Below are positions 1 through 39,434 of a stretch of DNA of 39,434 bases, piece by piece (position 1 is the stretch's first letter; each line of letters opens with the position of its first letter). The notes under the pieces are model-generated. The model was given only the letters and a program-made list of their open reading frames with translations, was not told the DNA's origin and did not search any database. Source of the DNA: Candidatus Petromonas tenebris (GTDB lineage Bacteria > Bacillota > Clostridia > Peptostreptococcales > Caminicellaceae). Made by a program: the position numbers and the translations under genes. The stretch lies in NCBI GenBank assembly GCA_014236755.1, contig JACCKY010000023.1, forward strand, positions 1 to 39,434, written 5' to 3'.

Positions 1-190
1 TCAAGGGATGCAAGAAATTACAAACTTTTACCAGTTAAATATTAAAAAGGCTAACAGCTAACTGCTGACCGCTCATGGCAAAAAGGTGACGGGCCGCAAG
101 AAAGACCCTAAAGAACGACCTTCATATGCTACCAACTACGAACTACTAACTACGAACTAACAAATGCGTCGCTAGACGCTTTTGTTCTTA
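1..190 (+). repeat. Dispersed intergenic repeat, copy 1
   Basis: The first 88 bases are identical to 8473-8560. The rest resembles 8561-8630 and 37231-37395, with short direct repeats of the type ACTAACTACGAACTAAC. It ends in a small hairpin (GCGTC at 166-170, GACGC at 175-179) followed by TTTTGTTCTT, which looks like a weak terminator. The left boundary lies at or beyond the window edge. No coding potential is evident. The copy sits just upstream of sigI. I do not know a name for this family. Confidence 0.85.
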
Positions 191-271
191 TCCATGTTAC
201 TTTATAATAGAAATAGGTACTTAAAAATATTTAGTATTTCGTATTACTATAATGCAAAAGGTGGTGAGAAC

Positions 272-1009
272 TTGGGGCCTCTTTTAAATATATTTAAAAG
301 GAAAAAAGCTTCTATAGAAGACAGACTAAGATCGATTAAGGAAGGAAATAAGGAGGAAAGGGAAAAGTTCATTTCTGAATATACTCCCTTTGTTATTAAG
401 ACCATAACAAAGGTTACCAATAGATACATAGAGGTTGAAAATAATGATGAATATAGTATAGGCCTTGAAGCATTTAATGAGGCTATTGATAGATATGAAT
501 TTAAAAAAGGTAGTTTTATAAAGTATGCAGAGACAGTAATTAGAAGCAGAATATATGACTATGTGAGAAAAACTAAAAAATCAGACGAGGTTTTATCTAT
601 AAATGAAAAAAAGGAAGAGAGTTTTGAGATAAAAAACAGTCTTCAAGATAAAGATTTTACGGATTCATATGACATGAAGGACCAGATCCTTAAGTTTCAA
701 TCCGGATTGAAAAAATTCAATATAACTATCAGTGAACTGGTGGAGGATTCTCCAAAGCATATTGATACTAGACTAAATGCTATAAATATAGCAAAGGTTA
801 TAGCAGAAGATGAAGAAATAAAGGAAGAATTTTACAGAAAAAAAGTTTTGCCGGCGAAAAAAATTATGGAAAGAATAGATGTGAGTAGAAAAGTGTTAAA
901 GGTTAACAGGAAATTTATTATCGCAACAGTTTTAATATTAGATAGCGAACTAGATCTTTTGAAAAACTACATCTCTCAGGTAGAGGGGAGGCAACAAATT
1001 GGTATATAG
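272..1009 (+). CDS. sigI: RNA polymerase sigma factor SigI
   Basis: This encodes a 245-residue sigma-70-family factor of the SigI group, close in length to B. subtilis SigI. Residues about 25-110 hold a sigma region-2-like segment (EKFISEYTPFVIK, then FIKYAETVIRSRIYDYVRK). The last 90 residues form the SigI-type C-terminal domain. I chose the TTG at 272 because GGTGGTGAG ends just before it and the protein then begins GPLLNIFKRKK, as SigI proteins do; the in-frame codons back to 182 fall in the flanking repeat. The stop overlaps the TTG start of rsgI, so the two are translationally coupled. In known systems SigI drives heat or cell-wall stress genes and is held by membrane-bound RsgI. The family call is firm; the regulon cannot be read here. 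Confidence 0.9.
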   Translation: MGPLLNIFKRKKASIEDRLRSIKEGNKEEREKFISEYTPFVIKTITKVTNRYIEVENNDEYSIGLEAFNEAIDRYEFKKGSFIKYAETVIRSRIYDYVRKTKKSDEVLSINEKKEESFEIKNSLQDKDFTDSYDMKDQILKFQSGLKKFNITISELVEDSPKHIDTRLNAINIAKVIAEDEEIKEEFYRKKVLPAKKIMERIDVSRKVLKVNRKFIIATVLILDSELDLLKNYISQVEGRQQIGI

Positions 1010-2348
1010 AGGGTCAGTGTTAGAAATAGCAAAGGAACATATAATAGTTCTCACCAATGACTGCAACTATTTAAAACTTAGAAAGAAGGGAAATATTGAA
1101 ATAGGTAAAGAAATAATGTTTATAGATGATGATATAATAAAGGATAAGAGTAGAGGTTATAGACCTTTATTGATAGGAATAGCAGCTACAATCATTCTTT
1201 TAGTAATAACTAGTTTAGGGCATTTAGGGCTTAACTTTTTAGGAGGTTTTGAAACATTTGCAATAGTGAGTTTAGATATAAACCCAAGCTTGGAATTTGA
1301 AATAGATTCAGACAAAATTGTACGAAAAGTAAATCCCTTAAATGAAGACGCAAAGACATTAATAGATGATAATATGATAGGTATAACTATAGAAGATGCG
1401 GTCAACATTGTCATTGATGAAGCCATTGAGAAAAATTATTTAAATGAAGTCAATAATACGATTTTGATATCTGATACAGTTATTAAGAATAAAAGCAAAG
1501 ACATACCTAATCTAAAGAAGGATATAATAGATAAAATAAAAGAAAATGAAGAGCTTCAAGACATAAATCTTGTATATATAAAATCCAATAACGAAGACCT
1601 GAAAGAGGCAAGAAAAAACAAAATTTCTATAGGCAAATATGAAATCTATAAAGTTGTTTCTAAAGAGAAACCCAATATATCTATTGAAGAAATAAAAGAC
1701 AAGAAGATTAGTGAGATAGTTAAGGAAAATGAGAATTTAGTTAAAAAAGATAAAATAAAAATTAAGAAAATAGATAAAGAGGATAAATCCGACGATAAAA
1801 AAGATAGGGAAAAGGATAGAAAAAAAGATCAAAAGAAAAATGAAAAGAAGAATGAAAAAAGGAATAAAGACAACATAGAAAAGGAAGATAAAGACATAGA
1901 AAATAAAAAAGATAAGAAAGAAAAAATAGAAAAAATTAAAGACAATGAAGATAAACACGATGAAAATAAGAATAAAGCAAAAAAAGAAAAAGATGAAGAG
2001 GAAGTTGATGAAGAGAAAGTTGATGAAGAGGACTTAAAAAAAACTAAATATGAAAATAAGAAAGAAGAGAAGCATGATAATAAAAAATTAGAAGAAAATA
2101 ACCAGAAAAAAAAAGATGAAATTGAGAAAGATATGGATAAACGTGATATAGAAAAAGACAAAATGGATGAAGAAGAGAATAAGTCCAAAGCACACAGAAA
2201 AGATGATGAAAAAAATAAGGAAAATAAAGATTCTGATAAAAAGGATAGAGATGATAAAAAAGAAAATGATAAATCCGATGAATCTGAGAAAGATAAGGGT
2301 AAGAAAAAAACAATTGATACGCAGAGGATAAAGCCGGGGAATCAATAA
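999..2348 (+). CDS. rsgI: Anti-sigma-I factor RsgI with a long charged tail
   Basis: This is a 449-residue membrane anti-sigma factor paired with SigI. Residues 1-52 form the cytoplasmic RsgI N-terminal domain that binds SigI. Residues about 56-76 are one transmembrane helix. The external juxtamembrane domain begins FAIVSLDINPSLEFEID; its Asn95-Pro96 is the conserved site at which RsgI autoproteolysis has been described. From about residue 225 to the end the chain is almost entirely Lys, Glu, Asp and Asn, with no recognisable fold or carbohydrate-binding module, so it is predicted to be disordered. The TTG start at 999 has AGGGGAGG upstream and overlaps the end of sigI. In B. subtilis a disordered external RsgI tail takes part in cell-wall sensing; applying that role here is inference. 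Confidence 0.9.
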   Translation: MVYRGSVLEIAKEHIIVLTNDCNYLKLRKKGNIEIGKEIMFIDDDIIKDKSRGYRPLLIGIAATIILLVITSLGHLGLNFLGGFETFAIVSLDINPSLEFEIDSDKIVRKVNPLNEDAKTLIDDNMIGITIEDAVNIVIDEAIEKNYLNEVNNTILISDTVIKNKSKDIPNLKKDIIDKIKENEELQDINLVYIKSNNEDLKEARKNKISIGKYEIYKVVSKEKPNISIEEIKDKKISEIVKENENLVKKDKIKIKKIDKEDKSDDKKDREKDRKKDQKKNEKKNEKRNKDNIEKEDKDIENKKDKKEKIEKIKDNEDKHDENKNKAKKEKDEEEVDEEKVDEEDLKKTKYENKKEEKHDNKKLEENNQKKKDEIEKDMDKRDIEKDKMDEEENKSKAHRKDDEKNKENKDSDKKDRDDKKENDKSDESEKDKGKKKTIDTQRIKPGNQ

Positions 2349-2368
2349 CTTTTGGTTCTCCGGCTTTT
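2331..2368 (+). terminator. Intrinsic terminator of sigI-rsgI
   Basis: AAGCCGGGGA at 2331-2340 pairs with TCTCCGGCTT at 2357-2366 (one G-U pair), followed by TT. The left arm overlaps the last codons of rsgI and the stop lies in the loop. Confidence 0.85.
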
Positions 2369-2524
2369 ATAGGTAAGATTGGCGAAGAATACAGTCAGGG
2401 CTACTAAAGATTATATGCACTAAAAGCTTATATGTTTCCTATAAATATAGAATTTTAATACACTTTATTTATATTAAGGGAATATTATAAATTAACACTC
2501 CAAAAAAGAGGAGGATAAATTTAA

Positions 2525-4027
2525 ATGAAGGAAGTAAATGAAAAAATAGATACAATTTTAGACTTGATAATGAAACTATCTAAAAATGGAAGGCAGAAAA
2601 ATAATTATATAGAAGAAGGTGCAGAGGCATCTGTTGATATTTGGGAGATAGTTGTAAAATATAAAGGCAACATAAGGGAAATCGCCAGGAAACTAAAAGC
2701 AAAAGTAGAAATACTCAGTGAGAAGTACGCAATATTTAGTATAGAGGAAGAAAAAATAGATTTACTTTTAAAGTACAAAGAAATAAAATATATAGAAAAA
2801 CCAAAAAGATTAATTAGTTCCTATGAGTGCAATGTAGATAGTTGGAATAAATATACATTAGAAAAGTATTCGCAGGATGGATTAAAGGGAAATAGAGTGA
2901 TTATAGGCATGATAGATACAGGTATAGATTATACTCATTTAGATTTTATAAAGGAAGATGGCAAAACAAGGATATTGAGCATATGGGATCAGTCGGTCCA
3001 TGAAGGTACTCCGCCTAAATGGTTCAATAAGGGTTCAGAGTGGACTAGAAGAGATATTAATAAAGCCCTTAAAAGTTTAAGAAAAAACAAATCTTCTTTT
3101 ATTATTCCCCATGTAGATGTAACAGGGCGTGGAACTTGCAGTGCAAGAGTAGCTGCTGGAAATGGCAGAGCCAGTAAAGACAAGTGTATAGGAATAGCAC
3201 CTGAAGCTGATATTATAGTTGTCAAGTTAAATTCTAGAGGAAGAGATTTTTTTTCAAATACTACAGAATTTATGAGGGCGGTAAGATATTTAATAGATAA
3301 GGCAAAAAAGCTTAATAGGCCTTTAATTATAAATACAGGTTTTATAATTGATGAGAACCTACGCGATGGGAATTCTTTATTTAAGAGCTTTATTGATGAT
3401 GTAATAAAAGAATGGACGGTTACATTAGTAGTTCCTGAATTAGACGAAGATAATATAAAATACTATACTAGAGATAAAATAGGAGAAAGGAAAATTAAAG
3501 AAATTGAGTTTAAGGTTGGAAAAAGTGAAAAGGTTATTACATTGGAAATATGGAAAGATTTTTTTGATGTAATTAATTTTAATATAACAAATCCTTCGGG
3601 ATATACTACTGGAAAAATAAATGGCAACAAGGATTTAACGAAAATTGAAATTGGAACGACGGAATGCTACTTATATTTTAAAGATCCCTTTCCATATGAT
3701 AAGGACCAGGAGGTTTTTCTCTTGCTTATACCTGAAGGAGAGAATATTGAAGAAGGAATATGGAGATTAACTTTATATGGAGAACAAATAGTAGATGGAA
3801 ATTATGATATACGTTTTATACCAGGAGAAATGGAATATGAGGAAGCTGGATTTTTGGAATCTAAAGCAGAGGAGTCATTAAGGATTAGATCAAGCACAGA
3901 ACAAATGCCTATGATTGATAACTATGCTTATGTAATGAATACTTTTAAAAAATTATCGAGCCTTCAAAATCCTCTTTTTTTGCCCTGTATATCGAATATA
4001 CAAATGTTTTATAGGATGTATAGATAG
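2525..4027 (+). CDS. Csp-type subtilase, apparent pseudoprotease
   Basis: This 500-residue protein has the architecture of the clostridial germination subtilases CspA/B/C: a prodomain-like segment (residues about 35-95, ending YKEIKYIEKPKR) followed by an S8 fold. The catalytic Asp131 is intact in MIDTGIDYTHLDF. The usual GHGTHVAG block reads GRGTCSARVAAGNG, so the catalytic His is Arg202. The segment where the oxyanion Asn (GNEG) belongs reads VVPELDEDN. The chain stops about where the catalytic Ser domain (GTSxAAP) would begin, after the jelly-roll-like insert (DGNYDIRFIPGE). It therefore lacks two triad residues and cannot be an active serine protease as read. GAGGAGG precedes the ATG. C. 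difficile CspC and CspA are pseudoproteases that signal in germination; a similar role here is inference. A decaying gene is the main alternative. Confidence 0.8.
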   Translation: MKEVNEKIDTILDLIMKLSKNGRQKNNYIEEGAEASVDIWEIVVKYKGNIREIARKLKAKVEILSEKYAIFSIEEEKIDLLLKYKEIKYIEKPKRLISSYECNVDSWNKYTLEKYSQDGLKGNRVIIGMIDTGIDYTHLDFIKEDGKTRILSIWDQSVHEGTPPKWFNKGSEWTRRDINKALKSLRKNKSSFIIPHVDVTGRGTCSARVAAGNGRASKDKCIGIAPEADIIVVKLNSRGRDFFSNTTEFMRAVRYLIDKAKKLNRPLIINTGFIIDENLRDGNSLFKSFIDDVIKEWTVTLVVPELDEDNIKYYTRDKIGERKIKEIEFKVGKSEKVITLEIWKDFFDVINFNITNPSGYTTGKINGNKDLTKIEIGTTECYLYFKDPFPYDKDQEVFLLLIPEGENIEEGIWRLTLYGEQIVDGNYDIRFIPGEMEYEEAGFLESKAEESLRIRSSTEQMPMIDNYAYVMNTFKKLSSLQNPLFLPCISNIQMFYRMYR

Positions 4028-4032
4028 ACTGA

Positions 4033-4058
4033 TTCCAGAGGAATAGAGAACTCTGGAA
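4033..4058 (+). terminator. Perfect hairpin after the Csp-like gene
   Basis: TTCCAGAG at 4033-4040 pairs perfectly with CTCTGGAA at 4051-4058, with a 10-nt loop, six bases after the stop codon. No T-run follows, so it may be a weak terminator or a 3'-end stabiliser. Confidence 0.45.
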
Positions 4059-4093
4059 ACCTAAATATGAAGAAATAATAAATGTTAACTAAA

Positions 4094-4148
4094 AATGTTA
4101 ACCAAATAGACAATACGAGTTGACAAATCACCTTCTTTAATATACTAT
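4094..4148 (+). promoter_or_regulatory. BirA operator overlapping the bioY promoter
   Basis: AATGTTAACC (4094-4103) and AGTTGACAA (4118-4126) form two inverted half-sites separated by 14 bases, matching the Firmicutes BirA operator pattern (TTGTTAACC-N14/15-GGTTAACAA). The right half-site contains a -35 box, TTGACA (4120-4125), followed after 17 bases by TACTAT (4143-4148). Biotin-loaded BirA would block this promoter. A further AATGTTAACT at 4081-4090 resembles the left half-site. The gene context (bioY, bioB) supports the call. Confidence 0.8.
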
Positions 4149-4186
4149 ATATTTATATTACATATATAGCTTAAGGAAGGTGATTT
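4125..4186 (+). repeat. Inverted repeat spanning the bioY promoter and Shine-Dalgarno
   Basis: The 16 bases at 4125-4140 pair with the 16 at 4171-4186, 15 by Watson-Crick and one G-U. The right arm contains the bioY Shine-Dalgarno AAGGAAGGTGA. Only a transcript started upstream of 4125 could form the RNA hairpin; RNA from the promoter with its -10 at 4143 would lack the left arm. Confidence 0.7.
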
Positions 4187-4190
4187 GATT

Positions 4191-4784
4191 ATGAATCTAA
4201 AAACTCGTGATATGATTTTAGTGGCATTATTTGCAGCATTGACGGCTATAGGTGCATATCTTAAAATACCTACTCAGCCAGTACCAATAACTTTGCAAAT
4301 TTTATTTTGTATGTATGCAGGTGCATTATTAGGAGCAAGACTCGGTTTTCTTTCACAATTAGTGTATGTGATTATGGGACTTATAGGACTTCCAGTATTT
4401 GCCGGGGGAGTAGGAGGTTTTTCCTATGTACTTAAGCCAAGCTTTGGATATCTTATTGGATTTATATTATGTGGATATATAATTGGCAAACTATCAGAAA
4501 ATATTGGACAAGTTAAAGGATTTAAGGGTGGAATAAAATTGTTTGGAGCTGCAGTAGCAGGTTTGGCAGTGGTATATGCAATTGGAGTACCTTATCTATA
4601 TATGATATTTAATTTTTACATGGGTAAAGCAATAGACTTCAATACAGCATTAAAATGGGGCTTATATCCTTTTATAGTTCAGGATTTAGTAAAGTGTCTT
4701 GTAGTTGCAATTACAAGTGTTAGGGTTATACCAGCTATAAGAAGAGCAGGTTATGTAAAGAATCCAAAAACAATAATGGAATAA
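4191..4784 (+). CDS. bioY: Biotin transporter BioY (ECF S component)
   Basis: This 197-residue, very hydrophobic protein has about six membrane segments and BioY-family signatures near the start (VALFAALTAIGAYLKIP, PVPITLQ) and in the middle (GLIGLPVFAGG, GGFSYVLKPSFGY). BioY is the substrate-binding membrane subunit for biotin uptake, used with an ECF ATPase module or alone; no ECF module is in the window. I start it at ATG 4191, six to seven bases after AAGGAAGGTGA, rather than at the TTG two codons earlier. A BirA operator lies upstream and bioB follows after 37 bases, so the two are likely one biotin-repressed transcript. Confidence 0.95.
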   Translation: MNLKTRDMILVALFAALTAIGAYLKIPTQPVPITLQILFCMYAGALLGARLGFLSQLVYVIMGLIGLPVFAGGVGGFSYVLKPSFGYLIGFILCGYIIGKLSENIGQVKGFKGGIKLFGAAVAGLAVVYAIGVPYLYMIFNFYMGKAIDFNTALKWGLYPFIVQDLVKCLVVAITSVRVIPAIRRAGYVKNPKTIME

Positions 4785-4821
4785 AGAAGTTAAAAAGTGT
4801 AGAAGGAGACTACATAAACTT

Positions 4822-5799
4822 ATGGAAAAGCTAATAAATGAAGTCACTGAAAGAGTGTTAGGTGGCGGAAAAATAACTTTGCAAGAAGCTTTAAAGTTCA
4901 TAGATATTGATTGTAATAATATTGAGGCTTTGAACCTTCTTTTTGATGGTGCCAATAGAATAAGAGATAAATTTATGGGTAAAAAGGTTGATTTATGTAC
5001 TATTATGAATACTAAATCCGGAAAGTGTTCAGAGGACTGCAAATTCTGCGCACAATCAAGCCATTATAAGACAGGAATAGATGAGTATGGACTTCTGGAC
5101 TACGACAAAATTTTAAAAAGAGCCAGGGAAATGGAAGAGGCTGGAGCCCATAGATTTTCACTAGTGACCAGCGGTAAAGGAATGAAGGGTAAGGAATTTG
5201 ATAAAATAGTCGAGATTTACAGGAGACTTAGTAAGGATACCAATTTAAAACTATGTGCTTCCCATGGAGTGATAACCTATGAACAGGTCCTAAAGCTTAA
5301 GGAAGCTGGAGTTAGCATGTACCATCACAATGTTGAGACCTCTGAGAGTTATTATGGAAATATTTGTACAACCCATACCTATCAAGAAAGAATAGACACA
5401 ATTAAGAATTTGATAAAGGCAGATATGAATATCTGTTGTGGAGGAATCATAGGAATGGGTGAGAGCCGTGAAGATAGAGTAAAAATGGCTTTTGAAATCA
5501 AGGGACTGGGAGTAAAGTCAATTCCCATAAATGTTCTAAATCCTGTGAAAGGGACTCCAATGGAAAACATGGAAGTTTTGGAGCCATCAGAAATACTCAA
5601 GACAATGGCTGTTTATAGATATATAATACCAGATTGTTATATAAGATATGCAGGGGGAAGAATAGCACTACAGGATAAACAAAATATCGGTTTTAAGGCT
5701 GGAGTAAATGCTGCTTTAGTAGGCGATTATTTAACAACTGTTGGAAGTAATATTGAAGAAGATAAAGAAATGATAAAAAAGGAAGGTTTAGAAGTATAG
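4822..5799 (+). CDS. bioB: Biotin synthase (radical SAM)
   Basis: This 325-residue enzyme converts dethiobiotin to biotin by inserting sulfur. The radical-SAM cluster motif is Cys69-x3-Cys73-x2-Cys76 (KCSEDCKFCAQSS). Other BioB signatures are YHHNVETSESYY, CCGGIIGMGE and, near the C-terminus, YIRYAGGRIAL followed by GVNAALVGDYLTT. Length and motifs match the full family, so it should be active. AGAAGGAGA precedes the ATG. It follows bioY directly. No bioA, bioD, bioF or bioW gene lies nearby, so the cell may import dethiobiotin or keep the other genes elsewhere. Its stop codon lies within a hairpin shared with the convergent downstream gene. Confidence 0.95.
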   Translation: MEKLINEVTERVLGGGKITLQEALKFIDIDCNNIEALNLLFDGANRIRDKFMGKKVDLCTIMNTKSGKCSEDCKFCAQSSHYKTGIDEYGLLDYDKILKRAREMEEAGAHRFSLVTSGKGMKGKEFDKIVEIYRRLSKDTNLKLCASHGVITYEQVLKLKEAGVSMYHHNVETSESYYGNICTTHTYQERIDTIKNLIKADMNICCGGIIGMGESREDRVKMAFEIKGLGVKSIPINVLNPVKGTPMENMEVLEPSEILKTMAVYRYIIPDCYIRYAGGRIALQDKQNIGFKAGVNAALVGDYLTTVGSNIEEDKEMIKKEGLEV

Positions 5800-5825
5800 G
5801 TATCCTATTTTAGGATACCTATACT
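5793..5825. terminator. Shared hairpin between convergent bioB and MBL gene
   Basis: Perfect 15-bp arms (5793-5807 and 5811-5825) with a TTT loop. The stem contains the bioB stop codon (5797-5799) and the stop codon of the convergent gene (5819-5821). Neither strand has a clear T-run after the stem. Confidence 0.65.
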
Positions 5826-7225
5826 AGTTCATGAACTTCATCTAATCTTGGTACAATAGCTTCTAGACCAAACCTTTCGATTATCAGATTGCTGAAGTGT
5901 TCAGTAGATTCTTTTTCACCGTGCACTACAAAAGCCTTTTTAGGCTTTGCTTTAAAGTGGCTTAACCAGTTTATGAGGTCATTCATGTCTGCATGCCCGG
6001 AAAAGCCTTCTATGGAGTGGATCTGTGCATTAACAATAATATCTTCGTTAAAAATCTTAACCATTTTAGCCCCCTCCTGTATTTCTCTTCCCAGAGTTCC
6101 TTGGGCCTGATAGCCTATAAATATAACACTGGTACTTTGTTTCCAGAGATTATGCTTAAGATGATGTTTAATTCTTCCTGCATCACACATTCCACTGGCT
6201 GAAATTATTATCTTAGGCTCAGAAGAAGTATTTATCTTTTTTGATTCGATAACAGAACGGGTAAGTTGGAGATTAGGAAAATCAAGGGGGTCATCACCAC
6301 TAAGGATAAAGTCTTTCGCCTCTGTATCGAAAAAGTCTGAATTCTTTTTAAAAATATCAGTTGCAGATATAGCCAAGGGGCTATCTATATAGACGGGGAT
6401 ATTCAAAAATTCCTTTGATTTTTCCTTATCATCGTAATATTTATTCAGTTCATAGATGATTTCTTGGGTTCTTCCTACTGCAAAGGATGGGATTATGACA
6501 TTACCTCCCCTTTTTGTAGTTTCCAGTATGATATCTACCAGCCTAGTTATTCTTTCCTTTGCATTTTCATGGAGCCTATTTCCGTAGGTGGACTCAATTA
6601 TGAGATAATCGGCTTCCTCAATATAATCAGGGTTTCGAAGTAAGGGTCTGTCCTTAACTCCCAGGTCTCCTGAAAAGACTAGCTTCTTTTCTTCATCATC
6701 TTCTCGTATCCACAGTTCTACTATTGCAGATCCCAATAAATGGCCTGCATCTCTAAACCTAAGCTTTATATCTTTATTTATAGTTACGATTTCTCCATAG
6801 GGAACAGGATTGAAGTACTGCATACTTATCTCGGCATCTTCAGCAGTGTATAGGGGTTGTATCATTTCAAGGCCGACTCTTGTTCTCTTTCTGTTTTCCC
6901 ACTCTGCTTCTGCTTCGTGTATCTTTCCACTGTCCTTTAACATGATTTCACAGAGGTCAAGTGTAGGACGGGTACAAAATATTCTGTTCTTAAATCCTTC
7001 CTTTACCAACTTTGGTATCCTACCGCTGTGATCTATATGAGAATGGCTAAGGATTAGAAAGTCGATTTCCCATGGATCAAACTTAAAATCTTCATAATTG
7101 AGTTTTTCAATTTTATCATTTCCCTGAAAGAGACCACAATCGATGAGAAATTTATACTTATTTGTTGTAATCAGATAATTTGAACCTGTTACAGTATTTG
7201 CAGCTCCTAAAAATTTGATTTTCAT
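5819..7225 (-). CDS. MBL-fold/beta-CASP metallohydrolase, RNA-processing type
   Basis: This 468-residue protein has an N-terminal metallo-beta-lactamase domain with the metal motif HSHIDH at residues 61-66. Later motifs are DAGHLLGSA, VFSGDLG and STYGNRLH, followed by a beta-CASP region (VIIPSFAVGRTQEIIYEL) and the C-terminal motifs IISASGMCDAGRI and HGEKEST. This is the pattern of the YSH1/CPSF73-like exonuclease family (COG1236) found in bacteria and archaea. The likely activity is Zn-dependent RNA hydrolysis, but the substrate is unknown. The start is ATG at 7225, seven bases after GGAGGA; the upstream in-frame TTG at 7240 would put the ribosome site inside the gene. It is a single gene, convergent with bioB. 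Confidence 0.88.
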   Translation of the reverse strand: MKIKFLGAANTVTGSNYLITTNKYKFLIDCGLFQGNDKIEKLNYEDFKFDPWEIDFLILSHSHIDHSGRIPKLVKEGFKNRIFCTRPTLDLCEIMLKDSGKIHEAEAEWENRKRTRVGLEMIQPLYTAEDAEISMQYFNPVPYGEIVTINKDIKLRFRDAGHLLGSAIVELWIREDDEEKKLVFSGDLGVKDRPLLRNPDYIEEADYLIIESTYGNRLHENAKERITRLVDIILETTKRGGNVIIPSFAVGRTQEIIYELNKYYDDKEKSKEFLNIPVYIDSPLAISATDIFKKNSDFFDTEAKDFILSGDDPLDFPNLQLTRSVIESKKINTSSEPKIIISASGMCDAGRIKHHLKHNLWKQSTSVIFIGYQAQGTLGREIQEGAKMVKIFNEDIIVNAQIHSIEGFSGHADMNDLINWLSHFKAKPKKAFVVHGEKESTEHFSNLIIERFGLEAIVPRLDEVHELV

Positions 7226-7472
7226 TACGTGTTCCTCCAATCAAGTCTATATTTAATAATTTTACCCAGTAAAATGTTATAAAAATCATGGGAAATTAAT
7301 TCTAAAATTTAAATAAATATTAAAGGATTTCAGAAAATTATATAGAATTTAAATTAGGTAAGATTAGAAACAAATACTTGAAAATTTTTCAGAGCAGTAT
7401 TTCATGAACCTTTGATAAAGTATTAATTGTAATTTAGAACCAAAGATTTGCAGAGAGAAAGGGGAGAGTGTC

Positions 7473-8372
7473 ATGTATTTTGCAACCTACAAAATCAATG
7501 ATGTAGAGGAAATAGGAGTTATAAGTAATGATAAAAAAAAGGTCGTTTCTATGAAGGGAATATTTAATGATTTGGGTAGGGAATGTCCTAAAACGATGAA
7601 TAATTTCATCGAGATAGCAGATGACGAATTGGTACAAGGGATTAAGGAAATTTTAGAAAAGAATAATTACGATGGTATATCATTAGATAAAGTAAAACTC
7701 TGTGCGCCTATACCCTATCCTAAGAGAAATCTCATATGTCTAGGCAAAAACTATCTTGACCATGCCAAGGAGACTATTGGGCTTCCGGGCGGGACCGAGG
7801 AAATACCTAAATTCCCTATATATTTTACTAAAGTAGCCAATCCGGCGATAGGAGACGGAGACACTATAAAAAAACATACTGAAATAACTGAAATGATAGA
7901 TTACGAAGTGGAACTGGCTATTATAATAGGAAAAGACGGAATCAATATCAAAGAAGAGGAAGTGGAAGAATATATATTTGGATATACCATTGTAAATGAT
8001 GTATCTGCCAGAAATATACAGAGAAAACATGGACAATGGTTCAAGGGTAAAAGTTTAGAAACATTTTGTCCCATGGGACCCTACATTGCACATAAGAGTT
8101 TAATAAATTTTCCGGTAGAACTTGATATAATGTGTAAGGTAAATGGTGAGATTAGACAAAATTCAAATACTAAGAACTTCATATTTGATATACCTTATGT
8201 TATTAGCGACTTATCCAAGGGGATGAAGCTACAAGCTGGAGATATCATTATCACTGGAACGCCGGCAGGTGTAGGTCTTGGATTTAAGCCCTTTAAGTTC
8301 CTAAAGCCTGGAGATGTAGTCGAATGCTATATAGAGAAAATAGGTACCCTTACTAATAAACTGGAAGATTAA
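7473..8372 (+). CDS. Fumarylacetoacetate hydrolase-family protein
   Basis: This 299-residue protein has a short N-terminal domain and a full FAH catalytic domain from about residue 85. Motifs are LICLGKNYLDHAKE, then IDYEVELAIIIG with the paired acidic metal ligands, NDVSARNIQ, KSLETFCPMGP and, near the end, GDIIITGTPAGVG. The family includes acylpyruvate hydrolases, oxaloacetate decarboxylases and isomerases of aromatic-degradation products; no neighbour belongs to such a pathway, so the substrate cannot be assigned. A housekeeping acylpyruvase or oxaloacetate role is one possibility. GGGGAGAG lies before the ATG. It appears to be monocistronic, with a terminator directly after it. Confidence 0.9.
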   Translation: MYFATYKINDVEEIGVISNDKKKVVSMKGIFNDLGRECPKTMNNFIEIADDELVQGIKEILEKNNYDGISLDKVKLCAPIPYPKRNLICLGKNYLDHAKETIGLPGGTEEIPKFPIYFTKVANPAIGDGDTIKKHTEITEMIDYEVELAIIIGKDGINIKEEEVEEYIFGYTIVNDVSARNIQRKHGQWFKGKSLETFCPMGPYIAHKSLINFPVELDIMCKVNGEIRQNSNTKNFIFDIPYVISDLSKGMKLQAGDIIITGTPAGVGLGFKPFKFLKPGDVVECYIEKIGTLTNKLED

Positions 8373-8385
8373 TATTTTAATATAG

Positions 8386-8416
8386 GCTGGAGCCAATATT
8401 GGCTCTGGCATTTTAT
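8386..8416 (+). terminator. Intrinsic terminator of the FAH-family gene
   Basis: GCTGGAGCCAAT (8386-8397) pairs with ATTGGCTCTGGC (8398-8409), including two G-U pairs, followed by ATTTTATTTT. Confidence 0.85.
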
Positions 8417-8472
8417 TTTAGTAAAGGAACTCAAACATTAAAAAAAAATTGCAGGTATAAAACAAAGTAAAT

Positions 8473-8630
8473 TCAAGGGATGCAAGAAATTACAAACTTT
8501 TACCAGTTAAATATTAAAAAGGCTAACAGCTAACTGCTGACCGCTCATGGCAAAAAGGTGCTAAGAACTAAGAGCTAATCAGGGCTACCAACTACGAACC
8601 AACAAATGAGTCGAAGACGCCTTTGTTCTT
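8473..8630 (+). repeat. Dispersed intergenic repeat, copy 2
   Basis: Bases 8473-8560 are identical to 1-88. The second half is a shorter relative of copy 1: it keeps CTACCAACTACGAAC, AACAAATG and the ending GACGCCTTTGTTCTT. It lies between the FAH-family gene and the nitroreductase gene and has no coding potential. Confidence 0.9.
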
Positions 8631-8705
8631 AGAGGGTTTAAAAACTGTTTATAGAAGATTGATTTTGTGTATATATTTAATAATAAAGATGGAGGAGGTC
8701 TGTTT

Positions 8706-9608
8706 ATGAAAGCAAATAAAATTATTCAACATAGAAGGTCGGTAAGAGAATATAAAAAAAAGAAAGTAGATAAATTTATTATAGAAGATTTGTTTGAAGA
8801 TATCAAAAATAAAAGTCAACTAAAAAATGATGTAAAGATAGACTTCTATTTTATAGAGGATGGAGAAGAAACATTTAAAAGATTAGGTGGACTTGTGGGA
8901 TATTTTGGAAAAGTTATTAAGGCTCCCCACTATATTTACTTAATGTCGAATAAGAGAGACGGATATTTGGAAAATGCGGGATATATCGGTGAAAAACTTA
9001 TTCTTAAGGCTACAGAACTGAAATTAGGAACTTGTTGGATAGAGATTCCTAAGGATGATAGTAAGGTAAGAAAAGCTTTGGATATACAAGAAGACGGTGA
9101 GCTTATAGCTTTAATATCCATAGGATACCCTAAAAGAGAAGCCAAGGTTCTAAGCATGTATGATACCAGTAAAAAAGGCAATATATTTCCTTTAGCTGAG
9201 TTTGGATATCCGAATATGGATATAGAATACATAGAGGAACCTGTAAGTGGAAGGTTATCCATAGAAGATATGGTTTATCTAAATGAATGGGGCAATCATA
9301 TAAAGCTTGAGGATTTAGAAAATAGAGGATTAGCTGAAGCCTTTTATTATATGAGACTAGCACCCTCTTGGGGAAACAGACAGCCATGGAAGTTTATAGT
9401 AGATGGAGAAAAAATAGTATTAGCTGTTCGGAATGATAAAGAGCTTATTAGTGAGAAAGTAGCAAGGATTGAAGCTGGAATAGCAATGCTTTACTTTGAA
9501 CTTATGATACATGAGTTGGGAATTTCTGGTGGATGGACATTGGAAAAAGTAGAGAAAGATTACAAGATTCCAGAAGACTATATTGTTGTAGGCTATTATA
9601 CTGTATAA
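8706..9608 (+). CDS. Nitroreductase-family protein, two half-domains
   Basis: This 300-residue protein resembles the 'putative TM nitroreductase' type (TM1586-like), in which one chain carries two nitroreductase-like halves. The first half starts IIQHRRSVREYKKKKVD, the usual FMN-binding start, and has GTCWIEIP and LIALISIGYPKREA. The second half has AEAFYYMRLAPSWGNRQPWKF. The probable role is FMN-dependent oxidoreduction of an unknown substrate. I start it at ATG 8706, which follows GGAGGAGGT, rather than at the in-frame GTG at 8667. A repeat copy lies upstream and a hairpin terminator downstream, so it is probably transcribed alone. Confidence 0.82.
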   Translation: MKANKIIQHRRSVREYKKKKVDKFIIEDLFEDIKNKSQLKNDVKIDFYFIEDGEETFKRLGGLVGYFGKVIKAPHYIYLMSNKRDGYLENAGYIGEKLILKATELKLGTCWIEIPKDDSKVRKALDIQEDGELIALISIGYPKREAKVLSMYDTSKKGNIFPLAEFGYPNMDIEYIEEPVSGRLSIEDMVYLNEWGNHIKLEDLENRGLAEAFYYMRLAPSWGNRQPWKFIVDGEKIVLAVRNDKELISEKVARIEAGIAMLYFELMIHELGISGGWTLEKVEKDYKIPEDYIVVGYYTV

Positions 9609-9614
9609 ACTGTT

Positions 9615-9645
9615 TGCTATGGCATGGCCATAGCATTAGCTTTTT
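9615..9645 (+). terminator. Terminator-like hairpin after the nitroreductase gene
   Basis: TGCTATGGC (9615-9623) pairs perfectly with GCCATAGCA (9627-9635) around an ATG loop. A TTTTT run follows at 9641-9645, slightly displaced from the stem. Confidence 0.7.
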
Positions 9646-9744
9646 ACAATAAGATATTTCATGAAAATTTCTTCAAATATTGTAAATATTGTTAGCACAA
9701 AAAGAGCAAATTAGATATAAAGTATATATTATAATAGAATTGAA

Positions 9745-9822
9745 TTAATCTTGGGAATGTAACTGCTCTAATACTTTCACTTGTAGAAGTGAGAGTATTA
9801 GAGCAGTCAGTTATCGGATAAA
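9745..9822 (+). promoter_or_regulatory. Structured leader motif, copy 1 (unidentified)
   Basis: A long hairpin, CTGCTCTAATACTTTCACTT (9763-9782) paired with 9787-9806 around GTAG, has one G-U pair in 20. It is followed by CAGTTATCGGATAAA. An outer helix can form between TTAATC (9745-9750, one bulged A) and GATAA (9817-9821). AGTCAGTTATCGGATAAA and this outer helix recur at 18703-18779 in the carA leader. The motif ends just before the Shine-Dalgarno GGGGAGAG of the next gene. A possible -10 TATAAT lies at 9730-9735. I recognise no known riboswitch class. Confidence 0.55.
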
Positions 9823-9838
9823 TGGGGAGAGAAGATGT

Positions 9839-11254
9839 ATGAAGAAAATTATAGCAATATTAGTCGTACTTTTACTGTTCATAAGCGGATGTAAATCAAA
9901 GGAGGTTTTCAGAGTAGATAATACTTTGATAGAAACTGAACAGGAGACCGTCCCACAACAGGATACCCAAAATAGTGAGGATAATGTTTATGTAGGAGGG
10001 AGCATAGAAGAAGATATTAATGCTGTAGATATTAAAAAAGATGAAAAACTTACAAGGGAGGCTGAAGGAAAACATAAGACTGAAGAGGATGTACTGGTAC
10101 CTCAGGAGGAAATTGAAGAGGAAAAATATTCAGAAGAAGATGATAAGTCTCCAAAACTTAGTGAGGAAAAATATGAAGTTTTGCAGACCTTTAATACACA
10201 ACTTCCGAAGAGTATTGATTCATACATACAGTATGATAAATATCCCACAAGCTATAACTATCTGCTTGTATTATATTCAAATATAAATATAAGAGAAAAG
10301 CCTACAACTGAATCTGATGTGGTGAAGAAAGCATTTATATTCGAGAAGATAAATCTTGCAGAAAAGGTAAAAGGTCAATACCTTGAGAAGTATAAGAGCG
10401 ATATATGGTATAAGGTTTTTTGGAAAGAAGATGAGGAGATAAAGTATGGTTATATATTTGGGGTTTTAGGAGAGCCACGGAAATTTCAGTTTGAAAAGAT
10501 GGTTGAGTCTATAGAGCGTCTCAAAAACGAAGTGGAAAACAATAAAACTGCCTATATAACAAACTATAAAAATTGGCATGGTACAGCGCCACTTTACAAA
10601 GGAAAGACTGAAGATAACTATGGTATACAAAGATATCAATCAGCACCTGCTTACATTGAGCCCAGTACTGATTCTGAGTTTAGATATATACAGGATGGAG
10701 TTTTGGTATCTATACTGGATAAAAATGAAAAGTTTTATAAAATCAGAACATTGAACTTTGAAGGTGAATATTGGGTTCCAAAGAACTTTATATCCTTTGC
10801 TAACTCCATTGAAGAGCTTAGAAAAGTTATAGTAGTTGACAGAAAAAATCAAAATGAGGGCGTATTTGAATATAAGGATGGCAAGTTGAATTTAATATCT
10901 TATGTTTTTGCAACAACCGGTGAAAAATCAAAATATAAGCAGCCAACAGACTTAGGTTATTTTATGGCTATTCAAAGGAGACCGAAGTTTTTATATCTCG
11001 ATGATATAACTAGAGAAATATCCGGATATGCACCTTATGCTATAAGGTTTAATGGAGGAGCTTATATTCATGGAGTGCCTGTAGAGTTTGAAATCGTTGA
11101 TGGTGAAAAGGTAGATCCTGGTATGCAGGAGTATCTTTATACAATAGGTACAGTGCCAAGATCCCATAAATGCGTAAGGAATTATACGAGTCATGCAAAA
11201 TTTTTGTATGACTGGATAGAGATAGGAAAGAGTGCTGTTATAGTAATCGAGTAA
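9839..11254 (+). CDS. L,D-transpeptidase lipoprotein with SH3-like domains
   Basis: This 471-residue exported protein begins with a lipoprotein signal (VVLLLFISGCKS; lipidated Cys18). An acidic linker runs to about residue 130. An SH3-like segment (YLLVLYSNINIREKPTTES, about 140-205) and a second one near 280-320 (DGVLVSILDKNEKFYKIRT) follow. The C-terminal YkuD-type domain has GGAYIHGVP and SHKCVRNYTSHAKFLYDW, with catalytic Cys445; the usual SHGCVR is changed to SHKCVR. L,D-transpeptidases form 3-3 cross-links or attach proteins to peptidoglycan; here it would be membrane-anchored outside the cell. A structured leader precedes it. The next gene encodes another SH3-bearing lipoprotein, with a repeat copy between them. 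Confidence 0.85.
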   Translation: MKKIIAILVVLLLFISGCKSKEVFRVDNTLIETEQETVPQQDTQNSEDNVYVGGSIEEDINAVDIKKDEKLTREAEGKHKTEEDVLVPQEEIEEEKYSEEDDKSPKLSEEKYEVLQTFNTQLPKSIDSYIQYDKYPTSYNYLLVLYSNINIREKPTTESDVVKKAFIFEKINLAEKVKGQYLEKYKSDIWYKVFWKEDEEIKYGYIFGVLGEPRKFQFEKMVESIERLKNEVENNKTAYITNYKNWHGTAPLYKGKTEDNYGIQRYQSAPAYIEPSTDSEFRYIQDGVLVSILDKNEKFYKIRTLNFEGEYWVPKNFISFANSIEELRKVIVVDRKNQNEGVFEYKDGKLNLISYVFATTGEKSKYKQPTDLGYFMAIQRRPKFLYLDDITREISGYAPYAIRFNGGAYIHGVPVEFEIVDGEKVDPGMQEYLYTIGTVPRSHKCVRNYTSHAKFLYDWIEIGKSAVIVIE

Positions 11255-11273
11255 AAGATAGAAAAATTTAAAT

Positions 11274-11348
11274 AAGGCTAATAGTTTATAGCTGATAGCC
11301 AATGGTAAAAAAGGATTTGGATGATAGGGCATTAGACGCCTTTGTTCT
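11274..11348 (+). repeat. Dispersed intergenic repeat, copy 3 (short, diverged)
   Basis: It starts AAGGCTAATAG, comparable to AAGGCTAACAG in copies 1 and 2, keeps AGCCAATGGTAAAAAAGG, and ends TTAGACGCCTTTGTTCT. The middle with the ACTACGAAC repeats is missing. It lies between two lipoprotein genes. Confidence 0.65.
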
Positions 11349-11447
11349 ATTAAAGAAATCCCATATAAATAAATGCTGCAAAGTATTTAAAGGACATGTT
11401 ATAATTAAATATAGTTTAATATAGACTCATTAGAAAGAGGTGGCTTA

Positions 11448-13001
11448 ATGCTTAAAAGAGGGACAGTATTAATTCTAGTAACTTTATTAGTCCTTGTTAT
11501 TGGTTTAGGAGGGTGTGCCACAGAAACCATATCCGATACAGATAAAGAAAGGATAGCTAACAAGGAAGACGTAACAGTGATAGATAGTAATAATACTGGC
11601 AAAGAAGACAAAACCAGAAACAATGAAGGGGATAGTGATTCAAATCAAGAAAATGACACTAATGAGGAACAGGATTCACAACAAAACCAAGAGTCTGCGA
11701 AGGAAACTGAGAGTAAAGAAAATATAGTATACGTAAGTGCAAGTAGATTAAATGTACGATCTGAGGGAAGTATAGATGGCAAGATAATTGGGAGTGTCAT
11801 TAAAGGTAGACCTGTAGAGGTTTTGGACAAGCAGGTCAATGAAGCTGGAGAAGTTACGTGGTATAAAATAGCCTTTGATAATAATGGAGAAAACTCTGAA
11901 GGCTGGATTTCAGCTAACTATACTGTGAAGGATAAAATGGAGTTGTTAGGACCAGCCTATAGAGAATTAGACTTAATGCCCCAGGATAAGGTTCAGGAAT
12001 ATCCGAGCAATCCTAGAGTGGAAGTAAAGGGAGTTTATGTAACTATACATTCAGCGGCTGGAAAAATAGACCAACTGATTGAATTGGCTAAGGAAACCGA
12101 TATAAATGCCTTTGTAATAGATGTTAAGGACGATAACGGAAACATGCTTTTTCCGACAAAAGCTGCAGAGAAGTTTGGTACTGGAGCAAATGACAAGGCT
12201 CCCATTAAGGATATACAAAGCTTTATGAAAAAGCTAAAAGACAACAACATCTATACTATTGCAAGGATTGTATCATTTAAGGATCCTAAATATGCTAAAA
12301 AATATCCTGAAAAGGCAATAATATATAAAAGTAACGGCAAACCATTTACCAATAGAGACGGTATTATATGGCTCTCACCCCATGACAGAGAACTATGGGA
12401 GTACAATATGGAAGTTTCAAAGGAAGCTGCTAAGGTAGGCTTTAATGAAATTCAGTTTGACTATGTGAGATTCCCGGCTTCAAATGGTGGAAGAATGGAC
12501 AAATATTTAGATTATAGAAATGAGCTTGGAGAATCTAAGCCTGTAACTATACAGAGGTATTTAAAATATGCAAGAAAAGAACTCTCGCCATTAAATGTAT
12601 ATATTTCAGCAGATATATACGGTCAAGTAGGATCAGTTGCAGATGATATGGGAATAGGACAGTATTGGGAGGCTGTAAGTAATATAGTTGATTATGTTTC
12701 ACCTATGATGTACCCAAGCCATTATGGTAATGGAGTGTATGGACTTCCGGTTCCCGATGCTTATCCGTATGAAACCATAGACCGCGGCGTTAAAGATGCA
12801 ATATCTAGAAATAAAAATATAGAAACTCCGGCTATAATCAGACCGTGGCTTCAAGACTTTACTGCAACATGGGTTAAGGGGCACATAAGATATGGTGACA
12901 AAGAGGTAAGGGCTCAGATAAAGGCCTTGGAGGACAATGGAATCAATGAGTATCTGATTTGGAATCCAAGCAATGTATACTCTAGAGGTGGATTAAAATA
13001 A
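11448..13001 (+). CDS. Secreted lipoprotein with SH3 and DUF4015 glycosidase-like domain
   Basis: This 517-residue protein has a lipoprotein signal (LLVLVIGLGGC; Cys23), a low-complexity Glu/Asn/Gln/Asp linker (about 30-90) and an SH3 domain (92-160, starting VYVSASRLNVRSEG). The C-terminal part (about 194-517) matches the DUF4015 'putative glycosyl hydrolase' family, a TIM-barrel related to alpha-amylase-like enzymes. Motifs are VKGVYVTIHSAAG, NAFVIDVKDDNGN, FNEIQFDYVRFP, YISADIYG and YVSPMMYPSHYG. The FDYVRFP acidic residue is typical of the presumed active site. The substrate is unknown, perhaps a cell-wall or capsule glycan. AGAGGTGG precedes the ATG. Together with the preceding L,D-transpeptidase it suggests a small envelope-maintenance group. 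Confidence 0.85.
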   Translation: MLKRGTVLILVTLLVLVIGLGGCATETISDTDKERIANKEDVTVIDSNNTGKEDKTRNNEGDSDSNQENDTNEEQDSQQNQESAKETESKENIVYVSASRLNVRSEGSIDGKIIGSVIKGRPVEVLDKQVNEAGEVTWYKIAFDNNGENSEGWISANYTVKDKMELLGPAYRELDLMPQDKVQEYPSNPRVEVKGVYVTIHSAAGKIDQLIELAKETDINAFVIDVKDDNGNMLFPTKAAEKFGTGANDKAPIKDIQSFMKKLKDNNIYTIARIVSFKDPKYAKKYPEKAIIYKSNGKPFTNRDGIIWLSPHDRELWEYNMEVSKEAAKVGFNEIQFDYVRFPASNGGRMDKYLDYRNELGESKPVTIQRYLKYARKELSPLNVYISADIYGQVGSVADDMGIGQYWEAVSNIVDYVSPMMYPSHYGNGVYGLPVPDAYPYETIDRGVKDAISRNKNIETPAIIRPWLQDFTATWVKGHIRYGDKEVRAQIKALEDNGINEYLIWNPSNVYSRGGLK

Positions 13002-13027
13002 AAACCATAAGATTTTAAGATACAAAG

Positions 13028-13069
13028 AGAGAGGATTATCACAAAGTTAACTTTGTGATAATCCTCTCT
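13028..13069. terminator. Perfect 42-bp palindrome between convergent genes
   Basis: The two 21-bp arms (13028-13048 and 13049-13069) are exact reverse complements centred on GTTAAC. It lies between the ends of the DUF4015 gene and fruA. T-runs are short, so it is a probable bidirectional terminator with some doubt. Confidence 0.7.
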
Positions 13070-13083
13070 TCGTATTCTGTGTA

Positions 13084-14475
13084 TTATGCAGTTATTTTTT
13101 CAGACTCTTTTTCCTTTTCAGTTTCTAGGTCTTTCTTTAATACCGAAATCATAATTGCAGTAACAATAGTACCTACTATGATAGATACAAAGTACAAACC
13201 TAAGTTAGTTACTGCATTTGGAATAGGCAGCACGAATATTCCGCCGTGGGGTACTGCAAGTTTAGCCTTAAATAGCATTGACAATGCTCCAGTTATGCCG
13301 GAACCAACCATTATTGAAGGAATAACTCTGATTGGATCAGCGGCTGCAAAGGGAATTGCTCCTTCTGTAATAAATGATATACCCAAGGCCCAGGCTGCCT
13401 TGCCAGCTTCAATCTCCTGCCTTGTAAATTTATTTTTAGCAATAACTGTAGCAAGAGCCAATCCAAGGGGAGGTGTCATACCTGCTGCCATAACTGCTGC
13501 CATAGGAGCTTGAATTCCGGAGCCAAGTAGTCCTACTGCAAATGTATATGCCGCCTTATTTACGGGACCCCCCATATCGAAGGCCATCATTAGGCCTAAA
13601 ACAAGTCCTAGAATGGCTGCATTACCACTGCTTAAACTAGTTAACCAATTAGACATTCCTTTATTTAAAGCACTTACAGGTTTACCGATAATGTATATCA
13701 TTGAAAGTCCAACTATCAATGATGATAAAAGAGGTAAAATTAGAACGGGCATCAGACCATCCATTGACTTTGGAAGTTTAATATTTTTCTTTAGAAAATC
13801 AACTGTATAACCTGCTATAAAACCTGCGATGATTCCTCCTAAAAAGCCTGCTCCTATTTGACCGGAAATCATACCTCCAACCATACCTGGAACGAGACCG
13901 GGTCTATCTGCTATAGAGTATGCTATAAACCCTGCAAGTATCGGTACCATAAGGGCAAAAGCTGATCCACCGCCTATTTGCATTAAAGCAGCTGCAAGGG
14001 TACCTTCATTTTCAAAGGCTTTGATACCAAAGGCGAAGGAGAGAGCAATAGCAATGCCACCTGCAACCACAAAAGGAATCATATAGGATACACCGGTCAT
14101 TAGATGTTTATAGGGGCCCTTTTGCTGTGCTTTTCTTTCGGATTTTATTGCATTAACTTCTTCCTGAAGACTAACCTTTGCAGTTTTAGCTTTTTCTATA
14201 ACAGACTTAGCATCTTTAATAGCTTCCTGAACTCCAACCTCTAAAACAGGCTTGCCGGCAAATCTTTCCTTGGATACATTTGTATCCGCTGCAATTATAA
14301 CTGCCTTTGCCTCTGCAATATCTTGCTCTGTCAAAACGTTTTCAGCACCGACAGAACCCTGCGTTTCAACTTTGATTTCAACACTCATTTCCTTAGCAGC
14401 CAGCTCTAGGGCTTCAGCTGCCATATAGGTATGAGCTATCCCTGTGGGACAAGCTGTAATAGCTACAAATTTCAT
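13084..14475 (-). CDS. fruA: PTS fructose transporter, fused IIB-IIC
   Basis: This 463-residue membrane protein imports and phosphorylates fructose. Residues 1-100 are the IIB domain, with phosphorylated Cys9 in ITACPTGIAHTYMAAEAL. After a linker, the IIC domain (about 125-445) has about nine membrane segments and signatures PYKHLMTGVSYMIPFVVAGG, FDMGGPVNKAAYTF and FITEGAIPFAA. No IIA domain is fused; it is encoded separately just upstream. GAGGGGGAAATGA precedes the ATG. It is the last gene of fruR-fruK-IIA-fruA. FruK beside it points to fructose as substrate (fructose-1-phosphate as product), though mannose-type sugars cannot be excluded. Confidence 0.93.
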   Translation of the reverse strand: MKFVAITACPTGIAHTYMAAEALELAAKEMSVEIKVETQGSVGAENVLTEQDIAEAKAVIIAADTNVSKERFAGKPVLEVGVQEAIKDAKSVIEKAKTAKVSLQEEVNAIKSERKAQQKGPYKHLMTGVSYMIPFVVAGGIAIALSFAFGIKAFENEGTLAAALMQIGGGSAFALMVPILAGFIAYSIADRPGLVPGMVGGMISGQIGAGFLGGIIAGFIAGYTVDFLKKNIKLPKSMDGLMPVLILPLLSSLIVGLSMIYIIGKPVSALNKGMSNWLTSLSSGNAAILGLVLGLMMAFDMGGPVNKAAYTFAVGLLGSGIQAPMAAVMAAGMTPPLGLALATVIAKNKFTRQEIEAGKAAWALGISFITEGAIPFAAADPIRVIPSIMVGSGITGALSMLFKAKLAVPHGGIFVLPIPNAVTNLGLYFVSIIVGTIVTAIMISVLKKDLETEKEKESEKITA

Positions 14476-14577
14476 TTCATTTCCCCCTCACAAATAAATT
14501 ATTAATGCTAAAAGATTAAGAATAATAAGTACACAACAGTTGTCTAATTCACCTCCTCTAAATGCTTTGTTTAAATA

Positions 14578-15033
14578 CTACTTAATTTCTTCAAGCAAAA
14601 TATTAATAATGTCCTGGGCTTCATTAGCTTCCATAAGGGCTTTTCTAGTCTGTTCATGCATTAAGGACCTTGATAGCTTGCTGAGAATTTTCAAGTGTAC
14701 ATCATTAGATGCTTCTGGAACTGCAATTAAGAAGAACATCTTTGCAGGTTTTCCATCAAGAGAATCAAAATCTATGCCTTTATTTTTTCTGCCAAAAGCG
14801 ATAGATGCTTTTTTTACACCGGCACTCTTACCATGAGGAATGGCAATACCCATTCCTATACCTGTAGAATAAGTTTTTTCCCTTTCAAGGACAGCCTTTT
14901 CAAAAGCATCCTTATCTGACAATCTGCCATTTTGATCTAGTAGCTCAACCATTTCATTTATTAGTTCCGCTTTGGTATCGGCCTGCAAATCCAGTGAAAT
15001 AAGTTCTTTGCTTATTAATTCAGATATGTTCAT
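14578..15033 (-). CDS. PTS fructose IIA component
   Basis: This 151-residue PTS EIIA-2 (mannitol/fructose) domain protein takes phosphate from HPr and passes it to the IIB domain of FruA. The phosphorylated residue is His67 in STGIGMGIAIPHGKS. The start lies directly after the fruK stop, with no spacer, so it is translationally coupled. It is a stand-alone subunit, whereas in many Bacillota IIA is fused to IIBC. 102 bases separate it from fruA; I see nothing clear in that gap. Confidence 0.92.
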   Translation of the reverse strand: MNISELISKELISLDLQADTKAELINEMVELLDQNGRLSDKDAFEKAVLEREKTYSTGIGMGIAIPHGKSAGVKKASIAFGRKNKGIDFDSLDGKPAKMFFLIAVPEASNDVHLKILSKLSRSLMHEQTRKALMEANEAQDIINILLEEIK

Positions 15034-15975
15034 TTATACCACCTCACTATAGATATTTAATTTGACCTTATTTTCAAGTTTTTCTATATCCTTAATATTT
15101 CCAATTTGAGTGCCTTCACTCATAACGCTTAAAGTTGCGGCAGCAGTAGACAGCTTCAAAGCTTTTTTTAGATCGTAACCCTTTTCCAGTGCAAAGGCTA
15201 CACTGGCAACTAAAGCGTCTCCAGCCCCTACGGTATTTTTTACTTCTACATCTAAAGCATCAATAAAAACTTCTGTATCTTTGTTGACAAATATAGATCC
15301 CTTTTCTCCCATGGAGATATAAACGTTTTCAACACCGCCATTAACTATTTCCTTAGCTAAGTTCACTATAGAAATGTTATCATTGAGATTTCTGCTAAAG
15401 GCTTTTTCGAGCTCATGTATATTTGGTTTTATTAAATAGGGTTTAGCCTTTATTCCTTCTACAAGAAGTTGACCATCGGCATCTAATATGGTTTTAGCAC
15501 CTTTTGACTTAGAAAGTTCAATCAATTCCTTGTAAATATTGTTCTTTACACCGGGAGGAACGCTTCCTGAAAAGACTATTATGTCTCCCTTAGATAAATT
15601 ATTTAATATCCTTTCCTTAAGCTTTCTCACCTCATCTTTCCTAATGCTCTGACCTTTCTCATTGATATCAGTTACAAGTCCCTTTATTTTATCAACAATT
15701 TTTATATTTGTTCTTGTTTCTCCTTTAGTCTTAATCAAATCGTGTTGTATCCCATTATCATTTAAATACTCTATAATCGTATCTCCGTTTTTTCCAGCTA
15801 CGAAGCCAAGAACTATACTTTTACCACCTAATTTGTTTATGACTTTAGAAGCATTGATTCCCTTTCCGCCTATATCGATTCTAGCGCCGGATACCCTGTT
15901 AACTTTACCTTCCATAAAATTATCTATATTTATGGTCTTATCGATAGCAGGATTAAGTGTTACTGTAACTATCAT
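15034..15975 (-). CDS. fruK: 1-phosphofructokinase
   Basis: This 313-residue PfkB-family sugar kinase phosphorylates fructose-1-phosphate to fructose-1,6-bisphosphate, feeding glycolysis. The PfkB signatures are RIDIGGKGINASKVINKLGG near residue 35 and DVEVKNTVGAGDALVASVAF near 250, the latter with the catalytic Asp. GSVPPG and ADGQLLVEGI also fit FruK/LacC-type kinases. It sits between fruR and the IIA gene, which favours FruK over tagatose-6-phosphate kinase. Start and length match the family. Confidence 0.93.
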   Translation of the reverse strand: MIVTVTLNPAIDKTINIDNFMEGKVNRVSGARIDIGGKGINASKVINKLGGKSIVLGFVAGKNGDTIIEYLNDNGIQHDLIKTKGETRTNIKIVDKIKGLVTDINEKGQSIRKDEVRKLKERILNNLSKGDIIVFSGSVPPGVKNNIYKELIELSKSKGAKTILDADGQLLVEGIKAKPYLIKPNIHELEKAFSRNLNDNISIVNLAKEIVNGGVENVYISMGEKGSIFVNKDTEVFIDALDVEVKNTVGAGDALVASVAFALEKGYDLKKALKLSTAAATLSVMSEGTQIGNIKDIEKLENKVKLNIYSEVV

Positions 15976-15990
15976 GTTTTCACCTCGAAT

Positions 15991-16752
15991 CTATTGACTT
16001 ATTAAGATTTTTATATCTTTTTTCTTATATTCTTTTACTAGATTTTTATCAATTTCTGCATCTGTGACGATTACATCTACATGGTTAATGTCTGAAATCT
16101 TAGCAAAGGTTACCTTATTAAATTTAGAGCTGTCACTTGTAACGATAACCTGGTTTGATCTTTCGATCATGATTCGTTTAATTTGCGCTTCAATTATCGG
16201 AGGTGTTGTAATGCCGTGCTCAATGGATATACCGTTTGTACCTAGGAATACCTTATCTGCCCATAGAGTTTTTAGGGTGTTTTCGGCTAAGGGGCCGACA
16301 AAGGCTTGGGTTTCCCAACGAATATTACCTCCAAGACTGATTAACTCAATGTCCTGCCTTTTACCTAGCTCATTCATAATGCTGAGAGAGTTTGTAACGA
16401 CGGTAACATTCTTAGCACGTATATTTTTGGCAACATAGAGGGTAGTCGTACCTGAGTCAAGAATTACAGTATCACCATCCTCTATTAGGGAAGCAGCTAA
16501 TTTCCCTATTTTTTGCTTTTCCGGCAAATATTTAGCTTCCTTTTCTGTAAATGTGGGTTCAAACTTTGTATGTTCAAGAAGTACTGCACCACCATGGGTT
16601 CTACGTAACAAACCACTATCCTCCAGCTCTTGGAGGTCTCTTCTGATAGTAGCTTCAGAAACTCCATACTCTGCAGATAAATCTGCGACTTTAACACGAT
16701 TATTTGATTTTAACTTTGCAATTATCTTATTTTTTCTTTCTGCAGCGAACAT
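15991..16752 (-). CDS. fruR: DeoR-family fructose operon repressor
   Basis: This 253-residue regulator has an N-terminal DeoR winged helix (about 5-55, NNRVKVADLSAEYGVSEATIRRDLQELEDSGLL, then RRTHGGAV) and a C-terminal sugar-phosphate sensor domain with DSGTTTLYVAKNI and KVFLGTNGIS. I start it at ATG 16752, after GGAAGA, because residues before FAAERKNKI do not fit the family. It is the first gene of the fru operon and probably represses it until fructose-1-phosphate accumulates (inferred from FruR-type relatives). The name is by context. Confidence 0.9.
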   Translation of the reverse strand: MFAAERKNKIIAKLKSNNRVKVADLSAEYGVSEATIRRDLQELEDSGLLRRTHGGAVLLEHTKFEPTFTEKEAKYLPEKQKIGKLAASLIEDGDTVILDSGTTTLYVAKNIRAKNVTVVTNSLSIMNELGKRQDIELISLGGNIRWETQAFVGPLAENTLKTLWADKVFLGTNGISIEHGITTPPIIEAQIKRIMIERSNQVIVTSDSSKFNKVTFAKISDINHVDVIVTDAEIDKNLVKEYKKKDIKILISQ

Positions 16753-16829
16753 AAGACATCTTCCTTTTGTATTTGGTTTCATTTTAATGATTGTTTACTT
16801 TCGAATACTTTTGATTATGTTTGTTTGTG

Positions 16830-16857
16830 ATTATATTCTACTATTTTTCTGAGTAAA
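16830..16857 (-). promoter_or_regulatory. Promoter of the fru operon
   Basis: On the minus strand, TTTACT (16857-16852) is followed after 16 bases by TATAAT (16835-16830). Downstream, before fruR, the A-rich leader has repeated ACAAACAAAC and ATAATCAAAAG patterns that could be FruR sites; the operator itself is not resolved. Confidence 0.65.
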
Positions 16858-16891
16858 TGTAAAGAAAATTTTTGAATTTATTTTTGCACAT

Positions 16892-16926
16892 AAAAAAACC
16901 TTCACTGTTTTAGTGAAGGTTTTTTT
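16892..16926. terminator. Bidirectional-looking terminator after uraA
   Basis: Fifteen-bp arms (16892-16906 and 16912-16926) containing ACCTTCACT/AGTGAAGGT, with A7 before and T7 after. It ends the minus-strand uraA transcript and would also work in the other direction. Confidence 0.92.
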
Positions 16927-16943
16927 AGGAAACTAATTTAAAG

Positions 16944-18182
16944 TTATCTCTGAGGAAGTATTTTATTTAAAGCTATTCCAACTATAGCTGCCAGGGCCAT
17001 ACCTTCTATGGTAAAGTTTACCATTCCTATATTTATAGGTAGTGATGCTCCACCAAGCCCTAAGACCATGATTACGGCTGCGATTAAAAGATTTCTTGAA
17101 TTACTAAAGTCAACTTTATTTTCTACCAGTGATCTTGCTCCGATAGCTGCAATCATACCGAAGAGTACTATTGAGATACCTCCTACAACAGCAGTAGGAA
17201 TAGTCTTTATAATTGCTCCCACTTTAGGCATAATTCCTAGGACTATAGCAAATACAGCTGCTATTCTCACTATTGATGGGTCATGTACCTTTGTCAATGC
17301 TAAAACTCCTGTATTTTCAGAGTATGTGGTATTTGCAGGTCCACCAAACATTGCTGATACTGATGTTGCAATACCGTCACCTAATAGGGTTTTATTTAAA
17401 CCAGGGTCTTTAACAAAGTCCTTTTTTACTGTTGTACCTATAGCAAGAATATCACCTACGTGCTCTATCATAGTAGCTACTGCTACAGGAGCAATCATCA
17501 TAACAGTTTGCAAATTAAATTTAGCAAGTGTAAAGTTTGGCAGAGCAAATAGTTTGTTAGCTTCAGCAACAGGAGTAAAGTCTACGTTGCCTGTTAATAG
17601 TGCCACTGCATAACCACCTAAGAGCCCTACTAAAACAGGGAGTACTTTTAAAAATCCTCTACCATATATGCTTACAGCTGTTACTATGGAAAAGCTCACT
17701 ATTGCCAGTAGCCAGTTGCTTGATGCCATATCTATTGCCACTGGTGCAAGCTTAAGACCTATGACCATTATGATAGGTCCTGTTATTACAGGTGGAAAGA
17801 AACTTATAATTTTTTCTACTCCGAATATGCTTATGAGCCCGGCCATTATAAGATAGACTAAACCGGCAACTACTAAACCGCCTTGTGCATACTGAAGATT
17901 AGACATTTCAGCTACAGCTAATATCGGTGCTATAAAGGCGAAGGATGAACCTAAGAATGCGGGAACCTTTCCCTTGGTTATAAGGTGAAATAAAAGGGTT
18001 CCTACCCCTGCCATAAATAATGCTACAGATATATCCATTTGAGTGATTAATGGAACTAATACTGTAGCACCGAACATTGTAAAGGTATGTTGAATTCCTA
18101 ATATAATTTTTTTATGAAGAGATATTGCGTTAAGATTAGTAGTTAAGCTGTTTCCTAAAGCTAGATTTTCTTTGGTTATCAT
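16944..18182 (-). CDS. uraA: Uracil:cation symporter (NCS2 family)
   Basis: This 412-residue membrane protein of the nucleobase-cation symporter-2 family has about 14 hydrophobic segments. It carries QHTFTMFGATVLVPL near the start, FGGPANTTYSENTGVLALT in the middle and TAVVGGISIVLFGMIA later. It is a uracil permease (PyrP/UraA type), and the PyrR attenuator upstream supports that substrate over xanthine. I start it at ATG 18182, after AAAGGAGAAT; the in-frame codons back to 18266 lie in the attenuator terminator. It is divergent from carA and completes the locus by salvaging external uracil. Confidence 0.93.
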   Translation of the reverse strand: MITKENLALGNSLTTNLNAISLHKKIILGIQHTFTMFGATVLVPLITQMDISVALFMAGVGTLLFHLITKGKVPAFLGSSFAFIAPILAVAEMSNLQYAQGGLVVAGLVYLIMAGLISIFGVEKIISFFPPVITGPIIMVIGLKLAPVAIDMASSNWLLAIVSFSIVTAVSIYGRGFLKVLPVLVGLLGGYAVALLTGNVDFTPVAEANKLFALPNFTLAKFNLQTVMMIAPVAVATMIEHVGDILAIGTTVKKDFVKDPGLNKTLLGDGIATSVSAMFGGPANTTYSENTGVLALTKVHDPSIVRIAAVFAIVLGIMPKVGAIIKTIPTAVVGGISIVLFGMIAAIGARSLVENKVDFSNSRNLLIAAVIMVLGLGGASLPINIGMVNFTIEGMALAAIVGIALNKILPQR

Positions 18183-18244
18183 TTGAGATTCTCCTTTCAT
18201 AATATACTTGTCGACTTCGCCGAGTAGAATTAAAGTATAAAACA

Positions 18245-18282
18245 TAAAAAAGGCCTTCATTACCATGAGGTAAAGAAGGCCT
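18245..18282 (-). terminator. Attenuator terminator in the uraA leader
   Basis: On the minus strand, AGGCCTTCTTTACC (18282-18269) folds with GGTAATGAAGGCCT (18264-18251) and is followed by a T-run. It sits between the PyrR loop and the uraA start. Confidence 0.88.
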
Positions 18283-18355
18283 GACTATCTATTAAGCAGT
18301 ATATAGTTTAAATAACATAAAACATCTATGCATTATTAATTTACTACTTTGATAT

Positions 18356-18391
18356 AACCTTTTTAACCTCACGGGGTTAATTTAAAGGTGG
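18356..18391 (-). promoter_or_regulatory. PyrR-binding loop of uraA
   Basis: On the minus strand, CCTTTAAATTAACC, then the loop CCGTGAGG, then TTAAAAAGG forms the PyrR anti-antiterminator hairpin. With UMP/UTP bound, PyrR would hold this loop and let the downstream terminator form. Confidence 0.9.
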
Positions 18392-18412
18392 CGATATTTA
18401 ATTATCTTTATA

Positions 18413-18441
18413 AAGATAACACAAAAACAACGGTAAGTCAA
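18413..18441 (-). promoter_or_regulatory. uraA promoter
   Basis: On the minus strand, TTGACT (18441-18436), a 17-base spacer, and TATCTT (18418-18413), about 20 bases before the PyrR loop. Confidence 0.75.
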
Positions 18442-18495
18442 TAGATATTAAAATAAGTTTTTTCTTTTTGTTCTAAATTTGAAATCTTATAATTG

Positions 18496-18524
18496 TTGAC
18501 ATAACGATTTTCCTATGTTAGTAT
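18496..18524 (+). promoter_or_regulatory. carA promoter
   Basis: TTGACA (18496-18501), a 17-base spacer, and TAGTAT (18519-18524), about 30 bases before the PyrR loop and divergent from the uraA promoter. Confidence 0.8.
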
Positions 18525-18554
18525 AGATGAAACAAAACTAAAAAACTCGATATG

Positions 18555-18589
18555 ACCTTTAAGATCGGTCCCGTGAGGCCAGCAAGGTT
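18555..18589 (+). promoter_or_regulatory. PyrR-binding loop of carA
   Basis: ACCTTTAAGATCGGTC, then the loop CCGTGAGG, then CCAGCAAGGTT match the PyrR-binding consensus. It begins the carA leader, but the terminator follows only after about 215 bases, much further than in the other three pyr leaders here. Confidence 0.9.
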
Positions 18590-18702
18590 AGAAAAAAATT
18601 TTTAGGCATCTATGCATAAATATACAATATCAAGACTAGTTATGCACAAGATTAAATTTAGTTCTGCTGGAGTTTAAGACTCCACTTGAACTGTAGTTAA
18701 GC

Positions 18703-18779
18703 TTATCCAGAAACTGTAACTACTCCTTATCTTTCGCTTATAGAAGAGAGTGTGTTAGGGTAGTCAGTTATCGGATAAA
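18703..18779 (+). promoter_or_regulatory. Structured leader motif, copy 2 (unidentified)
   Basis: TTATCC (18703-18708) pairs with GGATAA (18773-18778). Inside this, AACTG pairs with CAGTT and ACTACTC with GGGTAGT. The 3' strand contains AGTCAGTTATCGGATAAA, identical to copy 1 at 9805-9822. TAACTAC can instead pair with GTAGTTA just upstream (18693-18699), giving two exclusive folds. Upstream, 18660-18692 forms a nested hairpin (AGTTC/GAACT outside TGGAGT/ACTCCA). Confidence 0.5.
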
Positions 18780-18804
18780 ATCTATATATTAAGCCGAACT
18801 CACG

Positions 18805-18844
18805 GGTAGAAGTATTCTTAAAGGATATATTCTACTCTTTTTTT
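18805..18844 (+). terminator. Attenuator terminator of carA
   Basis: GGGTAGAAGTAT pairs with ATATTCTACTC (one bulge, one G-U pair), followed by TTTTTTT, 35 bases before carA. Confidence 0.8.
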
Positions 18845-18879
18845 ATGTTCTATTTTTCTATTATGTGAGGAGGAAAAAA

Positions 18880-19935
18880 ATGAAGGGATACCTATTGTTT
18901 GAAGATGGAACCAGGTTCGAGGGAGAAATTTTTGGATATGAAAAGGAAACAGTTGGTGAAGTAGTATTTAACACAGGAATGACCGGATATCAGGAAATTT
19001 TAACAGATCCGTCCTACTATGGACAAATTGTAGTTATGACTTATCCTCTTATCGGGAACTATGGGGTAAATAGTGATGATGTCGAGTCTGAAAATCCAAA
19101 GGTTAAGGGTTTTGTAGTAAGAGAGCTTTATGAAAACTATTCTAACTGGAGAGGTAGTGAAACATTAGAAAACTATCTTTGCAAAAATAAAATAGTAGGG
19201 CTGCAAGGCGTAGATACAAGAGCTCTCACTAAGTTCCTAAGAGAGAAGGGCTCAATGGCTGGAAAAATCATAGTAGCCAAAGAGTATGATGAAAATGACA
19301 TAGAGGATATAAAAAATTTTGATAACCATAGGGCGGTAGAAAAGATAACTACAAAAAAGCCCTATACTTTAAAGCCTAAACTGACAAAGATTGCAGTGCT
19401 GGACTTTGGTATCAAACAAAACATAATCAGATCTCTATTAAAGAGAAAAGCTCAATTAATAGTTTATCCTGCCATGACTCCATCAGAAAAGATTTTAGAG
19501 GATAATCCAGATGGAATATTTTTATCTAACGGGCCTGGGGATCCCAGTGAACTTCATGAGGTTATAGAAAATATTAAGAAGTTAATAGGGAAAAAGCCTA
19601 TGTTTGGAATATGTCTAGGCCATCAGCTGATTTGTCTGGCTTTGGGAGGCAAAACCACAAAGCTTAAATATGGACATAGAGGAACAAACCATCCTGTAAA
19701 GGATCTGCTAAAGGATAGAGTTTATATAACATCTCAAAATCACGGATATGTGGTTGAAGAAGACAGTTTGGATAAAGGAGATGTAATCATAAGTCATATC
19801 AACTTGAATGATGAAAGCATAGAAGGAATAAGGCATAAAAAGCTTCCCTTATTCAGTGTACAGTTTCACCCGGAAGCATCTCCAGGACCCCAGGACACAG
19901 CTTATCTGTTCGATGAATTTATGGAAATGCTTTAA
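18880..19935 (+). CDS. carA: Carbamoyl-phosphate synthase small subunit
   Basis: This 351-residue glutaminase subunit hydrolyses glutamine and channels ammonia to CarB. The N-terminal domain (about 1-150) starts GYLLFEDGTRFEGE and contains NTGMTGYQEILTDPSY. The class-I glutamine amidotransferase domain has LSNGPGDPSE, the nucleophile Cys245 in FGICLGHQL, and the His/Glu pair in VQFHPEASPGP. I start it at ATG 18880, after GTGAGGAGG, not at the GTG inside that sequence. It is controlled by a PyrR attenuator, with an extra leader motif. It is separated from carB by 350 bases that include a MITE-like element. Confidence 0.96.
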   Translation: MKGYLLFEDGTRFEGEIFGYEKETVGEVVFNTGMTGYQEILTDPSYYGQIVVMTYPLIGNYGVNSDDVESENPKVKGFVVRELYENYSNWRGSETLENYLCKNKIVGLQGVDTRALTKFLREKGSMAGKIIVAKEYDENDIEDIKNFDNHRAVEKITTKKPYTLKPKLTKIAVLDFGIKQNIIRSLLKRKAQLIVYPAMTPSEKILEDNPDGIFLSNGPGDPSELHEVIENIKKLIGKKPMFGICLGHQLICLALGGKTTKLKYGHRGTNHPVKDLLKDRVYITSQNHGYVVEEDSLDKGDVIISHINLNDESIEGIRHKKLPLFSVQFHPEASPGPQDTAYLFDEFMEML

Positions 19936-20050
19936 TTTGTTTGGCTAAATAGTAGTAATCTGAAATATATAGGTAACAAAGTTCAAGATTTAATTTATTA
20001 GGGTTTTGAGAATTCTTCTGGCTCATGTGAAGATTAGCCTTTTTATTTAA

Positions 20051-20230
20051 GTTAATCTCTTGTGCTAGTTACTCTAACGGTATAGCTTTAAATATCCTTC
20101 AATGCTTCCTCTGAAGCGACTTTGAAGAGCTGTTTTTACCTCTAAATCTTTTCTATATAAAACAGCTCTTCTACGGAGCCTGAAGAGGTTTATTGAAGGA
20201 TATCTATAAGGAACTAGCGAGGCGAGTTAA
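20051..20230 (+). mobile_element. Palindromic MITE-like element, copy A
   Basis: Imperfect terminal inverted repeats begin TTAATCTC..GCTAGTT and end AACTAGC..GAGTTAA. Inside, about 50-bp arms (ATATCCTTCAAT, CCTCTGAAG and AGAGCTGTTTT with their complements) make one long hairpin. A closely similar copy lies inverted at 32421-32597. TTAA at both ends may be target duplication. No ORF; it separates carA from carB. Similarity extends about 60 bases further left (TTTAATTTATTAGG at about 19991), so the true boundary is uncertain. Confidence 0.75.
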
Positions 20231-20285
20231 ATTAAATTTTAAAGTTGTTCATCTATAGTATGTATTTAAAGAGAGGAGAATCAGG

Positions 20286-23200
20286 ATGGCGGTATATGAG
20301 AATATAAAAAAGACTTTAGTTATAGGGTCGGGACCCATAATCATCGGTCAGGCTGCAGAATTCGATTATTCAGGAACTCAAGCATGTAAGGTATTAAAGG
20401 AAGAGGGGATAGAGGTTGTACTTGTAAACAGTAATCCTGCTACAATAATGACCGATAAAACTGTTGCAGATTCAGTGTATATTGAACCCCTTACAGTGGA
20501 GGTTTTAGAGAAAATAATAGCAAAGGAAAGACCTGACAGCTTAGTAGCAGGAATGGGAGGGCAGGTTGCTTTAAACCTTGCAGTAGAGCTATGGAATAAA
20601 GGGATTATAGAAAAATACGGAATAAAACTATTAGGAACCGATGTAAAATCTATTGAGCAGGCGGAAGATAGAGATAAGTTTAAAAACCTAATGAAAAAAA
20701 TAGGTGAACCGGTTATAGAAAGCAAAATGGTAGGTAGCTTAGAGGAAGCGATAGAATATAGTAAGATAATAGGATTTCCCATGGTAGTAAGACCTGCCTA
20801 CACCTTGGGAGGAAGCGGCGGAGGAATAGCAGATAATCTGGAAGAGCTTAAGGAAATAGCCTCAAAAGGCTTAAAATACAGCATGGTAAATCAGGTTCTC
20901 TTAGAAAGAAGCGTAAAGGGCTGGAAGGAAATTGAATACGAAATGATAAGGGATAACAAGGGAAATACCATAACAGTATGTAATATGGAAAACATAGATC
21001 CTGTAGGAGTTCATACGGGAGATAGTATAGTTATTGCCCCTTCTCAGACCTTGAGTGACAAGGAATATCAGATGCTCAGAAATGCATCTATAAAGATAGT
21101 AAATGCCCTAAATATAAAGGGAGGATGTAACGTTCAGTTTGCCCTCGACCCAGATAGTTTTGAATATCATGTTATTGAGGTAAATCCAAGGGTAAGTCGT
21201 TCATCGGCATTAGCTTCCAAAGCCACAGGATATCCTATAGCTAAGGTGGCAGCAAAGATAGCAATAGGCTATAATCTGGACGAAATAAGAAACGATGTTA
21301 CAGGAAAGACATTTGCATGTTTTGAACCTACTTTAGATTACTGTGTAGTAAAGATACCAAAGTGGCCCTTTGATAAATTTGATACGGGCAATAGATCCCT
21401 TGGCACAAAAATGATGGCAACGGGCGAAGTAATGGCTATAGGAAATAATTTTGAAAGTGCACTTTTGAAGGGCGTAAGATCCCTAGAGATAGGTCAGTAT
21501 AACTTAGAAAACAAGTATTCAAAAGATTTATCTCTGGATGAACTAAAGAAAAAGGTTAAGATCGGAGACGATGAGAGACTTTTCTATATAGCTGAGCTGT
21601 TTAGACGAGGGATAGAAATTATGGAAGTTTCTTCCTTGACCGGCATAGACAAATTCTATCTAGATAAGATAAAGAACATAGTAGATCTAGAAGAAGCAAT
21701 AAGAGATAAGAGTTTAAAAGATATAGACAAAGAAAAGATGTTGCTGCTGAAGAAAAAAGGATTTTCTGATAAAGGGATAGCTTTACTAACAGGTTCAAAT
21801 GTCCAAGATGTATATAAACATAGAAAGAAATACGGGATTGAAGCGGTTTACAAGATGGTTGACACCTGCGGAGGAGAGTTTGATGCAGTTTCTCCTTATT
21901 ACTATTCAACTTATGATTTTGTAGATGAAGTAGAGGTGACAGACAGAAAAAAGATTATAGTAATAGGTTCGGGGCCCATAAGAATAGGGCAGGGAATAGA
22001 ATTTGATTACTGTTCAGTTCATGGAGTATTGGCATTGAAAGAAGAAGATATAGAATCCATAATAATTAATAACAATCCCGAAACAGTAAGCACAGATTTT
22101 GATACTTCAGATAAACTTTATTTTGAGCCCCTTACAGAGGAGGATGTTCTTAACATAGTGGAAAAGGAAAAACCTTATGGAGTTATACTTCAGTACGGAG
22201 GACAGACATCAATTAAACTCGCTAAATTCTTGGATGAAATGGGTGTAAACATACTTGGCACATCGGCCGATGGAATAGATGAGTGTGAGGATAGAAAAAG
22301 ATTTGAAAAGCTCCTAGATAAGCTTAACATAGATAGACCTAAAGGGACAGGAGTTCATAGCATTGAAGAGGGACTTAAGGCAGCTGAAAGACTAGGTTAT
22401 CCTGTTCTTGTAAGACCAAGCTATGTCCTAGGAGGAATGGGCATGGAGATAGCCTACAATGAAGAAGAGCTGCAAAAATACCTGGCAAATACCTTGGAAA
22501 GAGACAGTAAAAAGCCTGTTCTCATTGATAAATATTTAATGGGCATGGAAATAGAAGTCGATGCTATATGTGATGGAGAAGACATACTTATACCGGGAAT
22601 TATGGAGCACCTTGAAAGGGCAGGGGTACACTCGGGAGATAGTATATCCATCTATCCTGCAGATAATATCAGCGAAAAGATAACAGAGAAAATAGTGGAT
22701 TACACCTATAAACTTGCAAGGGCTTTAAATACAAATGGCTTGATAAACATACAGTACGTCTTATATGAAGATAAGATATACGTTATAGAAGTTAATCCGA
22801 GGGCATCAAGAACTATCCCTTATATAAGTAAGGTAACGGGTATACCTATGATACAGATTGCAACTCAAGTCATGCTTGGGAAAAAGCTCAAGGACTTAGG
22901 TTTTGGAACTGGCCTTTATAAATCTAAAAAAATTAAAGCAGTAAAGGTTCCTGTATTCTCTATGGAGAAGCTTCCGGACACGGAGGTGGCCCTAGGACCA
23001 GAGATGAAATCTACGGGAGAGGTCCTTGGAGTAGGTAAGGACTTATATACAGCCCTTTATAAAGGGCTCATAGGTGCAAATATGAATATCCCTAAAGGGG
23101 GTAAGGTACTGGTTAGTATATCCGATAATTTTAAAGATGAATTCTTGACCATAGCTAAGGATTTAAAGGAGCTTGGATTTGAATTTTATGCAACAGAGGG

Positions 23201-23495
23201 CACAGGTAGATTCATGGAGAAAAACGGAATTAAAAATATTAATGTAAAGAAAATAGGTGAAAATGGATCTCCAAACGTGCTTGAGATAATAGATAGTGGA
23301 GATATAGACCTAGTGGTAAATATACCTACAAAGGGACGCAATTCCAGAACTGATGGATTCAGGATAAGAAGAAGGGCAGTTGAAAAGAAGGTTTGCTGCA
23401 TTACTTCTCTAGACACACTGGCTGCTATTACGGATATCATAAAGAGGGATATTGATATGAAGGATCTGGATGTTATTGATATATGTAAGATATAA
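20286..23495 (+). CDS. carB: Carbamoyl-phosphate synthase large subunit
   Basis: This 1069-residue subunit makes carbamoyl phosphate from bicarbonate, ammonia and two ATP for pyrimidine and arginine synthesis. It has the duplicated layout. The first carboxyphosphate half starts [20 protein letters not shown] and has [13 protein letters not shown] and [15 protein letters not shown]. The second half starts near 555 ([17 protein letters not shown]) and has [14 protein letters not shown] and [15 protein letters not shown]. The C-terminal 140 residues form the MGS-like allosteric domain ([15 protein letters not shown]). Full length with all motifs intact. GAGAGGAGAA precedes the ATG. pyrE follows on the same strand without a clear terminator. 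Confidence 0.97.
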
Positions 23496-23659
23496 AGATT
23501 ATTATAGCTATAGATAATTAAGCTTACAGGTTAAATTATTTATATAGTTTTGAAACTTAAAAAAAAGGTAAAAAGAACGTTCATTACGATATTTTGATGT
23601 TAGTAAAAGAAAACTAATAAAGCGTGTAGATGTTTTTAGAATAATTGGAGGGATAAGTC

Positions 23660-24292
23660 ATGAAAATAAGCGAAAAAATTGCTAAGATGCTTTTGGAAAT
23701 AAAAGCCGTTAGTATTAAAGATACCTCAAATTTATTTACTTGGGTATCGGGTATAAAGTCTCCGATTTATTGTGATAATAGGCTCACAATGAGCTATCCT
23801 GAAGTAAGATATGCCATAGCAGAAGGCTTAAAGGAAATGATTTTAGAGGAATATCCTGGGGTAGAGGTTATTGCAGGAACGGCTACAGCAGGCATTCCCC
23901 ATGCTGCTTGGGTAGCTGAAAAGATGAACCTACCGATGATATATGTAAGAAGCTCAGCAAAGGGACACGGAAAGAAAAAGCTTATAGAAGGTAAGCTCCC
24001 TAAAGGAAAAAAGGTGGTTCTAATAGAAGACCTTCTTTCTACGGGGGGAAGCTCCATGAATGCCGTTAAGGCCTTACAGGAATCGGAAGCAGAGGTATTA
24101 GGTGTAGCAGCTATATTCAGCTATAACTTTAAAAAACTAGATGAACTGTTTAAGAAAGAAGGAGTAAAATATAAGACTTTAACAAGCTACCACATACTTT
24201 TACCCGTAGCGGTGGAAATGGGTTATATACAGAAAGAAGAGCTTGAAACACTTAAAAAGTGGAGCAAAGATCCATATATATTTACTAAGTAA
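23660..24292 (+). CDS. pyrE: Orotate phosphoribosyltransferase
   Basis: This 210-residue enzyme converts orotate and PRPP to OMP. The PRPP loop is VVLIEDLLSTGGSS (about 119-132). The N-terminal part has SNLFTWVSGIKSPIYCDNR, and the middle has GTATAGIPHAAWVA and YVRSSAKGHGKKKLIEG. These identify OPRT rather than another phosphoribosyltransferase. TTGGAGGG precedes the ATG. It lies 164 bases after carB with no PyrR loop of its own, so it may rely on read-through from carA-carB. Note that pyrF is not next to it but in the pyrC operon. Confidence 0.95.
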   Translation: MKISEKIAKMLLEIKAVSIKDTSNLFTWVSGIKSPIYCDNRLTMSYPEVRYAIAEGLKEMILEEYPGVEVIAGTATAGIPHAAWVAEKMNLPMIYVRSSAKGHGKKKLIEGKLPKGKKVVLIEDLLSTGGSSMNAVKALQESEAEVLGVAAIFSYNFKKLDELFKKEGVKYKTLTSYHILLPVAVEMGYIQKEELETLKKWSKDPYIFTK

Positions 24293-24300
24293 AATGTAAA

Positions 24301-24320
24301 AAAGTGCATAGGGCACTTCG
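24301..24320 (+). terminator. Weak hairpin after pyrE
   Basis: AAGTGC and GCACTT around a short loop, with only a broken T-run (CGGTTT) after it. A possible but unconvincing terminator. Confidence 0.35.
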
Positions 24321-24547
24321 GTTTGTTGATAAAAGACAATATATAGTATATGCAATGCCATTACGTAAAATTATTTCAATGTTAATATGATTATGCGGAT
24401 ATATAACTCACAGCCACTGAGCAAATATAACATATGGGAAATAAAACTTTTATTAGTAATATTATATAGTTTTTATGAAAGGAAACAATCCATATTTGTT
24501 TTTGGCAAATAAAAATTCTAGCGTTGCGGAAGTAATAAAATTTCCAG

Positions 24548-24666
24548 TTTGCTATTGACAACGAGCCTCTGCGAGTATGGTTTGAATGCTAGGGGCGAAG
24601 GCCTGAAAATCTTATGGCATCGCCATTTAGAAGCTACCATACTCACTTTTCATTATCAATAGTTTG
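24548..24666. repeat. Long imperfect palindrome, MITE-like
   Basis: The outer arms GCTATTGACAACGA (from 24551) and TCATTATCAATAG (to 24663) pair, followed inward by GAGTATGGT/ACCATACTC and GGCGAAGGCC/GGCATCGCC. The total arm length is about 50 bases. Its bases are unlike those of the 20051/32421 elements. No ORF. The remaining gene-free sequence at 24320-24547 shows nothing clear. Confidence 0.6.
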
Positions 24667-24784
24667 TTTTACCAAATTGGAAATTTTATTAAACTTTTTT
24701 TGTTTCTAAGTGTAGAATTGTTTAGAAGTGCCCAGCGTATTTTAAAAACTTCATCTTTTTTATCAGTAAAAATGAGCGTGATCC

Positions 24785-25099
24785 ATGAGGGAAAAGACTA
24801 CATTAGTAATTTTGATTATAGGTTTTATATTTACGTTAATAAATCCATTAATTTTTCCAGACATAATAAATACTCAAGATGAGTTAAATAGCTTAAAATT
24901 CGGAATACCGATTCATTTTATCAAACAACAAAGCAGCAAAAGTATACCTAAAGATATGTTTCCGTATTGTGCAGCATTGGAAAACCCCTGGGAAACTCCT
25001 ATTCAATTATTAACTGGTTCCAAGGTACAAATAAAAAAGTTCGGAAATTCACATAGGATTATTTGCTTCCTTATGATAGAATATCAGTGTATAATTTAA
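24785..25099 (+). pseudogene. Small membrane-protein ORF, possibly decayed
   Basis: A 104-residue ORF starts with a hydrophobic helix (LVILIIGFIFTLINPLIF, residues 7-24) followed by a soluble part with LKFGIPIHFIKQ and ENPWETPIQLL. From memory these resemble small Bacillota membrane proteins of unknown function that usually end in a second membrane helix; here the tail after GSKVQIKKFG does not form one. There is no Shine-Dalgarno before the ATG. It could be a frameshifted remnant or a real small protein. An overlapping ORF at 24664-24882 in another frame looks spurious. Function unknown. Confidence 0.35.
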
Positions 25100-25117
25100 C
25101 ATTTAGTCTAAGGTTGC

Positions 25118-25146
25118 TGCTATCAGGAACTAGCAAATCAAGTTAA
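25118..25146 (+). repeat. Fragment resembling the end of the MITE-like element
   Basis: CTATCAGGAACTAGC..AAGTTAAG resembles the right end of copy A (CTATAAGGAACTAGC..GAGTTAA at 20204-20230). It is short, so the match may be partly chance. Confidence 0.4.
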
Positions 25147-25186
25147 GACATTTAAAAATTCACAGAAGAAATGAGGAAGTTTTATA

Positions 25187-26113
25187 ATGAATAGTCTAAA
25201 TAGCGTACTTACTATCTTTGTAATGATTGGGATAGGTTATATCTTAACTAAAAAGGGACTTTTTAATCAACAGACAGGGAAACTTTTTTCTAAACTTATT
25301 CTAAATATTACACTTCCTTTGATGATGATTGTCAATATTCCTATGAGGTTTAGTAGGGAAAGTCTTTTTAATTCTTTAAACGGAATAATAGTAGCTTTTT
25401 TAAGTATCATAATAATATACGGAATTGCAATTATAATTTCATATATTTTTAAAATTGAAGAGGATAAAAGAGGTATATTTTGTATAATGTTTACTTTTGG
25501 CAATTCCATCTTCATAGGCCTTCCGATAAATATATCTTTGTTTGGAGAAGGAAGTACTATGTATGTTTTTCTATATTATTTTGCGCATACAACTTTGTTT
25601 TGGACTTTAGGAGTATATAACATAAAGAAAAATACGCAAGAAGATAAAAAGAAAAATTTGAAATTAAAATCTCTTAAAAAAATATTTTCTCCACCGTTTA
25701 TTGGGTTTATCATTGGAATCATAATAATGCTTATGAATATTGATTTGCCAGGATTTATTGAAGATTCATTCAGATATATTGGGAGTATAACTACCCCTTT
25801 ATCTATGTTTTTTATAGGGATAGTTATTCATTCAATTAAAATGGAAGATATTAAACTAGATATTAAAAGCTGTTTAATATTATTTGGAAGGTTCGTTGTT
25901 GCTCCTATTATAATGTTTTTAGGTTTAAAATTATATGAATTACCGCAACTACTAAAGAATGTATTCATTATAGAATCTGCAATGCCTATAATAACTCAAG
26001 CAGCACTGGTTGCTGAATTTTATGATACTGATTCAAAATATGTTGCCATAATGGTAGGATTTACAACTATTCTTAGTATAATAGTTGTTCCTATATATTC
26101 ATTTATCTTATAA
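25187..26113 (+). CDS. AEC-family transporter
   Basis: This 308-residue membrane protein of the auxin efflux carrier (AEC) family has about ten hydrophobic segments in two halves. It starts VLTIFVMIGIGYILTKKGLF, the usual first helix. LILNITLPLMMIVNI and, in the second half, ITTPLSMFFIGIVI and ESAMPIITQAALVAEFY match the family. Bacterial members export or import small organic anions such as malate or malonate; the substrate is unknown here. It sits among pyr genes, but nothing ties it to pyrimidines; a dicarboxylate such as orotate or dihydroorotate is only a speculation. GAGGAAG precedes the ATG. Confidence 0.88.
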   Translation: MNSLNSVLTIFVMIGIGYILTKKGLFNQQTGKLFSKLILNITLPLMMIVNIPMRFSRESLFNSLNGIIVAFLSIIIIYGIAIIISYIFKIEEDKRGIFCIMFTFGNSIFIGLPINISLFGEGSTMYVFLYYFAHTTLFWTLGVYNIKKNTQEDKKKNLKLKSLKKIFSPPFIGFIIGIIIMLMNIDLPGFIEDSFRYIGSITTPLSMFFIGIVIHSIKMEDIKLDIKSCLILFGRFVVAPIIMFLGLKLYELPQLLKNVFIIESAMPIITQAALVAEFYDTDSKYVAIMVGFTTILSIIVVPIYSFIL

Positions 26114-26140
26114 TAAACTAACACATTGTGTTAGTTTATT
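26112..26140 (+). terminator. Terminator hairpin after the AEC gene
   Basis: AATAAACTAACACA (26112-26125) pairs with TGTGTTAGTTTATT (26127-26140); the tip opens into a small loop. It starts at the stop codon. The T-run is within the stem, so either strand could use it. Confidence 0.7.
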
Positions 26141-26150
26141 GTACTAAAAC

Positions 26151-26182
26151 AGGAGGCTGTCCCATAAGTGAGACAGCTTCTT
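26151..26182 (-). terminator. Terminator of pyrB-pyrI
   Basis: On the minus strand, AAGAAGCTGTC (26182-26172) pairs with GACAGCCTCCT (26161-26151, G-U pairs included) and is followed by GTTTTAG, just after the pyrI stop. Confidence 0.7.
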
Positions 26183-26188
26183 ATATAA

Positions 26189-26617
26189 TTATAACTCATA
26201 TTTTGTTATTTCTTCGCAGAAACTGCATTTATATTCAAGAGTATCCTTAGATAGAAGTTTGAACAGAGGCTCTACGTAGCTATCGGAATTGGTGATACAC
26301 CTTGGGTTTTTGCATTTTATAAGTCCCTTTACTTCCTTTGGAATCGTAATTTTCTTTTTTAGAGTCAGCTTGCCATTTTCAATATAATTTACCGTTATAT
26401 TGTCATCTAAGAGACCAAGAAGATTTAAGTCTATATCAAAGGAATTTTCAATCTTTATTATATCCTTTTTTCCAAGCAGCTTACTTTCAACATTCATCAG
26501 TAGAACTATTGGTTTTTTTGACTTGTTCAGCATAAGCTTATTAAAGATTTTAAGGCCATTTCCTGATTTTATATGGTCAATAACTATTCCTTTTTCTATT
26601 TGTTTAACCTCTAACAT
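26189..26617 (-). CDS. pyrI: Aspartate carbamoyltransferase regulatory chain
   Basis: This 142-residue regulatory subunit of ATCase binds CTP/ATP in its N-terminal domain (KQIEKGIVIDHI) and holds a structural zinc in the C-terminal domain through Cys102, Cys107, Cys131 and Cys134. All four are present. It allows allosteric feedback on PyrB. It follows pyrB with one base between the pyrB stop and the pyrI ATG. A run of eight G just before that stop serves as its Shine-Dalgarno region. Loss of one G would join the two frames. Confidence 0.95.
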   Translation of the reverse strand: MLEVKQIEKGIVIDHIKSGNGLKIFNKLMLNKSKKPIVLLMNVESKLLGKKDIIKIENSFDIDLNLLGLLDDNITVNYIENGKLTLKKKITIPKEVKGLIKCKNPRCITNSDSYVEPLFKLLSKDTLEYKCSFCEEITKYEL

Positions 26618-26618
26618 C

Positions 26619-27545
26619 CTATTCCCCCCCCAAAAGTTTTGAAATTAGTGACATTCTGACATACATTCCAAACTGAGCCTGGTCAAAATATACTGCCCTA
26701 GGGTCATCATCAACCTCGTAGGCTATTTCATTAACCCTTGGAAGGGGATGCATTATTATCATATCTTGTTTAGCAGGCCTGATTTTATCTTTAGTTAATA
26801 TATAACTGTCTCGAAGTTTTAAATAATCTTCTTCGTTAAAGAAGCGTTCTTTTTGAATCCTTGTCATATAGAGGATGTCTATCTCATCTATTACTTCTTC
26901 TATATACCTTACCTCTGTCAACTCAACATCATAATTGTCCTTGAGAAACCGCTTAACAGAATCGGGAAGTATAAGTTCTTCCGGTGAGATTAAGATAAAT
27001 CTTTTAGTGCTGAATCTAGCCATAGTTTTTATGAGGGAATGTACGGTTCTTCCGTATTTTAAATCACCGCATAGGGCTATCGTATGATTTTTAAGAGTTC
27101 CTTTGTAGTTATAGATGGTGAGAAGGTCCGTAAGGGTTTGAGTAGGATGGAGATGACCACCGTCTCCAGCATTTATTATTGGGATGGATGAGTACAGTGA
27201 TGCAAGCTTTGGAGCACCTTCCTTGGGATGTCTCATAACAGCTATGTCAGCATAGTAGGACATAACTCTTATAGTATCGGCAACGCTTTCTCCTTTGGAA
27301 ACTGAGCTTGTATTGGCATCACTAAAACCGATTATATTTCCACCAAGTCTCAGCATAGCCGATTCAAAGCTAAACTTAGTCCTTGTACTTGGCTCATAAA
27401 ATAGGGATGCCAAAATCTTTCCCTTGCATTTTTCAGAGTAATCCTCAGGTGAATCATAAATCATTTTCCCTAGCTTAACTATTTCAGTAATTTCGTCGAT
27501 AGAATAGTCTTGAAGACTGATTAAATGTTTTACATCTTTTCTCAT
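26619..27545 (-). CDS. pyrB: Aspartate carbamoyltransferase catalytic chain
   Basis: This 308-residue enzyme joins carbamoyl phosphate and aspartate, the first committed step to UMP. The carbamoyl-phosphate motif is STRTK (residues 53-57) in [30 protein letters not shown] and [12 protein letters not shown] are the other ATCase signatures. The aspartate-binding region (TRIQKERF) fits ATCase and not OTCase. I start it at ATG 27545, after AAGGAGG; codons further upstream lie in the PyrR leader. The leader has a promoter, a PyrR attenuator and a second PyrR-like loop that covers the Shine-Dalgarno. It pairs with pyrI. Confidence 0.96.
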
Positions 27546-27552
27546 AAATATT

Positions 27553-27588
27553 CCTCCTTGTTGACCTCGCTGGATCAAATTAAAGGTG
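27553..27588 (-). promoter_or_regulatory. Second PyrR-type loop, over the pyrB Shine-Dalgarno
   Basis: On the minus strand, ACCTTTAATTTGATC, then the loop CAGCGAGG, then TCAACAAGG has the PyrR-loop pattern. The closing AAGG is part of the Shine-Dalgarno AAGGAGG (27559-27553), eight bases before the ATG. If PyrR binds here it could block translation, as reported for PyrR in mycobacteria. It may instead be only a chance or relic match. Confidence 0.7.
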
Positions 27589-27601
27589 CTAGTATTGATA
27601 C

Positions 27602-27640
27602 TTAAAAAGCCTTCTTTACCCCGATAAGGATAAAGAAGGC
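27602..27640 (-). terminator. Attenuator terminator of pyrB
   Basis: On the minus strand, GCCTTCTTTA (27640-27631) pairs with TAAAGAAGGC (27618-27609), followed by TTTTTAA. Confidence 0.9.
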
Positions 27641-27693
27641 ACAATTAACTAATTATACTCAGACAGAAATTTGTAGTCCAGTATAGTCTTCTC

Positions 27694-27727
27694 TACCTTT
27701 CTAACCTCACAGGGTTAAGTTAAAGGC
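27694..27727 (-). promoter_or_regulatory. First PyrR-binding loop of pyrB
   Basis: On the minus strand, CCTTTAACTTAACC, then CTGTGAGG, then TTAGAAAGG forms the standard PyrR anti-antiterminator, about 50 bases upstream of the terminator. Confidence 0.9.
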
Positions 27728-27757
27728 AATATTTATTCAGTTTTATTATTTGAACAT

Positions 27758-27786
27758 AGATTATCATATACATAATACTATGTCAA
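27758..27786 (-). promoter_or_regulatory. pyrB promoter
   Basis: On the minus strand, TTGACA (27786-27781), 17 bases, TAATCT (27763-27758). Confidence 0.8.
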
Positions 27787-27962
27787 TGAGTTTTAGAAAT
27801 AAAAACCCATAGCATATTATTTGTATATTTTTCTCCAGTAGTAGGTAGAAATAATTCTCAATCTTTTTTATCTTAACATATGCAAGGGTATAATATATAG
27901 TAAACCATTAATAATTTTGCAAAAGTAGTTAAGATACAAATTATAGGAAAGGATTTGATTTT

Positions 27963-28235
27963 ATGGTACGCTATCACATTATAGTTCACGGTCATGTTCA
28001 AGGGGTGGGGTTCAGGTACTTTACATATCAAAAAGCTATGGAAAACAATATAAAGGGCTGGGTAAAAAATAATCTGGATGGCACTGTAGAAATAGATGCC
28101 CAAGGAAACAAAGATGATATGGAAAAATTCCTCACTGCTGTTAAAAAAGGTAGTCCCTTTTCAAAGGTTAGAAATGTTGATGTAGATGAGTTTCAACATT
28201 TAGAAAGATATAAGTCATTTGATATAAGATATTGA
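27963..28235 (+). CDS. Acylphosphatase
   Basis: This 90-residue protein matches acylphosphatase, which hydrolyses carboxyl-phosphate anhydrides. The phosphate loop is HGHVQGVGFR with catalytic Arg18, and the second catalytic residue is Asn36 in KGWVKNNLDGTVEI. Full length for the family. It lies between the divergent pyrB leader and pyrC. Carbamoyl phosphate is an acyl phosphate, but a link with the pyr genes is speculative. A -10 TATAAT lies at 27889-27894; the -35 is poor. The Shine-Dalgarno AGGAAAGG is somewhat far from the ATG. Confidence 0.92.
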   Translation: MVRYHIIVHGHVQGVGFRYFTYQKAMENNIKGWVKNNLDGTVEIDAQGNKDDMEKFLTAVKKGSPFSKVRNVDVDEFQHLERYKSFDIRY

Positions 28236-28260
28236 AAGACGATCCATTTATAAATTTTCA

Positions 28261-28289
28261 TTGACACTTGTTTCTATATGTGATAACAT
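28261..28289 (+). promoter_or_regulatory. pyrC operon promoter
   Basis: TTGACA (28261-28266), 17 bases, TAACAT (28284-28289). Confidence 0.75.
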
Positions 28290-28306
28290 TTATGAAAATG
28301 AATAGA

Positions 28307-28339
28307 ACCTTTAAATTGGTCCAGAGAGGCCGGTAAGGA
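28307..28339 (+). promoter_or_regulatory. PyrR-binding loop of pyrC
   Basis: ACCTTTAAATTGGTC, CAGAGAGG, CCGGTAAGG: a close match to the PyrR-loop consensus, about 50 bases before the terminator. Confidence 0.92.
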
Positions 28340-28387
28340 AAGTATATCGTGACAACGGTTGAGTTATGCCTAAAATGGGTGAATTAT

Positions 28388-28419
28388 GTCTTCTGCTTCT
28401 CTGAGCAGAAGACTTTTTT
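28388..28419 (+). terminator. Attenuator terminator of pyrC
   Basis: GTCTTCTGC (28388-28396) pairs with GCAGAAGAC (28405-28413), followed by TTTTTT, 29 bases before pyrC. Confidence 0.92.
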
Positions 28420-28448
28420 AATGGTCAAAAAATTTAGGAGGTGAAAAA

Positions 28449-29750
28449 ATGGAGCTTTTAATAAAAAACGGTTTAGTAATAGATCCTAAGCACAAAATAA
28501 AGCAAAAACTGGATATCCTTATAAAGGACGGCATTATTTCTGAAATGGGAAACGATCTTTGTGAAGAAAATAAAAAAGTCATTGATGCGAAGGGTTTGAT
28601 TGTAACCCCGGGATTTATAGACATACATGTTCATCTCAGGGAACCAGGTTTTGAATATAAGGAAACGATAAAAACAGGAACAGAGGCAGCGGCAGCCGGT
28701 GGTTTTACAACTGTGGCATGTATGCCAAATACAAGTCCTGCTATCCATTCTAAAGAGGTAGTCAAATTTATAAAAAACAAAGCCAAAAACGAGGGTTGTG
28801 TAAATGTTTTAGTTATAGGAAGCATATCTAAAAGTTTGGAGGGAAAGGAAATTTCCCCTATAGAGGAAATGGTAGAAGCAGGCATAGTTGCTATATCAGA
28901 TGATGGGAAAACGCCTATGGATATTAGTTTAATGATGGAGGCCTTTAAAAAGACTAAAGATAATAACATTCCTCTGATATCCCATTGTGAAGATCATGAA
29001 CTTTCAAGAGGTGGAAGTATAAACCTTGGAAAGGCCAGTGAAAGAACCGGTATAAAGGGAATCCCTTCAGAAGCGGAATATCTTATAGTGAAAAGAGATA
29101 TAGATCTATGTGAATCCTTTTCATCGAGACTTCATATAGCTCACGTAAGCACCAAGGAATCAGTATACCTTGTTCAAAGAGCCAAAGAAAAGGGCTTGAA
29201 TGTTACCTGTGAAGCAGCACCCCATCACTTCATACTTACCGATGATATTGTCTCTTTGGAAAATACCCATACTAAGGTAAATCCCCCCCTTAGAAGTAAA
29301 GAAGATGTAAAAGCAATAATTAAAGGAATCCTAAATGGAACTATAGATGTAATTGCTACCGACCACGCTCCCCATGATGAAAATAGCAAAAAAGTAGCCT
29401 ATGACAAAGCAGCCTTTGGAATAAGCGGTATAGAGATAGCCTTTTCACTTAGCTACAGTGAACTGGTGTTAAAAAACAAACTTCCATTAATGAGATTGAT
29501 AGAGATGATGACCATAGGTCCTGCTCAAATTATAGGAATAGACAAGGGAACTATTGAAGTGGGTAAACATGCAGATTTGACAATTATAGACCTAGAGAAA
29601 GAGTACATCATAGATTCAGATAAGTTTTTCTCAAAGGGAAAAAATACACCCTTTAACGGTATGAAGGTAAAGGGAAAACCTCTTTATACAATAGTAGAGG
29701 GAAAAGTAGTTTATGAAAGGGGAAAGATACTATGTTCACAGATAAGCTGA
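28449..29750 (+). CDS. pyrC: Dihydroorotase
   Basis: This 433-residue class-I dihydroorotase cyclises carbamoyl aspartate to dihydroorotate. Zinc ligands His60 and His62 lie in FIDIHVHLREPG. Other metal and substrate motifs are ISHCEDH, LHIAHVST, CEAAPHHF and DVIATDHAPH. Full length, all motifs present, so it should be active. AGGAGGTG precedes the ATG. It is the first gene of pyrC-pyrF-pyrK-pyrD and its end overlaps pyrF by 19 bases. Confidence 0.96.
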   Translation: MELLIKNGLVIDPKHKIKQKLDILIKDGIISEMGNDLCEENKKVIDAKGLIVTPGFIDIHVHLREPGFEYKETIKTGTEAAAAGGFTTVACMPNTSPAIHSKEVVKFIKNKAKNEGCVNVLVIGSISKSLEGKEISPIEEMVEAGIVAISDDGKTPMDISLMMEAFKKTKDNNIPLISHCEDHELSRGGSINLGKASERTGIKGIPSEAEYLIVKRDIDLCESFSSRLHIAHVSTKESVYLVQRAKEKGLNVTCEAAPHHFILTDDIVSLENTHTKVNPPLRSKEDVKAIIKGILNGTIDVIATDHAPHDENSKKVAYDKAAFGISGIEIAFSLSYSELVLKNKLPLMRLIEMMTIGPAQIIGIDKGTIEVGKHADLTIIDLEKEYIIDSDKFFSKGKNTPFNGMKVKGKPLYTIVEGKVVYERGKILCSQIS

Positions 29751-30673
29751 TTGAAAAGATCAATGAAAAAAGAAGTCCCGTAGTGGTAGGATTAGACCCA
29801 AGACTTCAGTTGATACCGCATATGGTAAAAGAAAAGTATTTTAAAAAACATGGAAAAAACTTTAAAGCTGCCGGTGAGGCTATATTGGAGTTTAACAAGA
29901 CAATCATAGACAATGTTTACGATATAGCTGCTGCAGTAAAACCTCAAATAGCCTTCTATGAGCAGTATGGTATAGAAGGACTTGACAGCTATATAAAGAC
30001 ATGCAGATATGCTTCAGAGAAGGGACTTCTTGTAATAGGGGATGTGAAACGAGGAGATATAGGCAGTACATCTAAGGCTTATTCTAATGCCCATATAGGC
30101 AAAACGGAATTAGAGGGAGAGTTATTAGAAGCCTTTCCTGCAGATGCTGTCACAATCAATCCCTACTTTGGAGATGATTGTACAAAAGAGTTTGTCACAG
30201 ATGTTCAGGAATACAAAAAGGGAATTTTTATGCTGGTTAAAACATCTAACCCTGGCTCTAGTCAATTACAGGATTTGATATCAGAAGGAAAAAAGATATA
30301 TGAGATAGTAGCACAAATGGTAAATAATTGGAGCAGGAAAAATACTGGCAAGTACGGTTACTCTTCCATAGGAGCAGTAGTAGGAGCCACCTATCCGGAA
30401 GAGTTAAAAACCCTTAGAAAGCTAATGCCAAGCTCATATTTTCTAGTGCCAGGATATGGAGCCCAAGGAGGAACTGCAGAAGATGTAGTTTGCAGTTTCA
30501 ACGATGATGGACTTGGAGCAGTAGTAAATTCATCAAGGGGAATACTTTATGCCTATAGAAATAAAGAAAAAGGTACAGAAGCGGAATACGGAAAAGTAGC
30601 AAGACAGGAAACCATCAAAATGAGGGACGCCATAAATAAAGCTCTCGAAGAAAATGGAAAGAAATATTGGTAG
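29732..30673 (+). CDS. pyrF: Orotidine 5'-phosphate decarboxylase
   Basis: This 313-residue enzyme of the longer (type 2) bacterial OMP decarboxylase group makes UMP from OMP. The active-site motif is IGDVKRGDIGSTS with Lys106. The N-terminal VVVGLDPRLQLIP and the phosphate-binding region YFLVPGYGAQGG fit the type. It overlaps pyrC by 19 bases and ends just before the TTG start of pyrK, indicating tight coupling in the operon. Confidence 0.95.
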   Translation: MFTDKLIEKINEKRSPVVVGLDPRLQLIPHMVKEKYFKKHGKNFKAAGEAILEFNKTIIDNVYDIAAAVKPQIAFYEQYGIEGLDSYIKTCRYASEKGLLVIGDVKRGDIGSTSKAYSNAHIGKTELEGELLEAFPADAVTINPYFGDDCTKEFVTDVQEYKKGIFMLVKTSNPGSSQLQDLISEGKKIYEIVAQMVNNWSRKNTGKYGYSSIGAVVGATYPEELKTLRKLMPSSYFLVPGYGAQGGTAEDVVCSFNDDGLGAVVNSSRGILYAYRNKEKGTEAEYGKVARQETIKMRDAINKALEENGKKYW

Positions 30674-30686
30674 GGAGGTCTCAGTC

Positions 30687-31472
30687 TTGAATAAAAATTA
30701 TATCTGTAAAATCGTTCACAATACAGAAATAACAGCGGGAATTCATAAAATAGTCATTGAAAAACCAAAGGACTTAGGAAAAGTAAAGGCAGGACAGTTT
30801 TTCAATTTGAAAAGCGGTGAAGAAGAATATCCCCTTTTGAGGAGACCTATAAGCGTAAGTATAATTGATGATGAGACACTAACCTTTTTAATAAATAAAG
30901 TAGGCAAAGGGACTATGCTATTGTGTAGTAAAAACAAAGGAGAATACATCGATATACTAGGGCCTTTAGGTAATGGTTTTAATCTGGATATTGAAAAGAA
31001 TAATGTTTTGGTAGTTGGCGGTGGAATGGGTGTGGCACCTCTACTGGAGCTGGTAAAACAGCTGTCCCTAAAGGATGATATAGATATAAAGGTTATGCTT
31101 GGATATAGCGATATACCATTTATGGTAGAGGATTTTAAAGAGTTTGTAGATGATTTAATAGTTGCTTCAGAGAAAAAGGAATTTGATTACAAGGGTTATG
31201 TTACCGAGCCCCTAAAGCAAGAACTACAAAACAAAAAATATGATCATATCTTTGCGTGTGGACCTAAGCCAATGTTAAAAGTCGTTAAAAACCTTGGAGA
31301 AGAAAATGATATACCTGTTCAGTTATTGATGGAGGAGAGAATGGCCTGTGGTATGGGAGCCTGCCTGGTCTGTACATGCAAGGTGAAGAAAGGTGAAGAT
31401 GACTGGAATTATGTAAGGACCTGCAAGGAAGGCCCGGTTTTCTATGGAGAAGAGGTGATATTTGATGAGTAG
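30687..31472 (+). CDS. pyrK: Dihydroorotate dehydrogenase electron-transfer subunit
   Basis: This 261-residue FAD- and 2Fe-2S-containing subunit passes electrons from PyrD to NAD. The FAD-binding motif is LLRRPISVS and the pyridine-nucleotide region is VLVVGGGMGVAPLLEL. The iron-sulfur Cys ligands are in ERMACGMGACLVCTCKVK and, later, YVRTCKEGPVF. I start it at TTG 30687, eight bases after GGGAGG; the in-frame ATG at 30654 lies inside pyrF and has no ribosome site. It overlaps the start of pyrD. Together they form the class 1B enzyme. Confidence 0.94.
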   Translation: MNKNYICKIVHNTEITAGIHKIVIEKPKDLGKVKAGQFFNLKSGEEEYPLLRRPISVSIIDDETLTFLINKVGKGTMLLCSKNKGEYIDILGPLGNGFNLDIEKNNVLVVGGGMGVAPLLELVKQLSLKDDIDIKVMLGYSDIPFMVEDFKEFVDDLIVASEKKEFDYKGYVTEPLKQELQNKKYDHIFACGPKPMLKVVKNLGEENDIPVQLLMEERMACGMGACLVCTCKVKKGEDDWNYVRTCKEGPVFYGEEVIFDE

Positions 31473-32388
31473 AGTGGACCTAAAAGTGGATTTAAATGGA
31501 CTAACTCTAAAAAATCCCGTTACAGTTGCATCGGGAACCTTCGGATTCGGAAGGGAGTTTACAGACTATCTGGATTTAAACATCTTAGGAGGTATAATGG
31601 TTAAGGGATTAACACTGGAAGAAAGAAAGGGAAATCCTACTCCCAGAGTGTCGGAAACACCTATGGGAATGATAAATAGTGTTGGACTTCAAAATCCGGG
31701 AGTAGAATACTTTGTAAAGGAAGAACTGCCCTTTCTAAAACAGTTCGATACGAAAGTAATAGTCAATATTAATGGGAATACTATAGAAGAATACTGTAAA
31801 ATAGCTGAAATACTGTCAAAAACCTCTGTAGATTCTATGGAGCTGAATATATCCTGTCCAAATGTGAAGCGGGGTGGAGTATCCTTTGGAAGAGAGCCGG
31901 AAATGGTGTATGAGGTGACAAATAAGGTAAGGCAGTATTGTGATAAACATTTAATAGTTAAGCTAAGTCCCAATGTAAAGGACATAAAGGAGATAGCCAT
32001 TGCAGCCGAAAAGGGTGGAGCTGACTGCATATCCCTTATCAATACGGTAATTGGGATGGCCATAGATATAGAAAATCAGACTACAGTCTTAGCAAGAGGT
32101 ATGGGGGGACTTTCAGGCCCTGCCATAAAGCCTATAGCTGTAAGAATGGTGTATGAAGCTGCAAACTCTGTTTCTATTCCTGTAATAGGAATGGGAGGAA
32201 TAATGAACTATAGGGATGCAATAGAGTTTTTCCTTGCAGGAGCAAACGCTATTTCAATCGGCACGGCAAACTTAATAAACCCTTGGGTAGCGAGAGAAGT
32301 AATAGATGGCATAAAGGAATATATAAAAACAAAAGGATATGGTTCTATTAAGGAAATAATAGGTAAGGTTAGAATACCGAGCTTATAA
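31465..32388 (+). CDS. pyrD: Dihydroorotate dehydrogenase, catalytic subunit (class 1B)
   Basis: This 307-residue FMN enzyme oxidises dihydroorotate to orotate. The catalytic base is Cys131 in ELNISCPNVKRGG, as in class 1 enzymes. VASGTFGFGRE near the start and GMGGIMNYRDAIEFFLAGA near the end are FMN-binding signatures. The adjacent pyrK makes it the NAD-dependent 1B type. ATG 31465 follows AGAGGTGA; its start overlaps the pyrK stop. It is the last gene of the operon; a MITE-like hairpin element follows. Confidence 0.95.
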   Translation: MSRVDLKVDLNGLTLKNPVTVASGTFGFGREFTDYLDLNILGGIMVKGLTLEERKGNPTPRVSETPMGMINSVGLQNPGVEYFVKEELPFLKQFDTKVIVNINGNTIEEYCKIAEILSKTSVDSMELNISCPNVKRGGVSFGREPEMVYEVTNKVRQYCDKHLIVKLSPNVKDIKEIAIAAEKGGADCISLINTVIGMAIDIENQTTVLARGMGGLSGPAIKPIAVRMVYEAANSVSIPVIGMGGIMNYRDAIEFFLAGANAISIGTANLINPWVAREVIDGIKEYIKTKGYGSIKEIIGKVRIPSL

Positions 32389-32420
32389 TTTGTAAATAAT
32401 AACAAAAAAGTAGTTTGATA

Positions 32421-32597
32421 TAACTTGTCCCGTTATTTCTTTATAAATATCCTTCAATAAACCTCTTCAGGCTCCGTAGAAGAGCTGTTTTAATAAAAAA
32501 ATTAGAAGTAAAAACAGCTCTTTAAAGTCGCTTCAGAGGAAACATTGAAGGATATTTAAAGTTATATTGTTAGATTAACTAGCACACAAGAGGTTAA
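32421..32597 (-). mobile_element. Palindromic MITE-like element, copy B
   Basis: Inverted relative to copy A (20051-20230) and closely similar over nearly the whole length. On the minus strand it starts TTAACCTCTTGT and ends near ACAAGTTA. It carries the same internal arms, ATATCCTTCAAT and AGAGCTGTTTT, with their complements. Similarity continues to about 32640 (TTTAATTTATTAGG on the minus strand). The long hairpin may also end the pyrD transcript. Confidence 0.75.
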
Positions 32598-32665
32598 TTT
32601 ATACTACTTCAGGGATTTTCAAAATCCTAATAAATTAAACCTTTTACTTAAAAAGGTTACTTAAA

Positions 32666-34024
32666 CTAATTCTTAAAACTATGGACAGGAGCAGGAATTC
32701 TTCCGCCTCTGTTTACAAAATCTTCACTTGAAAACTTACTTACAGCCATGATAGGAGCCCTACCTAAAAGGCCGCCAAATTCAACCTCATCACCAAGTTT
32801 TTTACCATAGACAGGGATTACCCTGACAGCAGTTGTTTTTTTGTTTATAACCCCAATGGCTGCTTCATCTGCTATAATAGCTGATATGGTAGACGCTGGA
32901 GTATCTCCGGGAATTGCTATCATATCAAGACCTACAGAGCAGACGCATGTCATAGCTTCGAGTTTTTCCAAGTTCAGAGAACCTTTTTTTACGGCATTTA
33001 TCATTCCCTCATCTTCACTTACTGGAATAAACGCTCCGCTTAGGCCACCAACATGAGAAGATGCCATAATACCGCCTTTTTTAACAGCGTCATTTAAAAG
33101 TGCCAAAGCTGCTGTGGTTCCATGACCGCCGCAACTTTCGATGCCCATCTCTTCCAAAATTCTTGCAACGCTATCGCCTACGGCCGGTGTAGGTGCAAGA
33201 GATAAGTCCAAGATGCCAAAGGGAACACCAAGCATTTTTGAAGCTTCTCTGGCGACTAGCTGTCCTGCTCTAGTTATTTTAAAGGCGGTTCTCTTTATGG
33301 TTTCTGAAACGACATCAAAGCTTTCACCCTTTACTTTTTCAAGGGCAGACTTAACAACTCCTGGACCGCTCACACCTACATTTATAATGCATTCGGCCTC
33401 GCCAACTCCATGGAAAGCACCAGCCATAAAAGGATTATCCTCTACTGCATTAGCAAAGACCACAAGCTTTGCGCATCCTATGCTGTCTTTTTCCCTAGTC
33501 AAATAAGCCGTTTCTTTGATTATTTTTCCCATATCCCTTACGGCGTCCATATTTATTCCCGACCTTGTATCGCCGACGTTTATTGAAGAGCATACCCTTT
33601 CGGTTTCGGCAAGAGCATTAGGAATAGAATCAATCAGTATTTTATCGCCTTTGGAATAACCTTTTTGAACAAGGGCTGAAAAACCTCCTATGAAATTGAC
33701 TCCTACGGCCTTTGCTGCTTTATCAAGAGTTTTGGCAAATTCTACATAATTTTTATCGCTGCTTGCTTGAGCAATTAGAGAGATAGGAGTTACAGAAATT
33801 CTTTTATTTATTATGGGTATACCATATTTTGTTTCGATATTTTCTCCAACCTTAACCAAATTTTCAGCATACTTTGTTATTTTATCATATATTTTTTTTC
33901 TTGACTTTTCTCCATTTGCATCACAACAGTCTAGCAGAGATATACCCATAGTTATAGTTCTTATATCGAGCTTTTCCTTTTCAATCATCGTGATGGTTTC
34001 CAGTATATTGTTAAACTGATTCAT
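32666..34024 (-). CDS. UPF0210 / PFL-family protein
   Basis: This 452-residue protein matches the UPF0210 (DUF711, PFL-like) family, with [51 protein letters not shown] and [20 protein letters not shown]. The biochemical role is not established; the family is related by fold to pyruvate-formate-lyase-like proteins, but I see no glycyl-radical motif to assign that activity. It follows an ACT-domain gene, the usual partner of this family. CAGGAGGT precedes the ATG. The glycine riboswitch upstream of the pair suggests a role in glycine or one-carbon metabolism (inference). Confidence 0.93.
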
Positions 34025-34043
34025 GATAGTTTACCTCCTGCAG

Positions 34044-34313
34044 TTATATTTTGTGCATTGCATTAAATATATCCTCATGTTGTATCTTGATTGAAAGACC
34101 TATTTTTTCACCGATATCATTCAGATGATTTTTTAACTCATTTAAACCGACAGTCATTTTTTCTAAGTCCACAATCATTATCATAGTAAAGTAATCTTGT
34201 AAAATAGTTTGGCTTATGTCTAAAATATTTACTTTATTTTTTGCCAAAACTGAGGTGATTCCGGCAATAATGCCTATCTTGTCCTTTCCTATAACTGTAA
34301 TAACTGCTTTCAT
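34044..34313 (-). CDS. ACT-domain protein, UPF0237 type
   Basis: This 89-residue protein is a single ACT domain, starting MKAVITVIGKDKIGIIAGITSVLAKNKVNILDISQT, close to the GcvR-type (UPF0237) ACT proteins that bind amino acids. It has no DNA-binding part. It forms an operon with the UPF0210 gene 19 bases downstream. A glycine riboswitch and terminator in its leader suggest glycine as the signal and perhaps also as the ligand. GGGGGAAGG precedes the ATG. Confidence 0.92.
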   Translation of the reverse strand: MKAVITVIGKDKIGIIAGITSVLAKNKVNILDISQTILQDYFTMIMIVDLEKMTVGLNELKNHLNDIGEKIGLSIKIQHEDIFNAMHKI

Positions 34314-34355
34314 TCAAAACCTTCCCCCTTTAGTTAATAAAATTTTAGTATAAAA

Positions 34356-34389
34356 AATAAAAGAGACTAACTCAAGAAGATATAGTCTC
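34356..34389 (-). terminator. Riboswitch expression-platform terminator
   Basis: On the minus strand, GAGACTA (34389-34383) pairs with TAGTCTC (34369-34363), followed by TTTTATTTTTTA, about 45 bases before the ACT gene. A second hairpin, CTTATTTTAGCTATA with TATAGGTAAAATAAG, lies upstream at 34422-34454. Confidence 0.85.
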
Positions 34390-34478
34390 CGGAAAAACAA
34401 GGATAATCAAAAAAGATTAACTCTTATTTTACCTATAATTATAGCTAAAATAAGAAGTTATCTTTCATGACTTAAAAT

Positions 34479-34602
34479 CCCCTGTCCTTTTACCTGAGAG
34501 TTTCACCAATTACTTGGCTTTCCCCTTCGGTGCTCAGCTGAGTCTCTCCAGAGGCCTGTCCAGTAACGGTCGTAACGAATACTTCCACTACCTTCGTCCA
34601 GC
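34479..34602 (-). promoter_or_regulatory. Glycine riboswitch (single aptamer)
   Basis: On the minus strand the aptamer reads GGACAGGCCTCTGGAGAG, then GCACCGAAGGGGAAAGCC, then GAAACTCTCAGGTAAAAGG and ACAGG, which are the hallmark segments of glycine riboswitch aptamers. Only one full aptamer is present; the 40 bases upstream (34563-34602, starting GGACGAAGG) keep part of a partner aptamer, as in 'ghost-aptamer' singlets. It controls ACT-UPF0210. Whether it activates or represses cannot be decided by eye. Confidence 0.92.
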
Positions 34603-34622
34603 CTATGAAATTGTATAGATTG

Positions 34623-34652
34623 ATTCTAGCATATTTTCGTAGGCAAAATCAA
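34623..34652 (-). promoter_or_regulatory. Promoter of the riboswitch transcript
   Basis: On the minus strand, TTGATT (34652-34647), 18 bases, TAGAAT (34628-34623), just before the riboswitch. Confidence 0.7.
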
Positions 34653-34735
34653 TAAGAATTTATAATTTTTAGTTCAGCAAATAGTAGATGTTAGAAAAAG
34701 ATATATATTCACTTCAATAAAAATATGAGCTTGTG

Positions 34736-34764
34736 TTGACCCTTGAGAGTGTTTATGGTATAAT
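34736..34764 (+). promoter_or_regulatory. tRNA-Ser promoter
   Basis: TTGACC (34736-34741), 17 bases, TATAAT (34759-34764), about 30 bases before the tRNA. Confidence 0.85.
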
Positions 34765-34795
34765 TAACTCTGTCATGTAAAAAGTATTAATATAT

Positions 34796-34889
34796 GGAGA
34801 AGTACTCAAGTAGGCTGAAGAGGACGGTTTGCTAAACCGTTAGGTCGGAATAATCCGGCGCGCGGGTTCGAATCCCGCCTTCTCCGCCA
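34796..34889 (+). tRNA. tRNA-Ser(GCU)
   Basis: A 94-base class-II tRNA with acceptor arms GGAGAAG and CTTCTCC, discriminator G and an encoded CCA. The anticodon loop TTTGCTAAA gives GCU (serine AGC/AGU). The long variable arm (TAGGTCGGAATAATCCGGC) and T-loop GGTTCGAATCC are as expected for tRNA-Ser. Confidence 0.97.
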
Positions 34890-34896
34890 TTACAGA

Positions 34897-34930
34897 AAAT
34901 ACTTACTAGCTAATTAGTAAGTATTTTTTT
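34897..34930 (+). terminator. Terminator after tRNA-Ser
   Basis: AAATACTTACTA (34897-34908) pairs perfectly with TAGTAAGTATTT (34915-34926), then TTTT. Confidence 0.93.
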
Positions 34931-35093
34931 ATTTATTAAAATGTTTTTTTACAAAGTTTATAGGGTATTTTTTTAATAAATCCTCTATAATAGATGTATA
35001 AGCACAAAAAGGTTTTAAAAATATTTTTTAGAGATAATTGTTAAAACTAAGATATAAGATTATAATAAAATTTGTAATACAGTGGTGAAGTGT

Positions 35094-36650
35094 ATGATAA
35101 AACTTTCTAAAAGAACCATAGCAATAACGATTTTCATTGCAGTGATAATTACTGTGTTAGCTCTATCCATATTTGAGATCAGGACTAATATTGCGATTAA
35201 TCAGGCATGGAATAAGCTTTCAACCTTTCTGGGGCTTTTTTTTACTTTGTATTCATTTTTTATAGGAATAATTATCTTCATGGAAAATAACAACCCTACT
35301 AAAACTATTGCATGGTTATTGATTTTATTTTTAGTACCTGTGGTAGGATTTATATTTTATATACTATTTGGACATAACATTCGTAAGAAAAAAACCTTTG
35401 AAAAAAAGAAATATATAGATTATAAGTTTTTTTCTAATATAGCTGAGATACAAAAGGATGTACTAAATGAAGTTACTCTGTTTGATACAGAGGGAAGTCT
35501 GGTTAAAAGTAGGCTTATAAGCCTGCTTTTGAAAAATTCCAACTCGCCTTTTACAGTTAATAATAAATCTAAAGTACTGACTAATGGGGACAGTACATTT
35601 AGCTCAATAATATCCGAGCTTAAAAAAGCACAGCATCATATACATATGGAATACTTCATAATACGAGATGATGGTATAGGAAACAAAATCAAGGACATTT
35701 TAATAGAAAAAGCTAAAGAAGGAATAGAGGTTAGAGTAATATATGACGATGTTGGCTCATGGCGACTAAAAAAGGACTATATTAATTCACTTAAGGAAGC
35801 AGGAGTAAAGATTTATCCTTTTTTTCCTGTGATGTTTCCTGTCCTCAGTAGGGAGCTTAACTATAGGAACCATAGAAAGATAATTGTTATAGATGGTAAA
35901 ATAGGTTTTGTGGGGGGACTTAATATAGGAGATGAATATCTAAGCATTAACACCCATTTAGGCTTTTGGAGAGATACTCATATTAAGATTGAAGGAGAAG
36001 CTGTTTACAGTTTACAAAATATTTTCCTCAAAGATTGGTATTTCGTATCTAATGAGTCCATTATGGAAAAAATTTATTACCCCAAGCTAAAGCATTATGG
36101 AGAGCAGCTTATACAGATAACCTCTAGTGGACCTGATTCCAACTGGGAATCGATCCTTCAGGCATATTTTACCATGATATCTACTGCGGAAAAGCGAATC
36201 TGGATAACGACCCCTTATCTGGTGCCCGATGAAAGTATAATGATGGCATTAAAGACGGCGGCTCTTAGCGGAATAGATGTTAAATTGATAATTCCCAGTA
36301 AGCCTGATCATTTGTTAGTATTTTGGGCATCTCGATCAAATATAGAGGAGCTTTTAGAAGCTGGTGTTGAAATATATACCTATGAAAAGGGATTTATACA
36401 CAGTAAGGTTCTATTAGTAGATGGGATAGGTGCATCTATAGGAACTGCCAATTTAGATATGAGGAGCCTGAAAATCAATTTTGAAGTCAATGCGTTTATT
36501 TATGATAGTGATGTGGTAGAAAGACTGGAATATGATTTTAAAAATGACCTCAAAGAAAGTAAAAAGATTAACTTAGAAGAACATTTGCAGAGGGGCATAT
36601 ATCAAAAATTTATTGAGTCTTTGGGACGATTGCTTTCTCCTTTGTTATAG
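35094..36650 (+). CDS. cls: Cardiolipin synthase
   Basis: This 518-residue membrane enzyme makes cardiolipin from phosphatidylglycerol. Two membrane helices at the N-terminus (about 5-25 and 38-58, plus a third near 70-88) are followed by two phospholipase-D domains. The first HKD motif starts at His260 (NHRKIIVIDGKIGFVGGLN), the second at His436 (IHSKVLLVDGIGASIGTAN). Both are complete. I start it at ATG 35094; GGTGA lies nine bases upstream and is weak, and the in-frame GTG codons just before it are alternatives. A TATAAT at 34986-34991 may be its -10 box. lspA follows on the same strand. Confidence 0.94.
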   Translation: MIKLSKRTIAITIFIAVIITVLALSIFEIRTNIAINQAWNKLSTFLGLFFTLYSFFIGIIIFMENNNPTKTIAWLLILFLVPVVGFIFYILFGHNIRKKKTFEKKKYIDYKFFSNIAEIQKDVLNEVTLFDTEGSLVKSRLISLLLKNSNSPFTVNNKSKVLTNGDSTFSSIISELKKAQHHIHMEYFIIRDDGIGNKIKDILIEKAKEGIEVRVIYDDVGSWRLKKDYINSLKEAGVKIYPFFPVMFPVLSRELNYRNHRKIIVIDGKIGFVGGLNIGDEYLSINTHLGFWRDTHIKIEGEAVYSLQNIFLKDWYFVSNESIMEKIYYPKLKHYGEQLIQITSSGPDSNWESILQAYFTMISTAEKRIWITTPYLVPDESIMMALKTAALSGIDVKLIIPSKPDHLLVFWASRSNIEELLEAGVEIYTYEKGFIHSKVLLVDGIGASIGTANLDMRSLKINFEVNAFIYDSDVVERLEYDFKNDLKESKKINLEEHLQRGIYQKFIESLGRLLSPLL

Positions 36651-36709
36651 CTAAAGTTTTTAAAATATGCTAGAATAAAAAGGTGAATTAAAAAGATGGA
36701 GGAAAATTT

Positions 36710-37162
36710 ATGATTTATTTTTTAATTATAGCTATAATAGTAGTTTTCGACCAGGCAACTAAATATTTGGCAGATTTATACCTTAAGCCTATAGATACAT
36801 ATCCTCTGGTAGAGAATGTATTTCATCTTACTTATAGGAGAAATACCGGAGCTGCTTTTAGTATCCTGAGGAACAAACAAACCTTCCTAATAATACTTAC
36901 GGCCATTGTAGTCCTTGTTTTGATAATATATCTTATTAAGATCATCAAAGAGAAAGATTTAGTGTTGTTAAAGATACCGTTATCTTTTATTATCGGAGGG
37001 GCTATAGGGAATCTTATAGACAGAATAAGACTGGACTATGTTATAGATTTTTTCGATTTTACTCTTATAAACTACCCCGTATTTAATGTGGCCGATGTGT
37101 TTATAGTGCTTGGGTCTATAATACTGGCCTATGCCGTGATTTTTAAGGGAGTAGAGGTCTAG
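36710..37162 (+). CDS. lspA: Lipoprotein signal peptidase II
   Basis: This 150-residue protein with four membrane helices cleaves signal peptides from prolipoproteins after lipidation; the window itself encodes at least two lipoproteins. Catalytic Asp113 (VIDFFDF) and Asp129 (FNVADVFIVLGS) are present, as are the conserved FDQATKYLA and RRNTGAAFS motifs. GATGGAGGAAA precedes the ATG. It follows cls by 59 bases, with a TAGAAT box at 36671-36676 that may be its own -10. Confidence 0.95.
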   Translation: MIYFLIIAIIVVFDQATKYLADLYLKPIDTYPLVENVFHLTYRRNTGAAFSILRNKQTFLIILTAIVVLVLIIYLIKIIKEKDLVLLKIPLSFIIGGAIGNLIDRIRLDYVIDFFDFTLINYPVFNVADVFIVLGSIILAYAVIFKGVEV

Positions 37163-37183
37163 ACAGGAACTAATAAATATATT

Positions 37184-37221
37184 AAAAAAGCTACCTGACA
37201 GTATTTGCAGGTAGCTTTTTT
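37184..37221 (+). terminator. Terminator after lspA
   Basis: Perfect arms at 37184-37197 and 37208-37221 contain GCTACCTG and CAGGTAGC, with A-run before and T-run after. Confidence 0.93.
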
Positions 37222-37230
37222 AAAAAAGAA

Positions 37231-37395
37231 TTTAAACTTTTTCTAGTAAAATATTAAAATGAATGGCTTATAGCTAATAGGTGACTGTTAATAGAAAAAA
37301 AGATTACAGGTAACAGAAAGGACCTTAAAGAATTACCTTTATATGCTAATAACTACTAACTACGAACTAATAAATTGCTGTAGGCACTTTTGTTC
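37231..37395 (+). repeat. Dispersed intergenic repeat, copy 4
   Basis: It aligns with copy 1 from CTAGTAAAATATTAAAA through GAAAGGACC, TAAAGAA, ATATGCTAATAAC and TACTAACTACGAACTAA, and ends CACTTTTGTTC. Many point differences suggest it is old. It lies between the lspA terminator and the end of the convergent aminotransferase gene. Confidence 0.8.
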
Positions 37396-37410
37396 AAAGA
37401 AATTTGCTTG

Positions 37411-38652
37411 CTACTTCATTGCTTCTAACAATTTAGCAGGAGCCTTTCTACACTTTTCTTCTGACACTGAACATACAGCGAATCTAAGTCCCTTTTGCAG
37501 AGGAACTAAAAAGATGTTTTCTTTTTTCAGTTTTTCAGAGACTTTTACAGGATTGTCACAGGGAACGGTAATAAAGAAGCCTGATTTATATGGACAAATT
37601 TCCAACCCTACTTTATTAGCTTCTTCTAAAAAGGCCTTAGCCCGTCTATCAAGTAGATCTTTAAGCTCTTGTCTTTCTGATTCAACTCTATTTAATAGAT
37701 CTTCATTATTAAAGATTTCAGATAAAATCTTCATAGCGCTTCTAGTACCATTAGACCAAACCCCTCTATTTGAAAACTGACATACATTTTTAAACTCTTC
37801 AGCTACGGTTTTACTAGATGAAACACACATCATTGCACCGCTTCTCATACCATAGAGAGTATATCCCTTAGACATGCTAAAGGCAACAATAACCAGTATG
37901 TTTTCAGGAAGGCCACCAAAGAACTTCATAAACTTTCTGGATTCATTAGTTTCTCCGGCAAAATCTATATAGGCAATATCAGAGAATAATATGATTTTTT
38001 TATTTTTATTTTTTGCAAATTCCTTAATGGTACTTATAACTTTTTCCCACTCGGAAAGCGCTAGTGTAAAGCCGGTAGGATTGTGGGCAGGGGAATTAAG
38101 GAGTATTACTGCTCTGTCTTGAGCTTCAAGGAGCCTGCTTAAGTTTTCTTTAAAAGATTTTATATTGAAGTTGTTGTCTTCATCAAAAAAATTATATGTA
38201 GATATTTTTCTGCCGTGCTCTTCTGCTATAGTCTTGTAGGGTCCCCAATACCAGTCAGAAGTAAGGATAGAGTCGCCCATTTCAGAGTAGTTCCATATAG
38301 TGTGTCTTATAGCACCTGAACCACCGGGAGTTGCTATGGCTTCAATATAGCCTAGGGGACGATGGTCTCTAAAGGCAGCAGTTTTTGCAGCCTCCAGATA
38401 TTCAGGAAGTCCTGCGATGGGAGCGTATGCAGCTATTTCTGCTGGGGGAAGATTTTTAAGTATTTCTATGATAGTGGGCATTACAAGCAGATCACCATTA
38501 TCATCTAAAAGGGCACCTACAGTAGAATTTATAACATTTTCAAATCCATACTTTGTTACTGCTTCCCCTGCCTGCCTACTGGCAGCAAAGATCTTGTCCT
38601 CGCTGACGGGTCTTTTAGAGTGGGGAGCAACCATTGAGAAATCCTGATACAT
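37411..38652 (-). CDS. PLP-dependent aminotransferase, class I/II
   Basis: This 413-residue enzyme of fold-type I has the PLP-binding pattern of aspartate/aromatic aminotransferases: ATPGGSGAIRHTIW, LLNSPAHNPTGF, LFSDIAYIDFAG (Asp/Tyr contact PLP) and FSMSKGYTLYGMRSG with the Schiff-base Lys. C-terminal YKSGFFITVPC fits class I. It transfers an amino group between an amino acid and a 2-oxo acid; which one cannot be told. I start it at ATG 38652, after AGGAGGA. It lies downstream of a DMT transporter on the same strand, which may move its substrate or product. Confidence 0.88.
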   Translation of the reverse strand: MYQDFSMVAPHSKRPVSEDKIFAASRQAGEAVTKYGFENVINSTVGALLDDNGDLLVMPTIIEILKNLPPAEIAAYAPIAGLPEYLEAAKTAAFRDHRPLGYIEAIATPGGSGAIRHTIWNYSEMGDSILTSDWYWGPYKTIAEEHGRKISTYNFFDEDNNFNIKSFKENLSRLLEAQDRAVILLNSPAHNPTGFTLALSEWEKVISTIKEFAKNKNKKIILFSDIAYIDFAGETNESRKFMKFFGGLPENILVIVAFSMSKGYTLYGMRSGAMMCVSSSKTVAEEFKNVCQFSNRGVWSNGTRSAMKILSEIFNNEDLLNRVESERQELKDLLDRRAKAFLEEANKVGLEICPYKSGFFITVPCDNPVKVSEKLKKENIFLVPLQKGLRFAVCSVSEEKCRKAPAKLLEAMK

Positions 38653-38714
38653 GAATATTCCTCCTAACAATAAAATTATATTAACAATTATAACATAAAT
38701 TTAATATTTTAATG

Positions 38715-39434
38715 TTATTTTTTAGGAGTTGACTCCTTTAGATATTTAGGATTATTGGCGATATAGTTTATAAATCCTCCTATTATGATCAGAATTCCTC
38801 CCGTGATGCTTAATAAATCTGGAAATTCACTCCATAAAATTATTCCAAGTACGGTTGAAAATATGATGTTGGTATATCCATAAATAGCAATCTGTGATGC
38901 AGGAGCAAATCTGTAGCCGGTAGTCATTAGAATTTGAGCTACCGCAGCTGATAAACCAATTAGTACTAAAAATATTAAATCTCTACCCGTAGGAGCAATA
39001 TAATGTCCCGCTACCATAAAGGGAATCGAAACAACGGTAGAGAATAGACAAAAGTAAAATACTATCGTTTCAGGTGCGGCATAGTGTCTTAGTTGCCTTA
39101 CGGCTACGTAGGCAGATGCAGCAAATACAGCAGAAAAAAGGCCTATAAGCGCAGGAATAATTGTATAATCGAATTGGGGCTTTATAACGAAACCTGCTCC
39201 AATTATGGCAATAATCATGGCGTAAATTTGAAACTTATTTACCTTTTCCTTTAAAAATAAAAGAGATAATAGTATCACGAAGAATGGGGACATCTTATTC
39301 AGCAAAACCGCATCTGAAAGAGGAAGTTTTGAAATTGCATAAAAGTATGCTACCACTCCTAATAAACCGAACAAAGACCTTAAGGTTAAAAGTTTTATAT
39401 TGCTACCTATAAAACTTTGTTTATTTTTTATAAT
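38715..39434 (-). CDS. EamA/DMT-family transporter (5' end beyond the window)
   Basis: At least 239 residues of a ten-helix drug/metabolite transporter are present. The reading frame stays open from the usual internal start at 39374 to the right edge, giving LLTLRSLFGLLGVVAYFYAIS, typical of the third-fourth helix of the first EamA repeat. The true start is therefore outside. LPLSDAVLLNKMSPFFVILLS and, in the second half, GYRFAPASQIAIYGYTNIIFS are EamA signatures. Substrate unknown; members export amino acids or other metabolites. It ends 62 bases before the aminotransferase start. Confidence 0.88.
   Translation of the reverse strand: MIKNKQSFIGSNIKLLTLRSLFGLLGVVAYFYAISKLPLSDAVLLNKMSPFFVILLSLLFLKEKVNKFQIYAMIIAIIGAGFVIKPQFDYTIIPALIGLFSAVFAASAYVAVRQLRHYAAPETIVFYFCLFSTVVSIPFMVAGHYIAPTGRDLIFLVLIGLSAAVAQILMTTGYRFAPASQIAIYGYTNIIFSTVLGIILWSEFPDLLSITGGILIIIGGFINYIANNPKYLKESTPKK

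Follow-up and report, generated by a model that had tools for sequence, protein, structure and literature searches.

The extra folded segment in the carA leader of Candidatus Petromonas tenebris is a copy of a dispersed two-stem repeat

The stretch of DNA analysed here (the window, 39,434 nt of Candidatus Petromonas tenebris) carries PyrR-type leaders ahead of uraA, pyrB, pyrC and carA, with gene names taken from NCBIfam. The features of the carA leader, together with a related element elsewhere in the window, are the following:

9701-9828, forward strand: second, partly degenerate copy of the repeat described below, upstream of an ORF with a YkuD domain (model R2, 67.8 bits; Pfam for the ORF)
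18496-18524, forward strand: promoter-like site of the carA leader (TTGACA, 17 nt, TAGTAT; consensus scan, 10 of 12 matches)
18552-18592, forward strand: PyrR binding loop (RF00515, 37.2 bits, below gathering; loop sequence kept in four family relatives)
18570-18577, forward strand: CCCGTGAG, 5' half of the predicted antiterminator, within the PyrR loop
18613-18626, no strand assigned: ARG-box-like palindrome TGCATAAATATACA, candidate ArgR site (strict site in five of five family carA leaders)
18651-18774, forward strand: inserted copy of the dispersed two-stem repeat (model R1, 132 bits; model R2, 110.1 bits over 18648-18785)
18656-18702, forward strand: stem I of the repeat, limits approximate (18 pairs, 12 changed on both sides, 89.0% of cells paired)
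18703-18778, forward strand: stem II of the repeat, TTATCC closing with GGATAA (23 pairs in four helices, 16 changed on both sides)
18799-18806, forward strand: CTCACGGG, 3' half of the predicted antiterminator (predicted pairing with 18570-18577, with and without the repeat)
18804-18844, forward strand: terminator hairpin and T run (seen in the fold; same arrangement in four relatives; absent from the consensus scan)
18880-19935, forward strand: carA (NCBIfam TIGR01368, 507.9 bits)

With its order of PyrR loop, antiterminator and terminator, the carA leader resembles the PyrR attenuator RF00515 and the uraA, pyrB and pyrC leaders of the same window, whereas a 124-nt insertion in the antiterminator loop, the ARG-box-like site and a score under the gathering threshold set it apart from that family. 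The PyrR loop sequence GGTCCCGTGAGGCC lies at 18567-18580; the match to RF00515 starts at 18552, reaches 37.2 bits against a gathering score of 54 and extends from the true PyrR loop into stem I of the repeat, while the uraA, pyrB and pyrC leaders all score above gathering. The promoter-like site is weak by itself, because the region gives three such sites where 2.2 are expected. A simple terminator scan of 18400-18900 listed no terminator; a hairpin followed by seven T is nevertheless seen at 18804-18844 in the fold, and also in the relatives. An earlier note on this DNA had remarked on the long distance between loop and terminator in carA, and the alignments agree: loop and terminator are separated by about 45-70 nt ahead of uraA, pyrB and pyrC, whereas the carA terminator begins at 18804, about 215 nt beyond the end of the loop near 18590. 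The whole carA leader folds with a z of -3.4 relative to shuffles. Since 18620-18800 alone reaches a z of -1.4, with 18 of 200 shuffles folding as well, folding energy by itself is unconvincing, and it is the comparison across copies that convinces.

The extra folded segment, 18651-18774, is one of at least eight copies that the genome holds of a dispersed repeat. Its limits were fixed by comparison with other copies, and the adjoining ATAAA at 18775-18779 is the flanking TTTAT on the opposite strand. When 18600-18849 was compared by blastn with 59 genomes and the own one, matches appeared at four further places of the latter (on contigs C68, C88 and C61, and at 9758-9822 of the window) and at 13 places in two genomes of another family. 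These matches fall within 18654-18784 and spare the PyrR loop and the terminator; one extra match of 24 nt, in genome G038, lies at the terminator end. A covariance model built from nine copies (R1, with up to eight candidates scored per genome) detected the repeat in 37 of the 393 genomes sampled from the window's order and in none of the four other genomes of its family, and a second model built from 45 copies (R2) matched 50 of the 398 genomes of a phylum sample, 49 of them outside the window's order. In named genomes, a pattern scan that selects stretches by the 3' end of the repeat gave at least 113 of them, including ones from Clostridium magnum, C. ljungdahlii, C. ragsdalei, C. carboxidivorans, Tepidibacter and Anaerosolibacter, and one Tepidibacter plasmid carries a copy. 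A few pattern matches in genomes outside Bacillota are probably due to chance; some of these (Pantoea, Bacteroidales, Paceibacterota) show no repeat by eye.

The genes around the repeat differ from copy to copy. Among 93 distinct copies placed with a simple ORF caller, 33 lie in a tandem context on the same strand and 20 in one on the opposite strand, 13 are convergent, 12 divergent, 3 lie inside ORFs and 12 at locus edges; no consistent set of genes lies downstream of the repeat on its strand. A phage-borne element was also considered: the exact 3' pattern occurs in eight viral contigs, probably by chance, as no model match among them is better than an E of 0.35, and two repeat copies found no match in phage records. 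As for known RNA families, in 18400-18900 nothing but PyrR exceeds chance-level Rfam matches (E up to 10), and at 20 further repeat loci no family covers the repeat at gathering. A literature search, whose scope left most subscription journals outside, turned up no description that we recognised as this clostridial repeat family, which may hence have been published already.

The repeat has a conserved fold. From 95 model matches, 80 were kept (length 124-146) and 64 remained after removal of near-identical ones; alignment A5 holds 45 of these 64 rows, the other 19 having been excluded by hand as truncated or rearranged. Across the 45 copies, 89.8% of the cells pair, a figure favoured by the derivation of the consensus structure from the same 45 sequences, and two-sided changes occur at 28 of 41 pairs; covariation is scored at 0.362, compared with 0.162 (sd 0.007) for shuffles and no more than 0.127 for slid partners. 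A structure predicted solely from the window copy performs less well, with 74.8% of cells paired and a covariation of 0.269 against 0.134. Of the 2658 cells of the 64-row alignment, 2320 are still paired. The earlier note was thus right to see a distinct folded segment, which these compensatory changes resolve into two stems, and the nested hairpin that it described (AGTTC/GAACT around TGGAGT/ACTCCA) is present at its place, with a stem conserved in related copies. It had further proposed a two-state switch, built on two exclusive pairings of TAACTAC (18717-18723), either with GTAGTTA (18693-18699) or with GTAGTCAGTTA (18760-18770). Both pairings are possible in the carA copy, but only the one with GTAGTCAGTTA is conserved; the TAACTAC/GTAGTTA helix (at least six of seven pairs) can form in 2 of the 45 copies, and the comparison does not support the switch.

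Moreover, the repeat has recurrent ends. Read on the opposite strand, copies begin with CCGAT beside TTTAT and finish with TTNAT, where N varies between copy groups. Because the named stretches had been selected by the repeat's 3' end, end statistics are given separately for them: the loci that were not preselected hold 30 distinct copies, of which 22 have the CCGA start (17 of these after TTTAT) and 8 lack it, while at the preselected loci (64 distinct copies) TTTAT precedes 55 of the 60 with that start. For 17 of the 30 and 42 of the 64 copies, respectively, the 3' end was called as TTNAT. At one locus that is about 96% identical between C. ljungdahlii and C. ragsdalei, presence and absence of 197 nt is precise and leaves no target duplication; a second filled and empty pair is compatible with either no duplication or one of 5 bp. 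By eye, some copies stand in tandem or carry modules within their hairpin loops, and truncated copies occur, too. A module of about 50 nt lies, again by eye, in the repeat hairpin loops at loci L194, L199, L207, L214, L218, L219, L224, L231 and L232, carried by copies of C. ljungdahlii, C. ragsdalei, C. magnum, C. carboxidivorans, C. sartagoforme and Anaerosolibacter.

Movement of the repeat would presumably depend on an enzyme acting in trans; no transposase or TnpB gene was seen at the repeat, and the search for a partner or mobiliser found none. Y1 transposase genes occur in 33 of 37 repeat carriers and in 31 of 43 non-carriers, with none found in four carriers, and the 29 Y1 loci examined for repeat ends showed none (best E 0.91), nor did the RAYT-like loci of genomes G000 and G056. 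A REP/RAYT system was rejected, given that the own genome has two long Y1 genes and yet no repeat ends beside either, and so was a TnpB-linked element, with no TnpB matches in G000, none in G056 and two in G040. Long, RAYT-like Y1 genes are present at C13:46906 and C19:1 of G000 and on contigs C43, C124, C115, C12 and C117 of G056, and some of them have a different short repeat of AAGGGGACGGTTCT type nearby, as judged by eye.

By its features the repeat is classed among the small structured interspersed repeats. In the passages cited, the group A repeats bcr1-bcr3 of the Bacillus cereus group are described as small, structured, interspersed and MITE-like, linked to TTTAT and often located in UTRs or between operon genes (PMC6542083, PMC3446304). 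The repeat shares with them the small structured interspersed unit and TTTAT at the ends and, judged by the published description, the two may be related; unlike bcr1-bcr3, which the same source describes as confined to B. cereus sensu lato (PMC6542083), it occurs in many clostridial genera and in 49 phylum-sample genomes outside the window's order. No B. cereus-group plasmid was matched by blastn of three copies from the family's wider range. IS200/IS605-type elements, among them group A IStrons and non-autonomous derivatives, are reported to insert by a T-rich pentanucleotide (TTTAT, TTGAT) without target duplication and to have subterminal palindromes (PMC4227781, in the part cited). A T-rich pentanucleotide beside one end and subterminal palindromes are likewise found here, and of the two filled and empty pairs one lacks a duplication and the other fits either none or one of 5 bp. 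In contrast to these elements, no transposase or TnpB was seen with the repeat, a Y1 partner with the same ends was not found, and its 3' end is TTNAT, unlike the TCAG that group A IStrons reportedly have. Pneumococcal BOX elements, compared by description, are modular structured repeats as well, reported with terminal inverted repeats and target duplications in the text cited (PMC3049150); the one clean junction of the repeat shows no target duplication.

It is conceivable, albeit rather unlikely, that the repeat represents a phylum-wide mobile class of its own, consisting of a two-stem unit with loop modules, whose enzyme would read TTNAT at both ends, which would fold out of the way, and of which some copies would have been recruited. 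The flanking ATAA could then perhaps pair with the element's own TTATCC, and the repeat would tolerate or even prefer sites such as the loops of regulatory RNAs. The reading that we consider probable is the following: the extra segment is a small non-coding repeat of mobile type, inserted in this lineage beside TTTAT into an otherwise ordinary PyrR attenuator, and arginine control, if there is any, most likely runs via ArgR.

This reading draws on the carA leaders of relatives. Four family relatives from four genera share the leader with its PyrR loop, ARG-box-like palindrome and terminator and have nothing repeat-like in between; consistently, model R2 found no repeat at their carA loci. The set comprises the four other family genomes as drawn, all from other genera and with CarA 76-78% identical, and the filled and empty comparison for the carA copy is one between genera and not between near-identical genomes.

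PyrR attenuation works by a competition between RNA structures, in which PyrR on its loop frees the 3' half of the antiterminator for the full terminator. In the carA leader, as in the four relatives, the pairing of CCCGTGAG with CTCACGGG and the base of the terminator, which uses the GGG of CTCACGGG, are predicted to exclude each other. The predicted probability of the CCCGTGAG/CTCACGGG pairing is at least 0.96 for seven of eight pairs, with or without the repeat. In the relatives, the antiterminator pairing is predicted at 0.95 or above as long as the terminator has yet to be made; for the full leader the prediction stays high for most pairs at L095 and L098 but drops to 0.05-0.81 at L097 and to 0.25-0.36 at L096. 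The starts of the two antiterminator halves are 91-113 nt apart in the four relatives and 229 nt in the window, or 105 nt once the repeat is removed by script, and the repeat copy sits in the loop between both halves. With PyrR bound, the loop would retain CCCGTGAG and the terminator would form; with PyrR absent, CCCGTGAG would pair with CTCACGGG, removing the GGG from the terminator base, and carA would be read. The repeat would meanwhile fold into its two compact stems inside the antiterminator loop, out of the way. Because it folds on itself between the antiterminator halves, both states of the PyrR switch should stay possible, and we infer that it is harmless to the PyrR response of the leader. 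A precedent could be the BOX element between the two T-boxes of the pneumococcal trp leader, a leader that according to the text cited has remained regulatory (PMC3049150).

An alternative option is that the segment began as a mobile repeat and was later recruited at carA, e.g., for slowing RNA polymerase or timing the PyrR switch. In the carA copy, 37 of 41 pairs persist in spite of 12 substitutions in paired columns and two compensations are two-sided, a retention slightly above random decay; its P of about 0.05-0.06 is, however, not significant, the copies at L277 and at 9701-9828 of the window do equally well or better in the same test, and the relatives manage without a repeat, so recruitment appears improbable to us. 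Even less is to be said for the family being small-RNA genes, or another class of RNA multiplied by duplication, and not a transposable element. Conserved stems would suit such genes, as would the excess of G-U over A-C among the non-Watson-Crick cells (205 versus 120, or 157 versus 118 without one nearly constant G-U pair), which is mild as an indication of strandedness; the precise presence and absence between near-identical loci, the sharp ends with a target-like pentamer, the tandem and nested copies and the mixed gene context make this explanation very improbable. Scarcely credible is the idea that a second riboswitch-like sensor, responding, e.g., to arginine or nucleotides, acts on carA alongside PyrR: the conserved folding, the location between loop and terminator and the two pathways fed by carA speak for it, but we reject it, along with any switch specific to carA, because copies are dispersed over many unrelated loci in both orientations to genes, because the carA leaders of the four relatives lack the segment, an observation that the earlier note itself had named as counting against its proposal, and because the alternative helix is not conserved; nor does any Rfam family cover the segment.

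The suggestion of a second, arginine-related signal on carA is plausible nonetheless, not through the folded segment but through the DNA site adjoining the repeat, 18613-18626. Judged by the usual ARG-box consensus, a strict site is present at the corresponding place in all five family carA leaders, with frequencies of at most 0.002 each in first-order shuffles, and an ArgR family protein is encoded in all five genomes. The genome-wide count shows nothing alone, because the own genome has four strict TGNATAWWTATNCA sites and the backward control five. One of the three other strict sites precedes an ORF whose beginning, by eye, resembles argininosuccinate lyase, and the two remaining ones have no obvious arginine gene adjoining. 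The strict site was not found in the argG upstream regions; sites with one mismatch occur upstream of argG in all five genomes. Judged by sequence, the ARG-box-like site is a likelier arginine signal than the folded segment, and arginine control of carA, if any, would most likely be exerted by ArgR binding at this palindrome.

Further repeats are found nearby. The gap between carA and carB (19936-20285 of the window) measures about 350 nt, compared with about 15-110 nt in the four relatives (from alignment blocks), and contains another repeat, unlike the first and about 190 bp long, at about 20048-20235. At least 34 other near-full copies of it are present in the own genome at 91-96% identity (36 candidates scored), and a search of 19 other genomes yielded no more than three short matches (27-32 nt), spread over two of them. 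Two of the 190-bp copies lie within about 10 nt of hairpin-repeat copies (own genome, C88:17152-17487 and C90:9767-10100). A third short motif, TTATTAGGRTTTTGAGAATYCTTCTGGCTCATGTGAAGA, was seen by eye at about 19990-20035 of the window and at locus L267, upstream of an argH-like ORF. Elsewhere in the window, 34472-34561 on the reverse strand holds a glycine riboswitch aptamer (64.2 bits, above the Rfam gathering score).

Taken as a whole, the lead of a second riboswitch gives way to a picture that can be tested, namely a probably working attenuator with a self-folding repeat inside and a likely ArgR site adjoining. A structured repeat that is present in roughly one in ten of the sampled genomes (37 of 393 and 50 of 398) and that Rfam did not match where tested can be mistaken for a regulatory RNA, and the models R1 and R2, together with the rules for the ends, allow its copies to be filtered from surveys of leaders. 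In this context, C. ljungdahlii and C. ragsdalei are of special interest, where the presence of the repeat differs between orthologous loci and the question of its mobiliser could be put to the test.
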